From positions 620,001 to 684,000 of the forward strand of contig JACPYL010000025.1 in assembly GCA_016196065.1 (NCBI GenBank): a stretch of 64,000 bases of DNA. The letters are read 5' to 3'. The stretch is from Acidobacteriota bacterium (lineage in GTDB: Bacteria; Acidobacteriota; Terriglobia; Terriglobales; Acidobacteriaceae). Under the pieces are notes generated by a model. That model had not been told where the DNA came from and ran no database searches. It worked only from the letters and a program-made list of their open reading frames with translations. Positions within the stretch are counted from its first letter, which is position 1; every line of letters begins with the position of its first letter. This document shows positions 1-64,000 of this stretch, in pieces. A program made the position numbers and the translations under genes.

Positions 1-1
1 C

Positions 2-1168
2 GAGCGACCGGTGCTGGTGCGAGCGACGGAGCACATTCCTCAGATGGCGGAGTTCATTGGGAAACTCGTCGAAAAAGGTATTGCCTATCGCACGGAAGAC
101 GGCTCTTACTATTTCCGGATCGCGAAGTTTCCCGAGTACGGAAAGTTGTCGAAAAAAGATTTTGCCGGGATGGAAGACGGCGCGCGCGTGGATGTCGACG
201 AATACGAAAAAGACAGCGCCCGTGACTTCGCGCTATGGAAAGCTCCGAAACCCGGCGAGGCTTCGTGGGATACGGCGATCGGACCGGGACGTCCGGGGTG
301 GCACATTGAATGTTCCGTGATGTCGATGGGCGAACTCGGGCCGAGTTTCGATCTGCACGCTGGCGGCGAAGACTTGATTTTTCCGCATCACGAAAATGAA
401 ATTGCTCAGTCCGAGGCGCTCACCTGCCAGCCGTTTGCGCGTTTCTGGTTTCATGCACGCTTCTTGCTCGTCGAAGGCGAGAAGATGTCGAAGAGCCTGG
501 GAAACTTTTTCACAATTCGCGATCTTGTGCTCAAGGGACACAAGCCGTCTTCGATTCGATGGCTGCTCACGTCAGTTCCCTATCGCAACCAGCTGAACTT
601 CACGTTCGAAGGACTGAAATCGGCGGCCAGTTCGGTCGAGAAGTTGCGCAATTTTCGATTTCGCCTGACCAGCGCTCCTCTTCAAGACGACGCGAATGCA
701 GCAATGGCGCAACTCGCGAGTGAAACGGTCGAAAGAATCAAAGGCGCGCTGGACGATGATCTGAATACTGCGCAGGCACAGGCTGCAATTTTTGACATGG
801 TTCGGAAGGCAAATGCTGCCCTCGAAGCGGGCGAGGTTCGTAAAAATGATGTTCCGCTATTGCTCGGGGCACTCGAGAAATTTGATGGCGTGTTCAGCGT
901 CCTGCAAGATGATGACCAACAAAAAATGAGAGCCATCCTGGATTGGGCGAAGAGCGTGGGTCGAGAGCAGGAGGCGAGTCCCGAATTGCTCGCCATCGCC
1001 GGCTCCACGCAACTTTCAGACGATCAGGTCAATCAGAAGATCGCCGAAATGGAAGCCGCTCGCAAGAGCCGCAACTTCAAAGTCTCCGACACACTTCGGG
1101 CGGAACTGACGGCGGCCGGCATCATCGTCGAGAACACGAAAGAAGGCGTGCGGTGGAGGCGGAAATGA
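2..1168 (+). CDS. cysS: Cysteine--tRNA ligase (3' part, 5' truncated by window edge)
   Basis: Class Ia aminoacyl-tRNA synthetase that charges tRNA-Cys in the cytoplasm. The frame is open from base 2, so the gene begins outside the window; 388 residues are visible of about 460-500 usual for the family. Seen directly: the GWHIECSVMS segment with a zinc-ligand cysteine, the HHENEIAQSEA segment with further zinc-ligand candidates, and the KMSKS signature (bases 482-496) followed by LGNFFTIRDL. The C-terminal part is the helical anticodon-binding and DALR-like region, ending in VRWRRK. The stop is followed after 35 bp by the convergent end of gatA. The missing N-terminal part should hold the HIGH motif. 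Confidence 0.97.
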   Translation, partial: ERPVLVRATEHIPQMAEFIGKLVEKGIAYRTEDGSYYFRIAKFPEYGKLSKKDFAGMEDGARVDVDEYEKDSARDFALWKAPKPGEASWDTAIGPGRPGWHIECSVMSMGELGPSFDLHAGGEDLIFPHHENEIAQSEALTCQPFARFWFHARFLLVEGEKMSKSLGNFFTIRDLVLKGHKPSSIRWLLTSVPYRNQLNFTFEGLKSAASSVEKLRNFRFRLTSAPLQDDANAAMAQLASETVERIKGALDDDLNTAQAQAAIFDMVRKANAALEAGEVRKNDVPLLLGALEKFDGVFSVLQDDDQQKMRAILDWAKSVGREQEASPELLAIAGSTQLSDDQVNQKIAEMEAARKSRNFKVSDTLRAELTAAGIIVENTKEGVRWRRK

Positions 1169-1203
1169 TTTCTAGTTTCGCCGGGCGCTTCGCTACAGAT
1201 CAT

Positions 1204-2643
1204 TCATAACAGGCCGCGGGCTTGTTCGTACGCGTGAGCAACACGCAACAACGTCGCCTCGTCAAAGTGCTTCCCGAACAATTGCAATCCGATGGGCAGC
1301 TTTTCGCCACTCTCTCCGCACGGCACCGAAATCCCGGGAATCCCCGCAAGGTTCGCCGTCACCGTATAGATGTCGGCGAGATACATTGCCAGCGGATCAT
1401 TCACTTTTTCTCCCAACCGAAACGCCGGCGTTGGACAGGTAGGCGCGGCAATCACGTCAACCTTCTTGAACGCCTCGTCGAAATCGTGAGTTATTAACGT
1501 GCGGACCTTCTGCGCCTTCAAGTAATAGGCATCGTAGTAGCCCGCGCTGAGGACGTATGTGCCCAGCATGATGCGGCGCTTCACTTCCATCCCGAATCCG
1601 CCGTCACGCGTCTGTCGATACATGTCGGAGAGCGTGCGAGCGTTGTGTGTTCGGAATCCATAGCGGACACCGTCGTAGCGTGCCAGGTTCGAGGACGCCT
1701 CCGCGGTCGCGACAATGTAATACGTGGGAACCGCGTATTCAGTGTGCGGCAACGAGATGGGGACAATCTCACATTCCATGTCCGCCAGCTTTTGAATCGC
1801 AGTCTCGACCGCAACGCGAACTTCGGGATCGAGTCCGTCGCCAAAATATTCCTTGGCAATTCCAACTTTCAGGCCTTTGACCGGCTTTTCCAGTTCCGCC
1901 ACATAGTCAGGCACCGGTACGTCAGCGGACGTCGAATCCATGGGATCGCGCCCCGCGATGGTGCGCAAAACCAGCGCCGCTTCTTTCACGGTATTCGCGA
2001 AGGGCCCGATATGGTCGAGAGAAGAGGCGAATGCAATCAATCCGTAACGCGAAACGCGCCCGTAGGTTGGCTTGAGTCCGACGACTCCGCAAAAAGATGC
2101 GGGCTGCCGGATGGAGCCTCCGGTGTCGGAGCCGAGCGTGACCACGGCCATGCTTGCGGCAACGGCGGCGGCCGATCCTCCAGACGATCCTCCGGGCACG
2201 CGACTTTTATCACGCGGATTATGCACGGGATGATAGGCCGAATTTTCGTTGGACGATCCCATGGCGAACTCGTCGCAGTTGAGCTTGCCGAGCACGACCG
2301 CTCCCGCCGCTTCCATGCGAGCGACTGCCGTGCAGTCATAAGGGGGGATGAATTTTTCCAGGATCTTTGAGCCAGCCGTAGTGCGCACGTCGCGGGTGAC
2401 CATCACATCTTTGATTGCGACGGGAACACCGGCGAGTGGCGGCAACGGATTCCCTGCTTCGGCGATGCGGTCGATCTTGGCGGCCCGGACATGCGCGCGC
2501 TCTTTTGAAAGCGTAAGGAAAGCGCCAATCTCGGGGTCTTCCTGCTTGATCCTTGTATAGAATTCCTCCGCCAAAGCGGTCGCAGTCGTACTGCGTTCCG
2601 CAATTGAGTTGCGGATACCATCAATGGTAAGGACGGTCGGCAT
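1204..2643 (-). CDS. gatA: Asp-tRNA(Asn)/Glu-tRNA(Gln) amidotransferase subunit A
   Basis: Amidase subunit of the GatCAB complex. It releases ammonia from glutamine for transamidation of mischarged Glu-tRNA(Gln) or Asp-tRNA(Asn). At 479 aa it has the normal family length. The amidase signature is clear: K78 in PVAIKD, the [10 protein letters not shown] loop (S153) and S177 in DTGGSIRQP form the Lys-cisSer-Ser triad. It is the last gene of a minus-strand cluster gatC - cupin - gatA; its ATG lies directly after the stop codon of the cupin gene, with no gap, which suggests coupled translation. gatB is not in the window. Confidence 0.97.
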
Positions 2644-3066
2644 CTACGCCTTTTCTCCGAGCGTGATGCCAAAGTACTGCGCCGGTCCGCTACCGATATT
2701 GCGGATACTGTGTTCCTCGTTGGACGCGATGAAAAACGCTGATCCGGGGCCAAGTGTGGCCGGCTTTCCCGCGATCGTCACTTCCAGAGTGCCGGAGCTG
2801 ATCACGAACAGTTCTTCGCCCGCATGGCGATGCGGCGGATGCGGCATGGCGTTCGGTTCGAGAACTGTCTCATGGGCTTCCAGGTAGTCGCCCGTATGAG
2901 TACGGCCTTCGAGGATATCCCGGTACGCAGCTTCCTTTTCTTTCTGCACCGCCAAATCTTCGAAGCGATAGGTTTTCGACTTCAAGGATGGCAATTGCGA
3001 TGCCCACGCCGATACCTGGCTTAGCAGTGCCAGCGACAGACAGGCTTTTCTTCGAGTCAATTCCAT
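2644..3066 (-). CDS. Secreted cupin-domain protein between gatC and gatA
   Basis: A 140-aa protein. An N-terminal twin-Arg-free signal-like segment (MELTRRKACLSLALLSQ, cleavage probably near AWAS) is followed by one cupin_2 barrel. The first metal-binding cupin motif is visible as HPPHRHAGEELFVISSG (about residues 76-92), and the second as GSAFFIASNEEHSIRN. Single-domain cupins bind a metal and have very varied roles, so substrate and reaction cannot be read from sequence. It starts 6 bp after the gatC stop and abuts gatA, so it is probably co-transcribed with both. A periplasmic cupin has no obvious role in tRNA amidation, which makes the placement odd. Confidence 0.85.
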   Translation of the reverse strand: MELTRRKACLSLALLSQVSAWASQLPSLKSKTYRFEDLAVQKEKEAAYRDILEGRTHTGDYLEAHETVLEPNAMPHPPHRHAGEELFVISSGTLEVTIAGKPATLGPGSAFFIASNEEHSIRNIGSGPAQYFGITLGEKA

Positions 3067-3072
3067 GTTGTC

Positions 3073-3411
3073 CTACCTCTCGATCACTTTAGGAACTTCA
3101 AAGAACGTGCCGTCGGTCTCGGGAGCGTTCTTCAAAGCGGTTTCATGCGGGAGTGAATCGCGCAGACCGTACCGGACGTCCTCGCGCATCGGGCTGCTGG
3201 GACGCTCGTGGCCGGCGTGGGTATCGTGCGGACCAACGCTGCTGGCAACCTGCGCCATGGGCGCGATCTCCTCCGTATTCAGTTCACTCAGACGGTCGAT
3301 GTATTCCAGGATGGAGTTCAGATCGTGGAGCATCCGCGTACGTTCGTCGGCCGTGAGTTCCAGGTTGGCCAGATCAGCCACGTAGGCAACGTCTTTGTCG
3401 GTAACTTTCAT
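3073..3411 (-). CDS. gatC: Asp-tRNA(Asn)/Glu-tRNA(Gln) amidotransferase subunit C
   Basis: Small belt subunit of GatCAB that wraps and stabilises GatA against GatB. The protein is 112 aa; the family is usually about 95-100. Typical N-terminal helices are present (KDVAYVADLANLELTADE, then LNSILEYIDRLSELNTEE), followed by the extended segment with DVRYGLRDSLPHETALKNAPETD and a C-terminal FFEVPKVIER, a family hallmark. It is the first gene of the gatC-cupin-gatA cluster, so the promoter is expected upstream of 3411, next to the dispersed repeat at 3455-3488. Confidence 0.95.
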   Translation of the reverse strand: MKVTDKDVAYVADLANLELTADERTRMLHDLNSILEYIDRLSELNTEEIAPMAQVASSVGPHDTHAGHERPSSPMREDVRYGLRDSLPHETALKNAPETDGTFFEVPKVIER

Positions 3412-3454
3412 TGTGACGTCTCTGATGCTGTCGTCATGGTATCTATTTTATCGA

Positions 3455-3488
3455 TCTGTCATCCCGAGCGAAGCGAGGGATCTGCAGG
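3455..3488. repeat. Dispersed repeat, GTCATCCCGAGCG family (single arm)
   Basis: Begins CTGTCATCCCGAGCG and continues AAGCGAGGGATCTGCAG. The same sequence occurs with one base change as the left arm of the inverted pair at 26860-26951. Here only one arm is present, between gatC and the DUF721 gene. It is a short intergenic palindromic-type element of the REP kind, not a gene. Confidence 0.8.
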
Positions 3489-3501
3489 TCAATGGGATTC
3501 T

Positions 3502-3780
3502 CTAACTCTTAACCACAAATTCAATCCGTCGCACAGGCGAAGCGGAATAGCGATTGACGACCGCAAGGTAGCGCGGGGCGAGCGACGACAATTCTTGACG
3601 CCATCCCCGGTCGGACACTTCTACGTAGAGAATTCCATCCGAAAATGCGATGGCTCGTGTCCGTTCGGCGACCGCACTGCCGCAAGCTACCGGCCACGCA
3701 AGCAATGGACTCTCTTGCGAGGGAGCCAAATGAAGGGCCTTGGCGACGATAGTTTCCAGGCGGTTTGCGGTGCGTTCCAT
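3502..3780 (-). CDS. DUF721 (DciA-like) protein
   Basis: A 92-aa protein from the ATG at 3780; an in-frame TTG at 3795 is the other possible start. The sequence has the DUF721 pattern: an N-terminal helix (RTANRLETIVAKAL), a central W-P-x-A-x-G-x-A-V-A segment (LAWPVACGSAVAERTRAI), then a strand-rich part with GILYVEVSDRGWRQELSSLAPRYL. DUF721 includes DciA, the ancestral loader or recruiter of the replicative helicase DnaB in many bacteria that lack DnaC/DnaI. That role is known for the family; here it is inferred only. The gene stands alone, separated from gatC by a repeat and from the SET gene by about 100 bp. Confidence 0.8.
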   Translation of the reverse strand: MERTANRLETIVAKALHLAPSQESPLLAWPVACGSAVAERTRAIAFSDGILYVEVSDRGWRQELSSLAPRYLAVVNRYSASPVRRIEFVVKS

Positions 3781-3884
3781 GGAGTTTGCCTGCAATCACT
3801 CGGGATGAGAAGAGCAAATTGTAGCACTCGGCTGGAGCGGAAGAATTCGCTTCGCCGAGCATCGGAGCACCGCTATCCTGCTCT

Positions 3885-4346
3885 CTACAACGCGACAGCG
3901 GCCGCAGCCGCGGCTACCTTGGCGCGCTTCTTCGCGATCTTGCGCAGATGCGCCGCGGAGTACATGCTGCCCCGGCATCTTGGCATGCGGCAATAGCACG
4001 GAGCATCGTCTTCGCCGTCAAACAGGCAGTAGTCGTAGGTCAGCTCTTCTCCGGATTTGATGTCGCGCAGAGCGATGATCCAAACGTGTCCCGCAATGAT
4101 GTCGGTCTCGCAATTGGGCTGACAGGAATGGTTGATAAACGCGGCGACTCCGTAGCCATCGACCACGTGTTTCCCGCTATCAAGGCCGAAAAGATACGTC
4201 ATGGGCACGTCATCATAAAGATCGTCAGCCTGCTCGTTGCTCAAGCGTTCGCCGATGTACTCGACGACGAGAGTGCCTTTACGGATAGCAGCGGTCGTGT
4301 AGCAACCACAGGAATGAATGCGAGACTCACGAAGGATGAGGGCCAT
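3885..4346 (-). CDS. SET-domain protein-lysine methyltransferase-like protein
   Basis: A compact SET domain of about 150 aa with little else. Visible landmarks: IHSCGCYTTAAIRKGTLVVEYIGE (start of SET; flanks of the SAM pocket), the pseudoknot motif INHSCQPNCE, then GEELTYDYCLF. A post-SET-like cluster CYCRMPRCRGSM (C-x-C-x4-C) would bind zinc with the NHSC cysteine. The C-terminus is basic and Ala-rich (KKRAKVAAAAAAVAL). SET domains transfer methyl from S-adenosylmethionine to lysines; bacterial copies are few and their targets mostly unknown. Start: ATG at 4346; an upstream in-frame TTG at 4391 with a GGAG 8-9 bases before it is also possible. Divergent from the rhodanese gene. Confidence 0.85.
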   Translation of the reverse strand: MALILRESRIHSCGCYTTAAIRKGTLVVEYIGERLSNEQADDLYDDVPMTYLFGLDSGKHVVDGYGVAAFINHSCQPNCETDIIAGHVWIIALRDIKSGEELTYDYCLFDGEDDAPCYCRMPRCRGSMYSAAHLRKIAKKRAKVAAAAAAVAL

Positions 4347-4513
4347 GGCGGACGTAACAATCTTTATCACAGTCCCACCGGGTTGAGGCAATAGGGAGTC
4401 TCCGATTTGGGTTATCCCGGATTCCGTTGCCTCAAGACTTCACAAGAAATCATTGCCGGGCGTACAGCCACTCAGGCTCCCTCGCTGCTAAGATGCGGAG
4501 GGAGGCCGCACTC

Positions 4514-4894
4514 ATGGCACATCAACATCCCCCACGGTTCTTGAAGATTGTCGAAGACGCGAAGCAGCGCGTGCGCGAGACCAATGTCGACGAGATCAAA
4601 GCGCGCCTTGATCGCCACGACAAATTTGTTCTGGTTGACGTCCGGGAAGATCACGAATATGACAAGGATCATCTGCCTGGGGCGGTCCACCTGGGTAGAG
4701 GGATCATCGAACGCGACATCGAAGGCAAGTATCCGGATCTCGCGACCCCGCTGGTGCTCTATTGCGGCGGCGGTTTCCGCTCGGCGCTGGCCGCTGACAA
4801 CCTGCAGAAAATGGGTTACACCAACGTCCTCTCGATGGACGGCGGAATCCGCGACTGGCGAGAGAAAGCGTTTCCACTCGAATCATCGAAGTAA
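4514..4894 (+). CDS. Rhodanese-like domain protein
   Basis: A 126-aa single-domain protein. The ATG at 4514 is preferred over the longer open frame from 4427 because GGAGGG (4498-4503) lies just upstream and the conserved part begins soon after. The rhodanese fold is seen in VLVDVREDHEYDKDHLPGAVHLGRG (CH2-A region), the active-site loop LYCGGGFRSA with the catalytic cysteine, and the C-terminal NVLSMDGGIRDWREKAFPLE. Such proteins transfer sulfane sulfur through the loop cysteine or act as sulfur carriers; the partner is not visible. No signal peptide, so probably cytoplasmic. Confidence 0.9.
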   Translation: MAHQHPPRFLKIVEDAKQRVRETNVDEIKARLDRHDKFVLVDVREDHEYDKDHLPGAVHLGRGIIERDIEGKYPDLATPLVLYCGGGFRSALAADNLQKMGYTNVLSMDGGIRDWREKAFPLESSK

Positions 4895-4929
4895 GTCCGG
4901 CGCCGAGTTTTCTTCTGTAATCGCTGCGG

Positions 4930-4967
4930 CCTCTGTGGTTAAAGCGTGGACTTCCTAACCACAGAGG
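4930..4967. repeat. Perfect 12-bp inverted repeat
   Basis: CCTCTGTGGTTA (4930-4941) and TAACCACAGAGG (4956-4967) are exact reverse complements separated by 14 bases. It lies in the roughly 200-bp gap between the rhodanese gene and ccmF. No T-run follows on the + strand, so it is more like an intergenic palindromic repeat than a clear rho-independent terminator. Confidence 0.7.
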
Positions 4968-5095
4968 ATTTGGAAGGTAACCGAGGAATACCCTCTCATG
5001 AATCGTCCAAAATCCTTTACAGCGATGCACTTCCGCGCTCCTGACCAATTGCGTTACGGTCGCTTATCTGAAAAAATACCCGTGGGTTCCCTCTA

Positions 5096-7135
5096 ATGTC
5101 TCAGATTGGAAGCTTTGCGCTCCTGTTGGCGCTGGGGCTTAGTTCGTATTCATTCCTCGCCGGTCTTGTAGCTTTGTTTGGCCGCGACGCCGGATCGATG
5201 CGCCTGGGTGAAACCGCCCGCAGGGCTGGGATTGCCGCATTTGGCGCCGTCCTGCTGGCAGCGACTGTTCTGGTCACGGCCGCGTTTCGCGACGACTTCT
5301 CGATCGCCTACATTTTCCATCACAGCAATCGCGACCTCCCGGGCGCTTACAAGTTCGCCGTGCTCTGGTCTGGACAAGAAGGGTCGTTGCTGTTCTGGTC
5401 GCTGCTCTTAGCCGGATATGGATTCGTCCTGCGCCTGCGCTACAAGACCGACCAGCGTCTGTTCGCGCACGCCTCCGTCGTGATTGCGGCAGTGCAAGTC
5501 TTCTTCCTGCTGATTCTGAATTTCGCGGCGCACCCATTCGGCATTATCGAAGGCACTCTCCCGCAGGACGGCACTGGATTGAATCCCCTGCTGCAGTATC
5601 CGGAGATGGTGATCCATCCTCCCATGCTGTATCTCGGATACGTCGGATTCACGGTTCCCTTCGCGTTCGCGCTGGGTGCGCTGATCATGAAGTATCCCGG
5701 CGAAAAGTGGATTCAGATCACGCGCCGCTGGACCATGGTGACGTGGTGCTTCCTGACGATCGGAGTTTTTCTCGGCGCGCACTGGGCCTACGCCGTGCTT
5801 GGCTGGGGCGGTTACTGGGGATGGGATCCAGTGGAAAATGCCTCTCTCATGCCCTGGCTGACCGGCACCGCCTTTCTGCATTCGGTGATGATGCAGGAAA
5901 AACGCGGCATGCTGAAAGTCTGGAACATGTGGCTGATTTTCGGCACATTCCTGCTGTCGTTGCTCGGCACTTTCCTGACGCGCTCGGGCGTCATCAGTTC
6001 GGTGCATGCGTTCGCGCAGTCCTCGATCGGCGACTGGTTCATTGTCTTCATGGCCCTGACCCTCGCCACCTGCATGTTCTTTTTCGTGAAGAACAAGTCG
6101 CATTTGAAGAGCGAGCACAAACTGGAATCGCTGGTCTCGCGCGAATCAAGCTTTCTATTTAACAATCTGCTGTTGCTGGTGGCCTGCTTCACGGTGCTTT
6201 GGGGAACGTTTTTCCCGATCCTGTCGGAGTGGGTGCAAGGCCATAAAGTCACGGTCGGAGCGCCATTTTTCAATCGCGTCGCGGTTCCGGTGGCGTTGTT
6301 ACTGTTGCTGCTGACTGCGGTCGGCCCTCTGCTGGCATGGCGCAAAACATCGGTCGACAGTCTCAAACGAAATTTTCTCCTTCCCGCGATTGGATCGGTG
6401 GCAGTCGGCGTCGCGATGATTATCTTCGGCGTTCGCCCCTGGGAAGATCCTTCCTTCTTCTACGCAACCATGGCGGCCGTGCTCTCGATGCTGGTGATCT
6501 TCACGGTCATCTCTGAGTTCATTCGCGGAGGAAGGGTCATCGCTGGCAAGAGCGATATGAATTTATTTTCCGCGATGGCTACTCTCTGGCATCGCAACAC
6601 CCGCCGCTACGGCGGATATGTGGTGCATTTCGGCGTGGCACTGGTGGTGATCGGAATTCTCGGCACTCCCTTCAACAAGGAAGTCGAGAAGGAGATGGGA
6701 TTCAACGACAAGATTTTAATCGGTCCTTACACGCTGGTCTGCCAGTCCTATACGCAGGACGACAATCCCAACTACGGGAATGAGTGGGCAATCATCAACG
6801 TGTTCCGCGGCGGCAAGCAGATCACGACCATGTATCCCGAGCGCCGCTTCTACAAATCCAGCGGACAGCCGCAGACCCTACCCAGAATTTATCCCAGCTT
6901 CAAGGAAGACTTCCTGCTGGTGACCGACCTGTACCTCGTCTATGAAGGCATCAACGAAACGACGGGGCGACCGATTATCAAAGCGCACGTCAACCCGATG
7001 GTGCCGTGGATCTGGACGGGATTGATCGTGATGGTGTTTGGGACAATCCTCGCGCTGGTGCCGAATGCGTCGACTGTGCGCGTGGCCGCGCCCGTTCCAG
7101 TACGATCGCCTGCGACGGTAGGAGCGGGTGACTGA
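5096..7135 (+). CDS. ccmF: Cytochrome c maturation protein CcmF (heme lyase, CcsA/CcmF family)
   Basis: Large polytopic membrane protein of 679 aa, the family length, that attaches heme to apocytochrome c on the periplasmic side. The tryptophan-rich heme-handling motif WGGYWGWDPVENASLMPWL is at about residues 236-254. Several periplasmic-loop histidines, including HPPMLYLGYVG, and the FLGTFLTRSGVISSVHAF segment are typical of CcmF. About 14-15 hydrophobic helices can be counted. Its stop codon overlaps the region of the next gene's start, so ccmF, the CcmH-like gene and the small CcmI-like gene form one transcription unit. Other Ccm factors (ABCDE, G) are outside the window. Confidence 0.95.
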   Translation: MSQIGSFALLLALGLSSYSFLAGLVALFGRDAGSMRLGETARRAGIAAFGAVLLAATVLVTAAFRDDFSIAYIFHHSNRDLPGAYKFAVLWSGQEGSLLFWSLLLAGYGFVLRLRYKTDQRLFAHASVVIAAVQVFFLLILNFAAHPFGIIEGTLPQDGTGLNPLLQYPEMVIHPPMLYLGYVGFTVPFAFALGALIMKYPGEKWIQITRRWTMVTWCFLTIGVFLGAHWAYAVLGWGGYWGWDPVENASLMPWLTGTAFLHSVMMQEKRGMLKVWNMWLIFGTFLLSLLGTFLTRSGVISSVHAFAQSSIGDWFIVFMALTLATCMFFFVKNKSHLKSEHKLESLVSRESSFLFNNLLLLVACFTVLWGTFFPILSEWVQGHKVTVGAPFFNRVAVPVALLLLLLTAVGPLLAWRKTSVDSLKRNFLLPAIGSVAVGVAMIIFGVRPWEDPSFFYATMAAVLSMLVIFTVISEFIRGGRVIAGKSDMNLFSAMATLWHRNTRRYGGYVVHFGVALVVIGILGTPFNKEVEKEMGFNDKILIGPYTLVCQSYTQDDNPNYGNEWAIINVFRGGKQITTMYPERRFYKSSGQPQTLPRIYPSFKEDFLLVTDLYLVYEGINETTGRPIIKAHVNPMVPWIWTGLIVMVFGTILALVPNASTVRVAAPVPVRSPATVGAGD

Positions 7136-7136
7136 G

Positions 7137-7619
7137 ATGAAACCTTCATCACTCATTCGGCGAATCGCGCAACTTGCCGTTGTAACCCTGGCGATCTTTC
7201 TCTTTATGGGCGCCGGCGACGATGCCCGGTTCAACAAACTGGGCCACAGCATGATGTGCACATGCGGATGCGGACAGGTACTCCTCGAGTGCAACCACGT
7301 GGGCTGCCAGTCGTCGGACAAGATGCGCAACGAATTGCTGGCGGCGCTGGACCGCGGCGACAATAACGATCTGATCCTGCAAGGCTTCGTCCAGAACTAC
7401 GGTCCGACGGTGATTGCCGCTCCGACCGCTACCGGATTCAATCAGGTTGCATGGATCATGCCCTTCGTCGCTTTAGCTTTGGGCATTACGTTTGTCGTCA
7501 TGGTGGTGCGCGCGTGGAAGAACAAGCCTTCACCCGCGCTGGCCGATGGCATCGTGATTCCGCACGGCGGCGAGCTGGATGATTTCAAGCGCCGGGCTCG
7601 ACAGGAGACCGACCTATGA
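7137..7619 (+). CDS. ccmH: CcmH-like cytochrome c maturation protein
   Basis: Membrane-anchored thiol protein of about 160 aa. An N-terminal hydrophobic signal/anchor is followed by a cysteine cluster MCTCGCGQVLLECNHVGC, a variant of the LRCxxC motif by which CcmH/CycL reduces or holds the apocytochrome CXXCH thiols. A second membrane helix (about residues 102-122) and a short hydrophilic tail follow. ATG at 7137 is chosen, with AGGAG at 7120-7124; a GTG at 7128 overlapping the end of ccmF is possible. Its stop overlaps the next ATG (ATGA at 7616-7619), so translation of the three ccm genes is probably coupled. Confidence 0.85.
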   Translation: MKPSSLIRRIAQLAVVTLAIFLFMGAGDDARFNKLGHSMMCTCGCGQVLLECNHVGCQSSDKMRNELLAALDRGDNNDLILQGFVQNYGPTVIAAPTATGFNQVAWIMPFVALALGITFVVMVVRAWKNKPSPALADGIVIPHGGELDDFKRRARQETDL

Positions 7620-7906
7620 TTCTCTACGTCTGCGCTGCCGTCACCGCTGCCGCGATCTACTACGTATTTTTCTATCCGGGCGAAGTCTATGCCGGGCCGG
7701 AAAAGACGCGGCTCATCTACCTTCGCGAACGCAAAGAAGCGGTCTACGAAAACCTGCGCGACCTGAATTTTGAATTGAAGGCCGGCAAGATCCCTGACGC
7801 CGACTATCAATCGATGCGCGCTTCGCTCGAAGAAGAAGCAGCGGCGATCATGGCGGAGATCGCGCGGTTGGAACAAGCCTCGGCGGCGATGCCGTCTCAT
7901 ATCTAG
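7616..7906 (+). CDS. Small membrane protein, CcmI/CycH N-terminal-like
   Basis: A 96-aa protein with one N-terminal membrane helix (MILYVCAAVTAAAIYYVFF) followed by a charged helical stretch (RLIYLRERKEAVYENLRDLNFE) and a LKAGKIPDADYQSMRASLEEEA segment. This layout resembles the N-terminal part of CcmI, the subunit that presents apocytochrome c to the heme lyase, but the TPR domain of full CcmI is absent. It overlaps the CcmH-like gene by 4 bases. The pattern L-x-F-(E/K)-x-GK(I/V)-x3-(D/E)Y recurs at the C-terminus of the next protein, suggesting a related short module. Confidence 0.7.
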   Translation: MILYVCAAVTAAAIYYVFFYPGEVYAGPEKTRLIYLRERKEAVYENLRDLNFELKAGKIPDADYQSMRASLEEEAAAIMAEIARLEQASAAMPSHI

Positions 7907-7945
7907 ATTTGAAGTATCCAGAATTGATGCACCGAATCGAAAGGA

Positions 7946-9238
7946 ATGGACTTGACGAAATTCGCAAAGTCCCTCGTAGCTCTCGCGCTCCTGACAATCG
8001 CATCTCTCGCGGCCGCACAATCTTGGTCTGGCACGGTCACCAACGGCACCACCGGCAAGCCCGCGTCCGGCGACGAGGTAATCCTGATCAACCTCTCGAA
8101 CGGCATGGAAGTGGCTGCCAAGACTAAGGCCGACAGCGCCGGGAAATTCAGTTTCAAGCTGACCGATAGCGGCGGACCGCACCTGATCCGCGCCATTCAC
8201 CAGGACGTCACCTACCACCAGATGGCGCCTCCGGGTACGAACACGGTCGAAGTCCAGGTCTATGACGTGGCGCGCAAAATCGCCGACCTGAGCATGACCG
8301 CGGACGTACTGCGTTTCGAAGCCGAAGGCAACGAACTCCATGGCAAGCGTTTGTTTGCGGTCAATAACGGGTCGGTTCCGGCGAAGACGCAGATGAACGA
8401 CCACAACTTTGAGTTCTTCCTGCCGGAGGGCGCGAAGATCGAGTCGGTGCAAGCAAAAGCTCCCAACGGACAGCCCATTGCCGCCGAAGCCACTCCGCAA
8501 TCGGAGAAGAATCGCTACGCGATCGCCTTCCCTATCCGCCCCGGAGAAACACAGTTTCAGGTCGAGTACACGATGGCCTATTCGGGATCGCTCAAGGTCG
8601 ATCCCAAGCCGCAATATCCGGCGCAGCACCTGGTGGTGGTGATTCCGAAATCGATGCAATTCACGGCCGCGAACCCGGCTCAATTCCAATCCATGCAAGA
8701 TCCCAGCCAGGGGGACACGGTAGTACAGGTGGCGCAGCAAACGCAGCCTGGGCAGTCCCTGGGATTCACGGTCAGCGGGACGGGAACGATCTCTGAGTCG
8801 CCGGCGCAAACCGCTTCCGGGTCCGCACAGAGCCAAAGCCAGGGCGGAGGACGCGACAATCGGCCCGGCGGCGGACTTGGCGTGCCAATCGACGCGCCCG
8901 ACGCGTTACAACAATATCGCTGGCCCATCCTGATCGGCTTCGCGCTGGCTCTGGCCGGCGGCGCATGGATGGTGATGAAGCGGCAGCCGGGAGCAGGCAC
9001 GGCAACTCCAGCCTACGTCCCGGATCCGACCATGCCATCGCCAGTATCGGCGCCCACGCATTCCGTCGCGACCACCGCTCCTGCCGCGAAGTCCACCATG
9101 CTCCTCGAAGCGCTCAAGGAAGAAATGTTCCAGCTTGAACTGGAGCGGCGGCAAGGGAAAGTCACACCTGCCGAATACGAGAAAGCTAAAGCGGCGCTGG
9201 ATCAAACGCTCGACCGCGCCGTGAAGCGGCAGAGCTAG
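7946..9238 (+). CDS. Secreted, membrane-anchored protein with N-terminal carboxypeptidase-regulatory-like fold
   Basis: A 430-aa protein with a Sec signal peptide (residues 1-25, ending SLAAAQ). Next comes an Ig/CarboxypepD_reg-like domain (about 27-115; GTVTNGTTGKPASGDEVILIN) and a long strand-rich region. A Ser/Gln/Gly-rich linker (about 285-315) leads to one membrane helix (WPILIGFALALAGGAWMVM). The cytoplasmic tail ends in a helical module FQLELERRQGKVTPAEYEKAKAAL, like the one in the preceding small protein. It lies 39 bp after the ccm genes on the same strand, so a role at the cytochrome assembly site is possible, but no function is known to me. Confidence 0.75.
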   Translation: MDLTKFAKSLVALALLTIASLAAAQSWSGTVTNGTTGKPASGDEVILINLSNGMEVAAKTKADSAGKFSFKLTDSGGPHLIRAIHQDVTYHQMAPPGTNTVEVQVYDVARKIADLSMTADVLRFEAEGNELHGKRLFAVNNGSVPAKTQMNDHNFEFFLPEGAKIESVQAKAPNGQPIAAEATPQSEKNRYAIAFPIRPGETQFQVEYTMAYSGSLKVDPKPQYPAQHLVVVIPKSMQFTAANPAQFQSMQDPSQGDTVVQVAQQTQPGQSLGFTVSGTGTISESPAQTASGSAQSQSQGGGRDNRPGGGLGVPIDAPDALQQYRWPILIGFALALAGGAWMVMKRQPGAGTATPAYVPDPTMPSPVSAPTHSVATTAPAAKSTMLLEALKEEMFQLELERRQGKVTPAEYEKAKAALDQTLDRAVKRQS

Positions 9239-9262
9239 AGAACAGGGCAGAGTTCTGAGGTC

Positions 9263-9315
9263 GGATTGCAGAGGTGACGCGCCGCCAGCGCTGTAAGCAC
9301 TCACGTCTGCAATCC
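9263..9315. repeat. Long stem-loop (15-bp stem, one mismatch)
   Basis: GGATTGCAGAGGTGA at 9263-9277 pairs with TCACGTCTGCAATCC at 9301-9315 except for one position, enclosing a 23-base GC-rich loop. It fills much of the 149-bp gap upstream of htpX. No T-run follows. It could be an intergenic palindromic repeat or a structured 5' leader of htpX. Confidence 0.6.
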
Positions 9316-9387
9316 CTATGATCCCCCGAACCGCCGCTCAATCCAAAGGCAGCCCGCCCGCATCTAATACAGCAAGAGGCTTCGTCT

Positions 9388-10254
9388 ATGGGTAACACCT
9401 TTAAAACCGCATTTCTTTTGACCGCAATGACGCTGTTGCTGATGTTTGCGGGCCGTGCTTTTGGCGGCCAACGCGGCATGCTGATGGCGCTGATCTTTGC
9501 CGCCGTCATGAATTTTGTTTCGTACTTCTTCTCCGACAAGATTGCACTGGCGATGTACCGGGCGCAGCCGATCTCGCGCGAGCAATTGCCACGCGTCTAC
9601 AACATTGTGGAACGGCTGGCGCAAAAAGTCGGCTTGCCGATGCCCAAGGTCTACTTGATCCCGAACGATTCTCCGAACGCTTTCGCCACGGGACGCAATC
9701 CGAATCATGCGTCGGTCGCGGTCACGCAAGGAATCCTCGGATTGCTCAGCGATGACGAACTGGAAGGCGTCCTGGCACACGAACTGGGGCACGTTCGGAA
9801 TCGTGACATCCTGATCAGTTCGGTCGCCGCCACCATCGCGGGCGCAATCACCTACCTTGCCCACATCGCGCAGTGGGGAATGATTTTTGGCGGTTACGGC
9901 GGGGATCGCAACGAACGCCGCGGAGGTGGAGGCCTGGCCGGGCTATTGATGATCTTCCTGGCTCCGCTCGCTGCCAGCCTGATTCAGCTCGCCGTCTCAC
10001 GCTCGCGTGAGTATTCCGCTGACGAGACTGGTGCGCATTGGACGGGCAATCCGTACGCTCTGGCGAGCGCCCTGGCCAAGATCGACGCCTACTCTCGCCG
10101 CATGCCGCTGACAGCGACCGCGTCGACCGCGCACCTGTTCATCATCGCCCCATTCCTGGGTGGAGTGAATTTTGGCAGCCTGTTCTCGACCCATCCTCCG
10201 ACCGCCAAGCGCATCGAGCGGCTGACGGGGCGGCCAGCGGAATTTACTCAGTAA
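9388..10254 (+). CDS. htpX: Zinc metalloprotease HtpX
   Basis: Inner-membrane M48 protease that degrades damaged membrane proteins alongside FtsH. 288 aa, normal length. Two N-terminal membrane helices (residues about 4-21 and 30-48) are followed by the cytoplasmic zinc site HELGH (about residues 131-135) and the downstream helix with SREYSADETGA, whose Glu is the third zinc ligand. Two more hydrophobic segments lie between. The C-terminal part FSTHPPTAKRIERL is the standard family ending. A heptamer inverted repeat begins two bases after the stop. Confidence 0.96.
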   Translation: MGNTFKTAFLLTAMTLLLMFAGRAFGGQRGMLMALIFAAVMNFVSYFFSDKIALAMYRAQPISREQLPRVYNIVERLAQKVGLPMPKVYLIPNDSPNAFATGRNPNHASVAVTQGILGLLSDDELEGVLAHELGHVRNRDILISSVAATIAGAITYLAHIAQWGMIFGGYGGDRNERRGGGGLAGLLMIFLAPLAASLIQLAVSRSREYSADETGAHWTGNPYALASALAKIDAYSRRMPLTATASTAHLFIIAPFLGGVNFGSLFSTHPPTAKRIERLTGRPAEFTQ

Positions 10255-10255
10255 G

Positions 10256-10384
10256 AGTTCTCAGTTCCCAGTTCCCAGTTCTCGGTTCTCGGTTCTCAGT
10301 GAAAACCACTCTACGGTGGGTCTCGTCGAAGCCGCCGGCAGAGGGCCTTTACTGAGAACCGAGAACCGGGGACCGAGAACTGGT
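10256..10384. repeat. Heptamer inverted-repeat element, copy A
   Basis: Left arm 10256-10300 consists of six TTCTCAG-type 7-mers in tandem (variants TTCCCAG and TTCTCGG). Right arm 10351-10384 has about four and a half complementary units (ACTGAGA, ACCGAGA, ACCGGGG, ACCGAGA). The 50-base loop ends in CCTTTACTG, similar to other copies. It lies between htpX and the MoxR gene and could fold into a long imperfect hairpin. Confidence 0.85.
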
Positions 10385-10439
10385 TCTAATGACATTGGTA
10401 ACCGCGCCTTCCCTCACCCTCATAGTAAAATCAGCCTCA

Positions 10440-11399
10440 ATGGCTCCCCAAACAATGGTAGCGACATCCCGCCGCGCGGCGGATCTGGAACGTGCTTTGC
10501 GCAGCGTGATTCGCGGGCAGGACGAGGTTCTCCGCCTGGCCCTGGTCTCGATTTTCGCCAAGGGTCATCTGCTCATTGAAGGGGCTCCGGGAGTTGGCAA
10601 GACCACGCTCGGACAGTCGCTTGCACGGGCCATTGATTGCACTTTTCAGCGCGTCCAGTTCACCAGCGATATGTTGCCGTCCGACGTGCTGGGGATTTCG
10701 ATTTACTCTGCGATCGAACAGAAATTCGAATTCAAACGCGGGCCAGTTTTTGCCAACGTGCTGCTGGCCGATGAAATCAATCGCACCACGCCCAAGACGC
10801 AGTCTGCACTGCTCGAAGCGATGAACGAAGGGCAAGTTACGATGGACGCTTTTTCGTATCCCCTGCCCCAACCGTTTCTCGTGATCGCGACGCAGAATCC
10901 GATCGAGCACCACGGGACTTATCCCCTGCCGGAATCGCAACTCGACCGTTTTCTGATGCGGGTGCGCATGGGATATCCCGAGGGCGACACCGAGCGCGAA
11001 ATCCTGCGCTCCGAGGCGGGCACATCAAAACTCGAACAATTGCGCCCCGTGCTCAATGCAGCCGACGTGCTTGAGATTCAGCAGGCCGTCCGTCAAGTAC
11101 ACGTGGACGAAGCGCTCATCACGTATGCGCTCGCGATCGTGCGCAAGACGCGCGAGTCCGATCATCTTTCATTGGGCGTATCGCCGCGCGGATCGCAGAT
11201 GTTCTACCACGCCGCCCAGGCGATGGCCTTCCTCGACGGCCGCGATTACTGCACTCCAGAAGACTTCAAGCCGCTCGCAGTCGCGATCCTGGCCCACCGC
11301 GTGGTGGTCAGTTCTCTCTATGCTTCGACACTGAAGAAGTCAGAACAGGCCGAGCAGGTCATCCGCGAGATTGTGGAGAGCGTGCCGGTGCCGGTGTAG
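10440..11399 (+). CDS. MoxR-family AAA+ ATPase
   Basis: A 319-aa AAA+ ATPase of the MoxR group, chaperone-like enzymes that help activate or insert metal cofactors into VWA-containing partners. Walker A is GAPGVGKT (residues 48-55), Walker B LLADEINR, sensor 1 region VIATQNPIEHHGTYPLPE, and the C-terminal lid has VSPRGSQMFYHAAQAMA. ATG at 10440 is chosen; the longer open frame from 10389 starts inside the edge of the heptamer repeat and adds no conserved sequence. MoxR genes are usually followed by DUF58 and VWA genes; here the next gene is convergent and unrelated, so this copy appears to stand alone. Confidence 0.92.
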   Translation: MAPQTMVATSRRAADLERALRSVIRGQDEVLRLALVSIFAKGHLLIEGAPGVGKTTLGQSLARAIDCTFQRVQFTSDMLPSDVLGISIYSAIEQKFEFKRGPVFANVLLADEINRTTPKTQSALLEAMNEGQVTMDAFSYPLPQPFLVIATQNPIEHHGTYPLPESQLDRFLMRVRMGYPEGDTEREILRSEAGTSKLEQLRPVLNAADVLEIQQAVRQVHVDEALITYALAIVRKTRESDHLSLGVSPRGSQMFYHAAQAMAFLDGRDYCTPEDFKPLAVAILAHRVVVSSLYASTLKKSEQAEQVIREIVESVPVPV

Positions 11400-11406
11400 T
11401 AGAACA

Positions 11407-11423
11407 GTGGTTAGTGGTTAGTG
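11407..11423. repeat. Short tandem heptamer GTGGTTA x2.4
   Basis: GTGGTTAGTGGTTAGTG directly after the MoxR stop codon. It is a separate 7-bp tandem sequence, unlike the TTCTCAG family, in the 37-bp gap before the convergent GAF gene. Confidence 0.55.
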
Positions 11424-11436
11424 CGACGCATCCGCT

Positions 11437-12291
11437 TTACTCCCCGACGGCGATCTTCTCGGCACCCGGCTGCAGACTCGACAGCCTCGAAATTGCCGCC
11501 ACCATCATCCCGGAAAGAAATTGCATGGTTGCGACGTCGTTCTGATCGAACGCGTTCGGCATCGATGAGAGCACTTCGAATACGCCGAGCGTCCGCCGGT
11601 AGTGGCGAAGAGGTGCAACTAGGATGGAACGCACGCCGAGATGACGGCAGGTGGCGAGATCCACTCTCGGGTTAAATTCCGTATCGGGGCACAACATTAC
11701 TTCGCCGGTACGCACGCATTCAGCCGACAGTCCGCGATCAGTTTGCAGGCGGCATCCGATATCCGGAGCGGTGCGGCCGGTGCGGGCGCGGCAGATGATT
11801 TCGTTGCCTCGGCGCAAGGCGATCGCAGCGCCGGAAGCGCCGGTCATGGCCTGGGCTTTTTCCGCGATGACGCTGATGCCGGGCTCAAGATCGAGTTCGC
11901 CGGGATCGATCCGCGGATGATGATCGGAGATTCCCGCAAAGCGATGCACCGCCGCCGGTCCGGGCATGCGAAGCCGCATATGGTGCCGATTGGAGAGTCC
12001 GACGGTCAGCGATTCCACTTCATCGCCGATTGGAACCTCGACTGGGACTTGCGGCACGGTGTACAGCAGAGAGCGCACCAACCGGTCCAGTTCAGCGTCC
12101 GCGATCAGATGGGCGGTTTGCTGGCCGCGCATCGATCCACCCAGGACGCGCGAGAGACTGAGAACCGCGGCGCTTCCACAGGCCAGACATCGAGGCGTGT
12201 TGTTCTCGCTGAGGAGTTCGCACTCCACACAAAAGACAGCGAGCTTCAAATTTACAAAGTTCACATCTGCGGGAGCCAGCGAACCTGTCAT
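11437..12291 (-). CDS. GAF-domain protein with N-terminal zinc-ribbon-like motif
   Basis: A 284-aa protein from the ATG at 12291, which has a strong AGGGAGGAAG upstream; the longer open frame to 12597 has no conserved content. Near the N-terminus is a CVEC...CLAC pair, a likely zinc ribbon. A GAF domain fills the C-terminal half (about 140-275): ISVIAEKAQAMTGASGAAIA at its start and GVRSILVAPLRHYRRTLGVFEV near its end. GAF domains bind small ligands or chromophores and often sense cyclic nucleotides or redox state. No output domain is attached, so signalling would depend on a partner. Convergent with the MoxR gene and divergent from the DUF4149 gene. Confidence 0.8.
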   Translation of the reverse strand: MTGSLAPADVNFVNLKLAVFCVECELLSENNTPRCLACGSAAVLSLSRVLGGSMRGQQTAHLIADAELDRLVRSLLYTVPQVPVEVPIGDEVESLTVGLSNRHHMRLRMPGPAAVHRFAGISDHHPRIDPGELDLEPGISVIAEKAQAMTGASGAAIALRRGNEIICRARTGRTAPDIGCRLQTDRGLSAECVRTGEVMLCPDTEFNPRVDLATCRHLGVRSILVAPLRHYRRTLGVFEVLSSMPNAFDQNDVATMQFLSGMMVAAISRLSSLQPGAEKIAVGE

Positions 12292-12421
12292 TCGAGCTTT
12301 CTTCCTCCCTGCGTGTCTGGGGGATGAACGAAAATAAATTCCAATGCTGTGTGGTGTAAGTGACCGCGCTGGTTCGCCCTGTGGATAAGCGGTCTCGGGC
12401 GTGGCCCTATAATCAGGACCT

Positions 12422-12904
12422 ATGGTTTTCCTGCGTTTTTTGATGATGCTGGCTCTCGTCGTATGGCTGGGCGGGCTTATTTTCTTCGCATTTGTGGTTG
12501 CGCCCACGGTATTTTCTCCAGGACTTCTGCCTACACGGCATCTCGCCGGTGAAATTGTCGGCCGTTCCCTCGGCGCGTTGCACTGGATGGGCATCATTTC
12601 CGGAATTGTTTTTCTGATCGCTTCGGCGATCTACAACCGGATGACCGAGGGGCATACAAGGCTACTCGCAGGACGTCACGTGCTGATCGTAACGATGTTG
12701 TTGCTCACGATGATTTCGCAATTTGCGATCACTCCCAAGATGCTTGCTCTGAGGGAGCAGGCCGTGGTGATCGACAACCTCCCGGTGGACAGCCCGCTGC
12801 GCTTGGAGTTTAACCGCCTGCACATCTGGTCAGAGAAATTCGAAGAAGGAATATTTCTCCTGGGTTTGGGCGCGTTGTTCCTGACCGCGAAGAAATTGCA
12901 GTAG
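12422..12904 (+). CDS. DUF4149 integral membrane protein
   Basis: A 160-aa protein with four membrane helices (about 5-27, 50-70, 84-103, 136-155). The first helix carries the pattern VVWLGGLIFFAFVVAPTVF, and an Arg/Lys-containing loop with AITPKMLALREQA follows the third. Both match DUF4149/TMEM205-like proteins, whose function in bacteria is unknown. It stands alone, divergent from the GAF protein gene. The start ATG lies about 10 bp after a TATAAT-like stretch (CCTATAATCAGG), so translation may begin very near the transcript 5' end. Confidence 0.8.
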   Translation: MVFLRFLMMLALVVWLGGLIFFAFVVAPTVFSPGLLPTRHLAGEIVGRSLGALHWMGIISGIVFLIASAIYNRMTEGHTRLLAGRHVLIVTMLLLTMISQFAITPKMLALREQAVVIDNLPVDSPLRLEFNRLHIWSEKFEEGIFLLGLGALFLTAKKLQ

Positions 12905-13017
12905 GCTCTTCGTGTTCCTTGCGGCGAAGGTCCCAAAGAAAATCCTGAGTGAATTGGCCTTCCTCGTGACTGCAACCTCAGCTTGCCGCGGCAATGATTT
13001 ATTCTGATATGTACCCT

Positions 13018-13045
13018 GAGACCTAAGACCTAACACCTGAGACCT
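13018..13045. repeat. Tandem heptamer array GAGACCT x4 before ychF
   Basis: Four 7-base units in tandem: GAGACCT, AAGACCT, AACACCT, GAGACCT. The array ends 6 bp before the ychF ATG and so occupies the usual ribosome-binding region; no clear Shine-Dalgarno sequence is seen apart from its purines. Confidence 0.65.
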
Positions 13046-13051
13046 GATTTC

Positions 13052-14137
13052 ATGAAAACTGGCATTATCGGCCTGCCACAGGTAGGCAAAACATCTTTGT
13101 TTCGCATTCTTACCAAGGCGAACCTCTCCGAGCAAGCCTACTCGAACCCGCGCGAAGCGCATGTCGGCGTCGCTAAAGTTCCCGACGAGCGCCTCGACAA
13201 ACTGGCCGCACTCTACAACCCCAAGAAGCTGACACACGCGGCCGTGGAATATGTGGACGTAGGCGCGGTCGGGCAGGACGCTTTGAAAGAGACGTCCTAT
13301 ATCACACACCTGCGCAGCGTCGATGCGCTCATCCATGTGCTACGGGCATTCGAGGACGACACGATTCCTCACGTCGGCGGCATCGACCCGCTGCGTGACA
13401 TCAAGAATGTTGAATTCGATCTGATGGTGAGCGATCTGGGTCAGATTGAAAAACGGCTCGAACGCCTGGAAAAAGATTTGAAGAAGATGAAGACTCCCGA
13501 GCTCGAACGGGAAAACGAGTTGCTGATCAAAGCCAAGGCCCATCTCGAGACGGAAAAGCCGCTGCGCGAAATGGAGATGACCGGCGAAGACAAGAAGCGC
13601 ATCCGTGGATTCATGTTCCTGAGCGAGAAGCCCATCCTTTACGTGCTCAATATCGGCGAGAGCACCCATCTCGGCACGGATCTGGAAGCGGCGGTGGCTA
13701 AGTTCAAGTTGAGTGAAGTCGCAGCGAGGCCCAATGCCGGAGGCACGGCAATCTGCGGCAAAGTTGAGGCCGAACTGTCGGAGATGTCCGATGAAGACGC
13801 GGCAGAATTTCTTGGCAGCTACGGTCTGACGGAAAGCGGCCTGTCGCGCCTGATCCGGACCAGCTATCACCTGCTCGGCCTGATGTCATTTTTCACCGCC
13901 GGAGAAGACGAGTGCCGCGCCTGGACGATCCCGATCAACACGCGTGCGCAAAACGCCGCCGGAGCAATTCACTCCGACCTGGAGAAACACTTCATCCGAG
14001 CCGAGACCATCCGCTGGGATCAGTTACTGGAAGCGGGTTCGGAAGCCAACGCCCGCGCCAAGGGAACGTTGCGGCTCGAAGGCAAGGATTACATCGTGAA
14101 GGATGGCGACGTGATGCACATCCGGCACAGCGGCTGA
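13052..14137 (+). CDS. ychF: Redox-regulated ATPase YchF (OLA1-type, Obg family)
   Basis: Cytoplasmic P-loop NTPase of the Obg family that prefers ATP, associates with ribosomes and affects stress responses. 361 aa, family length. G1 motif GLPQVGKTSLF at residues 7-17; switch region VEYVDVGAVGQ; a coiled-coil insert about 125-175 (QIEKRLERLEKDLKKMK); VLNIGES in place of the canonical NKxD, as in YchF. The C-terminal TGS domain (FFTAGEDECRAWTI to KDGDVMHIRH) is complete. The gene follows a tandem heptamer array and is followed by a single-arm heptamer repeat. Confidence 0.95.
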   Translation: MKTGIIGLPQVGKTSLFRILTKANLSEQAYSNPREAHVGVAKVPDERLDKLAALYNPKKLTHAAVEYVDVGAVGQDALKETSYITHLRSVDALIHVLRAFEDDTIPHVGGIDPLRDIKNVEFDLMVSDLGQIEKRLERLEKDLKKMKTPELERENELLIKAKAHLETEKPLREMEMTGEDKKRIRGFMFLSEKPILYVLNIGESTHLGTDLEAAVAKFKLSEVAARPNAGGTAICGKVEAELSEMSDEDAAEFLGSYGLTESGLSRLIRTSYHLLGLMSFFTAGEDECRAWTIPINTRAQNAAGAIHSDLEKHFIRAETIRWDQLLEAGSEANARAKGTLRLEGKDYIVKDGDVMHIRHSG

Positions 14138-14142
14138 GTAGC

Positions 14143-14178
14143 GAGTTCCCAGTTCCCGATTCTCAATTCTCAGTTCTT
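14143..14178. repeat. Heptamer repeat, copy B (single arm)
   Basis: Five TTCCCAG/TTCTCAG-type units in tandem with no matching opposite arm nearby. It starts right after the ychF stop and runs to 5 bp before the ATG of the ZIP gene, so it replaces the normal leader of that gene. Confidence 0.75.
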
Positions 14179-14182
14179 GGTC

Positions 14183-14986
14183 ATGTGGGAATGGCTGGCA
14201 GCGGCCCACCACAATTGGAATCCTCGCCTACACCTGTTAGGCTTGCCAATCCGCATGCATCCGATTACCACCAGTTTGTTGCTGGGCATGACCGCGGCGA
14301 TGGCCAATGTGTTTGGCGGGACTATCATTGTCCAGCGCAATTGGGAGCGGCGGTATCTGAAATATTTTATCGCTCTGGGCGCCGGATTCATGCTGGCAAC
14401 GGCGCTGCTGGAAGTGGTCCCGGCGAGCCTGGAATTGCGTGGCAGGTCCGGAGCGCTGCTCATCCTGGCTGGATATCTGATCATTCATTTTTTCGAGCAC
14501 ACGCTCTCGCCGCACTTTCATTTTGGAGAAGAAGTTCACAGCGACGAATTTGTGCATGCGCATAAGAGCTATTCCGTGCTGGTAGGACTGACCATTCACA
14601 CATTCTTTGACGGAATCGCAATCGCGTCCGGCTTCCTCGTTTCCAATTGGCTGGGCTGGATCATCTTCCTCGCGGTCTTCCTGCACAAGATTCCGGAAGG
14701 CTTCACGGTCGCGTCCGTAATGCTGGCCAGTGGACGAAGCCGCGCCACAGCCTGGTGGGCCTCCGCACTTCTGGGCGCCGCGACTATGGCCGGAGTTTTC
14801 GTAATGGCCATCTTTCGACATCAGGTCAGCGCAGGACTTCCACTCGCTGCTGGCGTCACAATCTACGTCGCCGCGTCGGACTTGATTCCAGAGGTAAACA
14901 AAGAGCCGGGAGTGAAGATGGCTCTGGTCGTGTTCTTAGGCGTAGGGATGATGTTTCTGCTGGATTACTTTTTCCACGTTCACTAA
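14183..14986 (+). CDS. ZIP-family divalent metal transporter
   Basis: A 267-aa membrane protein. ATG at 14183 is used, as the TTG at 14177 lies inside the repeat. Eight hydrophobic helices are expected. The paired histidine motifs in helices 4 and 5 are visible as GLTIHTFFDGIAIASG and FLHKIPEGFTVASV (HxxPEG), the metal-binding core of ZIP transporters. A histidine-rich loop between helices 3 and 4 (EHTLSPHFHFGEEVHSDEFVHAHK) is also typical. The likely role is import of zinc or related metals into the cytoplasm; specificity cannot be read. Its 3' end meets the left arm of the element at 14989. Confidence 0.9.
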   Translation: MWEWLAAAHHNWNPRLHLLGLPIRMHPITTSLLLGMTAAMANVFGGTIIVQRNWERRYLKYFIALGAGFMLATALLEVVPASLELRGRSGALLILAGYLIIHFFEHTLSPHFHFGEEVHSDEFVHAHKSYSVLVGLTIHTFFDGIAIASGFLVSNWLGWIIFLAVFLHKIPEGFTVASVMLASGRSRATAWWASALLGAATMAGVFVMAIFRHQVSAGLPLAAGVTIYVAASDLIPEVNKEPGVKMALVVFLGVGMMFLLDYFFHVH

Positions 14987-14988
14987 GT

Positions 14989-15516
14989 AGTTCTCAGTTC
15001 CCGATTCTCAGTTCTCAGTAAAACCGAACATTTTCGATGTGCGCAGGTCACAGCGTGCCGCGCCCAAAAAAGCCATCGTTACAGTTCGGAGGCAACATGG
15101 GGCGGTCTTATCGCGACCTGATCGCTTGGCAGAAAGCAATGAAGCTTGTAACGGGAATTTATTCTTCGACCCACCGTTTTCCGAGCGAAGAGCGGTTCGG
15201 GATTACAAATCAACTAAGGCGCGCAGCGGTTTCTGTACCCAGCAACATCGCGGAAGGGCAGGCTCGATTTTCGCAGAAGGAATTTCACCACTTCCTCAGT
15301 CAAGCGCGTGGTTCGCTGGTGGAAATTGAAACGCAACTGATGATTGCGAGAGACCTGAAGTACCTTCATCCCGGCAAAACGGAAGCTCTGCTTGCCTTAA
15401 CCGAAGAACTCGGCAAAATCCTGAACGGACTGATCGCCTCCATCAAGAACCGGGCCGCCTGAACGCCGCAAGGTTTCCACTGAGAACTGAGAACCGGGAA
15501 CTGAGAACTGCTTCTA
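14989..15516. mobile_element. Putative IVS-like element: heptamer inverted repeats around a four-helix-bundle gene (copy C)
   Basis: Left arm 14989-15019 (AGTTCTCAGTTCCCGATTCT and on) and right arm 15479-15510 (ACTGAGAACTGAGAACCGGG and on) are complementary heptamer arrays. They are extended inward by CAGTAAAACC on the left and GGTTTCCACTG on the right, which also pair partly. Between them lies a single gene of the S23/IVP four-helix-bundle family (15097-15462). Copies A, D and E of the same repeat have only 26-50-base loops. No transposase is present. That this is a mobile or once-mobile cassette is inference from structure and copy number. Confidence 0.45.
15097..15462 (+). CDS. Four-helix-bundle protein (23S rRNA intervening-sequence / S23 family)
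   Basis: A 121-aa protein. ATG at 15097 is chosen because CGGAGGCAAC lies directly upstream; the open frame from 15037 is longer but starts next to the repeat. The family pattern is complete: YRDLIAWQKAMKLVTGIY, then THRFPSEERFGITNQLRRAA, VSVPSNIAEGQAR, EFHHFLSQARGSLVEIETQL and IARDLKYL. Members are basic helical bundles first described as ORFs in intervening sequences of 23S rRNA genes; the related bAvd protein serves diversity-generating retroelements. No rRNA gene or reverse transcriptase is nearby. It is enclosed by inverted heptamer repeats. Confidence 0.9.
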   Translation: MGRSYRDLIAWQKAMKLVTGIYSSTHRFPSEERFGITNQLRRAAVSVPSNIAEGQARFSQKEFHHFLSQARGSLVEIETQLMIARDLKYLHPGKTEALLALTEELGKILNGLIASIKNRAA

Positions 15517-15517
15517 G

Positions 15518-16738
15518 CTATTCCACCTGATGTTTCGCCGTGTACCCTTCCCGGGTGTAGACGATTGTTTTTACATCTTTGCCCTTCTGATCGCGCACTT
15601 TGAGCGGGCCGCCGTCGGGTGCTTGCAACTCGACTTTTATTTTTCGATACGTGCCGTCGAGTTTGGTGTTGCTGGGATGGTAGGTAATCGAGTACTGGTT
15701 GCGGAGATCGGCGGCGATGTCGTGAAAGATCCCGGGCAGTTCTCCTTCAAAGCGCGGGAAGTAAGCGTGCCCGCCGGTTAGGCTGGCAAACGTTCGCATC
15801 TCGTTGTCACCCTGCAGGTAGTCCATGTTGTCGGTCGGGATGCCCATACCGTGCTCGAAGCGGCAGCCATGGGTTTCGCAGTAGTTGCGCACTGCGAATC
15901 CAACGCTGATCGGATAGATCGAAGTATCCTTGGTGGCCTTAACTTTCTTGAGAATCTTGTCGAGCGTGAGCTTGCTGAAAGAGTCGATCCCAGTGGTGAC
16001 CAGGATGATGTACTTCTTGCCCTCAATGCGATCCAGCCGGTCCAGCGTGTCGAACACGGCGTCGAAAAGGTTCGTCTCCGCGAAGCCGGGGATGCGCAGC
16101 TGGTTCAACGCTCCGTATACGGCACGCTTGTCCTGGGTAAAGTCCGCCAGAATGTAGGGCTTCATATCGTAAGAAATGACGGCGATCCAGTCGTCTTTCT
16201 TGAGCGTGTTCGCGAACGCGTACGACGCATTCAGGGCGTCGTACATGAAGCGATAATTGGTAGAGGCGAACTCCACCAACAATACTGCCGTAATCGGCTT
16301 GTCGCCGTTCTGGGAGAAGTTGGCAACTTTCTGCTCGACGCCGTCTTCGAAAATCTTGAAATTGTCTTTTCCGAGGCCAGGGACGAATTGTCCATCCTTG
16401 GTTGTCACTAAAACGTCAAGTCCGACCAGCGGCACGTCGACTTTGATCGAGTAGTCGGGCATACCCTCGATCTTCTTCGGCTTCTCGGGCGGAGGTTCCG
16501 GCGGCTGTTCCTTCTTTTTCGGAATCGCGTACGGCCCCACGTCCGTTCCCGGACCACCCGCTGCAGGAGGAGTGTCCTGCTTGTTGGGATTGGCTGGAGC
16601 GGGCGGCTGTTGCGACGTGTCCTGGGCGAAGACAGCCCGTGTAGCGACAGCCAAAAACAAACAAATCACCAATATTGTCAACAGTTTACGAAGCGCGGGG
16701 GCAGCGCATTTCAACCCCTGATGTGTGCCTGAAGGCAT
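15518..16738 (-). CDS. Secreted VWFA-related Acidobacterial domain protein
   Basis: A 406-aa exported protein: signal peptide residues about 18-39 (LTILVICLFLAVATRAVFAQ), a Pro-rich linker (about 40-100), then a VWA-like domain with the lineage-specific opening VPLVGLDVLVTTKDGQFVPGL and FKIFEDGVEQKVANFSQ. The metal-ion-dependent adhesion site is altered: the usual DxSxS is VEFAST here. Function unknown; such proteins are numerous in Acidobacteriota and presumed to act in extracellular binding. Start ATG at 16738 is supported by GAGGA upstream. Divergent from the S55 gene; a TATACT (minus strand) about 28 bp upstream of the start may be its -10 element. Confidence 0.88.
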   Translation of the reverse strand: MPSGTHQGLKCAAPALRKLLTILVICLFLAVATRAVFAQDTSQQPPAPANPNKQDTPPAAGGPGTDVGPYAIPKKKEQPPEPPPEKPKKIEGMPDYSIKVDVPLVGLDVLVTTKDGQFVPGLGKDNFKIFEDGVEQKVANFSQNGDKPITAVLLVEFASTNYRFMYDALNASYAFANTLKKDDWIAVISYDMKPYILADFTQDKRAVYGALNQLRIPGFAETNLFDAVFDTLDRLDRIEGKKYIILVTTGIDSFSKLTLDKILKKVKATKDTSIYPISVGFAVRNYCETHGCRFEHGMGIPTDNMDYLQGDNEMRTFASLTGGHAYFPRFEGELPGIFHDIAADLRNQYSITYHPSNTKLDGTYRKIKVELQAPDGGPLKVRDQKGKDVKTIVYTREGYTAKHQVE

Positions 16739-16892
16739 GGAAATCCTCGAAAAAAGCCTGTGCTAGTATAGATGCAAGAACTCCGCAGTTGGGATATTTT
16801 GCGGCCTAACAAGACCTCCTCTGCTGGCGAAACAACTGACAAGACGCGGAGTCTAATGAAGTAGGCAGGCTTGAGTGCCTCCGGGGAAATCC

Positions 16893-18680
16893 ATGGGGAA
16901 AGTTGTACGCGCAGTCGCCGCCCTCCTGTGTCTGACCTGTTCCGCTTGGCTCACAGCACAAAACAAAACCGCCATCATGCCACTCGACCAGATTCACGAA
17001 GGCATGCGCGGCACTGCGTACACCGTCTTTCAGGGGACTAAACCGGAAGCGATGGAAGTGGAAGTCCTGGGCGTGTTGCGAAATACGAACGGCGCCAAAG
17101 GCGACATCATTCTGGTGCGCTTGCATGGAACCAAAGCAGAATACACAGGCGTCGTGGCGGGCATGAGTGGCAGTCCAGTCTATTTCGACGGCAAGCTTGC
17201 GGGAGCGCTCGCGTTTCGTATCGGAGAATTTTCCAAGGAGCCAATCGGCGGAGTCACGCCGATCGAACGGATGCTTGAGATTGATGCGGCCGACCAGCGT
17301 CCGGCTCCTGGCACCACAGCCACCAGTTCGAACCAGCCGAGCACAACGACTCGCACTGCCAGTCCGGGCGATAACGCAGCGTCGCCGGTTACGAATTTCA
17401 ACAACTATCTGAAACCAATTGAGACTCCGCTGGTGTTTTCCGGATTCTCCGAAGAGACGCTGCGTCTCTATGGGCCGCAATTCGCTGCAGCAGGAATCGT
17501 GCCGGTGATGGGAGTAGGTTCATCAAGCGATCGCAAGCAGCCGGAACCAATCGAGCCCGGATCAGCCGTAAGCGCCGTCCTGGTGCGTGGCGATATGGAC
17601 ATTGCGGCCACCTGCACGGTGACGTACATCGATCCGCAGCGCCTGCTCGCCTGTGGGCATCCATTGTTGCAGTTTGGGCGAGTGGATTTGCCCATGACCA
17701 AGGCAACTGTGGTTGCCACGTTGGCCTCTCCGCTCAACGCGTTCAAGATTGTTAACACTACCGAAACCATCGGATCATTTGTGCAGGACCGGCATAACGG
17801 AATCCTCGGCCAGATGGGCAAAGACGCCAAGATGATTCCGGTCTCGGTGACCGTGCGGTCAGGATCGGCAACCAAGGAATTCCGTTACGAGATCCTCAAC
17901 AACGCGCGCCTTAGCCCTGTGGCCATGACTGCAACCGTGTTTAATGCATTGCACGGAACCAACGATTACGGCGACGACATCACGTACCGGATGAACGGTT
18001 CTCTGAGCGTGAAAGGATATCCTGAGGTCGCTCTGAAAAACATGTTTGCCCCGGTGGACGGCGGAATGCCGGCAGCCGCGCTCGCCGCAGGCACAATTGG
18101 CGACCGATTCGGACGCATCTACGACAATCCCTACGACGCTCCAGAAATTCAAGGCGTGAAATTGGAGTTCGACCTTGTGCGCGAGCGGCGCTCCGCAAGA
18201 CTGGAAGCTTCGCGCGCCGACGCAACGGAAGCCCGCCCGGGAGACCAGATCATGGTGGAGACGGTGCTTCGCCCATATCGAGGTGAGCGGATCGTGCGCC
18301 AGATTCCTGTAAAGATTCCCACGTCTGCTTCGAAGGGAATGCTGCGCATCCTGGTAAGCGATGGAGACACTCTCGACCGCATGCGTCGCGGGATGCCACT
18401 GGCGAATCGCAAGCTAGGGTTGGCCTCGACAATTGCACTATTGAATAAGGAACACGCCAACAACCGCGTGTACGTTTCGCTATTTGAGTCCGATCCCGAA
18501 GCCATGATTGGCGACAAGGTAATGCCGACCCTGCCGCTCTCCGTCATGAACGTCATGGACAACATGCGCGGCACACAGGAGATGGTCGTGCTGAACGAAT
18601 CGTCGGTGAATGAAGCGTCGACTGAACCGCTCGACTACGTGGTGGCCGGCGCGCAGATGCTGACCGTGAACATCAAGTAA
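16893..18680 (+). CDS. SpoIVB peptidase S55-domain secreted protein
   Basis: A 595-aa protein with a signal peptide (to about LTAQ). The S55-type region begins IMPLDQIHEGMRGTAYTVF and continues to the serine motif VVAGMSGSPVYFDGKLAG. Further on, RLLACGHPLLQFGRVDLPMTKA holds a conserved histidine. S55 peptidases such as Bacillus SpoIVB cut a signalling substrate in trans; the Acidobacterial relatives are uncharacterised. The C-terminal half is probably strand-rich and may bind protein or sugar. ATG at 16893 is preferred to GTG at 16875. The gene is followed by a secreted propeller protein 73 bp downstream on the same strand; the two may be co-expressed. Confidence 0.85.
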   Translation: MGKVVRAVAALLCLTCSAWLTAQNKTAIMPLDQIHEGMRGTAYTVFQGTKPEAMEVEVLGVLRNTNGAKGDIILVRLHGTKAEYTGVVAGMSGSPVYFDGKLAGALAFRIGEFSKEPIGGVTPIERMLEIDAADQRPAPGTTATSSNQPSTTTRTASPGDNAASPVTNFNNYLKPIETPLVFSGFSEETLRLYGPQFAAAGIVPVMGVGSSSDRKQPEPIEPGSAVSAVLVRGDMDIAATCTVTYIDPQRLLACGHPLLQFGRVDLPMTKATVVATLASPLNAFKIVNTTETIGSFVQDRHNGILGQMGKDAKMIPVSVTVRSGSATKEFRYEILNNARLSPVAMTATVFNALHGTNDYGDDITYRMNGSLSVKGYPEVALKNMFAPVDGGMPAAALAAGTIGDRFGRIYDNPYDAPEIQGVKLEFDLVRERRSARLEASRADATEARPGDQIMVETVLRPYRGERIVRQIPVKIPTSASKGMLRILVSDGDTLDRMRRGMPLANRKLGLASTIALLNKEHANNRVYVSLFESDPEAMIGDKVMPTLPLSVMNVMDNMRGTQEMVVLNESSVNEASTEPLDYVVAGAQMLTVNIK

Positions 18681-18753
18681 TGAGGTTCGACTCCCTGCCG
18701 GCGCTACAATTAATAAGCTGCAACTGACCCTATCGTTGAATCGAGGATTCACA

Positions 18754-20961
18754 TTGGCGCGTAAGACTGTCGCTCTGCTCTTTGCCATTCTTTCCACGCT
18801 CGCCTTCGCCGAAGGCACTCGCACATGGGAACAATCCAAGTTTGACGATCTCGTAAAAGGAACTCCCAAGGGAGTGGCGCTCCGCAGCAATGGAGGTCTC
18901 GAACTTGCTCCCGCGTTCAAGACGGTGGCCACGCTACCCTCGACATACGTGTGGGCGATTGCGTCCGATGCAGCCGGAAACGTCTACGCCGCCGCCGGAT
19001 CGCCGGCACGCGTTTATCGCATCACGCCGGATGGCCAGAGCACGAGTATCTTCGAGCCGCAGGAACTCCAGGTACAGTCACTGCTCGTGGACAAGAGCGG
19101 CGCTGTCTATGCAGCTACGAATCCCGACGGAAAGGTATATCGCATCACGGCCAAGGGCGCACCCAGCAAGGCAGACACAAAAGGTGATGCCTCATCGTGG
19201 AACGCAACGACCTATTTCGACCCAGGAACAAAGTACATCTGGGACATCGCGTTCGACCACGCGGGCAATCTGTACGTGGCGACGGGCGATCGTGGGGAAA
19301 TTTTCAAAGTCACACCCACCGCTCAGCACACGCTCTTCTTCAAGAGCGATGAAGTACATATTCGCGTGCTCGCGGTCGATCCGAAAGAAAATGTCATTGC
19401 CGGATCCGACGGGAGCGGACTGGTCTATCGGATCGCACCCAATGGTGAGGCGTTCGTACTCTACAGTGCGCCCAAGAAAGAGATCACGTCGCTGGCGATA
19501 GACAACGCCGGGAATATCTACGCTGCAGGAGCGGGAGAAAAGCGTCCGGGATCGAATACGCCGGGGAATGTGGTTGCGAATATGCTCAATCCGGCGGCGG
19601 CGCAGTCGGGCTCCGGAGTCCCCAACATCACCATGAATCCAGGCGCCGCTCCCGGTGCCTCGCCTTTTCCAGCACCCGGGCTCGGTGCGAGCGGCGGCTC
19701 GGAAATTTACAAGATTGCGCCTGACGGATCGCCGACGCGTCTGTGGACCTCACGCGAAGATCTGGTTTACGCACTGGGCTTCGATCAGAAAGGGCGATTG
19801 CTCGCCGGGACCGGCAATCGAGGACATATCTTCGCTATCAACGGTGTGGATGACTACACCGACCTGGTGAAGGCCGGCGGCACGCAGATTACATCGTTTG
19901 CGAACGCGCAAGCCGGTGGACTCTACGCATCGAGCAGCAACCTGGGCAAAGTATTCTTGCTTGGTTCAGGACCGGAAACGGAAGGCACTTACGAGAGCGA
20001 CGTGTTTGATGCCCACGTATTTTCGCGCTGGGGACGCGCCTCTATGCGATCAGCGGGCAACGCCGATCTATTTGCACGCAGCGGCAACGTGGACAATCCT
20101 GACCGCAACTGGAGTCCATGGACCCCGGTGGATGTGGCCAGCGGCGTCGAACTCAAAGTTCCCTCGGCTCGCTTCGTGCAGTGGAAGACGGTGCTGCATG
20201 CGAGCAATCCTGCGCCGCACGTGGACTCCGTGCAGATTTACTACCTGCCCAAAAACGTCGCCCCGCAAGTGGACGACGTCAACGTGCAGCCCGCGACTCG
20301 TTACCAGGTGATTCCGCATGTGACCGGCACCGACGCGCCCGTACCGGGGCAGCCGCGCTTCGATCCTCCTCCGCCGGCAGTGCGGGATCGCGATTCGATC
20401 GGAATCCGGTGGTCATCTCACGACGACAACGACGATCAGCTGGAATATTCGCTGTACTACCGGGGTGATGGCGAAACCCGATGGCTGTTGCTGAAAAATG
20501 GCCTGAGCGACCGCTACTATTCTTTCGACGCCAGCCTGTTGCCCGACGGCGGCTACTCCGCGATGGTCGAGGCCTCTGACTCGCCGTCCCATTCCCCTGG
20601 CGAAGCGCTCAGTGCCCAGCGCGAGAGCTCCCGCTTCGAAGTGGACTCTACTCCTCCCTCCATCACCGGACTCGCCGCAGCGGTTGACGGCAATCAGTTG
20701 CGGGTTCACTTTCGCGCGACTGATTCGTTCTCACCGATCAAACGCGCGGAATATTCCCTCGACGCCGGTGATTGGCAGTTCGTAGAACCGGTTGGACAGT
20801 TGTCTGATTCGAAGATAGAAGAATATGACTTTCGCGTGGCGATCGTCGCATCGACAACAACAGGATCGACGCCGGTCTCGACCGATCACGTCGTTGTCGT
20901 TCGAGCCTACGACCGGTTCGACAATCTCGCGACGGCCAAAGTTGTAGTGCGCGGCAAGTAA
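18754..20961 (+). CDS. Secreted beta-propeller protein with C-terminal Ig/FN3-like region
   Basis: A 735-aa exported protein. TTG at 18754 is chosen because GAGGA lies 6 bp upstream and a signal peptide follows at once (MARKTVALLFAILSTLAFAEG); a TTG at 18736 is also open. Residues about 50-390 hold repeated blades of the form AIASDAAGNVYAAAGSPARV, as in NHL/SMP-30-like propellers. The rest (about 400-735) is strand-rich, with SIGIRWSSHDDNDDQLEYSL and FRATDSFSPIKRAEYSLD resembling Ig-like or FN3 domains. Substrate and role are unknown; a cell-surface binding or scaffold role is inferred. Lies directly after the S55 gene. Confidence 0.8.
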   Translation: MARKTVALLFAILSTLAFAEGTRTWEQSKFDDLVKGTPKGVALRSNGGLELAPAFKTVATLPSTYVWAIASDAAGNVYAAAGSPARVYRITPDGQSTSIFEPQELQVQSLLVDKSGAVYAATNPDGKVYRITAKGAPSKADTKGDASSWNATTYFDPGTKYIWDIAFDHAGNLYVATGDRGEIFKVTPTAQHTLFFKSDEVHIRVLAVDPKENVIAGSDGSGLVYRIAPNGEAFVLYSAPKKEITSLAIDNAGNIYAAGAGEKRPGSNTPGNVVANMLNPAAAQSGSGVPNITMNPGAAPGASPFPAPGLGASGGSEIYKIAPDGSPTRLWTSREDLVYALGFDQKGRLLAGTGNRGHIFAINGVDDYTDLVKAGGTQITSFANAQAGGLYASSSNLGKVFLLGSGPETEGTYESDVFDAHVFSRWGRASMRSAGNADLFARSGNVDNPDRNWSPWTPVDVASGVELKVPSARFVQWKTVLHASNPAPHVDSVQIYYLPKNVAPQVDDVNVQPATRYQVIPHVTGTDAPVPGQPRFDPPPPAVRDRDSIGIRWSSHDDNDDQLEYSLYYRGDGETRWLLLKNGLSDRYYSFDASLLPDGGYSAMVEASDSPSHSPGEALSAQRESSRFEVDSTPPSITGLAAAVDGNQLRVHFRATDSFSPIKRAEYSLDAGDWQFVEPVGQLSDSKIEEYDFRVAIVASTTTGSTPVSTDHVVVVRAYDRFDNLATAKVVVRGK

Positions 20962-21011
20962 AAAACGCGACCTGTGAGGGCCGCGCTTCCCTGCTGTTCA
21001 GCAACTGGAAC

Positions 21012-23096
21012 CTACCTCTCGGCGAAGATGATCGCCGGATCGGCATTTGCCGAATCCACGTTGATCATGACGAAATGTTGAATCAGGAAATTCGACTGTT
21101 TCGGATTGTCGAGCGGATACATAATAAACTTGCTCGCGGCGGGCGCAGTGAGAGTGATGCTGCCGGTAGTTGTGTTGAAATCAAATTTGCAGTTGCCAGC
21201 GAGATTCTCCGGGCTCGGAACGCCGGTAACGTCCTGCGTACCCGCCACCGTAAAGTCCGGCAGGGCTAATGAGAAAAGCAGATTCATGGCCACCGGATTC
21301 ACACCAGCAGTCCCTGAACTTCCCGTTGCCGCCTGGAAGGGTCCAGTGAATTCTCCAGCTGCAAATCCTGAACCCGGTTGTTGATCCATCGTCCCAGAGT
21401 AGACGGCTGAAGGCAGGGCAGGATCAATATCGAGCAGGAAGCCGCGGTTAGCCGCTGTCAGGTAGAGAACGAAATGCACCGCCGGGTTCAACCAGTCCAC
21501 GGTATAGCGACCACTCCCAAGTGTCGCGTAGGTAGAACTAAAGGTCTTTGCGGCAACTATGGTGCCCGCATTGTTGGCATCGTAGCTGGCAGAGATATTT
21601 CCGGCGCCATCGCCTTTTGCGGCAGTCAGCGAAACCAGGGCATTTGATCCGGCGTTATCGACGCCGGTGAGGTTCGATACCGAGAAGCTATCTAGCGCGG
21701 TCTTGTCGTAGGTTTCGGTTGGATCCTGAAAGACAACGCTGCCCACGACCGCCGGTTTGTTGGCCAGCGGATCCGTTGAGATCATGTACAGGGTAAACGG
21801 ATTCGTCGCGTTCTGCGTATTTCCGCCAACGACATAAATTGCGAACTGGTAGGTGGCCGCTCCGTGGTCATTGTCTACCAAAGTCAGCGTGCCACTGCCA
21901 TCGGCGGCGATGTTGTAGGTTCCTGTGACATCGGCGCTGGTCGTCACCGCGCCGCCATCATTGATATCCATCCTCCCCGCAGACAGGCTGCCCAAATGGT
22001 CCGACACAAACATGCCGGCCGAACCGGCGCGTTTGCCGCTGATGATATCGGAACCCGTCAGGCCAAATGCGAAGCCTCCCTTCAAAGCGCTCGTCTTGAA
22101 ATCTGCTGACGAGGCCTGGGAGAACTGACCTGAACCGCGACCTACACCGTCACCGAACTCAATCATCCGCCCGTCGCCATCGGCGTCCAGGACGAACTTA
22201 TAACTGCGTGTGTTCACTGCGCATGCTCCGGCACTCGTCTTCAGTGTGATCGTGCCATGACTGTTGATGTCCTGCGAATAAGAACTCGAGGACAGAATGC
22301 TGCAGTGATTGTGCCCTGCGGCCGTCAGTTCGTCCTGCACCCCACCCTGAATCGCTCCATTGGAATTCACCACGAAATTCCCGGCGATGGCGACCGGCTT
22401 GTTGGTACTGTCATATCCAGAAAAGCGGAACGCATAGGTTCCGTTCAGACGGGAATTCACGACCGTGATGTTCGTCGCGCCGATCCAATTGGGCGAATCG
22501 ATCGTCGAGGTCGCTTGCACGGAAAATGGGCCACCCGAGGGAAGGACGTTGGGCGCTGTGTATAGGCCAGAGGCGCTCAAGGTTCCGCAATCGTTAGCGA
22601 GGCAGTCTGTGGAAGCAATCGCCCAATTTACCGTCTGAGGCGCCTGATCGGGCGTCACGGCGGCCGTGAGCTGCTGCTGGAGGCCTGCGCCCACCGTGGC
22701 GGGCCCCGGGATCACAGTGACCGTGATGGGAGAGACTCTCAACTGGAACTTATCCGATGCATTGGGGTTGACTACGGATGTGGCCGTAACATCAACAGTG
22801 GCGGGAGTCGGTGGACTCGAGGGAGCCGAATAGAGCCCGCTGGAGCTGATCGAACCGCAGGCCGGACTGCAGGCACCACCATTCTGCGTGACCGTCCAAG
22901 TGACTCCCTTGTTATCGGTATTCTTTACGTCTGCCGACAGCTGTAACGTGAGAGTAACTCCTACGATATTTTGTCCTAACGGGGCCGTTACCTTTACGAT
23001 GATGTTCCCACCCGTGTGGCCACCGCCACCGGTTGCGCATCCAGACCATAGGGCCACGCTCAGCAACGTCACGGCGAACAACGCAGTCTTCATCAT
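21012..23096 (-). CDS. Large putative lipoprotein with Ig-like domains
   Basis: A 694-aa protein from ATG 23096; the track to 23156 adds 20 residues without features. The N-terminus (MKTALFAVTLLSVALWSGC) is a lipoprotein-like signal with Cys at about 21 and the flexible sequence ATGGGGHTGG after it. Two Ig-like (BIG2-type) repeats follow, each with the phrase GT/SISSSGLYSAP or LSASGLYTAPN. The remainder has several strand-rich repeats starting near GTYAFRFSGYDSTNKP. Such proteins are common and uncharacterised in Acidobacteriota, probably surface-exposed. Convergent with the propeller gene 51 bp away. Confidence 0.75.
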   Translation of the reverse strand: MMKTALFAVTLLSVALWSGCATGGGGHTGGNIIVKVTAPLGQNIVGVTLTLQLSADVKNTDNKGVTWTVTQNGGACSPACGSISSSGLYSAPSSPPTPATVDVTATSVVNPNASDKFQLRVSPITVTVIPGPATVGAGLQQQLTAAVTPDQAPQTVNWAIASTDCLANDCGTLSASGLYTAPNVLPSGGPFSVQATSTIDSPNWIGATNITVVNSRLNGTYAFRFSGYDSTNKPVAIAGNFVVNSNGAIQGGVQDELTAAGHNHCSILSSSSYSQDINSHGTITLKTSAGACAVNTRSYKFVLDADGDGRMIEFGDGVGRGSGQFSQASSADFKTSALKGGFAFGLTGSDIISGKRAGSAGMFVSDHLGSLSAGRMDINDGGAVTTSADVTGTYNIAADGSGTLTLVDNDHGAATYQFAIYVVGGNTQNATNPFTLYMISTDPLANKPAVVGSVVFQDPTETYDKTALDSFSVSNLTGVDNAGSNALVSLTAAKGDGAGNISASYDANNAGTIVAAKTFSSTYATLGSGRYTVDWLNPAVHFVLYLTAANRGFLLDIDPALPSAVYSGTMDQQPGSGFAAGEFTGPFQAATGSSGTAGVNPVAMNLLFSLALPDFTVAGTQDVTGVPSPENLAGNCKFDFNTTTGSITLTAPAASKFIMYPLDNPKQSNFLIQHFVMINVDSANADPAIIFAER

Positions 23097-23342
23097 GATG
23101 AAATCTCTTTGACCCAAGTCGGGAAGGATTACTGTATACCGTCCCATGGACCACAAGCAGGAACGGTGGCCGGCTCTCGGATTCTTACTCCTCTTTGGTG
23201 CAGCCCAAAGGCCAATTCGCTATTCAAATCAGCGAGATACAAATGTACCTGAATCCAGAGCACTTGGCAGCAACGGGATAGACCGGTAAGGGCGGGGAGT
23301 ATAGCTCGGTGCGCAACCTTTTGCACCTGGAGGCAAGAGTTT

Positions 23343-24305
23343 CTACCGTGAAGTTGCGGATTCGATGATTGCTGGACGCTTGGCTTTTTCGACGAGCGGG
23401 ATCAGATCGTAGGCAGCAATACCGAGTGTTCCGCCCGAAAATCCATCGAGATAGGCGGAGTTGATACCGACTACTTCGCCGCGTGTGTTCAAGACTGGAC
23501 CGCCACTGCCACCGCGCGCAGTGGGCGCGTCATAAATCAACTTGTCTCCGGATACGTCGCCGATGTGCCCAAACGTCGCGGATGGGCGGATGAGCGAGAG
23601 TGCGGCGAGTTCTCCTGCAGTGCCAGCATCGTCCTGACGGGACGACAAGCGCTCGTAGACCGCCGCTGGCGACTTGGCCACCATGCCCGTCACTCCCATG
23701 GGATATGCGAGCACGCTGATTGGCTCACCTACGCGAGGTGGCCCAGAGGCGAGCGGAAGAGCTTTGAGTTTTTCGGTAAATGCTGTGGGCTCGATCTGCA
23801 AAACCGCGAGATCCCCGTGTTGTGCCAGCACCACCGGATGCAAGACGACCGGGATGGGCGATCCGGGAAAATATGCTTCGAGTTTTTCCAGGATGGGCGT
23901 CGCACCGTGGCGAATGGCGGCTGCGGCTTCGCGATCTCCATACCAGGGCTCGGCGACGTGACGGTTTGTCGCGATCAGGCCAGGGCCTACGATGAATCCT
24001 GTGCCCGCAACCCGGGCATGTATGGGCGCCGATCCGGGATCGCCTGAAACTCGATAGATCCCGTAAATGTATCCAACCGACTCTCGCGCGTCGTCCACGG
24101 CAGCCGGGGAGAATGCTCCCTGCCGCTCCATCTCGGCAACCTGCTGCGACAGTTGATGGACTTGCTGCTCGAGACTCGCCGTCTCGGGCGGGGCGTAATA
24201 GTGGGCCAGCACGCCGGCGCCAATCAACGCCAGCACTCCCAGCAGACCCTGCACGAAACGCTGCCAAGTCTCGACGACTTGAGAATCCTTGTCTGAATCA
24301 AACAT
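23343..24305 (-). CDS. Membrane-anchored trypsin-like serine protease
   Basis: A 320-aa protein with one N-terminal membrane helix (about 16-35), a short coiled coil (SLEQQVHQLSQQVAEMERQ) and a chymotrypsin-fold protease domain facing the periplasm. The catalytic triad is visible as TNRHVAEP (His), QHGDLAVLQIE (Asp) and GGSGGPVLNTRG (Ser). It resembles S1C/DegP-type enzymes but has no PDZ domain in its 320 residues. Likely role: periplasmic protein quality control or regulated cleavage; substrates unknown. Single gene, divergent from the glycoside hydrolase gene. Confidence 0.88.
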   Translation of the reverse strand: MFDSDKDSQVVETWQRFVQGLLGVLALIGAGVLAHYYAPPETASLEQQVHQLSQQVAEMERQGAFSPAAVDDARESVGYIYGIYRVSGDPGSAPIHARVAGTGFIVGPGLIATNRHVAEPWYGDREAAAAIRHGATPILEKLEAYFPGSPIPVVLHPVVLAQHGDLAVLQIEPTAFTEKLKALPLASGPPRVGEPISVLAYPMGVTGMVAKSPAAVYERLSSRQDDAGTAGELAALSLIRPSATFGHIGDVSGDKLIYDAPTARGGSGGPVLNTRGEVVGINSAYLDGFSGGTLGIAAYDLIPLVEKAKRPAIIESATSR

Positions 24306-24486
24306 GAAATGGCGACCGCTCGGCCCGAACGCAGGAGGGAGGATTCCGGGCAGGCTCTATGCTGCCGGATTCCGGGACATGATAATAGGGTACCGAAGTG
24401 CGTGGTACGGCCGTGTCGGATGAGGCCGGTGAATCTGCTAGAAAAACGATTTTCTCAACGCTTCCAGGGGAATACAATACCCGCGA

Positions 24487-26256
24487 ATGCGCACTCTTAC
24501 TGCTGGCCTCGCCTGTTCCTTCCTTTTGCTACTCTCCGCCTGCGGAGGCGGAGGATCTAGCACGCAGCCCGTTAACAGCGTGTCGCTGACACTTGCCTCT
24601 TCCTCCACACTGGTATTTACGGGTCAATCCGGCACGACGATCAATGCCACAGTGAGTCGTCAAGGAACGGTCGGGAGCGTCACACTGCAAGTGCAGGGCT
24701 TGCCGACCGGAGCATCGGCGGACATCACTTCTCCGAATTCGTCGAACGCGGGCAGCATCACGTTTACCGCTCCGACGGCAGCCGCTACAACCTATCCGCT
24801 GACGGTGACCGCGAGTGATGGATCCGTCAGCGATTCGGCCACGTTCTCTCTCGTGGTGGGGGCCGTCGCACAGATTGGAGCGAGCAGCAACGGCGCTTTC
24901 CAATTGGCGATGGCCACATCGTTTCAACCCGCCGAGTGGGACTACCAGTTCTTCACGCTCAACCCCACTGCGACCACAACCCTGCAAGACCTGCAATCGC
25001 AACACACGCGTTTACAGGGAATTTCCGGTGGAGTGCCCCAAAAGACTCTGGCCGCTTGGGATTTCACGATGCTCGACGCCATCACGCAGCCCGTGTTGGG
25101 CGTGGGCGACCATAGTCCTGAATTTCAGATCGCCAAAGGGCCGCCCTTGCTGTACACGGGCAACGACAGCAACAACAGTTTTCGCGATCTCACATTTCAA
25201 GAGCTGGCGAACTACTCACAAAATCTGGTTCGCTACTACAACACGGGAGGGTTCACCTCGGGGGATGGAGCCTTTCATGTCTCACCTGCCTATCCCACCG
25301 AGGTGATCACGTGGTGGGGAATTTACAACGAGCCCAACATCAACAACAACCTCACGCCGCAGCAGTATGTAACGCTCTACAACGCGACCGTGCCGAAGAT
25401 GCAGGCGGTCGATCCATCGCTGAAGTACGTTGCGTTGGAATTGGCGGACTTCGGAACCGAGCCGCAAAACTGGGTTCCACCTTTCGTCAACGGAGTGACG
25501 GCTCACGTTGACGTGATGGCGACGCATTTCTATTCCACCTGCAATCAGAAAGACAACGATGCGACAGTATTCGCGACCGTCCCGGGATTCGTTTCCGACG
25601 TGCAGTTCTTCTATGCGCAGATGGCGACCAATCCTGCGCTCGCCAATGTTCCGTTGTGGGTGACGGAAAACAACGTGAATGCGGACTTCGACAAAGGCGG
25701 CGGTATCAGCGCCTGTAACGGAGGCGCATTTGTCACCGACCTGCGAGGATCGAGCGCATTCTTTGCGGCGTGGCGACCCTATGTCTTCTCGCAATTTGGG
25801 AAAGCGGGAGTCGAGGCGCTCTACCACTGGGATTTCGACGCTGACAAACAGTTCGGAGAAGTTGACTACAACACGGGAGCCTTGCAGCTCAGCTATTGGG
25901 TCGACTATTGGCTGGCTCGGATGTTCCCGTCACCTCCGGGAGCCACGTTGCTCGACTACACCGCGACGGACACGACTGACCTGGAAATTCTGCCAGTTCG
26001 GAATGCTGACAACAGCGTGACCGTGATGGTGGCGAACTATGCTCTCCATGCAACGGGCGACAACAACGGCACGGGTTCGCCGCGCACGGTTCAAATCGAT
26101 ACTTCGGCCTTCGGTGCTTTTGCGTCAGCGAGTCTGCTGACCATCGACGCGAGTACAAACGTAGCAACCGGCCCGGCCGCAACATCGGTCACGCCGGCCG
26201 CGCAAATCAATATCACACTCAATGGCTACGGCGTTGCTTTCCTGACTTTGAAGTAA
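24487..26256 (+). CDS. Putative glycoside hydrolase lipoprotein (clan GH-A, GH39-like) with Ig-like domain
   Basis: A 589-aa protein. Lipoprotein signal FLLLLSACGGGG at the N-terminus; residues about 30-125 form an Ig-like domain. The remainder is a (beta/alpha)8-type hydrolase: TWWGIYNEPNINN with the likely acid/base Glu282, and PLWVTENNVNADF with the likely nucleophile Glu394, 112 residues apart as in clan GH-A. Retaining beta-xylosidases or related GH39 enzymes are the closest match by motif; this is a family-level guess. A C-terminal beta-sandwich (about 500-589) follows. Anchored to the outer membrane or cell surface, it would attack extracellular glycan. Confidence 0.7.
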   Translation: MRTLTAGLACSFLLLLSACGGGGSSTQPVNSVSLTLASSSTLVFTGQSGTTINATVSRQGTVGSVTLQVQGLPTGASADITSPNSSNAGSITFTAPTAAATTYPLTVTASDGSVSDSATFSLVVGAVAQIGASSNGAFQLAMATSFQPAEWDYQFFTLNPTATTTLQDLQSQHTRLQGISGGVPQKTLAAWDFTMLDAITQPVLGVGDHSPEFQIAKGPPLLYTGNDSNNSFRDLTFQELANYSQNLVRYYNTGGFTSGDGAFHVSPAYPTEVITWWGIYNEPNINNNLTPQQYVTLYNATVPKMQAVDPSLKYVALELADFGTEPQNWVPPFVNGVTAHVDVMATHFYSTCNQKDNDATVFATVPGFVSDVQFFYAQMATNPALANVPLWVTENNVNADFDKGGGISACNGGAFVTDLRGSSAFFAAWRPYVFSQFGKAGVEALYHWDFDADKQFGEVDYNTGALQLSYWVDYWLARMFPSPPGATLLDYTATDTTDLEILPVRNADNSVTVMVANYALHATGDNNGTGSPRTVQIDTSAFGAFASASLLTIDASTNVATGPAATSVTPAAQINITLNGYGVAFLTLK

Positions 26257-26342
26257 CACGCAAGATTCGAAGACCGTCGTTGGACGGTAGTATTCCGCGT
26301 TGAGATCGCGCGACGTCGTGCGCTCTTCCCTCTCGTTACGTA

Positions 26343-26364
26343 GAGACGGGGCTTGCCCCGTCTC
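26343..26364. repeat. GAGACG palindrome, copy 1
   Basis: GAGACGGGGC-TT-GCCCCGTCTC, a perfect 10-bp stem with a two-base loop, preceded by TTACGTA. The same element with base changes on both arms occurs at 34313 and 59086. No T-run follows here. Confidence 0.75.
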
Positions 26365-26395
26365 CTCCTCAAGGTCCCTATGGTTTGATCCGCGC

Positions 26396-26755
26396 TTAGA
26401 CTCGCTCCAGTTCGCGGTGTGTCCGCTCGCTGGCCACATTCCCGGTGTTAAGAGTGCCTGCAGGCTCGAAGAGCAGGAACCAGCATTCTTCCTCGGCCAC
26501 CGGTTTGTGCTCGACGCCGCGCGGCACCACGATAAACTCACCTTCCTCGATCCACTCATGATGATCGAGAAATTCCATGCGGAAGCGGCCCTTCACCACC
26601 AGAAACATTTCGTCTTCGTTATCGTGATGATGAAAAATGAACTCGCCCTTGATCTTGTCGAACTTCACGGCCTGGCCGTTGAGTTCGGCACCGATGTAGG
26701 GCTTCCAGTATTCCGTTATCTTCGAGAATTTTTCGGCAATGTTGACCTTGGACAT
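26396..26755 (-). CDS. Cupin-domain protein (small, cytoplasmic)
   Basis: A 119-aa single cupin. ATG at 26755 (MSKVNIAEKFSKITEYWKPY) is used; the open frame to 26866 adds 37 residues without conservation and touches the repeat at 26860. Cupin motif 1 is visible as FIFHHHDNEDEMFLVVKGRF, motif 2 as EGEFIVVPRGVEHKPVAEEE. No signal peptide. Members of this group are small metal-binding proteins of unknown substrate. GTCTTC and GAGG lie upstream of the start. Next to it is the clpC terminator region. Confidence 0.88.
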   Translation of the reverse strand: MSKVNIAEKFSKITEYWKPYIGAELNGQAVKFDKIKGEFIFHHHDNEDEMFLVVKGRFRMEFLDHHEWIEEGEFIVVPRGVEHKPVAEEECWFLLFEPAGTLNTGNVASERTHRELERV

Positions 26756-26859
26756 GAAGACCTCAGGGAGAAATTTACCGTATCTGAGAGTTTGATTTAC
26801 TTCGAAGGGAGAGGGTCGCAAGAAATCCGGCGGCTGATAGCCGGCCAACCCTCTTAGAT

Positions 26860-26951
26860 CTGTCATCCCGAGCGCAGCGAGGGATCTGCAGTTGGCCGCC
26901 GCCGGGAGAAACTGCAGATCCCTCGTCGCCTTCGGTTCCTCGGGATGACAG
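26860..26951. repeat. Inverted pair of the GTCATCCCGAGCG repeat
   Basis: Left arm 26860-26892 (CTGTCATCCCGAGCG, GCGAGGGATCTGCAGTT) and right arm 26910-26951 (AACTGCAGATCCCTCG to CGGGATGACAG) are reverse complements apart from a short unpaired part. A 17-base loop separates them. Compare the single arm at 3455-3488. Confidence 0.85.
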
Positions 26952-27056
26952 TTTCATGGGTTCTGTTGGTTACATGCGCAAGGTCATCCGTTCGTGTCCG
27001 CATGGACTCTTCGAATGATCTTTGTCTTCAGTTCCTTCCCGTCGCAAAACAAAAGC

Positions 27057-27079
27057 CGCCAGCATTTTCGCTGGCGGCT
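27057..27079 (-). terminator. Rho-independent terminator of clpC
   Basis: GCCGCCAGC and GCTGGCGGC form a 9-bp stem with a 5-base loop; read on the minus strand it is followed by TTTTGTTTTG. It sits about 60 bp beyond the clpC stop, after two further palindromes. Confidence 0.8.
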
Positions 27080-27086
27080 AACCCCT

Positions 27087-27125
27087 GCCGAGCTTTGCTC
27101 GGCTGGACAGGTCGAAGACCTGTCC
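27087..27125. repeat. Two adjacent short palindromes (GCCGAGC and GGTCGAAGACC families)
   Basis: GCCGAGC-TTT-GCTCGGC at 27087-27103 and GGACAGGTC-GAA-GACCTGTCC at 27105-27125. The second shares its core GGTCGAAGACC with a palindrome inside the LolC/E-type gene (35251-35269). Confidence 0.75.
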
Positions 27126-27141
27126 CCACACCACTACAACA

Positions 27142-29589
<2,448 letters not shown>

Positions 29590-29659
29590 ATACTTCATTC
29601 CCCCTGAGCTCTTGCGAAGAACCGAGCCTGCTCGCTCGCTCTCCTACCACCCTAACCTC

Positions 29660-29688
29660 ATTATGCAATCCATTGGTCCACTACCCAA
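29660..29688 (-). promoter_or_regulatory. Candidate sigma-70-type promoter of clpC
   Basis: On the minus strand TTGGGT (29683-29688) and CATAAT (29660-29665) are 17 bp apart, about 70 bp before the clpC start. Heat-shock (CIRCE/HrcA) elements were not seen. Confidence 0.5.
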
Positions 29689-29784
29689 ACCTTACCACTC
29701 TTAAAGTAACATCTGACGGCGGTCTCGCCGGGTACTTTGGTTTGGACCACTCGTCGAGTCCGTCTTCCCAAGTTCTGCATTGCC

Positions 29785-30519
29785 TCACGCCGGAAGCGAC
29801 TCCGGCGCTACTTCCTCTATTTTGCCTCGATCCAGCCGTAGCACTCTATGGCACCGTCGTGCAAAATCCAGGTTGTGCGTCGCGATCAATGAAGTCAGCT
29901 GATGCTCGCGATGCAAACGCGCAATCAATTCAAAAACCACTTCCGCAGTGCGTCCATCGAGATCGCCAGTCGGTTCATCGGCGAGCAGGAGTTGCGGCTT
30001 GGTGATGAGCGCGCGAGCCAGAGCTAGTCGCTGCTGCTCGCCTCCGGAAAGTTCGCCCGAACGATGATGGCCGCGGGCTTCCAGTCCGACCTGGCGCAAC
30101 CAGTTGGATGCTTCGAGCGAAGCGGCCGGCAGAGTCTGCCCCCGCGTGAGCAGTGGCATGGCCACATTTTCAAGCGCGGTAAATTCGGGCAGCAGGTAGT
30201 GAAACTGCCATACAAAGCCGATTTCACGGTTACGAAATTCAGCAGCGCCGTCTTCGGAGAGCGAATTCACCTGAGAGTGCGCGCAGTATACGGCACCCGC
30301 AGAGGGACGTTCAAGCGCTCCGACGATGTGCAACAAGGTACTCTTACCGGTACCCGATTGCCCCACGATCGCCAGCATCTCTCCTTTGTTTACCTGGAAA
30401 GACAGATTCTCAAAGAGCACCAGATCCGCTTCGCCTGAGCGAAAGACCTTTTTCAAACCTTCCACCCGCACCAGCGGGCTTTGCTCTATTGGATGCAAAT
30501 CACCCCTCCTACGGATCAA
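29785..30519 (-). CDS. lolD: ABC transporter ATP-binding protein LolD
   Basis: A 244-aa ABC ATPase. Walker A is [10 protein letters not shown]-loop [20 protein letters not shown], signature [15 protein letters not shown], Walker [17 protein letters not shown]-loop [10 protein letters not shown]. The [14 protein letters not shown]-loop is the LolD hallmark. LolCDE extracts lipoproteins from the inner membrane and hands them to LolA. The permease gene of the same type lies 3.8 kb away, separated by a radical SAM gene and a subtilase gene, an unusual split. Because MacB-like ATPases are similar, lolD is inferred from the Q-loop and the nearby permease. Confidence 0.85.
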
Positions 30520-30676
30520 AGGGCCTCAGGACCATCGCTGCACTGTCGATTACAACACGGTAGAAGCGAGTCCTGATTCCATTAGAGCACGAAGAAGATG
30601 GCGTTGCTCCAATCGCGATTTTGACCTCGAAAAGGCGATCTGCGAAAAACTGTATACCCGAAATAACCGCCTGTAA

Positions 30677-30692
30677 TGTGACCGTGGTCACA
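30677..30692. promoter_or_regulatory. CRP/FNR-type palindrome TGTGA-N6-TCACA upstream of lolD
   Basis: TGTGACCGTGGTCACA matches the CRP half-sites exactly with N6. It lies about 158 bp upstream of the lolD start and 64 bp beyond the radical SAM gene's stop. A second exact copy of the consensus is at 60337. A Crp/Fnr-family regulator is not in this window. Confidence 0.5.
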
Positions 30693-30755
30693 CGCGTAGG
30701 GAAGCAGCTCGGAACCGTCTGAGGCGGGCTAAAACGAGCGGCAACAGTCTACCGA

Positions 30756-32477
30756 TTATTCCTGCGGTCGCACCTGCAGATTGTTGAAAGCCGCCTGTGC
30801 TGAGGGCAGAACTGTCGTCGCCGCGGGTGTCCAATTCCTGCGTTCCACGAAGGTTGGGGGTTCGTAGGTCTTGCCGGCAGCCAGCCGACGGTCTTCTCGG
30901 CGGGTCGTCCAGAGCAGTGCTGGACCTCCCACCCATGCGGAGACCCGAGACACCATGCCGAACTCCTTCGCCAGTTCACGCCGCAATGCGCGAATCTGTT
31001 CGCTCGCCTCGCGGTTCACTTTGCGGAAGTAGTGTTCCGCAGTCCAGAGCGCGGCGCTGTAAACGGTGCGGAGTTTTGCATTGTCGCGCGCAAAGCGTTC
31101 CCGCACGCGCGCGTCAGGATAATCCCGATACCGTTGCCACCCCTGCAGCATGGTCTGACACATGCGAGCCAGGCTGGGACCGTTGCGTTCGAAGTCGCGC
31201 TGGAACGCCCAGTCGAGATAACGCTTGGAATCGTCGCGCGAAATTGCGGCGTGCCGAAAATTGAATTTATGCTGTCCGTGAATGTCGGCGAAATCGATTC
31301 CTTCCAGCATCCTCCCCTGCTCCGACATTTCCTTGTACAGCGGCGTTCCCGGCACCGGAGTGTAGAGCATGAACTGATGGAAGTCGGTTTGATGCGCCAC
31401 CGCGTATTCGATTTCTTCGAGGATGTTCTCTGGCGTGTGATGTTCGAGGCCAACGATGGTCGAGCCCTGGACGCGAATCCCATGTTGCCGCAATTCCCGC
31501 GTCAGTTGATGAGAGTCCGTGCCATCGAGTTTTACATATTTCGATCGAGGTGACTCGAGGCCCATCCATATCCACGAGACACCGAGTTCCACCAGTTCTT
31601 CCATCTTGTATTTGCGGATCGCGTTCGCCGAAGCGAAGACCGCCATACCCCAGACTTTGTTCCCTTCTTTCATTCGCTGCAGCAATTGCAGCGCACGCTC
31701 GCGATGGAGCAGAAAATTCTCATCCATCACAAAAAATGTCTGGACCCCGAGCGAGGCCTCTGCCTGGCACATGACTTCGTAGAGCTGGTCGCCAGTCTCG
31801 TAAAAGTTGATGAAGTTTCCCTTGCCGCCAAAAAAAGCCGAAGTCGTACAGAAGTTACAGCCCATCGGACAGCCCACCGACGGAATGATCGTGGCAGCGG
31901 TGCCTCCTTTACTCTCAGGAAGCTTGATGCCCAGGATGCGCGTGTCCATGCCGGAAACAATTTCAGGATGCCGAACCGGTGCGTGGTCATCTTCGCCGAG
32001 GTAGCGACGCATCCAGGAGATACCTTCGCCGCGCACGATGTGGTCAGCATCGATCATGCCTTCGAGCCCGGGGACCGCAGCCACGTGGCCGCCGATCACA
32101 ATCTGGGAATGGGGTGACAACTCCCGCACCATGCGGCACATCTCGCGAACCTTTCCGAGATTCACGATGATCGAGGAAATTCCAACAACGTCATAGTTGT
32201 TGTCTAGAAGTTCGCGGGCAAAATCTTCTCGCTCCGGAAAATCGAGGACGGTACAGGGCGCCGAAATATTCTGCTGGATCATCATGATCCCCCACGACCG
32301 GTGAAACATACGCAGCGAGAACCCGCCCTGCGCACGCGTGACCTGGTTGTGGTAAAGCTCCATTGGATTAATCGCGCGGCTCCCAAATTCGTCGTCCTGC
32401 GCGTAGGGGCCGAATACAGAGGTCAGAAGTACGCGCGCACGGGTGCCTTTGGGATGGGCTGGTGTTGAGTTGATCAT
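30756..32477 (-). CDS. B12-binding domain radical SAM protein
   Basis: A 573-aa protein from ATG 32477; the open frame to 32651 adds 58 residues without conservation. N-terminal cobalamin-binding-like domain about residues 30-160 (DVVGISSIIVNLGKVREMCRMV) with GGHVAAVPGL. Radical SAM core starts near PSVGCPMGCNFCTTSAFF, where C-x3-C-x2-C ligates the [4Fe-4S] cluster. Then FFVMDENFLLHRERAL and GSTIVGLEHHTPENILEE. Such enzymes make methyl transfers or rearrangements in lipids, bacteriochlorophylls or natural products; the substrate is unknown. It is divergent from the subtilase gene. Confidence 0.88.
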   Translation of the reverse strand: MINSTPAHPKGTRARVLLTSVFGPYAQDDEFGSRAINPMELYHNQVTRAQGGFSLRMFHRSWGIMMIQQNISAPCTVLDFPEREDFARELLDNNYDVVGISSIIVNLGKVREMCRMVRELSPHSQIVIGGHVAAVPGLEGMIDADHIVRGEGISWMRRYLGEDDHAPVRHPEIVSGMDTRILGIKLPESKGGTAATIIPSVGCPMGCNFCTTSAFFGGKGNFINFYETGDQLYEVMCQAEASLGVQTFFVMDENFLLHRERALQLLQRMKEGNKVWGMAVFASANAIRKYKMEELVELGVSWIWMGLESPRSKYVKLDGTDSHQLTRELRQHGIRVQGSTIVGLEHHTPENILEEIEYAVAHQTDFHQFMLYTPVPGTPLYKEMSEQGRMLEGIDFADIHGQHKFNFRHAAISRDDSKRYLDWAFQRDFERNGPSLARMCQTMLQGWQRYRDYPDARVRERFARDNAKLRTVYSAALWTAEHYFRKVNREASEQIRALRRELAKEFGMVSRVSAWVGGPALLWTTRREDRRLAAGKTYEPPTFVERRNWTPAATTVLPSAQAAFNNLQVRPQE

Positions 32478-32807
32478 GTCTTCAAGGCTAGTAAACGGGT
32501 GGGGTCGAGGTCTGTGATGAGAGTCGAAGAATCCCAAAGAATACAAAAGTGTTACAAGGCCGATCTGAATTGAAAACACTCCTTCGCGTGCTGGGCGGCG
32601 TTTTGCCGCAAACCTCGCTATTAAGTGCTTTGAATCCTGTGTCATTGGCAAGACTAAAGATCAGCAAAAGTGACGCTCCAGCCGCAAAACTCTTCACAGT
32701 TGACACGCGTCTCGTTTCAACGCTACAGTCCCTTTCAAGTTCGCCAGTACCAGTTGTCGCTCGGTGAATCCCAACCCCCGTGCAGTTCACAACTTAAGAG
32801 GACCTTC
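32478..32807. other. Divergent intergenic region (330 bp), radical SAM / subtilase
   Basis: No gene is supported. It holds the candidate subtilase promoter (32700-32729). The open frames on both strands extending into it lack ribosome-binding sites and conserved sequence. Confidence 0.6.
32700..32729 (+). promoter_or_regulatory. Candidate promoter of the subtilase gene
   Basis: TTGACA (32700-32705) and TACAGT (32724-32729) spaced by 18 bp, about 80 bp before the ATG at 32808. Good match for the -35 box, moderate for the -10. Confidence 0.5.
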
Positions 32808-34280
32808 ATGACCCTTCGCAGGCGTATTCCCGCAGTCATTCTTGTCGTGCTGGCAATTGCCGGTGTGACCGCAGTCTTCGTGACCACGTTGTCAACGACC
32901 TCCAGCGCCGCGTCCAATCCTAAGATTGCGGCTCGCCTGCTGAAAGAAACGGCGCACGGAAACGGAACCGAAGCACTCGTTGTTCTGTCCGAACAAGCGA
33001 ACCTGAAAGCGGCCGCTACCTTGCCGACCAAGGAAGCAAAAGGGCGTTTCGTTGTGAACACGCTGCGCGAAGTTGCCAGCCGCACACAGGCGCCGATCAT
33101 CGCGATGCTCGAAAAGCGTGGCATTCCGTATCAGTCATTTTGGGCCGTCAACATGATCCAGGTGAGCGGCAATCGTGCGCTGCTGGATGAACTCGCCAGC
33201 CGCACCGACGTGAAACAGATCGATGCGAATCCTCATGTACGAACCAGTCTTCCGGTTCCAACCACGTTCGACGCTCCCGATCAGGCCAGCGGAATTGAGT
33301 GGAACGTGACCAAGGTGAAAGCGCCGAAGGTTTGGGCGCTGGGCTTCAAGGGCGAAGGAAGAGTCGTTGCCGGAGCAGATACGGGCGTGCAATGGGATCA
33401 TCCCTCACTCAAGGGCCACTACCGCGGGTGGAACGGGACGAAGGTCAATCACGACTTCAACTGGCATGACGCAACCTCGCAGCATCTGGCGACGCCCACC
33501 GATCCATTTGGACACGGCACCTTTACGGTTAGCCAGATGGTCGGCGACGACGGCGCGGGCAACCAGATCGGCGTCGCTCCCGGCGCGAAGTGGATCGCCT
33601 GCCGCAATATGGACGCGAGCGGCACTGGATCGCCGACAACATACACGGAGTGCTTCCAGTTCCTGATGGCGCCTTACCCGGTTGGTGGAAACCCTAATCA
33701 GGGTGATCCGACCAAGGCACCCGATTCGATCAACAATTCCTGGACCTGTCCGGCGAGTGAAGGCTGCTCCGCTAACACGCTTCTCCAGATCGTGGACAAC
33801 GTGCGCGCCGCCGGAATCTTCCCCGCGATGGCAGCGGGCAATTCTGGATCATCCTGCTCCAGCATCACCGATCCGCCAGCGATCTATGACAGCTCGGTGA
33901 GTGTGGGTGCAACCGACTCTACGAACCACATTGCCAGTTTCAGCAGCCGCGGCCCGATCACGGCCGATGGCAGCAATCGCCGCAAGCCCGATATTTCGGC
34001 TCCCGGCGTTAACATTCGCGGCGCAGTACCCACCAATGCATATCAATCCGGTTGGTCGGGAACGTCCATGGCCACTCCGCACATCGCGGGCGCGATCGCG
34101 CTGCTCTGGCAGGCAAAGCCAGCCTTGAAAGGCAACGTGGATGCCACCGAGACTCTTCTAGAAAAGAAGGCAATGCACCTGAAGACCACGGAAACCTGCG
34201 GCGGAACACAAGGCAAGGTTCCGAACAACGTCTTCGGATACGGGCTGTTGAATATCTATAAGGCGGTGATTGCACCGTAG
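32808..34280 (+). CDS. Secreted S8-family (subtilisin-like) serine protease
   Basis: A 490-aa exported protease from ATG 32808, with AAGAGGA just upstream. N-terminal signal/anchor (about 8-30), an I9-type inhibitor propeptide (EALVVLSEQANLKAAA to VKQIDANPHVRTS), then the catalytic domain. Asp in GADTGVQWDHP, His in FGHGTFTVSQMVG, oxyanion Asn in AMAAGNSGSSC, Ser in GTSMATPHIAGAIALLWQA. The layout resembles bacillopeptidase F-like S8 enzymes. It would be self-processed after export and digest extracellular protein. A GAGACG terminator hairpin follows the stop. Confidence 0.92.
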   Translation: MTLRRRIPAVILVVLAIAGVTAVFVTTLSTTSSAASNPKIAARLLKETAHGNGTEALVVLSEQANLKAAATLPTKEAKGRFVVNTLREVASRTQAPIIAMLEKRGIPYQSFWAVNMIQVSGNRALLDELASRTDVKQIDANPHVRTSLPVPTTFDAPDQASGIEWNVTKVKAPKVWALGFKGEGRVVAGADTGVQWDHPSLKGHYRGWNGTKVNHDFNWHDATSQHLATPTDPFGHGTFTVSQMVGDDGAGNQIGVAPGAKWIACRNMDASGTGSPTTYTECFQFLMAPYPVGGNPNQGDPTKAPDSINNSWTCPASEGCSANTLLQIVDNVRAAGIFPAMAAGNSGSSCSSITDPPAIYDSSVSVGATDSTNHIASFSSRGPITADGSNRRKPDISAPGVNIRGAVPTNAYQSGWSGTSMATPHIAGAIALLWQAKPALKGNVDATETLLEKKAMHLKTTETCGGTQGKVPNNVFGYGLLNIYKAVIAP

Positions 34281-34312
34281 CAGCTTCGACCTGTGAGAAG
34301 AAAGTTTACGTA

Positions 34313-34341
34313 GAGACGCGGCTTGCCGCGTCTCTTTTTTT
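34313..34341. terminator. GAGACG palindrome copy 2, terminator hairpin
   Basis: GAGACGCGGC-TT-GCCGCGTCTC followed by TTTTTTT on the + strand; preceded by TTACGTA as in copy 1. It lies between the convergent ends of the subtilase and LolC/E-type genes and fits a terminator for the subtilase. Confidence 0.8.
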
Positions 34342-34365
34342 GTGGGGTGCGATTGCGATCAGGAA

Positions 34366-35706
34366 CTATTCGTAGCGCAAGGCTTCAGCCGGCAGAATCC
34401 GAGCCGCCGACCATGACGGATAGATCGTCGCAACCAACGAGATTCCGATCGACACCAGCGCAACGATTACACCGTCCATAATCCGGGGCACGAAGGGAAC
34501 GTAGTCGATGGAATAGACTTCCGGCGAGAGTGAAATGAAATGGTAGTGACCGCCCGCCCAAGAGATCGCGTATCCCAGCACCAGGCCAGCGGCGGTTCCA
34601 ATCACGCCGATCAAAACTCCCTGCGCGATAAACACCCGCCGAATCTGAGACTTCTTCGTCCCCAGCGCGATCAGCACGGCGATATCTTTTGTTTTTTCCA
34701 TCACCATCATGGTCAGCGAGATGAGGATATTCAGCGCCGCCACGAACACAATCAGCCCGATCGTGATGAACGTCACGACCCGCTCCAGGCGTAGCGCGCG
34801 AAACAGAGCCTTGTTCTGCTCCATCCAACTGGTCGCCATGAAGCCGTGTCCAGCCGCCTCTTCGAGCTGACGGGCAACATCGTTGGCGGCATAGATATCG
34901 TCAAGCTTGAATTCGATCACCGAAATCAAATCGCCGAGTCCGAACAGCTGTTGCGCATCCGAAAGACGTGTGAACGCCCACGAAGAGTCGTAGTCGAAGA
35001 ATCCCGAGTTAAATATCCCAACAACTTTGAATCTCAAATACTTCGGCACCATGCCGAACGGAGTCAGTTCTCCCTGCGGACTCGTGACCAGCACGACCGA
35101 TCCCACGCTGGCGCCGATCTGTTCGGCCATTTCCTTGCCGAGAATAATCGGCGGCATCGCGGCAACACGCTCGTGCACGCCGGCCAGGTCATCGGGCGAT
35201 GTGCCGCCTGCTGACTGATCTGCGTGGGGACGGGTCTCTGACCCTTCCATGCCGGGTCGAAGACCCGGCAGCGCTGGATCGGCCTCCAGCGGCACCGCCG
35301 ATCCCAGCGTCACCGTCTTCAGCAGATCGCTGACTTTGCTTTCATACGACGGCAGCAGCCCCTTCACAACCGCTCCCCGCGCCCGCGGCCCGCGCGAGAT
35401 CAGCACTTGCTCATAAATCGCCGGAGCCACTGCCACCACGTGCGGTTGCTTCGACAACTTTTCGAGCAACGGACGCCAGTCCTGAATCCCGTCGCTCTGC
35501 ACCCGCAACAGGCTGACATGCGCCGTCGACCCAAGTAATCGTTGTTGTAGGTCCTGCCGGAAGCCATTATTGATGGCCAAAGCAACAATCAGCGAGGCCA
35601 CTCCAGCCGCAACACCTGCGATAGAAATTCCTGTGATCACGCCGATGAACGCCTGGCGGCGTTTCGCCCGGAGATAACGCGTCGCGATAAAGAGTTCAAA
35701 GCGCAT
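34366..35706 (-). CDS. LolC/LolE-family lipoprotein-releasing permease
   Basis: A 446-aa ABC permease. The N-terminus FELFIATRYLRAKRRQAF and FITIGLIVFVAALNILISLTMMVMEKTKDIAVL are typical of LolC/E, with four membrane helices (about 22-45, 320-345, 370-390, 410-430) and a large periplasmic MacB-like domain. With LolD and possibly a second permease elsewhere, it would release lipoproteins for transfer to LolA. A 46-base repeat pair (35224-35269) lies in frame in the periplasmic domain, coding for the odd ALPGLRPGMEGSETRPHADQ stretch. This segment looks like an in-frame repeat insertion. It ends convergent with the subtilase gene. Confidence 0.87.
   Translation of the reverse strand: MRFELFIATRYLRAKRRQAFIGVITGISIAGVAAGVASLIVALAINNGFRQDLQQRLLGSTAHVSLLRVQSDGIQDWRPLLEKLSKQPHVVAVAPAIYEQVLISRGPRARGAVVKGLLPSYESKVSDLLKTVTLGSAVPLEADPALPGLRPGMEGSETRPHADQSAGGTSPDDLAGVHERVAAMPPIILGKEMAEQIGASVGSVVLVTSPQGELTPFGMVPKYLRFKVVGIFNSGFFDYDSSWAFTRLSDAQQLFGLGDLISVIEFKLDDIYAANDVARQLEEAAGHGFMATSWMEQNKALFRALRLERVVTFITIGLIVFVAALNILISLTMMVMEKTKDIAVLIALGTKKSQIRRVFIAQGVLIGVIGTAAGLVLGYAISWAGGHYHFISLSPEVYSIDYVPFVPRIMDGVIVALVSIGISLVATIYPSWSAARILPAEALRYE
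35224..35269. repeat. Repeat pair inserted in the LolC/E-type gene
   Basis: GGGTC-TCT-GACCC (35232-35244) preceded by GTGGGGAC, then GCCGGGTC-GAA-GACCCGGC (35251-35269). The second palindrome has the GGTCGAAGACC core of the repeat at 27105, which also has GTCCCCAC next to it. The same repeat family here lies within an open coding frame. Confidence 0.65.
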
Positions 35707-35765
35707 GAGGACGGGGAGCTCTCAGCCATCAACATTCAGCCAATGCGGATTATATCTGGGTCTGC

Positions 35766-36347
35766 CTACAGGATTCGCGGGATGAACGCAGGAACAGAAC
35801 GACGATACGCGCGATACTCTTCGCCAAACCGCTTATCCAACTCCGCATCCTCCATCCGAATCATCACCGCGCCGGTCACGATCGCAAAGACCGTAAGACC
35901 CCAACAGACGACGAGGCCCGTCCCCATGCTCCACGCCAGCATCTCGCAGAAATGCGCCAGGTACAAAGGATGCCGCACGCGAGCACGAATGCCTCCCGTA
36001 ACGAGTCGCTGATCGCGGTTCCCGGCGTGAATCTCCGGCAGGCCGCCGAGTTGCTTGGCGCTGAAGTTCTTACTGGATCGAAAATAGAGATACAGGCCGG
36101 TGGCAAAGAACACTGCGGCAGGAAGCCAGTTCCAGACTCCTCGATAGAGTGCCACATGCCGCCACTGAGATGTGGCGATGGCCACGACGATCCACATCAA
36201 AACCCAAACAGGTACGAGTATGCGATACGGAGATCGCCGCTGCGATCGCCAGCGATCCGCGAATGGGTGAATCGTCAGCCAGAAAGCTGGGATCGTCGAA
36301 TACACCACGCAGGCCAGCCAACCAATGATGTTCAGTCCCCCGCGCAT
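35766..36347 (-). CDS. Isoprenylcysteine carboxylmethyltransferase-like membrane protein
   Basis: A 193-aa protein with about five membrane helices. The C-terminal signature GIRARVRHPLYLAHFCEMLAW followed by RMEDAELDKRFGEEYRAYRRSVPAFIP is typical of the ICMT/PEMT (NnrU-related) family, where the RHPxY and E-x2-L-x4-F-G-x2-Y-x2-Y motifs bind S-adenosylmethionine. Bacterial members are mostly uncharacterised and probably methylate a lipid or small hydrophobic substrate in the inner membrane. Single gene; the region upstream carries palindromic repeats. Confidence 0.85.
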   Translation of the reverse strand: MRGGLNIIGWLACVVYSTIPAFWLTIHPFADRWRSQRRSPYRILVPVWVLMWIVVAIATSQWRHVALYRGVWNWLPAAVFFATGLYLYFRSSKNFSAKQLGGLPEIHAGNRDQRLVTGGIRARVRHPLYLAHFCEMLAWSMGTGLVVCWGLTVFAIVTGAVMIRMEDAELDKRFGEEYRAYRRSVPAFIPRIL

Positions 36348-36378
36348 AGATATGAAATCTTAGCAGCCGGCGAGGATT

Positions 36379-36442
36379 GGTCCCGGAGGGACCGCTGACA
36401 ATAGCCCGCCAGGTTTCCCCAGCGCTAAAGCGCTGGGCTATT
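36379..36442. repeat. Palindromic repeat cluster upstream of purB
   Basis: GGTCCC-GGA-GGGACC (36379-36393); AATAGCCC (36400-36407) pairing with GGGCTATT (36435-36442) around an inner palindrome CCCAGCGC-TAAA-GCGCTGGG (36418-36437). Similar TAAA-looped palindromes occur at 46874-46925 and 49506-49690. Confidence 0.75.
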
Positions 36443-36553
36443 ATCGCTCGCCCTCCGGGGCTTGGATTTGCCCGCCTCGGCACCTGCCGCCTTACAGCAC
36501 ATCAGCATCTCGGTGATTTACAATCTTGAGTTCCCTTTTCGGAGAGACCCACT

Positions 36554-37924
36554 GTGATCCCACGCTATACCCGGCCCGAAATGGCCCGCATCTGGAGTGA
36601 CGAAAACCGCTTCCGCACCTGGCTGGCCGTTGAAGTCGCTGCCACCGAGACCCTGGCCGAGGCTGGCATCGTGCCAAAAGAAGCGGCGAAGGCGATCCGC
36701 CAGCGCGCCAACTTCAATGTGGACCGCATCTTCCAGATTGAAGCCGAGGTCAAGCACGACGTCATCGCCTTCACCACTGCGGTCGCGGAAATCGTCGGGC
36801 CGCATGCGCGCTGGTTTCACTACGGATTGACCTCCAACGACGTGGTCGACACGGCGCAGGCCCTCCTCATCCAGCAGGCGTCCTCGCTGATTGCAGGCGA
36901 TCTGGAACGGCTCGCGAACGTGCTCGAACGTCGCGCCTGGGAATTCAAAGACACGCCCATGATCGGTCGGACCCATGGCGTCCACGCCGAGCCAATTACG
37001 TTTGGCTTCAAGATCGCTAACTGGTATTCCGAGACGCAGCGCAACATCGTGCGATTCAAAGCGGCCACCGAAGACTTGCGCGTGGGAAAATTCTCCGGCG
37101 CAGTGGGCACGTTCGCGCATCTGTCACCGGAACTCGAAGAAAAAATCTGTGCGCGCCTGGGATTGAAAGCCGCCGCCGTATCTTCGCAGGTCATTCAACG
37201 CGACCGGCACGCGAACTATCTCGCGACCTTAGCCGTGGTCGCTTCAACCCTCGATAAGATCGCCACCGAAATTCGCCACCTGCAACGGACTGAAGTCCGC
37301 GAGGCAGAGGAATTTTTCAGCGAGAAGCAAAAAGGCTCGTCGGCGATGCCGCACAAGCGCAATCCCGTAACCTGCGAGCAGATCAGCGGACTCGCGCGTG
37401 TTGTGCGTGCCAACGCGCAGGCCGGATTTGAGAACGTTCCGCTCTGGCACGAGCGTGATATCTCGCACTCATCCGCCGAGCGCGTCATCATCCCAGACTC
37501 GACAACGCTCGCCGACTACCTACTGAACAAGACGTCGAACCTGATCGAGACGATGTTCGTGTATCCCGAACGCATGCTGGCCAACTTGCACAGCACGCGC
37601 GGCCTGGTCTTCAGCGGGCAACTACTGCTCGACCTGGTAGAAGCCGGAGTGTCACGGGAAGACGCCTATCGACTGGTGCAAGAAAATGCCATGCGCGCAT
37701 GGAGAGAAGATCTGGACTTTCATGCGCTGGTGCTTGCCGAGCCGAAAATCGCAGGAAAAGTGCCCCGCGCCAAGATCGAGCATGCCTTCGACCTGAAGCG
37801 GCAACTCAAGAATATCGACAAGATCTTTGCCCGAGTGTTTCCCGAGAATGGCCGCGCGAAGGGCATTGCCCGGCAGAAGTCTGGCAAGGGTGGCAGCACA
37901 AAACAGAGGAAGACATCCCGCTGA
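36554..37924 (+). CDS. purB: Adenylosuccinate lyase
   Basis: Purine biosynthesis enzyme; 456 aa, the usual length of the bacterial form. It cleaves SAICAR and adenylosuccinate to fumarate plus AICAR or AMP. The superfamily signature GSSAMPHKRNPVTCEQ is present (active-site loop Ser), with GRTHGVHAEPITFGFK and the tetramer-core helix RDISHSSAERVIIPDSTT. GTG at 36554 is the start, with GGAGAG upstream. The C-terminus is basic (SGKGGSTKQRKTSR), longer and more charged than usual. Confidence 0.96.
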   Translation: MIPRYTRPEMARIWSDENRFRTWLAVEVAATETLAEAGIVPKEAAKAIRQRANFNVDRIFQIEAEVKHDVIAFTTAVAEIVGPHARWFHYGLTSNDVVDTAQALLIQQASSLIAGDLERLANVLERRAWEFKDTPMIGRTHGVHAEPITFGFKIANWYSETQRNIVRFKAATEDLRVGKFSGAVGTFAHLSPELEEKICARLGLKAAAVSSQVIQRDRHANYLATLAVVASTLDKIATEIRHLQRTEVREAEEFFSEKQKGSSAMPHKRNPVTCEQISGLARVVRANAQAGFENVPLWHERDISHSSAERVIIPDSTTLADYLLNKTSNLIETMFVYPERMLANLHSTRGLVFSGQLLLDLVEAGVSREDAYRLVQENAMRAWREDLDFHALVLAEPKIAGKVPRAKIEHAFDLKRQLKNIDKIFARVFPENGRAKGIARQKSGKGGSTKQRKTSR

Positions 37925-37961
37925 TTTCCGGTCGGAAACCACTCGGCATTGTTACCGTTCG

Positions 37962-37991
37962 TTGACAAAGATCCTTTCTAATTCGTGATAA
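37962..37991 (+). promoter_or_regulatory. Candidate promoter of the lactonase-like gene
   Basis: TTGACA (37962-37967) and TGATAA (37986-37991) with an 18-bp spacer, 57 bp before the GTG start at 38048. Confidence 0.5.
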
Positions 37992-38047
37992 ACTCTGCGC
38001 CGAGTTGAGCGCCATCTGTTAGTTGTGCGCCGCAGTGAGGTGTTGCC

Positions 38048-39247
38048 GTGGCAAATAGACACCTGCCATTCGTCGTTGCTCTTCCGCTTCTTCTCGCTTT
38101 GTGTCTGGGGTGCGGCTCTTCCCCCACGATGACACCGCCCCCGCCGCCTCCAACTAAGTCGGAGTTCCTCTACATGCTGACCTTGCAGCCTCCGCCGGGA
38201 GGCGAACAACTTACTGCTTTCAAGCTGGACCCGGCCACTGGAGTATTGATGTCGCCGACGACTACACCAGTCACCTTGGTTGCAGGGCTGGCCGTCGATC
38301 CATCGGGCAGGTTCCTCTATGCTTCTAACGCCGACGTTTTTGCGCCCGCCATTGACATCTTTTCCAGTGATTCGAAGAGCGGCTCCCTCACGCAAGATGG
38401 CGCCTTCGTGCTCACCACCATCTGTCCGTTATGCGCTCCCGTCAATGGGCCGGGCGCACTGGCCACGGATCCACAAGGCCATTTCCTCTACTACGGCAGC
38501 AATACTTTCGGATTTGGCCTAACCGAGGTTGTGGGCGGCCTTTCGGTAGCGGCCGGAACGGGCGCTCTCAATTTTGTTCCTGGCTCGCCATTCTCCGCCG
38601 ATGACGTGCCCTTCTACCTGCAGGTGCACCCGGGCGGGCACTTTCTCTTTACGGTGAACACCCCCAACCCTCCTGACTTCTCAGTGAGCGGCGTTTCTGG
38701 ATTTTCTATCGACTCCAGCACAGGCGCTCTCACTCCCGTTCCGGGATCGCCTTTCAGTGTGTCGCTACACGCTGACCTGGCCGGTTTCGCAATCCATCCT
38801 TCGGGGAAGTATCTGTATGTGAGCACGGCGAAATCGGCCAACGGCATTCTCGCCTGGAGCGTCGATACCGCCACCGGCGCGCTCTCGCCGCTGACGGAGT
38901 CTCCGTTTGCTCCGGGCACTTCTCCGGTGGGCATCGCCATCAACCCTTCCGGCAAGTTTCTGTACTCAGCGAATCCCCTGAGTGGCGGCGGTATCTTCGG
39001 GTTCACGATCGACAGCGCGAGCGGTGCCCTGACTCCCCTGACCGGCTCTCCGTTCGACATGAGTGCCCGTTTGGGGGACTGCACGATTGATCCTTCGGGA
39101 AAATTCCTGCTGGCGGCTGACGCAACGAACAAGACTCTCGTTATTTTCTCGATCGATGCCTCGACTGGCGCACTTTCTCAGATCGGAAGCCCAACTCCGC
39201 TGGACGCCGTACCGTTTGTAATACTGATGACGAAAGCGCCTCAGTAA
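38048..39247 (+). CDS. Lactonase-type beta-propeller lipoprotein
   Basis: A 399-aa protein starting with GTG (GAGG about 10 bp upstream). Lipoprotein signal FVVALPLLLALCLGCGSSP, a Pro-rich stretch, then seven-bladed-propeller-like repeats of the form GLAVDPSGRFLYASNADVF, HPSGKYLYVSTAKSANGIL and NPSGKFLYSANPLSGGGIF. This repeat pattern is that of the YbhE/6-phosphogluconolactonase fold. The family includes true lactonases, but many members in Acidobacteriota are surface proteins of unknown function, and the lipid anchor here speaks against cytoplasmic sugar metabolism. Confidence 0.85.
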   Translation: MANRHLPFVVALPLLLALCLGCGSSPTMTPPPPPPTKSEFLYMLTLQPPPGGEQLTAFKLDPATGVLMSPTTTPVTLVAGLAVDPSGRFLYASNADVFAPAIDIFSSDSKSGSLTQDGAFVLTTICPLCAPVNGPGALATDPQGHFLYYGSNTFGFGLTEVVGGLSVAAGTGALNFVPGSPFSADDVPFYLQVHPGGHFLFTVNTPNPPDFSVSGVSGFSIDSSTGALTPVPGSPFSVSLHADLAGFAIHPSGKYLYVSTAKSANGILAWSVDTATGALSPLTESPFAPGTSPVGIAINPSGKFLYSANPLSGGGIFGFTIDSASGALTPLTGSPFDMSARLGDCTIDPSGKFLLAADATNKTLVIFSIDASTGALSQIGSPTPLDAVPFVILMTKAPQ

Positions 39248-39334
39248 GCCGACCCATTCCCTGGCGACGGCGCGGATCGGTATGGTTTCCTACTGGGATG
39301 GAACAGATCGCGAATCTCGAAAGGCCACGCGTCG

Positions 39335-39811
39335 CTATTTTCGGCCCGGGTCTTTCCTCACCAACTCCAGCAAATCAACCAGCTTCTGCAGATTCTCGGG
39401 ACCGACGTGCCGCAAAATCTCGCGGCCGTGCTTTTGGATGGGCGCATCCATCTCGCGCAACAGCTTCAGTCCAGCGGGGGTGATCTTCCCGTAAATGACG
39501 CGGCGGTCCTGGTCCCCGCGCGCGCGCTTCACGAAACCCATATTCTGCAGACGATTCAACAGCCGCGTGATGTCGGGATCGCGTGTGATCATGCGCTCGC
39601 CGATCTCACTGCATGGCAATCCCTCCGGCCCGGCGCCGCGCAGGATGCGCAACGCGTTGTACTGCGTCCCGGTTAGCCCGAATTCCTTCAGACGGGCTTC
39701 GACTTGCGCCTGCAATGCGTCTGTCGTTCGCAGCAGGGAAAGATAGGCTTCCTGCTCCGGACCGCTGAAAGGAGCCTTCTGTTTGAGTTCCGCTTGCAGT
39801 CCGCGCGCCAT
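39335..39811 (-). CDS. MarR-family transcriptional regulator
   Basis: A 158-aa winged-helix regulator. Dimerisation helices at the N-terminus (EQEAYLSLLRTTDALQAQVEARL), the wHTH with LTGTQYNALRILRGAGPEGLPCSEIGERM and DITRLLNRLQNMGFVKRARGDQDRRVIYGKITPAG, where the DxDRR wing motif is visible. MarR proteins typically repress divergent genes and release DNA on binding phenolic or oxidative signals. A near-palindrome ATTTGTCAT-N9-ATGTCAAAT at 39823-39849, 12 bp before its start, fits an autoregulatory operator. The BON gene is divergent from it. Confidence 0.92.
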   Translation of the reverse strand: MARGLQAELKQKAPFSGPEQEAYLSLLRTTDALQAQVEARLKEFGLTGTQYNALRILRGAGPEGLPCSEIGERMITRDPDITRLLNRLQNMGFVKRARGDQDRRVIYGKITPAGLKLLREMDAPIQKHGREILRHVGPENLQKLVDLLELVRKDPGRK

Positions 39812-39822
39812 GTGGCGAGATT

Positions 39823-39849
39823 ATTTGTCATGACGAGGATATGTCAAAT
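39823..39849. promoter_or_regulatory. Candidate MarR operator
   Basis: ATTTGTCAT (39823-39831) and ATGTCAAAT (39841-39849) match as an inverted repeat at 8 of 9 positions with a 9-bp centre, between the MarR and BON genes. Confidence 0.5.
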
Positions 39850-39929
39850 CCGTGTAAAGGACTGATCACGAGATATTTACAATCGCCTCCCGCGGCGATA
39901 CATCTTCCGCGAGGCCGCACCGCATCTAT

Positions 39930-39948
39930 TTAACTAACCGGTTAATAA
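39930..39948. promoter_or_regulatory. TetR-type palindrome TTAACTAACCGGTTAATAA
   Basis: Near-perfect 19-bp palindrome with core TAACCGGTTA, 43 bp upstream of the BON gene start. Such sequences are typical TetR-family operators; the regulator is not in the window. Confidence 0.4.
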
Positions 39949-39990
39949 GGTGGCGTGGGAAAACCGGAATTTTGCAGTGAGGATGGCAAC

Positions 39991-40731
39991 ATGAAGAAAG
40001 TATTCGGGTTTACTACTGTCGCGTTGCTGCTCCTGCTGAGCATGACCGCTCTGGCCGCAACCGGCCGATACGATCAGCAAATTCAGCAGGCGGTCAGCAT
40101 GAAGATGCACGATGCGCAGCAATTTCAGAATGTGCAGTCGAGCGTTGAGGATGGAATTGTCACACTGCATGGCACTGTCGGCCTGTTCCAGGACAAGGTT
40201 GATGCCGCTAAGAGAGTGAAGAAGGTTTCGAACGTTGCAGGAGTTCGAAATCATATCGCGGTCGCGGGCACAACTCTGTCCGATGACCAGCTTCAGCAGA
40301 AACTGGCAAAGAAGCTGGCCTATGACCGCGTCGGATACTTCGACAACACGTTCAACTACGTCGAACTTGGCGTAAAGAATGGAGTGGTGACTCTCGGCGG
40401 CTACACCTATAACGACGTCGCCCGCGATTCAGCGCTGGCGATTGTGCAACGCATGCCGGGCGTCAAGGACGTGGTCAGCGAAGTGAAAGTGCTACCGACC
40501 TCGATCTTCGACAACGAGCTACGCGCTCGCACCGCACGCGCAATCTATCGCGACTCCGTGCTGGGACGATACGCGATCGACCCCGTGGACCCGATTCGCA
40601 TCGTGGTCGACAACGGGCACGTGACGCTTTATGGATCTGTCCAGAGCCAAATGGACAAGAACATCGCCGGCCTGCGGGCTGGTCAGGTGTTCGGAGCATT
40701 CAGCGTTGAGAACAAACTTGCGGTGAACTAA
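39991..40731 (+). CDS. Secreted BON-domain protein
   Basis: A 246-aa protein from ATG 39991, with GAGGATGGC upstream. Signal peptide about 1-21 (VALLLLLSMTALA). Three BON-type domains, each with the pattern of a strand ending in DGIVTLHGTV, NGVVTLGGYT and NGHVTLYGSV, about residues 25-90, 95-165 and 175-240. BON domains bind phospholipid or membranes and occur in OsmY-type periplasmic stress proteins. Convergent with the GloVer-repeat gene, with a terminator between. Confidence 0.9.
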   Translation: MKKVFGFTTVALLLLLSMTALAATGRYDQQIQQAVSMKMHDAQQFQNVQSSVEDGIVTLHGTVGLFQDKVDAAKRVKKVSNVAGVRNHIAVAGTTLSDDQLQQKLAKKLAYDRVGYFDNTFNYVELGVKNGVVTLGGYTYNDVARDSALAIVQRMPGVKDVVSEVKVLPTSIFDNELRARTARAIYRDSVLGRYAIDPVDPIRIVVDNGHVTLYGSVQSQMDKNIAGLRAGQVFGAFSVENKLAVN

Positions 40732-40749
40732 GAAGTTGACCGTTTTCGA

Positions 40750-40771
40750 GGGCGCAGCGCAAGCTGCGCCC
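40750..40771 (+). terminator. Terminator hairpin after the BON gene
   Basis: GGGCGCAGC-GCAA-GCTGCGCCC, a 9-bp stem with a tetraloop, followed by TTGGTTGTTT. Located between two convergent genes. Confidence 0.8.
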
Positions 40772-40789
40772 TTGGTTGTTTCAACATCG

Positions 40790-42037
40790 TTACGGTGTGA
40801 ATTTGTAGATCATCCCTTTGCGGCTGGTCCCACCGGATGGCGTTGCGCCATACAGATTTCCGGCGGCGTCGAAAGTCAGCCCATAGTTGGGAGCATAGCC
40901 GTCGAAATTCTTCCCGAAGAAGTGGATGATATTTTCCTTCCAGCCGCCGTTGCCGAGAGTGAGTTTGAAGACGGTGCCACAATCGCACGATGGTCTTCCG
41001 CCAGCCGACGTTGTTCCAAATAGATTGCCTGCTCCGTCAAAAACGAGCGTAGCAGTCGGAAGGCTGCCGTCGGTATCTCCCAGAAAACTGTAAAGGACAT
41101 TCTCCTGCCACTTGCCGTTCGGGCCGGGTGCTAACTGGTAGGCAGTTCCCATTCCTGCGACTCCCCCGAAGTAGGTCGTGCCATATAGATTTCCGGCGCT
41201 GTCCCATGTGAGTCCTCCGTACGGATTGGCGCCGTCGGGCATTCCCTTGAAAGCATCGAGAGTGGTGAGGGTCCAGCGGCCGCTCGGCGTCCGCCAGAGC
41301 TTGTAGATCGTGCCCAGTCCATTCGTGCCGCCCTGCTCGGTGACACCAAAAATATTGCCGCTGGCATCCAGCAACAGATCACCCATGGATCCCGTAGCGC
41401 CATCCTTGCCGCCGGAGAAGTTGTGGAGGACCTTCTTGTGCCACGTGCCGTTCGGGGTGGGGGTAAGCATGAATATGGTCCCGAAGGAATGGGTCCCACC
41501 GTTCGGAGTCGTACCGAACAGGTTGCCGGCCGCATCGAATATGACACGGCTCCCTGGACCACCGCCGTCCTTGTCTCCCTTGAAGTTGTAGATTGTCGAA
41601 AGGAACCATTGGTCGCCGACGAGCGCCAACTTGTACACCACGCCGCAACCGTCCCCGGCACAAATCCCGGCGTTGCCTCCAGCGACTGCAGTTCCGTAGA
41701 GGCTTCCGTCGGGACCAATCGTGACTCCGGCGTGGGGATCGAGTCCGTCATTGCCTCCGGTGAAGCTATAGATCACGGTCTGAACCCAGGAATCCCCCGA
41801 CGGGGTCAACTTGAAGATGGCGCCGAAATCGAACTCGCCGCCGCCAGCGGTGGTCCCGTAAGCATTGCCCGCGCTGTCGAACGTCAAATGGGTCGCAGGA
41901 TCACGTCCATCGACGCCCCCTGTAAAACTGTAAACACGCTTGTAGCCAACCGCCCAGGCGGCGCTCGTCATGAACGCGGCAACCGCGAAGACAACACACG
42001 CCTTACCGATAGATATCCAAAGGTTCTTGCTTTTCAT
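40790..42037 (-). CDS. GloVer-repeat secreted protein
   Basis: A 415-aa exported protein: signal peptide about 1-29 (FAVAAFMTSAAWAV), then about eight or nine tandem repeats of roughly 45 residues. Each has the phrases (Y/L)SF(T/L)GG.DG.DP and FD(S/A)AGN(A/L)YGTT..GG, ending in F(K/M)L(T/A)P. This is the choice-of-anchor tandem repeat (GloVer) type, related to propellers, common in Acidobacteriota and of unknown function. The repeats are close in sequence, so the protein probably grew by duplication. Convergent with the BON gene. Confidence 0.88.
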   Translation of the reverse strand: MKSKNLWISIGKACVVFAVAAFMTSAAWAVGYKRVYSFTGGVDGRDPATHLTFDSAGNAYGTTAGGGEFDFGAIFKLTPSGDSWVQTVIYSFTGGNDGLDPHAGVTIGPDGSLYGTAVAGGNAGICAGDGCGVVYKLALVGDQWFLSTIYNFKGDKDGGGPGSRVIFDAAGNLFGTTPNGGTHSFGTIFMLTPTPNGTWHKKVLHNFSGGKDGATGSMGDLLLDASGNIFGVTEQGGTNGLGTIYKLWRTPSGRWTLTTLDAFKGMPDGANPYGGLTWDSAGNLYGTTYFGGVAGMGTAYQLAPGPNGKWQENVLYSFLGDTDGSLPTATLVFDGAGNLFGTTSAGGRPSCDCGTVFKLTLGNGGWKENIIHFFGKNFDGYAPNYGLTFDAAGNLYGATPSGGTSRKGMIYKFTP

Positions 42038-42194
42038 TTTCGACTCCTCGCCTCAGAAGTGATTGCGAGCCGGAGACAACGTTAGTCGAGTCACGGCAGG
42101 GTTTGGGCCGGAACTATAGCATTGAAATCGCCGGAAAGCCACGTCCCGGGGACATTCTCAGGGTGTTTGTGCGTTGCAGGAAGGTGCGGCGCCC

Positions 42195-43100
42195 CTAGTT
42201 GGCGCGACGGGCGTACACCAGTTTCAAACCGTCGGCTTGCAGGATCCGTTGAATCTGATGCTTGGCGTGGACTGCCCATGGGCCTGCGGTATCGAGCCGC
42301 ACATAGGCACGCCAGTGTTGCAGAGCTTTTCGGGGTTCGCGAATCTTCTCGTAGGCCAGCGCCAGGTTGTAGTGCGCGTCCGCGTACGTGGGCGCCAGTT
42401 GGATCGCGGTCTTGTAGGTCGCGATCGCTTCCTGCACACGACCGGTTTCATCGAGCACGTTGCCTAAATCGAAATGGGCGAGCGCATACCGTGGATCGAT
42501 CTCAATCGCGGAGCGGTAATGCCGTTCAGCCGCCGAATATTCCTGCCGGTTGTAATAAAGCGTTCCCAGGTTGATGTGTGCGGCAGCGTGATTAGGATCC
42601 ATTTCCAGAACCTTTAGATAGGCTGCAATGGCCTCGTCCTGCGTGCGGGGCTCTTCTTCCAGGGCAATACCGCGCGCAAACAACTCGGCAACGTCGGTGA
42701 TAACCAGTTCCGGCCCGGTGCGGGGCGGACTGGCCACGATCTTTTCCTGATTTGCGAAATCGAACATGAACTGCCCTGCAATCGGCTCGAATACTCGCCC
42801 GTCATGACGGAAAGCGACGCGCCGCCCAGTTTGATACGAACCGGCTTCGATGAGCGGATTCTCCATGCCCGCAACCTGCTTCTGCATCGCTTCCAGTGAT
42901 TGCCGGATCATCGCCGGGCGCACCTTCTGCGCACATAGATCGCGAACTTTCTTGATTTGCAGCAGATCAAAAAAAGAGTAGCTCTCGGCTGCCGTGACCA
43001 GTGCGGCCTTTTCCCACGCCTGAAGTTGGCGCGACGTGATCCGCAAGATGCGCAGCAGATCGGCTCTGCAGTAACTTTGCACGGCGATTTCCACTTCCAC
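42195..43100 (-). CDS. MerR-type HTH fused to TPR repeats
   Basis: A 301-aa protein. The N-terminal part (about 10-75) is a MerR-like winged helix: CRADLLRILRITSRQLQAWEKAALV then YSFFDLLQIKKVRDL. Residues about 155-285 are TPR repeats (HAAAHINLGTLYYNRQEY, YALAHFDLGNVLDETGR, YADAHYNLALAYEKIREP). MerR proteins usually carry a ligand-binding tail; here TPRs suggest protein-protein contact instead. No metal-binding cysteine cluster is visible. It could be a regulator controlled by a partner protein, but no target is known. Confidence 0.85.
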   Translation of the reverse strand: MEVEIAVQSYCRADLLRILRITSRQLQAWEKAALVTAAESYSFFDLLQIKKVRDLCAQKVRPAMIRQSLEAMQKQVAGMENPLIEAGSYQTGRRVAFRHDGRVFEPIAGQFMFDFANQEKIVASPPRTGPELVITDVAELFARGIALEEEPRTQDEAIAAYLKVLEMDPNHAAAHINLGTLYYNRQEYSAAERHYRSAIEIDPRYALAHFDLGNVLDETGRVQEAIATYKTAIQLAPTYADAHYNLALAYEKIREPRKALQHWRAYVRLDTAGPWAVHAKHQIQRILQADGLKLVYARRAN

Positions 43101-43286
43101 TCATAATTATCCGTAACTCTTGGTTGAGAAAGCAAGTAGCAAGCCAGTGGAAACTGTGGAGAACGAGCCTGAAATAGCACAGAAGTGGTAGAGAAATACG
43201 ACAACGGACTGGCATTCGACGCCCCGGAAAAGAAAAACGGTTCGTGCCCAAGAGACGACCCTGCTACCCTGACAAGTCGCGTAACC

Positions 43287-43361
43287 CAGTTCTCAGTTCT
43301 CAGCGAAGGCGCCTGGCGAACTAGGGTTTACTGAGAACTGAGAACCGGGAACTGAGAACTG
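43287..43361. repeat. Heptamer inverted-repeat element, copy D
   Basis: Left arm 43287-43303 (CAGTTCTCAGTTCTCAG), a 26-base loop ending GGGTTTACTG, right arm 43330-43361 with the units ACTGAGA, ACTGAGA, ACCGGGA, ACTGAGA. The right arm is identical, base for base over 32 bases, to those of copies C and E. It lies 19 bp upstream of the oxidoreductase start. Confidence 0.85.
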
Positions 43362-43380
43362 CTACTAGGAGACTTCATCG

Positions 43381-44433
43381 ATGCGAACGGTGCAAGTTGG
43401 ATTGATTGGATGGGGACTAGGCGGCCGGATTTTTCATGCGCCGATGATTCGTGCGGTGCCGGGGTTGCAACTGGCTGCGATCGTGGAACGATCAGGCGAC
43501 ACCGCTCGCGCAGCCTATCCGGATGCGCGAATCGTTCGCAGCGTTGACGAACTGCTTGCCATTGACTCGATCGAACTGGTGGTCGTCACCACTCCCAATA
43601 CAACGCATCTTGATCTCGCGTGCCAATGCTTGCGAGCGGGGCGGCATGTCGTCGTGGATAAGCCTTTCGCAACAACTTCGGCAGAAGCTGCCGAGATGCT
43701 GAGGGTCGCACAAGAATCCAAGCGCTTGATCACCGTCTATCAGAATCGCCGGTGGGACGGCGATTTCCTGACCGTGCGACGAGTCATCGACGAGGGCAAG
43801 CTTGGACGCCTGGTCCTTTTCGAATCGCACATGGAACGCTATCGTCCCAACCTCAAGGCGGACACGTGGCGGGAGTTGCCGACGCCAGGAAGCGGCCTGT
43901 GGTTCGATCTCGCACCGCACATGCTCGATCAGGCGTTCCTGCTCTTCGGGCCGCCGGTATCGATGACCGCCGAGTTGCGCGCGGAACGCGACGGCGCGGT
44001 CGTCGATGACGCTTTCGATGTCGTGTTGCACTACTCCAAATTGCGCGTTCTATTGCGATCCAACTTGCTCACGTGTGTGACGGGGCCGCGCTTTCGTCTG
44101 AATGGAGTTCGCGGGTCGTTTGTGAAGTCCGGTACCGATCCGCAAGAAGACGCGCTCAAGAGCGGCGGAACTCTGGACCAGGCAAACTGGGGCAAGGATC
44201 CCACTGAAAACTGGGGCACACTTTCCATTGCGGACGGTGACAAGATCACTGCTTCCCGCATTCCGACTGAGGTCGGCAATTACAGCCACTACTACCAGAA
44301 CGTGTACGACGCAATCGTGTCCGGAACAGCGCTTGATGTTTCCCCGCAACACGCATTGGATATCATGCGTGCGCTGGAACTGGGAATCGAGAGCAGCCGG
44401 CGTGGATGCAAGCTGCCTTTCGCGAAGTCATAG
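43381..44433 (+). CDS. Gfo/Idh/MocA-family oxidoreductase
   Basis: A 350-aa NAD(P)-dependent enzyme. The Rossmann start GLIGWGLGGRIFHAPMIRAVPG shows the G-x-G-x2-G pattern; the EKP-type motif appears as VDKPFATTSAEAAEML and the substrate domain contains FDLAPHMLDQAFLLFGPP with a conserved His. It resembles YdgJ/IolG-like sugar or inositol dehydrogenases. ATG at 43381 with AGGAG upstream. It lies 42 bp before glpK on the same strand and may be in the same operon, but has no clear link to glycerol. Confidence 0.9.
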   Translation: MRTVQVGLIGWGLGGRIFHAPMIRAVPGLQLAAIVERSGDTARAAYPDARIVRSVDELLAIDSIELVVVTTPNTTHLDLACQCLRAGRHVVVDKPFATTSAEAAEMLRVAQESKRLITVYQNRRWDGDFLTVRRVIDEGKLGRLVLFESHMERYRPNLKADTWRELPTPGSGLWFDLAPHMLDQAFLLFGPPVSMTAELRAERDGAVVDDAFDVVLHYSKLRVLLRSNLLTCVTGPRFRLNGVRGSFVKSGTDPQEDALKSGGTLDQANWGKDPTENWGTLSIADGDKITASRIPTEVGNYSHYYQNVYDAIVSGTALDVSPQHALDIMRALELGIESSRRGCKLPFAKS

Positions 44434-44475
44434 AGATCAGGTCGGAAGAAGTGCGGCAGACGGAGGAATCACCGT

Positions 44476-45981
44476 ATGTCCAGCTATATTGGCGCGATTG
44501 ATCAAGGGACCACGAGTTCACGTTTCATCGTGTTCGATCGATCCGGTCGCATTGTCAGCGTGGCGCAGAAAGAACATGAGCAGATTTATCCCAAGCCGGG
44601 ATGGGTCGAGCATGATCCCGAAGAAATCTGGCGCAACACGCAAGCTGTCATGCAGGAAGCCATGCAGGCGCGCGGACTGCGTCCCGCGGACCTGGCCGCG
44701 ATTGGAATCACCAACCAGCGCGAAACGACCGTGGCGTGGCATCGCAAGAGCGGCAAACCCGTCTACAACGCAATCGTGTGGCAGGACACGCGCGTCGCTC
44801 CCACCGTGGCCACCTTCGCGGCAAAGGGCGGCCAGGACCGTTATCGTGCCCGGACCGGACTCCCACTCACAACTTACTTCAGCGGCCTCAAGATTCGATG
44901 GATCCTCGAAGAAGTTGCCGGCGCCCGCGCGCAAGCCGAAGCTGGCGACCTGCTGTTTGGCAACATCGACACCTTCCTGATCTGGAATCTCACCGGCGGG
45001 CCAAATGGCGGCGTGCACGTCACCGATGTCACCAACGCCAGCCGCACGCAGTTGATGAATCTGAGCACACTCGATTGGGATCCCGAGATTCTGCAGGATT
45101 TCGGCATCCCGCGAAAGATACTGCCCAGGGTCGTCTCGAGCAGCGAAGTCTATGGGCACGCCAGTGTTCCCGCTGTAGGGGGCGTTGCGATCGCCGGCGA
45201 TCTTGGCGATCAGCAAGCCGCGCTGGTCGGGCAGGCCTGCTTCAAACCGGGTGAGGCCAAGAATACGTATGGCACCGGCTGCTTCATGCTCATGAACACC
45301 GGAGAGCGGGCCGTACCGTCGAAATTCGGTTTGCTGACCACAGTTGCGTATCAGCTGGGATCGAAGAAACCTTGCTATGCGCTCGAAGGCAGCGTGGCGA
45401 TCACGGGTGCTCTCGTGCAGTGGGTCCGCGACAATCTTGGACTCATCGAAAAGAGCGCTGATATCGAGGCGCTCGCCCGGCTGGTGCCCGACAACGGCGG
45501 CGTATATTTCGTCCCAGCATTTTCCGGCCTCTACGCACCTTACTGGAAAGACGACGCACGTGGTGTAATCGCAGGCTTGACCCGCTACGTCAACAAGGGA
45601 CACATCGCCCGCGCCGTGCTCGAAGCCACCGCGTTTCAGGTGCGCGAGGTCGTCGATGCCATGGCGAACGACTCCGGAATTACGCTTGACGTTCTGCGCA
45701 CCGACGGCGGAATGGTGAGTAACGAGTTGTTGATGCAGTTCCAGTCCGACATTCTCGCGAAGCCCGTGGTGCGTCCGCAGGTGCAGGAAACGACCGCGCT
45801 CGGCGCCGCCTACGCTGCTGGACTGGCAGTAGGGTTTTTCAAGGACACTGACGAACTGGTCGCCAACTGGGGCGTGGACCGGCGTTGGGAGCCCTCCATG
45901 GCCGAGCAGTCTCGCGATCGCCTCTACCACTACTGGAAGAAGGCAGTCACGCGTTCGTTTGATTGGGTGGAACCGGCGTAG
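44476..45981 (+). CDS. glpK: Glycerol kinase
   Basis: 501-aa FGGY-family kinase that phosphorylates glycerol to sn-glycerol 3-phosphate. [19 protein letters not shown] at the N-terminus, the second signature region [22 protein letters not shown], and GAIAGLTR... ([10 protein letters not shown]), all typical. Strong ribosome site GGAGG before the ATG. It is followed after 38 bp by glpF and after about 970 bp by glpD. Confidence 0.96.
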
Positions 45982-46019
45982 CGCAGTCAATCTGAATTTG
46001 AAGTCTCAAGGAGTCCACA

Positions 46020-46751
46020 ATGCATGGACCACTGTTAGGCGAATTCATGGGCACGCTGGTTTTAGTCTTGCTCGGAGACGGCGTCGTCGCGAACGTTCTG
46101 CTCAAGAAATCCAAAGGCGAGAACTCAGGCTGGATCGTCATCTCCACGGGATGGGCGATGGCGGTCGTTGCCGGAATATTTACCGCGATCGCATTCGGCA
46201 GTCCGGGCGCCCACATTAACCCGGCAGTGACGTTGGCGGTCGCGATCACGTCAGGCAGTTGGTCAAACGTGGGTACATTCTGGATCGCACAGTTCCTGGG
46301 AGCATTCGCCGGCGCGTGCCTGGTGTGGCTGACCTATCTTGCGCACTGGAAAGAAACGCCGGACGCGGACGCGAAGCTCGGAATCTTCAGCACCGGGCCA
46401 GCGATTCGCAACCTCCCGGCAAACCTGTTAACCGAAATTATCGCGACCACTTTCCTGATCGTCGTTGGCTTCAGTTTTGGCAGTAAGGCCGTATCGACCA
46501 CGGGCCTGTCGGCGGGTTTTGGTCCGTGGTTGTGGGGAGTGTTGGTGTGGTCGCTGGGCCTGAGTCTGGGCGGCCCGACTGGATACGCGATGAATCCGGC
46601 CCGCGACCTGGGTCCGCGCGTGGCCCATACCCTGCTTCCGATCAGCAACAAAGGCGGGTCCGACTGGGGCTATGCGCTGGTACCGATTGTTGGCCCATTG
46701 ATCGCAGGCGGTCTGGGCGCAGTAATCATTCGCATTGCAGGCGTGAATTAG
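46020..46751 (+). CDS. glpF: Glycerol uptake facilitator (aquaglyceroporin)
   Basis: 243-aa MIP-family channel in the inner membrane with six helices and two NPA half-helices: GAHINPAVTLA and YAMNPARDLGPR (the Asp after the second NPA marks glycerol facilitators). It lets glycerol diffuse into the cell for GlpK. AAGGAGT before the ATG. Immediately downstream of glpK, so the two are surely co-transcribed. Confidence 0.95.
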   Translation: MHGPLLGEFMGTLVLVLLGDGVVANVLLKKSKGENSGWIVISTGWAMAVVAGIFTAIAFGSPGAHINPAVTLAVAITSGSWSNVGTFWIAQFLGAFAGACLVWLTYLAHWKETPDADAKLGIFSTGPAIRNLPANLLTEIIATTFLIVVGFSFGSKAVSTTGLSAGFGPWLWGVLVWSLGLSLGGPTGYAMNPARDLGPRVAHTLLPISNKGGSDWGYALVPIVGPLIAGGLGAVIIRIAGVN

Positions 46752-46766
46752 TTCTTGATGCTCTGC

Positions 46767-46844
46767 AATATCCGCCATACACCGTTGGGGGGTTGGTGCT
46801 GTACAAGATTCGCCATACGGCGGTTGCAGGGGTTGGCGCTCTAC
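46767..46844. repeat. Imperfect 38/40-bp direct tandem repeat
   Basis: Two adjacent copies (46767-46804, 46805-46844), sharing CGCCATAC, GGGGTTGG and a TAC end. They lie right after glpF. Confidence 0.6.
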
Positions 46845-46873
46845 CCGGTCCGTCAATACGCCACAATCGGGAG

Positions 46874-46925
46874 GGCACGACTTTAGTCGTGCCGCTATGT
46901 GTTTGAGTTGATCGCGCTTTAGCGC
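46874..46925. repeat. Palindromes with TTTA loop (glpF-glpD gap)
   Basis: GGCACGAC-TTTA-GTCGTGCC (46874-46893) and GCGC-TTTA-GCGC (46914-46925). They share the TTTA/TAAA loop with repeats near purB and tRNA-Thr. Confidence 0.7.
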
Positions 46926-46951
46926 CTGAGGGAATCGTTCTTCAAACTGCC

Positions 46952-48523
46952 ATGAACCGCAGCGAAATGTGGACCCGCATCGACTCCCATCCCCACGAGT
47001 GGGACATGATCGTCGTGGGCGGCGGCGCGACCGGTGTAGGCGTCGCCATCGATGCCGCCGCTCGCGGCTACGATGTATTGCTGCTGGAACAAAGCGACTT
47101 CGGCAAAGGCACTTCCAGCCGCAGCACCAAACTCGCGCACGGCGGCGTGCGTTATCTCGAGCAAGGCAACATCGGCCTCGTCATGGACGCGCTCAAGGAA
47201 CGCGGCCTCCTCCTGCAGAATGCGCCGCACCTTGTCCACGATCTCGCTTTCGTCGTGCCCAACTACGACTGGTGGGAAGCTCCGTTCTACGGACTGGGCT
47301 TGAAGCTTTACCAACTCCTCGCCGGGAAATATGGCTTTGGAACATCACGCATCCTGTCGCGTGAAGAAACACTCGAGCACCTTCCCACGCTCAAGGAAGA
47401 AGGCTTGCGCGGAGGCGCCGTCTATTACGACGGTCAGTTTGACGACGCGCGTCTGCTCATCCACATGGTTGCGACCGCGTCCGAGCAAGGTGCGATCCCG
47501 CTGAACTATGTCGAAGTCACTGGGCTCACTAAAGACGCGCAAGGATTTGTTGACGGTGTCAACGCGCGCGACGCGGAAATGGGCCGGGAGTTTCACGCGG
47601 CGGCTAAAGTCGTGATTAACGCCACGGGAGCGTTCAGCGATCGCCTGCGCCTGCAAGCCGAACCCGAGGCCGCGCCCCTGATCGCAGCCAGCCAGGGAAT
47701 TCACCTGGTGTTCGATTCAGCGTTTCTTGCCGGCGACAGCGCGATCATGGTCCCGCACACGAGCGACGGACGAGTCCTGTTCGCCATCCCTTGGCACGGT
47801 CACACGCTGGTCGGAACAACCGATACGCCGATCGAGCAGCTGACTCTCGAACCCGTCGCCATGGAAAAAGAAATCGACTTCATCCTTTCGACCGCCGGGC
47901 AATATCTGGACAAAGCACCGACCCGTGACGACGTGCTGAGCGTATTCGCCGGGATCCGGCCGCTGGTGCGATCATCCGGCGCTTCGAGCACGGCGGCACT
48001 ATCGCGCGACCACGTGATTCACATCGATCGCTCCGGCCTGGTCAGCATCATGGGCGGCAAATGGACGACCTACCGTCACATGGCAGAAGACTGCGTCGAC
48101 CAGGCCGCAACACTCGCGCAATTACCCGAACGGCCATGCGTGACGCAGCATCTGCATATCCACGGATTTCACGGCGAGGCCAAACAGTTCGGTTCCCTGG
48201 CGATGTACGGCTCCGACGCGTACGACATTCGCAAGCTGATCGAGAACGACGTCCACCTCGGAGAGCAGTTGCACCCGGCATTGCCGTATCTGAAAGCAGA
48301 AGTCGTCTGGGCCGCTCGTTGCGAGATGGCTCGCACCATTGAGGATGTCCTTGCCCGCCGCACGCGCGCGCTATTCCTGAACGCGCAAGCTGCGCTGGAC
48401 ATGGCTCCCGCGGTGGCGGACTTGATGGCAGGTGAGTTGGGCTGGGATACGCACACTAAGGCTAGACAGTTGAAAGCGTTTCGCAAGGTAGCGGCGAGCT
48501 ATAGCCTGCGCAGAAGGAACTAG
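46952..48523 (+). CDS. glpD: FAD-dependent glycerol-3-phosphate dehydrogenase
   Basis: 523-aa membrane-associated flavoenzyme that oxidises sn-glycerol 3-phosphate to dihydroxyacetone phosphate and passes electrons to quinone. FAD-binding Rossmann motif VVGGGATGVGVAIDAAARGY near residue 21, the family signature GTSSRSTKLAHGGVRYLE, and VGTTDTPIE. The C-terminal DAO_C domain is complete. Together with glpK and glpF it gives a full route from external glycerol to glycolysis; the repeats before it separate it somewhat from glpF. Confidence 0.96.
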   Translation: MNRSEMWTRIDSHPHEWDMIVVGGGATGVGVAIDAAARGYDVLLLEQSDFGKGTSSRSTKLAHGGVRYLEQGNIGLVMDALKERGLLLQNAPHLVHDLAFVVPNYDWWEAPFYGLGLKLYQLLAGKYGFGTSRILSREETLEHLPTLKEEGLRGGAVYYDGQFDDARLLIHMVATASEQGAIPLNYVEVTGLTKDAQGFVDGVNARDAEMGREFHAAAKVVINATGAFSDRLRLQAEPEAAPLIAASQGIHLVFDSAFLAGDSAIMVPHTSDGRVLFAIPWHGHTLVGTTDTPIEQLTLEPVAMEKEIDFILSTAGQYLDKAPTRDDVLSVFAGIRPLVRSSGASSTAALSRDHVIHIDRSGLVSIMGGKWTTYRHMAEDCVDQAATLAQLPERPCVTQHLHIHGFHGEAKQFGSLAMYGSDAYDIRKLIENDVHLGEQLHPALPYLKAEVVWAARCEMARTIEDVLARRTRALFLNAQAALDMAPAVADLMAGELGWDTHTKARQLKAFRKVAASYSLRRRN

Positions 48524-48549
48524 AAATTACAGATGGACTCGTTAGATGT

Positions 48550-48588
48550 TGGAGCCGACGACCATAATTGAACTGGCGACCTGCCGAT
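48550..48588 (-). pseudogene. Displaced 3' half of tRNA-Thr (att-like duplication)
   Basis: Matches the CCA end, acceptor, T arm, variable region and anticodon-stem 3' side of the tRNA-Thr at 49397 with 36 of 39 bases identical. Beyond it the similarity ends. The position and orientation are those expected of the far end of an element integrated at the tRNA 3' end. Confidence 0.65.
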
Positions 48589-48695
48589 GCAGGATCACCG
48601 CTTCTAAGGTAGTCAAACCATTGATTCTTCAGCGATCTCTCGGTCGCGTTTTTGGCAGGAGTAAGCGGTTCCGATCGAAGTTGTTAGGAAGCTTG

Positions 48696-49274
48696 TTAGG
48701 ATTTGCCTTTCGAAGGATCGAGAATTGTCTGGACGACGTTCATGGTTGCGGTGCTGGCGTTCGCGCGGCCGCGATACACAGTGACCTTGGTGCTTGGCGT
48801 GAATCGCGTCTTGAACTCCTCCAAGATGGGATCTATCCGCTTAAACATCCCTTCGAGGTCCCACTGTTTTGTCCGTTCATACCTCATCGTCGTGCAGTGC
48901 ATCAAGAATTTTGAGATCTGGTCGTAGCACTTCTTCCCATCCTCGCCGAAGTCCGTATCCACTTCTTTCATCGCCTTGATCAGACCTGAATACTCCCGAG
49001 GATCGACGGCTTTTCCGTACCACACCTCCGGTTCGTTGATGATCAAGTCCGTCATCTCGTTCTTGCGGTTCGTGAAGAACGCAAGGAGGTTCCTCGCATG
49101 TAGAAGGAAACCCTCGATAGACAAATAGTACTCACCTCTCGCTGCGAGTGATCCGCCCGCATCGACACGTTTGCGCTTTTCCGGATGCGTTGAGAAGCCC
49201 TGCCGCAACATGTCTATCTCATAGAGGATCGTGTCTGCGTGGCTGCCTTTTCCGGCTCTCTCGTCAAGCGACAT
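48696..49274 (-). CDS. Hypothetical protein between tRNA-Thr and its 3'-half copy
   Basis: 192 aa, no family recognised. Mostly helical; EYYLSIEGFLLHARNLLAFFTNRK is the best-conserved-looking part and resembles helical proteins of the HEPN type, but the HEPN catalytic RxxxxH is not obvious (R at YERTKQW only). No signal peptide or membrane segment. It lies within the 800-bp stretch between the tRNA copies, so it is a candidate cargo of a small integrated element. Confidence 0.6.
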   Translation of the reverse strand: MSLDERAGKGSHADTILYEIDMLRQGFSTHPEKRKRVDAGGSLAARGEYYLSIEGFLLHARNLLAFFTNRKNEMTDLIINEPEVWYGKAVDPREYSGLIKAMKEVDTDFGEDGKKCYDQISKFLMHCTTMRYERTKQWDLEGMFKRIDPILEEFKTRFTPSTKVTVYRGRANASTATMNVVQTILDPSKGKS

Positions 49275-49396
49275 GGTGCTACTCTAGCAGCCGGGTGCCC
49301 CATTCATTCGCGTTCTTTGCGAATGAGTGGGTCTCTGCCAAGCTCGATCAGAATCACTCGGGCCACTTGTTGCAGGAGGAATCGTTCGGAAGGAAA

Positions 49397-49472
49397 TGGA
49401 GCCGACGACCAGAGTTGAACTGGTGACCTGCCGATTACGAATCGGCTGCTCTACCAACTGAGCTACGTCGGC
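49397..49472 (-). tRNA. tRNA-Thr (anticodon CGU)
   Basis: Full cloverleaf of 76 nt read on the minus strand: acceptor GCCGACG pairs with CGTCGGC, D arm GCTCAGTTGGTAGAGC, anticodon stem GCCGA/TCGGC with loop TTCGTAA (anticodon CGT), T arm ACCAG-TTCAACT-CTGGT, discriminator T and encoded CCA. It reads ACG codons. Confidence 0.95.
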
Positions 49473-49505
49473 TTCTGAAGCGCTCTGTTAGTTTATCAAA
49501 TCGCA

Positions 49506-49690
49506 GGTTCTCAAACCCTGGAACGCCTGGCCTCCGGGGCTAAAGCCCAAATTAAGAAAAGCACTTATCGCAGCGGTGAACCGCTGCGCCACCCAAAATC
49601 AAGGGGAGCGCGGAATGTTTCAGCAACGGCTAAAGCCGCTCAGGGGCGAACTCCTGGCATGCCTGAAGGCATGCCGTGATACGAATCTTT
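49506..49690. repeat. Array of short palindromes after tRNA-Thr
   Basis: Includes GGGCTAAAGCCC, GCAGCGGTGAACCGCTGC, CGGCTAAAGCCG and GGCATGCCTGAAGGCATGCC, each a short stem with a 2-4-base loop, in tandem over about 185 bp. The stretch has no supported gene. Confidence 0.7.
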
Positions 49691-49708
49691 TCAAACTGAG
49701 CCACTATC

Positions 49709-50332
49709 CTAGTTGTCGAAGACTTCGACCCAAAGTGTCTCATCGGTCTTCAGGCAGCCAAACTCCAGCCAGCGCGGGACATTCGATCCATCCGCATAAA
49801 TCGGGCGTGAAAAGCACAACGTCCCCGGCTGTTCGAGGCAGTAGTTCTCCATCTGGCGATAGATCTTGCCCTGCGCCGACCATCCGCGATTCAAGTGTCG
49901 ATCTTGCGCAAAGACGTTGACATCGAGTCCGCCGCCGATGCAGTGCGCCATGAAATGTCCCTTGTCGCGCTCGCCATCGAGGAACTCTTCGGTCGGCGTG
50001 GCCCAGCCTCGCATCCGTCCCGGTTCCCGAGTCGCGTCGGCTTGGGAAGAAATGCCGATCACGGCTACCACCCGGTCGGCAACGGTCTGGTCAAAGGGCA
50101 CTTCACCCGAGAATTCCAGCTGCGAGTAGAGATCGCAGAAGTAATCAAACGTGCGGTGCCGAAAACGCACGAGGTTGGTCTCGTGCCCAACGGTATTCAG
50201 ATACGCATCACGCCAACGGAGCGGGAGTTGTTGTTGCAGGAATCGGGCTACGTCAATTACGCCGTCTGCCCTTGCAGACGACAGGATGACGTCGTAGTCG
50301 ACCGCGTACTGGGATGGGAGCAGGCAACTCAC
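49709..50332 (-). CDS. Putative DNA/RNA non-specific endonuclease-like protein
   Basis: 207 aa. The C-terminal half reads GERDKGHFMAHCIGGGLDVN, NVFAQDRHLNRGW and YRQMENY. This order of DKGH (DRGH in the family), G-rich turn, N-x-F-x-Q and N-R-G-W with a following M-E is that of DNA/RNA non-specific endonuclease (beta-beta-alpha metal) domains: the His would be the general base and the Asn the metal ligand. No signal peptide, TM segment or pairing immunity gene is seen. The N-terminal half has no recognised domain. Assignment is by motif only. Confidence 0.5.
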   Translation of the reverse strand: MSCLLPSQYAVDYDVILSSARADGVIDVARFLQQQLPLRWRDAYLNTVGHETNLVRFRHRTFDYFCDLYSQLEFSGEVPFDQTVADRVVAVIGISSQADATREPGRMRGWATPTEEFLDGERDKGHFMAHCIGGGLDVNVFAQDRHLNRGWSAQGKIYRQMENYCLEQPGTLCFSRPIYADGSNVPRWLEFGCLKTDETLWVEVFDN

Positions 50333-50370
50333 GTCTGTTCACAGGACAATCAGTGCGCGGCCGTTCCAGC

Positions 50371-50862
50371 TTATGCTGCGTTGGCTAGCGCCTGATATTC
50401 GTCATCCGATTGCGTAGGTAATAGTACCCAGAGCGTGTAGATGCCGAGGGCCGTTCCGATCGGCACATTGAAGAGCGACAGGAAACCGAGAACCAGTGCG
50501 ACCACGCGAGCCCATGGCTCTCGTTGCAGCAGGCCCCAACCGGCAAAGAGTCCAGCAGCAGCCTTGACGAGAATCAATCCGCCAATGAAGGTCAAGAACG
50601 GACGAAGCCACACACTGACTTCCGGCGGAGGTCCATCCGGCACGCGGAACGCGCCACCGAAGACGGTGTGCGCAACGATCACCAGTGCGATGCCGCCAAA
50701 CACGAGCAGTGTCGAGTAGGCCATCCAGAGAATCCCCACCAGCCGGACATGTTCCTGTACACGATTGCGGCGATAGCCCATCGGGCCGACTACAGCCTTG
50801 CCACAACGCAGACAACTTGATTGCGCCGGTTGCAACTGCGTGCCACATTGATCGCAGAACAT
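50371..50862 (-). CDS. Zinc-ribbon membrane protein
   Basis: 163 aa from ATG 50862. An N-terminal zinc ribbon (MFCDQCGTQLQPAQSSCLRCGKAV; two CxxC) is followed by three or four membrane helices (about 40-62, 85-105, 115-150). Such zinc-ribbon membrane proteins are common and functionally unknown. The longer open frame to 50901 starts inside no recognised sequence. The heptamer element copy E begins about 50 bp upstream of its start. Confidence 0.8.
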   Translation of the reverse strand: MFCDQCGTQLQPAQSSCLRCGKAVVGPMGYRRNRVQEHVRLVGILWMAYSTLLVFGGIALVIVAHTVFGGAFRVPDGPPPEVSVWLRPFLTFIGGLILVKAAAGLFAGWGLLQREPWARVVALVLGFLSLFNVPIGTALGIYTLWVLLPTQSDDEYQALANAA

Positions 50863-50913
50863 AGTTTTCCCTCGCCAGGTGATACGCACTTCACAGCACA
50901 ACAGTTCAATAAA

Positions 50914-51004
50914 CAGTTCTCGGTTCTCAGTTCTCAGTTCTCAGTTTCAATTGCATTCGAAATAGAGGTTTTACTGAGAACTGAGAACCGGGAACTGAGA
51001 ACTG
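50914..51004. repeat. Heptamer inverted-repeat element, copy E
   Basis: Left arm 50914-50945 (four TTCTCAG/TTCTCGG units), a 27-base loop ending GGTTTTACTG, right arm 50973-51004 identical to those of copies C and D. Loop left side has TTTCAATTGCATTCG. Confidence 0.85.
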
Positions 51005-51132
51005 CACCAAAACGAAAAGGCCGCCCGGCAACGTGGGCAGCCTTTTCTTTCAAGGGAGAATAGTTCCAACGGAGGTTTAAGCCATCGAAACTTTCTGCGG
51101 AAATCTTATGAGCCTTAAAAGGGGGGTGTCAA
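51005..51132 (-). ncRNA. Candidate small RNA (promoter plus rho-independent terminator)
   Basis: On the minus strand TTGACA (51127-51132) and TAAGAT (51103-51108; 18-bp spacer) or CATAAG (16-bp spacer) form a promoter. About 90 bases downstream a GC hairpin (GGCTGCCC...GGGCGGCC, 51015-51046) is followed by TTTTCGTTTT. Any ORF between is only two codons long. A short transcript of about 90 nt is expected. Confidence 0.4.
51015..51046 (-). terminator. Rho-independent terminator
   Basis: AAAAGGCTGCCC pairs with GGGCGGCCTTTT (one mismatch) around an 8-base loop; TTTTCGTTTT follows on the minus strand. It could end the candidate small RNA and/or the DUF6599 transcript. Confidence 0.75.
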
Positions 51133-51257
51133 GGAAAATTTGCGATTTAAATAGCTTTGTTTTCAACAACTTGAATAATACGTCCACAACTCGACAAACC
51201 GACCCAAAATGAGAAAATTTCCCGCATTCTCCGGCTAAGAACATTCGATTGAGGAAC

Positions 51258-52391
51258 TTACCGCCGCCGGGACGCCTGCTCGAGGGTATCGCCCAGGTGC
51301 AGGGAGATCAGTTCCCGGTCCTCGGGCCGGTCGAACACCCGGTCCGGGAAAAGGCGCTTCATGACGATCCGGAAGCCTCCGAAGGCCACTCCTGCGACGA
51401 GAGACACTCCTACAACGATGCCGCAGAGCACGATGATGTTGAACAGAAGGTTCGCGAGATTGTCTTTTTTCGAAACGTAAGTATTTTCATTCCACGTGAC
51501 GTCAGCTTCGTAGCTGACCGATCCAAGCAGCGCACGCGCTTCGCTGAGAGCCAGCGGACCAGCAGCAATCACGATGATTGGTCCCGTGCGCTTGTCGAAG
51601 AAGGGCGCGACATCCAGCACGGACGGCGATCCAGCGCTTCCCTGTTGAGTGGGCTGATGGGCAGCGTCGAGCTCGCGCAATTTCTCGGCGGCCAGTTGCG
51701 GCGTTGGATATTCAATCAGCATGAGCGTCGCGTCACCCAGCTTCGCCTCGTGCTTCGCGATGACGACCTCCGCTCCCGCCTTGAAATCCACCATCGCGCT
51801 CGGCAACGGCGACCCGACGTGATCGAGTCCGGCCGGGCCCAGCACGTACTTGGCATTCTTGGCGTCCACTTGCTTCGGAAGATAGTTGGGAAGTGGCGGC
51901 AGATTGCGCGCATTCCCGGCAGGCACGGGCAGAACTCCAGCAAGCTCGCGCAGTTCGGCCGCCGACATAGTGGTGAGCCGATCAAAGATAGCGTCGACGA
52001 GAATGTTCCCCTGGTAGAACACGACGCGATTGTTTACCGAAGCCGCCTGGCCGCCAATTGTTTCGTCCCGCATGGCAGGATTCTTGTAGTACGTGAACGC
52101 CCCGTAGGCGCCGCTCGCGTCCGTGAATACTGCTGCCTTGACGACGAGTTTGCGGCCATCGCCGCGAGTGTAGGTCGTCTTCTCCAGACGCTGGAAGCCG
52201 TACTCTTTCAAAACGGAAGCATTTGTTTCGTCGGCGACCGATGGATCGGCACTTTTGGCGGCCGGTTCCTTGAGTTGCCATCCCCCAAATTGACTGGGAA
52301 GGACTTGCGTTGGAGCTGCAGCGTCAGCCGCCCAAGCACCTGCGCTGACTGCCAGTAGGATCACGAAAATAGCTGGACGAATATTCTTCAT
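51258..52391 (-). CDS. DUF6599-type secreted protein with C-terminal membrane helix
   Basis: 377 aa. Signal peptide about 1-21 (FVILLAVSAGAWAADA), a mixed alpha/beta domain (GWQLKEPAAKSADPSV to PVPAGNARNLPPLPNYLPKQVDA), and one membrane helix near the C-terminus (LLFNIIVLCGIVVGVSLVAGVAFGG) with a cytoplasmic tail. This layout is that of DUF6599, a family mostly known from Acidobacteriota, function unknown. Single gene. Confidence 0.78.
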   Translation of the reverse strand: MKNIRPAIFVILLAVSAGAWAADAAAPTQVLPSQFGGWQLKEPAAKSADPSVADETNASVLKEYGFQRLEKTTYTRGDGRKLVVKAAVFTDASGAYGAFTYYKNPAMRDETIGGQAASVNNRVVFYQGNILVDAIFDRLTTMSAAELRELAGVLPVPAGNARNLPPLPNYLPKQVDAKNAKYVLGPAGLDHVGSPLPSAMVDFKAGAEVVIAKHEAKLGDATLMLIEYPTPQLAAEKLRELDAAHQPTQQGSAGSPSVLDVAPFFDKRTGPIIVIAAGPLALSEARALLGSVSYEADVTWNENTYVSKKDNLANLLFNIIVLCGIVVGVSLVAGVAFGGFRIVMKRLFPDRVFDRPEDRELISLHLGDTLEQASRRR

Positions 52392-52509
52392 TCCGCGAGC
52401 AGGCCTGCAGACCCCGAATAGTTAGACTACTGGTAGGCGCGGAAAGTTTCCACCGCCGGCCTATCTCACGAGAGAAACCGGGCTGAGAGCGTGCGAAAGG
52501 GGATCGAAT

Positions 52510-52956
52510 CTATTTCTTTACCAGGCTGGTATGGCTCGCGACACACAACCATTTGCTGTCCTGGAAAACCCAGGTATCGGTAAAGCGTCCAAAGTGCTCG
52601 TAGGGCTTGCCCGCATACAGGCCCTTGGTATGGTAGTTCCCGGTAACGATCGCAGTGCTTGGATACATCTCGACTTCTACATTCTGGATATTCATCAGGC
52701 TGGGCTTAAATTGCGGATCGGCGAAATCGGCAAGAAACCGTCCCCGGTCGCTGACCTCACCGTCGTACTCGGTATTTACAAAGCGGTCGCCGATCATGCG
52801 GGCGATGGCGGTTGAGTCGCGGCTAAGCTGAGCTTGATTCCACATCCGCTCAAGCGCAATCAGGTTCGTAACGTCCGCCGTATAGGCAGCCGGCTTCGGA
52901 GTCTGTGCGTACGCGAAACTCGCCAGGACAAGGACAAAAAGCGTTCTTTTGATCAT
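52510..52956 (-). CDS. Secreted SnoaL/DUF4440-like (NTF2-fold) protein
   Basis: 148 aa. Signal peptide about 1-17 (LFVLVLASFAYAQTP), then a cone-shaped NTF2-like fold: LERMWNQAQLSRDSTAIARM, DRFVNTEYDGEVSDRGRFLAD, YPSTAIVTGNYHTKG, FGRFTDTWVFQDSKWLCVASH. Such proteins may bind small hydrophobic ligands or act as isomerases; the ligand is unknown. Single gene. Confidence 0.85.
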   Translation of the reverse strand: MIKRTLFVLVLASFAYAQTPKPAAYTADVTNLIALERMWNQAQLSRDSTAIARMIGDRFVNTEYDGEVSDRGRFLADFADPQFKPSLMNIQNVEVEMYPSTAIVTGNYHTKGLYAGKPYEHFGRFTDTWVFQDSKWLCVASHTSLVKK

Positions 52957-53088
52957 GATGCTCCGGCCCCAGATTGCGCCGTCGGGCGAGTCTGTAGAGG
53001 CGAACTATGCAGCACACATTTTGGGGCACCCTGAGATTGGGAGCAACATTACCAATGTCACGGTCCAAAGGACGAAGGGGGATGTCGT

Positions 53089-53118
53089 TGAGAACTGAGA
53101 ACTGGGAACTGAGAACTG
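53089..53118. repeat. Heptamer repeat, copy F (single arm)
   Basis: Tandem units TGAGA, ACTGAGA, ACTGGGA, ACTGAGA, ACTG ending 3 bp from the amidase stop codon (minus strand). No matching left arm in this 165-bp gap. Confidence 0.75.
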
Positions 53119-53121
53119 CCC

Positions 53122-55443
53122 TTACTGGCCTTCGTTCTTGGAGCCTCTGCTAGCGACTTTGACCCCGCTCAGCCCGCTCGCGTACTTCGAAACGCCCTGA
53201 TAGAGCGATTCCGCGATGCGCTGGCGGTGTTCCGCGGTCTGCAATTTTCGTTCGTCCGAGGGGTTCGAGACGAAGGAAATCTCGGCCAGGATCGAAGGCA
53301 TATTGGCGCCAATCAAGACGATGAAGGGCGCTTTCTTGATGCCACGATTGCGGACTCCGGCGTTGCGCAGGGAGAGTCCGCCATACAGCGACTCTTGCAC
53401 ATTGCTGGCAAACTCGCGCGATTCTTCGATCTTTTCCTTGAGCGCGATCTTCTTTACCAGATCCTGCAGTTCGTAGATCGACTTCTCCGACACCGCATTT
53501 TCGCGGGCGGCAACTTCCAGTGCCTCGGGCGACGAGGTGAAATTCAGATAGTAGGTTTCGACGCCGCGCGCGTCTGAGTCGTGGCTGGAATTCGCGTGCA
53601 CGGAAATGAACAAGTCGGCACGTTCGCGATTCGCGATCGCAGTGCGCGTTTCGAGTGGGATGAACGTGTCGTCCTGACGCGTGTAGACGACTTCTGCTCC
53701 CAGTCGACTCTCCAGCAGGCGTCCAAGGCGCCTGGCAACGTCGAGCACGAGATCTTTCTCAAGCAACCCGTTGGGCCCGATCGTTCCCGTATCGTGGCCG
53801 CCGTGGCCGGCATCGATCACGATCTTGCCAATTTTCAGGCCGAGGGCGCGGATGAGTGAGCGATCACCAGATGCTGTCGGACGGGCTTCCCGAGTTTCCA
53901 GATCGGCTGTATCCGCGGGAGCGCCGGAATGCAGTTTCTTTTTGCGCCCTGTGCGGGCATCCGCCTTCGAGGACTTCGCTTCGTCGGATTCGGTCGCAGC
54001 GCGTTGCGCCGGCGTCACCTCAGGACGAAGCTTGTCTGGCTGCAGTGTCGCCACCGTGGTTGGCACTCGATCTTCCGCCTCCACGATGGTCTTCGGAATC
54101 TTCCGGTTTGTGCCAGCAACGGGAACGGTCGTTTTTACCACTCCGATACCGGGCAATTGCTGGCCGCCAGTCGCTGCGGTAGGAGGCGCGTCCGGATGCT
54201 GGCTGGATGCTTCTATCTTGTCTTTGTCCTTGCCGGCTTCCGCCTTGGAAAATTGTACGGTCGTTGCTGGCGGCGGATTCGCCTGCTTCCCGGACTTCAC
54301 TTCCGCATGTTTTGCTTCGACAGGTTGGTCGGACGGTTGGTCAGCAGCATCGTCATCGGCAGAAGAATCCGTCTCCGCGGCAGGAGGTGCGTGTGCAGGA
54401 CTCGCCTTCGCCATCAGCGTACTTCTACTTTGTTTGCCGTGCACGTCAATGATCAAGCGATAAGGATTCGGCAACAGGAACGCGTTGTAGCTGGCCAGAT
54501 CGTCCACTTCGAGGACCACGCGCGTGCGCCCCGGTTGAAACTCGGCCACGCGGATCTTCTTGAGGAACCCGTCATCAACATCGAACGTCTTGCCCACAAG
54601 AGTGGAGGCCAGCTTCGTATCGCGCAGGTCGAAGAAGATGCGATCGGGATGCGCAATTCGTTGCGACTCGAATTTCACGTCCTGCTCCACGTCGATCGCG
54701 ACCCGCGTGTAATCGTCCGCGGACCAGTGCCGCACCCCGGTTACACGCGGTAACTTGCTGCGCCGCGAGGAAGAGGAATCCGCGACAGCATCTTTGTCAT
54801 TGGCGCGGTCGTTCGCCCGGTCTGTCGCGCGCGATTTCGGCGTTGCCTTGCGGGCTGCCTGGTCCATCTCTTCCGCATCGGCATCGATCTCTTTCAGCGC
54901 CGATCGAGCGTCATCGGCCAAGTGGTTGCGTGGATAGCGGTGCAGAAAGTCTTCGAAGGTCGCGCGCGCTTCTTCCGGATCGCCCAGGTCGTCCTTGTAC
55001 ACTTCACCGACCGTGAAGAGCGCGTCAAAACGATATTTACTTCCGGGATATTCCTTGCGCAGGAAGCGGTATTGCTCGACTGCGTCTCGCAGAATCTTGG
55101 AATCGTCGAATTGACGTCCCATCTCGACCATCAATTCCGCAGTTGCGACCACGCTCGGATCAGCCTTGGACGATGCCGGCGCGCCAAAGTACACGCTGCG
55201 ATAGGCATTGATGACGCGCTGATATTCACGGCGGGTACGATCGTCGGCGGGACGTCCGTTGAGAGCTTCGCGCATCCGCTCGGCGGTTGCGAAGTGCTGT
55301 CGAGCCCAGGCATCGTTATGTCGGATTCTGGCCGAAGCAATTCCAGCCGGCAGAATCACCAGCAGCAGAGCGGCACTCCAGCGCAGAGCGCGTGGTCCTC
55401 TGAGTTGGCCTCGGACTAGGGTCGAAGAAGCCTGGGTCTTCAA
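53122..55443 (-). CDS. N-acetylmuramoyl-L-alanine amidase with TPR and AMIN domains
   Basis: 773-aa exported enzyme that cuts the amide between MurNAc and the stem peptide. Signal peptide about 20-38, TPR region about 45-180, AMIN domain about 235-335 (RVTGVRHWSADDYTRVAIDV), a long disordered Ala/Pro/Thr linker, then the amidase_3 domain from VIDAGHGGHDTGTIGPNGL. Zinc ligands: His in DAGHGG, Glu in LLEKDLV, His in SVHANSS; catalytic Glu in ILAEISFVSN. TTG at 55443 is the start; no ATG is available before the signal peptide. Longer than standard AmiC (about 415 aa), owing to the TPR and linker. Confidence 0.92.
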   Translation of the reverse strand: MKTQASSTLVRGQLRGPRALRWSAALLLVILPAGIASARIRHNDAWARQHFATAERMREALNGRPADDRTRREYQRVINAYRSVYFGAPASSKADPSVVATAELMVEMGRQFDDSKILRDAVEQYRFLRKEYPGSKYRFDALFTVGEVYKDDLGDPEEARATFEDFLHRYPRNHLADDARSALKEIDADAEEMDQAARKATPKSRATDRANDRANDKDAVADSSSSRRSKLPRVTGVRHWSADDYTRVAIDVEQDVKFESQRIAHPDRIFFDLRDTKLASTLVGKTFDVDDGFLKKIRVAEFQPGRTRVVLEVDDLASYNAFLLPNPYRLIIDVHGKQSRSTLMAKASPAHAPPAAETDSSADDDAADQPSDQPVEAKHAEVKSGKQANPPPATTVQFSKAEAGKDKDKIEASSQHPDAPPTAATGGQQLPGIGVVKTTVPVAGTNRKIPKTIVEAEDRVPTTVATLQPDKLRPEVTPAQRAATESDEAKSSKADARTGRKKKLHSGAPADTADLETREARPTASGDRSLIRALGLKIGKIVIDAGHGGHDTGTIGPNGLLEKDLVLDVARRLGRLLESRLGAEVVYTRQDDTFIPLETRTAIANRERADLFISVHANSSHDSDARGVETYYLNFTSSPEALEVAARENAVSEKSIYELQDLVKKIALKEKIEESREFASNVQESLYGGLSLRNAGVRNRGIKKAPFIVLIGANMPSILAEISFVSNPSDERKLQTAEHRQRIAESLYQGVSKYASGLSGVKVASRGSKNEGQ

Positions 55444-55499
55444 ATTACTGACTCAACCTGTACTGCGCCGCTCCATCCCGTCGTGCGGGAAGGAGTCAG

Positions 55500-56390
55500 T
55501 TAGTCGGTGTTGCTGATGTACAAAACGCCGCGAGCATCGCGCTGCACCCGTACCGGGTCGTGCACCGGATTCCCAATAACGAATGATCCTGGAGCGCCGC
55601 CGTAGTACAGGTTCGTAATCCGGCGAACGTAGTTCCGGGTCTCCGCAAAATGTGGAACCCCCGCACTGCGTGCCACCGCTCCTGCACCCGCGTTATAAGC
55701 CGCCAGGCTCAGCTGAACGTTACCGCCATAACTCTCCAGCAGTCTTTTTAGATGCCGAACACCGGCATCGACGTTCTGCGCTGGATCAAAAGGATTTGTA
55801 ACGTTGAGCGACCGTGCCGTGCCGGGCATCAACTGCATCAGGCCCATGGCGCCCTTGCGGGAAACGGCATTCGGGTTGTAGTTCGACTCCACCTTAACCA
55901 CGGACCGGACAAGGTTCGGGTCCACATTGTGACGAGAAGCTGCCTGCACGATCGCTGCGTCAATTTCCTGTTCCGAGAACATTCGAGTGCTGCGCAGGAA
56001 ACGAGCGCTTCCGTCCAGATAGTGATTGACTTCAGTGGCCGCCGAACGCGCAGCGCGAATTGCCGCTCCGCTGGTCGGTACCGGTTTCCACCGATGTTCG
56101 GTCGAACTCCAGTACGACAGGCGAGAAGGTTGTGGAGCATCCGCGGCAGTGGAAGCTGACGTGGCCGCGGCCGTTGCAGGCTTGGCAGGACTCGCGTCAT
56201 TCACGTAGATCTTGCGGCCAAACTGGTCGGTCGTAGAAGCTATGTTTCGAGCGGACGACTCCGCCCACGCCAAAGACGTGGAGAGAAAGGTGGCCGCGGC
56301 TACCGTGGTGGCCATCAGGGCGATTTGCAGGCGACTTCGCATATAGGTGTATTGCTTCGACCAAAAAGGCACACTCGCGCCTTCGGCCAT
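55500..56390 (-). CDS. Lytic transglycosylase (SLT domain)
   Basis: 296 aa (280 if started at ATG 56342, which gives a more compact signal peptide MRSRLQIALMATTVAAATFL). SLT domain about 155-270: VKVESNYNPNAVSRKGAMGLMQLMPGTARS holds the catalytic Glu, then LSLAAYNAGAGAVARS. It cleaves glycan strands to give 1,6-anhydro-MurNAc. Directly upstream of and in the same direction as the amidase gene (57 bp apart); the two may act together in cell-wall turnover. A guanine-rich run is about 50 bp upstream of its start. Confidence 0.92.
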   Translation of the reverse strand: MAEGASVPFWSKQYTYMRSRLQIALMATTVAAATFLSTSLAWAESSARNIASTTDQFGRKIYVNDASPAKPATAAATSASTAADAPQPSRLSYWSSTEHRWKPVPTSGAAIRAARSAATEVNHYLDGSARFLRSTRMFSEQEIDAAIVQAASRHNVDPNLVRSVVKVESNYNPNAVSRKGAMGLMQLMPGTARSLNVTNPFDPAQNVDAGVRHLKRLLESYGGNVQLSLAAYNAGAGAVARSAGVPHFAETRNYVRRITNLYYGGAPGSFVIGNPVHDPVRVQRDARGVLYISNTD

Positions 56391-56441
56391 TACCTACCTG
56401 CAACCTGACGGAGAATCCAGAACCAGAGTGAGACGATTATA

Positions 56442-56461
56442 GGGTGGGGGAGGGGTGGGGG
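56442..56461 (+). other. G-quadruplex-type G-run
   Basis: Four G-runs of 3, 5, 4 and 5 separated by single bases (GGG-T-GGGGG-A-GGGG-T-GGGGG), 52-71 bp upstream of the lytic transglycosylase start. Confidence 0.55.
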
Positions 56462-56649
56462 CAATCTCCCAGAAGGGCGTAGAACCACTGGAGTAATCGC
56501 GGTAAGTTACTGAAAGTACTTGATTTTATGAAAAACAGGGTGCCAACTTCGCCCCCCGATCTGCCATTAAAACCGGCTTTTCGGACCTCGTGGCTCGCGG
56601 CTGGCAGCTTCTTTCTCTACAATCTGACTGGAATATCCCAGGAAAATGC

Positions 56650-57396
56650 GTGAACTCAGCGGCGCTACGAAAGTTGTTTGAACAGGTTCGGACACGGATA
56701 TTGGGCCCCGATGAGGCCGTCGAACGGCTGCGCCACTTCCCTTTCGAAGACCTCGGATTTGCCAAGGTCGATCATCACCGGGCACTTCGCCAGGGAATAC
56801 CGGAAGTCATATTCAGCCAGGGAAAGACTCCAGGGCAGGTCGCAGGTATTTTTGAGCGACTGGCAGATCATGGCGGGAATGTTCTCGCCACGCGGGCGAC
56901 CGAAGAACAGTTTGAGGCAGTCGCCCGCCAAGTGGCGAAAGTGGAGTACCGTCCGCTGGCACGAGCCATCGTTCTCAAGCGCGATCGCAAGCGCTACGGC
57001 AAAGGCGTCATTGCCGTAGTTTCGGCGGGGACGAGCGACATTCCCGTCGCCGAAGAAGCGGTCGTCACGGCAGAAATGATGGGGAACACGGTCCAGCATA
57101 TCTATGACGTCGGTGTGGCCGGTATCCATCGTTTGCTGGCTCATCGCGTGGCCCTATCCAAGGCCCGTGTCATTGTCGTCTGTGCGGGGATGGAAGGTGC
57201 TTTGCCGAGCGTGGTCGGCGGACTGGTCGGCGTCCCGGTGATTGCAGTCCCAACCAGCGTGGGTTATGGCGCGGCGTTCGAGGGACTGGCGGCGCTGCTC
57301 GGGATGATGAATTCCTGCGCGTCGAATGTCAGTGTTGTGAATATCGATAACGGATTTGGCGCCGGGTACGTCGCATCGCTGATCAATCGAAAATAA
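56650..57396 (+). CDS. larB: Nickel-pincer-nucleotide cofactor biosynthesis protein LarB
   Basis: 248 aa from GTG 56650, with AGGAAAA upstream and the family start [14 protein letters not shown]. LarB carboxylates and hydrolyses NaAD in the first step of making the nickel pincer cofactor of lactate racemase and related enzymes. The PurE-like core is complete: [69 protein letters not shown]. larC, larE and larA are not adjacent. The open frame to 56590 is probably not the start. Confidence 0.93.
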
Positions 57397-57421
57397 TCCG
57401 CTCGCGCCGCAAGCGCAGCCT

Positions 57422-57631
57422 CTATTTCTTGACCAGCTTTAATTTCTTCCAACGCGCTTTTTGAGCTTCCGCGATGCGCCGGCGACCGGCTGCAGATAGG
57501 TTACTTGCCCGGCTCCGTTCCCTTCGCCCCAAACGTTCCAGAGCCTGGACCGCATGATGGAGCCTGTCGACCGTGGCTTTCGCCTCTTTGAGCTGGCTTC
57601 GGAGGATGGCGATGACATCGAGATTGGGCAT
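57422..57631 (-). CDS. Small basic protein with SAAGRRRIAEAQKARW motif
   Basis: 69 aa. N-terminal helical part (VIAILRSQLKEAKATVDRLHHAVQALERL) and a basic C-terminal motif ending KKLKLVKK. The SAAGRRRIAEAQKARW motif occurs in many short bacterial proteins of unknown role, probably nucleic-acid binding. Convergent with larB (25 bp apart). Confidence 0.65.
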   Translation of the reverse strand: MPNLDVIAILRSQLKEAKATVDRLHHAVQALERLGRRERSRASNLSAAGRRRIAEAQKARWKKLKLVKK

Positions 57632-57720
57632 GGGAGCACCAGTCTAATCCACATCGCGCGACTGCGAAATAATCTGGCCCGCCCAAAACTGTTTTCCATT
57701 GAGATAATTTCAAATCTGCA

Positions 57721-58992
57721 ATGTTGACCTCTCAAGACCCTCGTCTCGCTGGACGGCCCGCGTTCGGCTATCCCGATTTTGTTTCGTTCACCCTCGCGCG
57801 CTTCTTTCTCGTGGTCTCGCTCGAAATGCAATCGGTGGCGGTGGGATGGCAGGTCTACCAGATCACCCATCGTGCGTTGGACCTGGGATACGTCGGGTTG
57901 GCGCAATTCTTGCCCGGATTTGTGCTGTTCCTGTTCGGAGGGCATGCCGCGGATATTTACGATCGCCGCCGCCTGTTGATGTGGTGTTACGCCGGCTTCG
58001 GCTTGGGTTCTTTCTTATTGTTGCTGATCAGTTGGAAGGCGCCCCAATCCGTTCACCTGATCTACGCGGTGCTGGTGCTGCTTGGTTCCGTGCGATCGTT
58101 CAACTGGCCGGCCAGCAGGGCAATTCTTCCACTGCTTGTTCCCGAAGAGCATTTCGCCAACGCGGTGGCATGGAATTCAAGCGTATTTCAGATCGCAACC
58201 ATTGCCGGCCCAGCCATCGGCGGCATCGCTTACGCCTTGTTTCATGGACCCGCGGCCGTGTATGCGATGGGAGTTGCTGTTTCGATTCTGGCGTGGGCAC
58301 TCACGCTGCGAATCAAGATACGTCCAGCGCCGCGTCCGAAAGAGCCGGTCAGTTTGCGGACAGTTCTGGCTGGCTTCCGTTTTATCTGGGAGAAGAAGCT
58401 GATACTCGGTTCGATTTCGCTGGACATGTTTGCCGTGCTCTTGGGAGGCGCAGTCGCGCTTCTGCCGGTATACGCGCATGAAATCCTGCACACCGGGCCG
58501 TGGGGACTCGGACTATTGCGCAGCGCTCCTGGAGTGGGCGCCGCAATCATGGCCATTGTGGTCGCCCATCGTCCGATTCGACGCCAAGCAGGTATCACGA
58601 TGCTCTTGTGCGTCACTGCGTTCGGCCTGCTGACCATTGTCTTCGGGATCTCCCGCAGTCTGATCCTGTCGCTGGTGGCGCTGTTTCTCCTCGGAGCGAG
58701 CGACATGGTTAGCGTGATCATTCGCGCCACGCTGGTGCAAATTGCCACTCCCGACGAAATGCGCGGACGCGTGAACGCCGTCGACATGCTGTTCATCGGC
58801 GTATCCAACGAGCTGGGCGAATTCGAGTCGGGATTTACGGCACATTTGTTCGGAACAGTGCCAGCGGTCGTCATAGGAGGAATCGGAACGCTGGTCGTAA
58901 TCGGAATTTGGGCGTGGCTCTTCCCGGAATTGCGAAAAGCCGATCAACTCACGGTTGCGGAACTGATGCCGGACGAGCGCAGCTTGACGTGA
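57721..58992 (+). CDS. MFS transporter (EntS-like exporter type)
   Basis: 423 aa, 12 hydrophobic helices. LARFFLVVSLEMQSVAVGWQVYQIT at the start and GHAADIYDRRRLL (loop 2-3 motif A) are typical for the MFS_3/EntS group of exporters. The second half repeats the motif less well. Substrate unknown: siderophore or drug export is typical for the group. Divergent from the small basic gene. Confidence 0.88.
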   Translation: MLTSQDPRLAGRPAFGYPDFVSFTLARFFLVVSLEMQSVAVGWQVYQITHRALDLGYVGLAQFLPGFVLFLFGGHAADIYDRRRLLMWCYAGFGLGSFLLLLISWKAPQSVHLIYAVLVLLGSVRSFNWPASRAILPLLVPEEHFANAVAWNSSVFQIATIAGPAIGGIAYALFHGPAAVYAMGVAVSILAWALTLRIKIRPAPRPKEPVSLRTVLAGFRFIWEKKLILGSISLDMFAVLLGGAVALLPVYAHEILHTGPWGLGLLRSAPGVGAAIMAIVVAHRPIRRQAGITMLLCVTAFGLLTIVFGISRSLILSLVALFLLGASDMVSVIIRATLVQIATPDEMRGRVNAVDMLFIGVSNELGEFESGFTAHLFGTVPAVVIGGIGTLVVIGIWAWLFPELRKADQLTVAELMPDERSLT

Positions 58993-59085
58993 TTTTCTTT
59001 GCGCGAATCTGGCATGACCGCGTGCCAATCTTGCGCACGCAGCTCTCTCGCTCCCTGCTACAATTTTTAGTTCGGCCGCGCTTCT

Positions 59086-59107
59086 GAGACGCGGCAAACT
59101 GCGTCTC
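59086..59107. repeat. GAGACG palindrome, copy 3
   Basis: GAGACGCGGC-AA-ACTGCGTCTC with one or two mismatches; similar to copies at 26343 and 34313, here in inverted orientation (TAC follows on the right). Confidence 0.6.
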
Positions 59108-59134
59108 TACGGAAGTTCTTACGGAAGGTGTCTT

Positions 59135-60307
59135 ATGCCGGAAACATTGCAGGTCGCTCTGCCCGCCCCTCTTACTACTCTTACCGATGATGAGATTTTG
59201 TTTCGCGACAATGTCCGTCAGTTTGCCGAGGACAAGATTCGCCCGCTCGCCAAAGAGATGGACGAAAAGGCGGTGTTCGATCACGCATTGCTCGATCAGT
59301 TTTTCCAACTTGGCCTGATGGGGATTGAGATTCCCGAGCAGTATGGCGGCGCAGGCGGAAAGTTCTTTGAAGCCATTCTCGCCGTGGAAGAATTCTCGCG
59401 CGTGGACGCCTCCTCCGGCGTCATCGTCGACGTGCAAAATACGCTGGTTGCAAATGCAATTCTGCGCTGGGCGACGGAAGAGCAGAAGAAACGCTACCTG
59501 CCCAAGATGGCCGTCGACACCCTCGGCGCCTATGCACTCAGTGAAGCCGGATCCGGGTCAGACGCTTTCGCGCTCCAAACCAAAGCAGAACTGAGGGGTA
59601 GCAACTTCATTCTCAACGGACGCAAGCTCTGGATCACGAATGGCAAAGAGGCTGGACTGTTCATCCTGTTTGCGACCGTCGACGCGTCCAAAGGCTACAA
59701 AGGGATCACCGCATTTTTGATTGAGAAGGATTTCCCCGGATTCACGGTTGGCAAGAAGGAAGACAAGCTGGGAATTCGTGCCTCCTCAACTTGCGAATTG
59801 ATTCTGGAGGATTGCCACGTTCCGAAAGAGAACGTCCTCGGCGAAGTCGGCAAGGGCTACAAGATCGCGATCGAGACTTTGAACGAAGGCCGCATCGGCA
59901 TCGGCGCACAAATGCTCGGCGTGGCGCGAGGCGCATGGGAGTACGCGGCGAAGTATGCGCAGGAACGGAAACAGTTCGGCAAGCCGATCTCCGAGTTCCA
60001 GGGAATCCAGTTTCAGATCGCGCAGATGGCCACCGATATCGAAGCAGCCCGGTTGATGGTGTACAACTCCGCACGCATGAAAGATGCCGGCATCGACTTC
60101 GTAAAGGAAGCGGCGATGACAAAGTTGTTTACCTCGCAGGTTGCGGAGCGGGTCACTTCGCTCGCGGTCGAGATCTACGGTGGATACGGCTTCACCAAGG
60201 ATTATCCAGTGGAAAAATACTGGCGCGACGCGAAGATCGGCAAGATCTACGAAGGCACGTCCAATATGCAATTAGCAACCATCGCTAAGTTGTTAATGAG
60301 TAAGTAA
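59135..60307 (+). CDS. Acyl-CoA dehydrogenase
   Basis: 390-aa FAD-dependent enzyme that oxidises acyl-CoA to 2-enoyl-CoA. ALSEAGSGSDAFALQTKAE is the family FAD/substrate signature, followed by RKLWITNGKEAGLFILFA; near the end, EIYGGYGFTKDYPVEKYWRDAKIGKIYEGTSNMQ carries the catalytic base Glu (in YEGTS). Short- or branched-chain specificity cannot be read. GGAAGG before the ATG. Single gene. Confidence 0.95.
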   Translation: MPETLQVALPAPLTTLTDDEILFRDNVRQFAEDKIRPLAKEMDEKAVFDHALLDQFFQLGLMGIEIPEQYGGAGGKFFEAILAVEEFSRVDASSGVIVDVQNTLVANAILRWATEEQKKRYLPKMAVDTLGAYALSEAGSGSDAFALQTKAELRGSNFILNGRKLWITNGKEAGLFILFATVDASKGYKGITAFLIEKDFPGFTVGKKEDKLGIRASSTCELILEDCHVPKENVLGEVGKGYKIAIETLNEGRIGIGAQMLGVARGAWEYAAKYAQERKQFGKPISEFQGIQFQIAQMATDIEAARLMVYNSARMKDAGIDFVKEAAMTKLFTSQVAERVTSLAVEIYGGYGFTKDYPVEKYWRDAKIGKIYEGTSNMQLATIAKLLMSK

Positions 60308-60336
60308 ATAGCGGCGCTCACCAGGTCACATCAAGC

Positions 60337-60352
60337 TGTGACTGCGATCACA
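60337..60352. promoter_or_regulatory. CRP/FNR-type palindrome TGTGA-N6-TCACA upstream of His/Cys-rich gene
   Basis: TGTGACTGCGATCACA, an exact CRP consensus, extended by C and G to an 18-bp palindrome, 38 bp before the ATG of the small secreted protein at 60391. Second copy at 30677. Confidence 0.5.
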
Positions 60353-60390
60353 GTATGAGTCCGGCTTAGCCTGTCACTCTGTGTACAGGC

Positions 60391-60831
60391 ATGGCACGAA
60401 GAACCATTGCGGTGGTGCTGCTGTTTGCAGTCGCGACCTGGGCTGAGTTACGCCTGGCGCCGATGATTGCGATGGGCGCCGCGCATACGCACGCCGCTCA
60501 TGCGACGGCTCCGGCTATGGTCGCGCATCATCATGCCGCGGCCCTCCCCCACCCTTGCTGCCCGAGCGTTCAGACAACTCCGGTCGTAAATCCACCGGTT
60601 GAACTGGCGCCCGCTGGCTTGCCCTGCGAAGACAACCATCGCTGCTGTTTCCGTTCAGGGCCTCTGGGGACTCCCGCATCCGTGTCTGACGAGCAGAAGA
60701 CAGCGCGCGATTTCCACCTGCTCCGGACGGTTGCGTTAACTTCGGATCCAACAACTGAAGAGAACCTTCCAATTCAGCGTGTGCATGCGCAATCGCCGCC
60801 TTCGACTTTCAGCATGACTCTGCGGATCTAG
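60391..60831 (+). CDS. Small secreted His/Cys-rich protein
   Basis: 146 aa. Signal peptide about 1-19 (VVLLFAVATWAELR). A histidine-rich stretch (HTHAAHATAPAMVAHHHAAALPHPCC) and a second pair CEDNHRCCF suggest metal binding. No family recognised. A CRP-type site is upstream, and the Cys-rich gene follows 99 bp downstream; the two may be a metal-handling pair. Confidence 0.65.
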   Translation: MARRTIAVVLLFAVATWAELRLAPMIAMGAAHTHAAHATAPAMVAHHHAAALPHPCCPSVQTTPVVNPPVELAPAGLPCEDNHRCCFRSGPLGTPASVSDEQKTARDFHLLRTVALTSDPTTEENLPIQRVHAQSPPSTFSMTLRI

Positions 60832-60930
60832 ATTCCTGCCACCTTCCCAAAAATTTCTGCATGCCTGCGTCTTTGTGCGCCGGGCATTTGACTCAACACC
60901 AATTTTGATAACTGCGAAAAAGGAGAATTT

Positions 60931-61317
60931 ATGAAACTACGCGTATTTGCTCTGATCCTGGCTTTGTCGTTTGTCGTATGGGCACAAGGCACTCCGTCTC
61001 AATCGGCCCCCAATTCAACTCCCGCTCCCGAAGCAAAGGGCTGCTGCCATCACAGCGACCAGATGAAAGAAGGCGAAGGATGTTGTCATCACGCCAAAGC
61101 CGAAGGTAAAGATGCCATGGCGTGCTGCGGCAAAGATAAGTGCGAAATGAAAGACGGCAAGTCCTGCTGCGGAGGCAACGACAAGGACATGAAAGCCTGC
61201 ATGGAACAGTGCAAGAAAGACAAGAAAAGCTGCGGCGGGTCTGGCGACGAAAAGACGGCCGCGAACTGCTGTGGCAAGAGTTGCTCTCGTCACGAGCACG
61301 CCTCTGCCACCAGCTAA
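60931..61317 (+). CDS. Secreted Cys/His-rich metallothionein-like protein
   Basis: 128 aa with a strong ribosome site AAAGGAG. Signal peptide about 1-18 (ILALSFVVWAQ). Mature part has 15 cysteines in pairs (GCCHHSDQM, GCCHHAKAE, ACCGKDKCEM, SCCGGND, CMEQCKKDKKSC, NCCGKSC). It is expected to bind several metal ions, but it is exported, unlike true metallothioneins. Followed by a terminator hairpin. Confidence 0.75.
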   Translation: MKLRVFALILALSFVVWAQGTPSQSAPNSTPAPEAKGCCHHSDQMKEGEGCCHHAKAEGKDAMACCGKDKCEMKDGKSCCGGNDKDMKACMEQCKKDKKSCGGSGDEKTAANCCGKSCSRHEHASATS

Positions 61318-61329
61318 GGGTTTACCATG

Positions 61330-61363
61330 AGGCCGGGCAGAATTTGTCCGGCCTTACTTTTCT
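61330..61363 (+). terminator. Terminator of the Cys-rich gene
   Basis: AGGCCGG (61330-61336) and CCGGCCT (61348-61354) pair around an 11-base loop; TACTTTTCT follows. Confidence 0.75.
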
Positions 61364-61371
61364 GGATCGCT

Positions 61372-62433
61372 TCAAGAAACATGCGTGTGCGTGATCCGGT
61401 CATGCCAGCACAGGCCGTCTTCGTCGAGAACACTCCAAAGGTAGCCCAATCCAAGTGCAACTGCGGATAGGTAAGAGGTCAGTACGCGCCATCGGCGGAC
61501 TCGGCGCGACGTAGCAGATCCATCGAACCTGACTAGTCGAATCCGGGCCATGCGGAGGCCGGGAGTGGAACCCGTGTAGACCGTGAAGAGAAATTCGTAA
61601 GCCGCCCACATGATTGGGCCGACGATCGCAGCTGCCGATGCGATCACGAGTAACGGCGGCCGTTGCGGATTCAACCACGCAAATATCCCGGCAAATCCAG
61701 CCAGAGCACCCACCAGAATGAGAGCGTCGTACAACCCCGCGAGCATGCGCCTGGGCAGAGACGCAGAGGGTAGGGCCAGGTCGGCTGCGGCACGCCGTTC
61801 CGGTTCCCGGGCGCGAGTCGGTTCCATCAGGATGCCGCCTAACGCGGGCGGAGGCGGCAGGACCTCGGGAGCCTCTACGATGCGAGGCCGTTCAAAAATC
61901 GGTTCGGCTAATTGGTGCAGGTGCACAACGGGAACAGAAGCAGACCGCGGAAACTCGATCACGTTGGTGAATAGTTCCGGATCTTCCACAATCGCCGGGT
62001 GATTTTCAAGAATCGGTTCGACGAGTTGTGGAATACCGTGCTCGACGTCGTTGTCTTGCGTCCGCTCGGGCGCAGTTGCAGTGGCCGAGACGGCAAGCGC
62101 CGATCCAGTGACAGGCAGCCAGCTGTCCGCCGAGTCGAACGGCAGTCGCAGCGAGGGATAGCGAGGCGCACGCGGTTTGCGACGGGCGCGATAACGCTCC
62201 AGTCGGGACGCGACTTCGTGACGCCAGTAGTCGCCACCCAATTCGAGGCTGGGATCTCCAGCTGTGGCTACGACCTGCTCGGCCGCAACGGGTTCTACGC
62301 GGGAATCGCCTGCTTGCACGACGGCGTCGCCGCCTACGGGACAGTCCATGAGAGTCGGTCTTCGGAGAATGCCAGCAGCCAGAGCCAGGCCAGGCACGAG
62401 CGGAAAATCAGTCGGCACTGCTTTGCTTCCCAT
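61372..62433 (-). CDS. RDD-family membrane protein
   Basis: 353 aa. The N-terminal 200 residues are low-complexity and acidic or Pro-rich, predicted disordered. The C-terminal part is the RDD domain: RRMLAGLYDALILVGALAGFAGI with the Arg-Asp pair, GSTPGLRMARIRLVR and LCWHDRITHTHV at the end. RDD proteins are integral membrane proteins; some are sodium or proton antiporters, most are unknown. Divergent from lptD. Confidence 0.85.
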   Translation of the reverse strand: MGSKAVPTDFPLVPGLALAAGILRRPTLMDCPVGGDAVVQAGDSRVEPVAAEQVVATAGDPSLELGGDYWRHEVASRLERYRARRKPRAPRYPSLRLPFDSADSWLPVTGSALAVSATATAPERTQDNDVEHGIPQLVEPILENHPAIVEDPELFTNVIEFPRSASVPVVHLHQLAEPIFERPRIVEAPEVLPPPPALGGILMEPTRAREPERRAAADLALPSASLPRRMLAGLYDALILVGALAGFAGIFAWLNPQRPPLLVIASAAAIVGPIMWAAYEFLFTVYTGSTPGLRMARIRLVRFDGSATSRRVRRWRVLTSYLSAVALGLGYLWSVLDEDGLCWHDRITHTHVS

Positions 62434-62497
62434 ACCAGCCGCATGCTAAGGTCAAGTTTCCGTTGGCAACGGCCGGCGGAGCGAACGTGCTCCTGCA

Positions 62498-64000
62498 ATG
62501 ATCTTCCGCTACCGAATCATTATCACGGCCCTTTCGCTTTGTCATCTCCTTCTCGTCCCCGGGATAGTAACCAGCCAGACCCCGCCCCCGGCGCAAGCTG
62601 TTTCCGCGTCCCTTCCGGCGGCGCCTTCCACTCTGACCGAAGAAGAGGTGACGATTCACGCCAGCCAGCAAGAGTACGACAAGGGAGTCTGGAAACTACG
62701 GGGCCAGGCCGAGGTCCACTACCGCAACTACGTGCTCTATGCCGATGAAATCACCTACAACTCAGCCACTGGTGATACTGAAGTCGAAGGCCACGTGGTC
62801 CTGGACGGCGGTCCCTATGACGAACATGTCGAAGCCAGCCACGGCATCTACAACGTTCGTACCCAGGTTGGAACTCTCTATGACGTGATTGGAACCGCAG
62901 GGTTTCGTCTGCGGCGCTCGGGATACATCCTCACGACTTCAAATCCTTTTGCGTTTACCGGCAAGGTTGTTGAAAAGCACGGTCCCGACCACTACCTGGT
63001 TCGCCAGGGCACGGTGACTACGTGTGAGTTGCCGCGGCCGAAGTGGCAGTTCGAGGCCAGCCGGATTTCGGTCGATGTGGACGGCACCGCAAAGATATAC
63101 AACAGCTCTTTCCGCCTTGGACGAGTGCCAGTTTTCTATTTTCCCTTCGTGACGCATCCGATCCAGAAACAGGAGCGGCAATCGGGCTTCTTGATCCCGA
63201 GCATCGGGAATTCTTCGCGCAAAGGAAAGATTGTCGGCGAATCGGTTTACCTCGCCCTTAACCGAAGCATGGATCTCACGCTCGGCGCGGAATACTACTC
63301 GAAACGCGGATGGTCGCAGCGGGGAGAATTCCGCGCGCGGCCAAGCGACACATCCTACGTTGACCTGAGTTATTTCGGAGTACTTGATCGCGGCATTGGT
63401 GACCCTCATCAGGATCAGGGCGGTGAAGACGCCCACTTCACAGCCGAAGGCCTCTTTGGACACAACTTCCGCGGCGTCGCTAACGTGGACTACCTGAGTT
63501 CGTTCGTGTTCCGCATCGCGTTCACCGAGGTGTACAGCCAGGCCGTGAACTCGGAAGTGAAATCACAAATTTTTCTCTCCAACACTACCAACGGATTTCA
63601 CTACAACCTGTTGACGGAACGCTATCAGAACTACGAAGTCTGCAATCCGGACAATCCCCAGCAAGCGGGGCAATGCACCACGCTCACCCAGACGGAACTG
63701 ATTCGCATCCTGCACACGCCAAGTTTCTTCTTGTCTGGAGAAGAACGCCAGGTTAAGAACACCCCGTTCTATTGGTCATTCCAGAGTTCCGTAGAAGGCC
63801 TGCAGCGGCGCGATCTGAGAGTGCAATCTCTGGAACCATTGCTGCAAGGCTTCCGCACGGCTGCGCTGGTCGGCCGCTTTGATTTCGCACCGTCGCTTTC
63901 GATGCCTTTTCAGTGGAAGGGATGGTCCGCGCGGGCGGAACTGACGTTGCGGGACACAGCGTACACCCAGACTCAGCTCATCCACCCTGCCCTGGAGGAT
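62498..64000 (+). CDS. lptD: LPS-assembly protein LptD (5' part, truncated by window edge)
   Basis: ATG at 62498 opens a frame with no stop up to the window end; 501 residues are visible. Signal peptide (ITALSLCHLLLVPGIVTSQ), then an LptA-like OstA domain (TEEEVTIHASQQEYDKGVW, AEVHYRNYVLYADEITYN, TGDTEVEGHVVLDGG) and the start of the beta-barrel (GRVPVFYFPFVTHPIQKQERQSGFLIPSIG). LptD forms the outer-membrane channel that places LPS in the outer leaflet, with LptE. Full-length is about 750-900 aa, so about half is missing. Confidence 0.9.
   Translation, partial: MIFRYRIIITALSLCHLLLVPGIVTSQTPPPAQAVSASLPAAPSTLTEEEVTIHASQQEYDKGVWKLRGQAEVHYRNYVLYADEITYNSATGDTEVEGHVVLDGGPYDEHVEASHGIYNVRTQVGTLYDVIGTAGFRLRRSGYILTTSNPFAFTGKVVEKHGPDHYLVRQGTVTTCELPRPKWQFEASRISVDVDGTAKIYNSSFRLGRVPVFYFPFVTHPIQKQERQSGFLIPSIGNSSRKGKIVGESVYLALNRSMDLTLGAEYYSKRGWSQRGEFRARPSDTSYVDLSYFGVLDRGIGDPHQDQGGEDAHFTAEGLFGHNFRGVANVDYLSSFVFRIAFTEVYSQAVNSEVKSQIFLSNTTNGFHYNLLTERYQNYEVCNPDNPQQAGQCTTLTQTELIRILHTPSFFLSGEERQVKNTPFYWSFQSSVEGLQRRDLRVQSLEPLLQGFRTAALVGRFDFAPSLSMPFQWKGWSARAELTLRDTAYTQTQLIHPALED

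Follow-up and report, generated by a model that had tools for sequence, protein, structure and literature searches.

The window analysed here, a stretch of 64,000 nucleotides from an Acidobacteriota bacterium, contains at 14985-15513 a single gene enclosed between inverted arrays of heptamers, which together take up the interval separating a ZIP transporter gene from a convergent gene for a VWA protein. The left (5') arm (14985-15019, + strand) comprises about 4.4 units of AGTTCTC/AGTTCCC, and the right (3') arm lies at 15479-15513 (+ strand). Both were recovered by repeat search and by TRF: the inverted-repeat search gave arms of 35 nt each, 94% complementary and separated by 459 nt, and TRF gave period-7 arrays at 14989-15019 and 15479-15510. 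RNA folding of 14985-15513 predicted that the ends are paired. The gene between the arms (15097-15462, + strand, 121 aa) belongs to the S23/23S_rRNA_IVP family of four-helix-bundle proteins, exceeding the curated cut-offs of both Pfam PF05635 (E 5.1e-39, 133.2 bits, cut-off 33.8) and NCBIfam TIGR02436 (E 3.5e-37, 126.9 bits, cut-off 24). The structure named in the original prediction, a gene of this family between complementary heptamer arms, is therefore real. The start at 15097 is the one chosen there, and a further in-frame ATG is present at 15037. The leader between the arm and the ATG (15020-15096, + strand) begins with the 15 bases AAAACCGAACATTTT.

An orthologous element occupies the same site in one relative (G015). 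Comparison of the two S23 genes gave pS 0.667, pN 0.09 and dN/dS ~0.06, showing that the protein is under purifying selection. The left arm and first leader bases differ by a single base and the 15-base leader start is unchanged, while in the right arm the units follow a different order. The motif AAACCGA is also found 3' of the arm in two other S23 loci (L001 and L003). Judged from these alignments, the gene and left arm of the window element look constrained. The protein is related in sequence to the solved structures 2gsc (1.7e-24) and, weakly, 2rld; XCC0516, an S23 relative, is a pentamer of four-helix bundles. In Pfam at E 0.001 the window gene matched only PF05635 and bAvd, and in NCBIfam it matched four-helix and Avd models. 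It is homologous to Avd of diversity-generating retroelements (PHROG 3206, E 2.5e-13), but falls under the equivalog cut-off of NF033474 (39.8 of 80 bits); PF05635 is regarded as Avd-like in excerpts of PMC10053308. PADLOC returned a single weak match (E 0.0069), and phage records searched for S23 gave no match at E 1e-5.

Excerpts of PMC4990558 describe a 428-nt intervening sequence (IVS) in a 23S rRNA gene that encodes S23p, has a 28-bp stem, and carries three tandem GACAGAT heptamers upstream of its ORF, in strain-dependent copy number. The S23p-encoding IVS is there reported to be excised by RNase III and is termed selfish, and the protein family is described as lacking a known function. 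The element at 14985-15513 likewise carries its S23 ORF within a loop closed by a long stem, with heptamers before the ORF, but it lies between ZIP transporter and VWA-protein genes instead of inside a 23S rRNA gene; Rfam at gathering score found no rRNA in the window and nothing at the element. The S23 elements described below also differ from the 23S IVS in having arrays on both sides at most loci and many non-coding copies. The same excerpts contain no generalization of the IVS design beyond rRNA. We consider the window element most likely to be a free-standing, IVS-related mobile element.

To score arms, the left flank was aligned locally against the reverse-complemented right flank, with a threshold score of 28. 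Seven S23 genes were found in this genome (eight match rows, one gene being split in two), and by eye all seven lie between inverted 7-8-bp arrays (arm scores 28-62). Their units are AGTTCTC, AGGTGTC, a TTAGTG type, TTTCTTG, a TTCGTC type, TAGCTAC and an 8-mer. A broken S23 gene at G000:C8:408852-409168 (L006/L007) retains both arms. For the genus, 36 S23 loci were taken out of a larger number of matches; two were halves of one broken gene and two (L020, L025) were too short for the arm test, and 31 of the 33 tested loci reached 28. Ribosomal S6 genes from the same genomes never did so (0/23, maximum 25), and 14 ZIP-gene loci had a median score of 21.5, the two at 28-29 being real heptamer arrays.

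A multi-phylum set was obtained by a scan of genome contigs, as the best 80 of 586 confirmed stretches, and spans Acidobacteria, Bacteroidetes, Planctomycetes, Chloroflexi, Proteobacteria, Firmicutes, candidate phyla and others. After omission of three loci with flanks too short for the test, 65 of 77 of these best-scoring loci reached 28 (median 43) and 12 fell below it. The same threshold was reached by 3.0% of 5852 oriented mismatched flank pairs (median 18) and by 4 of the 59 ORFs tested in the neighbourhood of 46 loci. These two controls and the S6 genes replaced an unoriented mismatched-pair control, which was dropped because some loci were homologous and its upper tail was meaningless; 0/34 loci beat its 99% point. 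Array length differed among the multi-phylum loci. Very long arrays were seen in L091 (about 22 perfect units per arm) and L152 (about 30).

S23 genes of other genomes thus lie between inverted arms far more often than the controls do, which answers one of the checks suggested at the outset. The original prediction had also staked itself on finding this particular repeat around S23 genes of other genomes, and it stands, because seven other loci (L011, L012, L014, L036, L088, L089, L091) carry the window unit or its AGTTCCC form. Its picture of a free-standing stem-loop-plus-ORF design was supported but proved too narrow: S23 lineages bear different units, so the window's repeat is not special, and the rule is the architecture and not one repeat. 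Among the open PMC papers listed, no title, abstract opening or excerpt connected S23 genes outside rRNA with heptamer arrays.

The arrays have a characteristic period and a fixed polarity. Pooling gave 109 loci, 106 of them distinct (L099, L115 and L120 duplicate L017, L032 and L035), and 96 of the 109 had arms; among lags 6-10 the best was 7 in 82, 8 in 13 and 9 in one. When 69 distinct units were aligned in phase, the 5' arm shared the form N-T-Y-A-G-K-K (A 66%, G 89%), with a polarity information of 2.74 bits against null maxima of 1.99 (60 position permutations) and 2.10 (40 random strand flips). Outside this set of units, the 5' arm fitted the NNYAGKK strand better in 9/9 plasmid loci with arms and in 21/22 hairpins of this genome. 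The GACAGAT heptamer of the published IVS favours the NNYAGKK strand (profile score 3.7, complement 1.4), a preference that stays within chance for a single heptamer (95% point for random ones, 4.3). Protein distance and unit distance were correlated (Mantel r 0.26, 0/2000 permutations), also without pairs under 0.3 distance (r 0.15, 9/2000), and not significantly beyond 0.45 distance, where proteins are less than ~55% identical (208/2000). Units therefore follow the protein lineage among nearer relatives.

Further heptamer copies are present in the window. A non-coding hairpin of AGTTCTC units occupies 10256-10383, with an M48 peptidase gene (PF01435, stop at 10254), which we take to be htpX-like, on one side and a MoxR-type AAA ATPase gene (10389-, PF07726) on the other. 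Other non-coding heptamer hairpins are found at ~43283-43361 and 50914-51004, and single arrays at 13015-13047 (TRF), 14144-14174 (+ strand, 94% identical to the left arm) and 53089-53118 (- strand). The arrays at 10256, 14144 and 14985 start at most 7 nt from a stop codon. An Acido-Lenti-1 RNA was identified in the window at 36418-36462 (Rfam, 39.3 bits). In G001, just past the ZIP stop codon (L042), a longer-unit array, ACCGCCGAGACGCCGAGAGCGCC, lies beside heptamers.

Across the whole genome, a 17-nt pattern of the window repeat (up to 2 mismatches) matched 122 times on the forward and 101 times on the reverse strand, and its reversed control 0 and 4 times. A sample of 864 kb of this genome (the window plus 800 kb) contained 85 period-7 arrays, compared with 3 in a Markov shuffle; other periods were also raised (real/shuffle), namely 14, a multiple of 7 (59/2), 12 (29/1), 9 (22/2), 6 (18/3) and 15 (15/3). 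This sample held 22 inverted pairs, 20 of them with loops of 15-95 nt. By eye, 17 pairs (one being the window element) carry units of the resident S23 genes, and the units of the other five belong to none of these genes. After masking of the two S23 elements that fall within the sample, the seven resident units had 20, 10, 9, 8, 7, 2 and 2 further copies. Zero copies were found for 44 of 66 units from the multi-phylum contig set, and some of the units with copies came from acidobacterial loci sharing this genome's units. For other members of the genus, 18 of 24 units also had copies in the 864 kb, which together with the five non-resident pairs means that a unit match is not exclusive.

The site of the hairpin at 10256-10383 was readable from flank matches in 23 of 24 genus genomes. 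Six relatives have a full-length S23 element there, in the htpX orientation in G018, G009, G023 and G020 and reversed in G016 and G010; L014 and L036 are at the same site, with the element reversed. G018, G020 and G016 have the S23 gene in a single frame; in G009, G023 and G010 it is split over two, which may be decay or assembly error. G002 has S23 pieces apart within a 3.2-kb interval, with one arm present. Short AGTTCTC hairpins or remnants occupy the site in this genome (G000), G015, G001, G013 and G022, and hairpins with other units in G011 and G019. No AGTTCTC array was found at the site in G021, G014, G017 and G005 (G014 has another short inverted pair), and other sequence is present in G003, G004, G006, G007 and G012, with heptamer arrays in G007. 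The element is therefore present, absent or inverted at exactly the same site in different relatives.

These comparisons bear on the proposal that the gene-less copies are deleted, non-coding relatives of the element. It holds well for 10256-10383 (taken as copy A of that proposal), where six relatives have the full-length S23 element, but less well for 50914-51004. At the latter site, at least one such array was seen by eye in 14 of 18 relatives in which both flanks were found, and the hairpin looks inherited and decaying in place; it is therefore old, and not all hairpins are fresh deletion products. This genome and G015 have only a hairpin at the htpX site and an S23 element nearly 5 kb away between ZIP and VWA, and G018, with S23 at the htpX site, has no S23 in the 420 bases downstream of ZIP. 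This pattern suggests movement, though the gene neighbouring ZIP differs in most relatives, so there is no clean empty site for the ZIP element.

Plasmids of cyanobacteria provided filled and empty sites. Regions from 12 of 31 records were examined, and nine of the 12 S23 loci have arms scoring at least 28. Of the others, L213 has a right arm that overlaps the gene end, L219 shows a clear array only on its left side, and no array is seen in L212 within 110 bases on each side. In a homologous operon of Nostoc plasmids, the junction B|C contains an S23 element in L213, L227 and L228, is empty (3-nt gap) in L211, L222, L223, L224 and L225, and holds another gene in L226. The junction C|D contains a different S23 element in L211 only, compared with 0-4 nt in eight others. 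Similarly, an S23 gene lies between cas10 and cmr3 in Picosynechococcus PCC 7003, where PCC 7002 has 12 nt, and between two ribonucleotide-reductase genes in Nostoc edaphicum, where Calothrix NIES-4105 has 40 nt. Comparison of relatives, suggested at the outset, thus yielded both states, at the 10256-10383 site and in the Nostoc plasmids. In L208, L215 and L216, S23 genes lie within CRISPR-Cas operons of cyanobacterial plasmids; an excerpt of PMC10910872 names 23S rRNA IVP in a figure legend concerning CRISPR-linked proteins. A decayed S23 remnant with a left array follows a TrbI/VirB10 gene in Nostoc sp. TCL26-01 (L229).

Non-coding hairpins have also inserted into coding sequence in these plasmids. 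In L227, a ~182-bp non-coding hairpin, tied to S23 by the unit it has in common with the S23 element and by this only, lies inside the S23 gene, which is uninterrupted in L213 and L228. A related hairpin splits rarA in Calothrix brevissima; neither plasmid 2 of that strain nor Nostoc carneum has an interruption there. Each of the two insertions is situated 5' of ATAA, and neither shows a duplication longer than 1 nt. Matching places for the non-coding hairpin, some of them partial, number 101 across 43 plasmid records, and seven of seven aligned copies are followed by GATAA. For gene-bearing elements, target duplication is ambiguous (TTCTA is present on both sides in L228), and the ATAA target is not common to them. 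At junction A|B, L222 and L228 contain non-coding hairpins with matching outer arms and different loops, and the hairpin loop therefore seems exchangeable.

A second gene family was found in the same arrangement. Of 27 loci of GxxExxY genes in this genus (PF13366, a PDDEXK_3 family; L058-L087, with this genome's copy as L072), 24 score at least 28. Their best lags are mostly 8-10 bp (21/24), as in the CGCAGAGAT and ACGGAGAC types, and a few arms lack a clear period or have the other polarity. One genome (G120, L282-L307) has about 30 near-identical GxxExxY fragments. These were ruled out as proof of GxxExxY mobility: the copies compared share a repeat of more than 1 kb with its own right end, and most of the G120 copies examined seem to ride in another element.

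The S23 elements resemble several known systems in part. REP/REPIN sequences are short palindromic non-coding copies whose cognate RAYT gene is flanked by its own repeat type. The S23 elements share both traits, but have a 7-bp tandem unit and a small four-helix bundle that matched no transposase family, and the window gene matched no Y1 (HUH) tyrosine transposase in the Pfam and NCBIfam searches. MITEs are short elements that code for nothing, occur in many copies and have a gene-bearing relative, and here too non-coding, multi-copy forms accompany a gene-bearing relative, the heptamer unit being what is shared, and insertions are clean; unlike MITEs, the two clean S23-unit hairpin events show no target-site duplication longer than 1 nt, and no transposase is known for the S23 elements. 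IS200/IS605 elements insert beside a short fixed sequence. The two non-coding hairpin events, beside ATAA and without duplication, recall this, but the pattern was not seen for gene-bearing elements. Bacterial heptanucleotide repeats are described in excerpts of PMC4679880 and PMC4692102 (Xanthomonas GGGAATC, Nostoc GGGGATT, Beggiatoaceae TAACTGA and Calothrix heptamers), where heptamers are over-represented or the commonest class of longer repeats in many bacteria and slippage is proposed as their origin. Like the S23 arrays they are 7-bp units, intergenic and scattered; in these excerpts they are treated as repeats or G-quadruplex formers, with no link to S23.

With moderate confidence, we propose that 14985-15513 is one of a widespread group of compact mobile elements, in which the S23 protein reads the hairpin of its own unit and moves it together with a recruited enzyme. 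The inverted 7-bp arrays would fold as a long hairpin with the S23 gene in its loop, and the protein would bind its own unit, with each array offering a row of predicted binding sites; the form bound may be single-stranded DNA, a cruciform or RNA. That S23 recognises the hairpin of its own unit and favours its upkeep and movement is the simplest reading of a constrained protein, a unit that tends to follow the lineage, and a fixed polarity. We know of no catalytic residue in S23 for DNA joining. S23 and the recruited enzyme would insert the hairpin elsewhere, mostly in short intergenic gaps, and in this way S23 may take part in the gain and loss of elements at exact sites. Gene-less copies would persist as hairpins, movable in trans by supplied protein. 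In transcripts, by analogy with rRNA IVSs, the hairpin would probably be cut by RNase III, and we propose that this cutting would make insertions inside operons and rRNA tolerable. Counted against this proposal are the 12/77 and 3/12 loci below 28, the loss of the link between unit and protein below ~55% identity, the non-exclusive match of units to resident genes, the non-coding nature of the two clean insertions, the S23 genes in two frames in 3/6 full-length elements, and the site at 50914-51004, which looks inherited and decaying in place.

Some of the same observations could be accounted for in other ways. The hairpins may be moved by another enzyme, such as a single-strand Y1/IS200-IS605 or RAYT-like transposase, with S23 as a passenger or binding partner only. 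The two clean non-coding insertions beside ATAA without target duplication, and the GATAA following all seven aligned copies, which is reminiscent of IS200/IS605, are what such an enzyme would leave; the occurrence of S23 between such arms in many phyla, with differing units, and the recurrence of the resident S23 units within the genome would then go unexplained, and we regard this account as unlikely. S23 may instead be a regulatory gene whose protein binds heptamer hairpins, both in its own transcript and in others, and sets RNA stability or termination; ordinary recombination would then spread the hairpins, and S23 elements would be gained only occasionally. Purifying selection on S23, the conserved left arm, the window arrays starting next to stop codons, and the persistence of arrays at the 50914-51004 site in most relatives all agree with regulation, but it does not sit well with a different unit for each gene, with gain, loss and inversion at exact sites, or with hairpin insertion into coding sequence. 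We therefore judge regulation as the main role to be quite improbable. Least credible is passive slippage, in which polymerase slippage and hairpin-primed copying make the heptamers and S23 genes merely tolerate them. The published over-representation of heptamers, for which slippage was proposed in excerpts of PMC4679880 and PMC4692102, and the differences in array length among loci are in keeping with it. Paired inverted arrays of fixed polarity around one gene family, compared with 0/23 S6 genes and 4/59 neighbouring ORFs, already disfavour it, and we give it very little weight.

On the reading we favour, that of mobile elements whose S23 protein reads its own hairpin, a wider generalization may be drawn, which we hold tentatively as somewhat short of an even chance. 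S23 elements may form a bacteria-wide mobile class with a mechanism of its own, in which a pentamer of four-helix bundles reads a hairpin of private heptamers, with the NNYAGKK strand leading, and no target duplication is made. The excess of 7-bp tandem repeats in bacterial genomes would then be largely their footprint, rRNA IVSs would be members that landed in rRNA, and GxxExxY genes, with their flanking arrays of 8-10-bp units, would be a parallel class.

S23 genes inside CRISPR operons (L208, L215, L216) call for caution about a defence role assigned by association, since association scores may mistake S23 for defence genes. More broadly, the findings give context and testable roles to S23, a family without a described function according to excerpts of PMC4990558. 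They would offer a candidate origin for the excess of 7-bp repeats in bacterial genomes, for which an explanation has been lacking, and what had been an oddity of rRNA genes would become a bacteria-wide class of elements.
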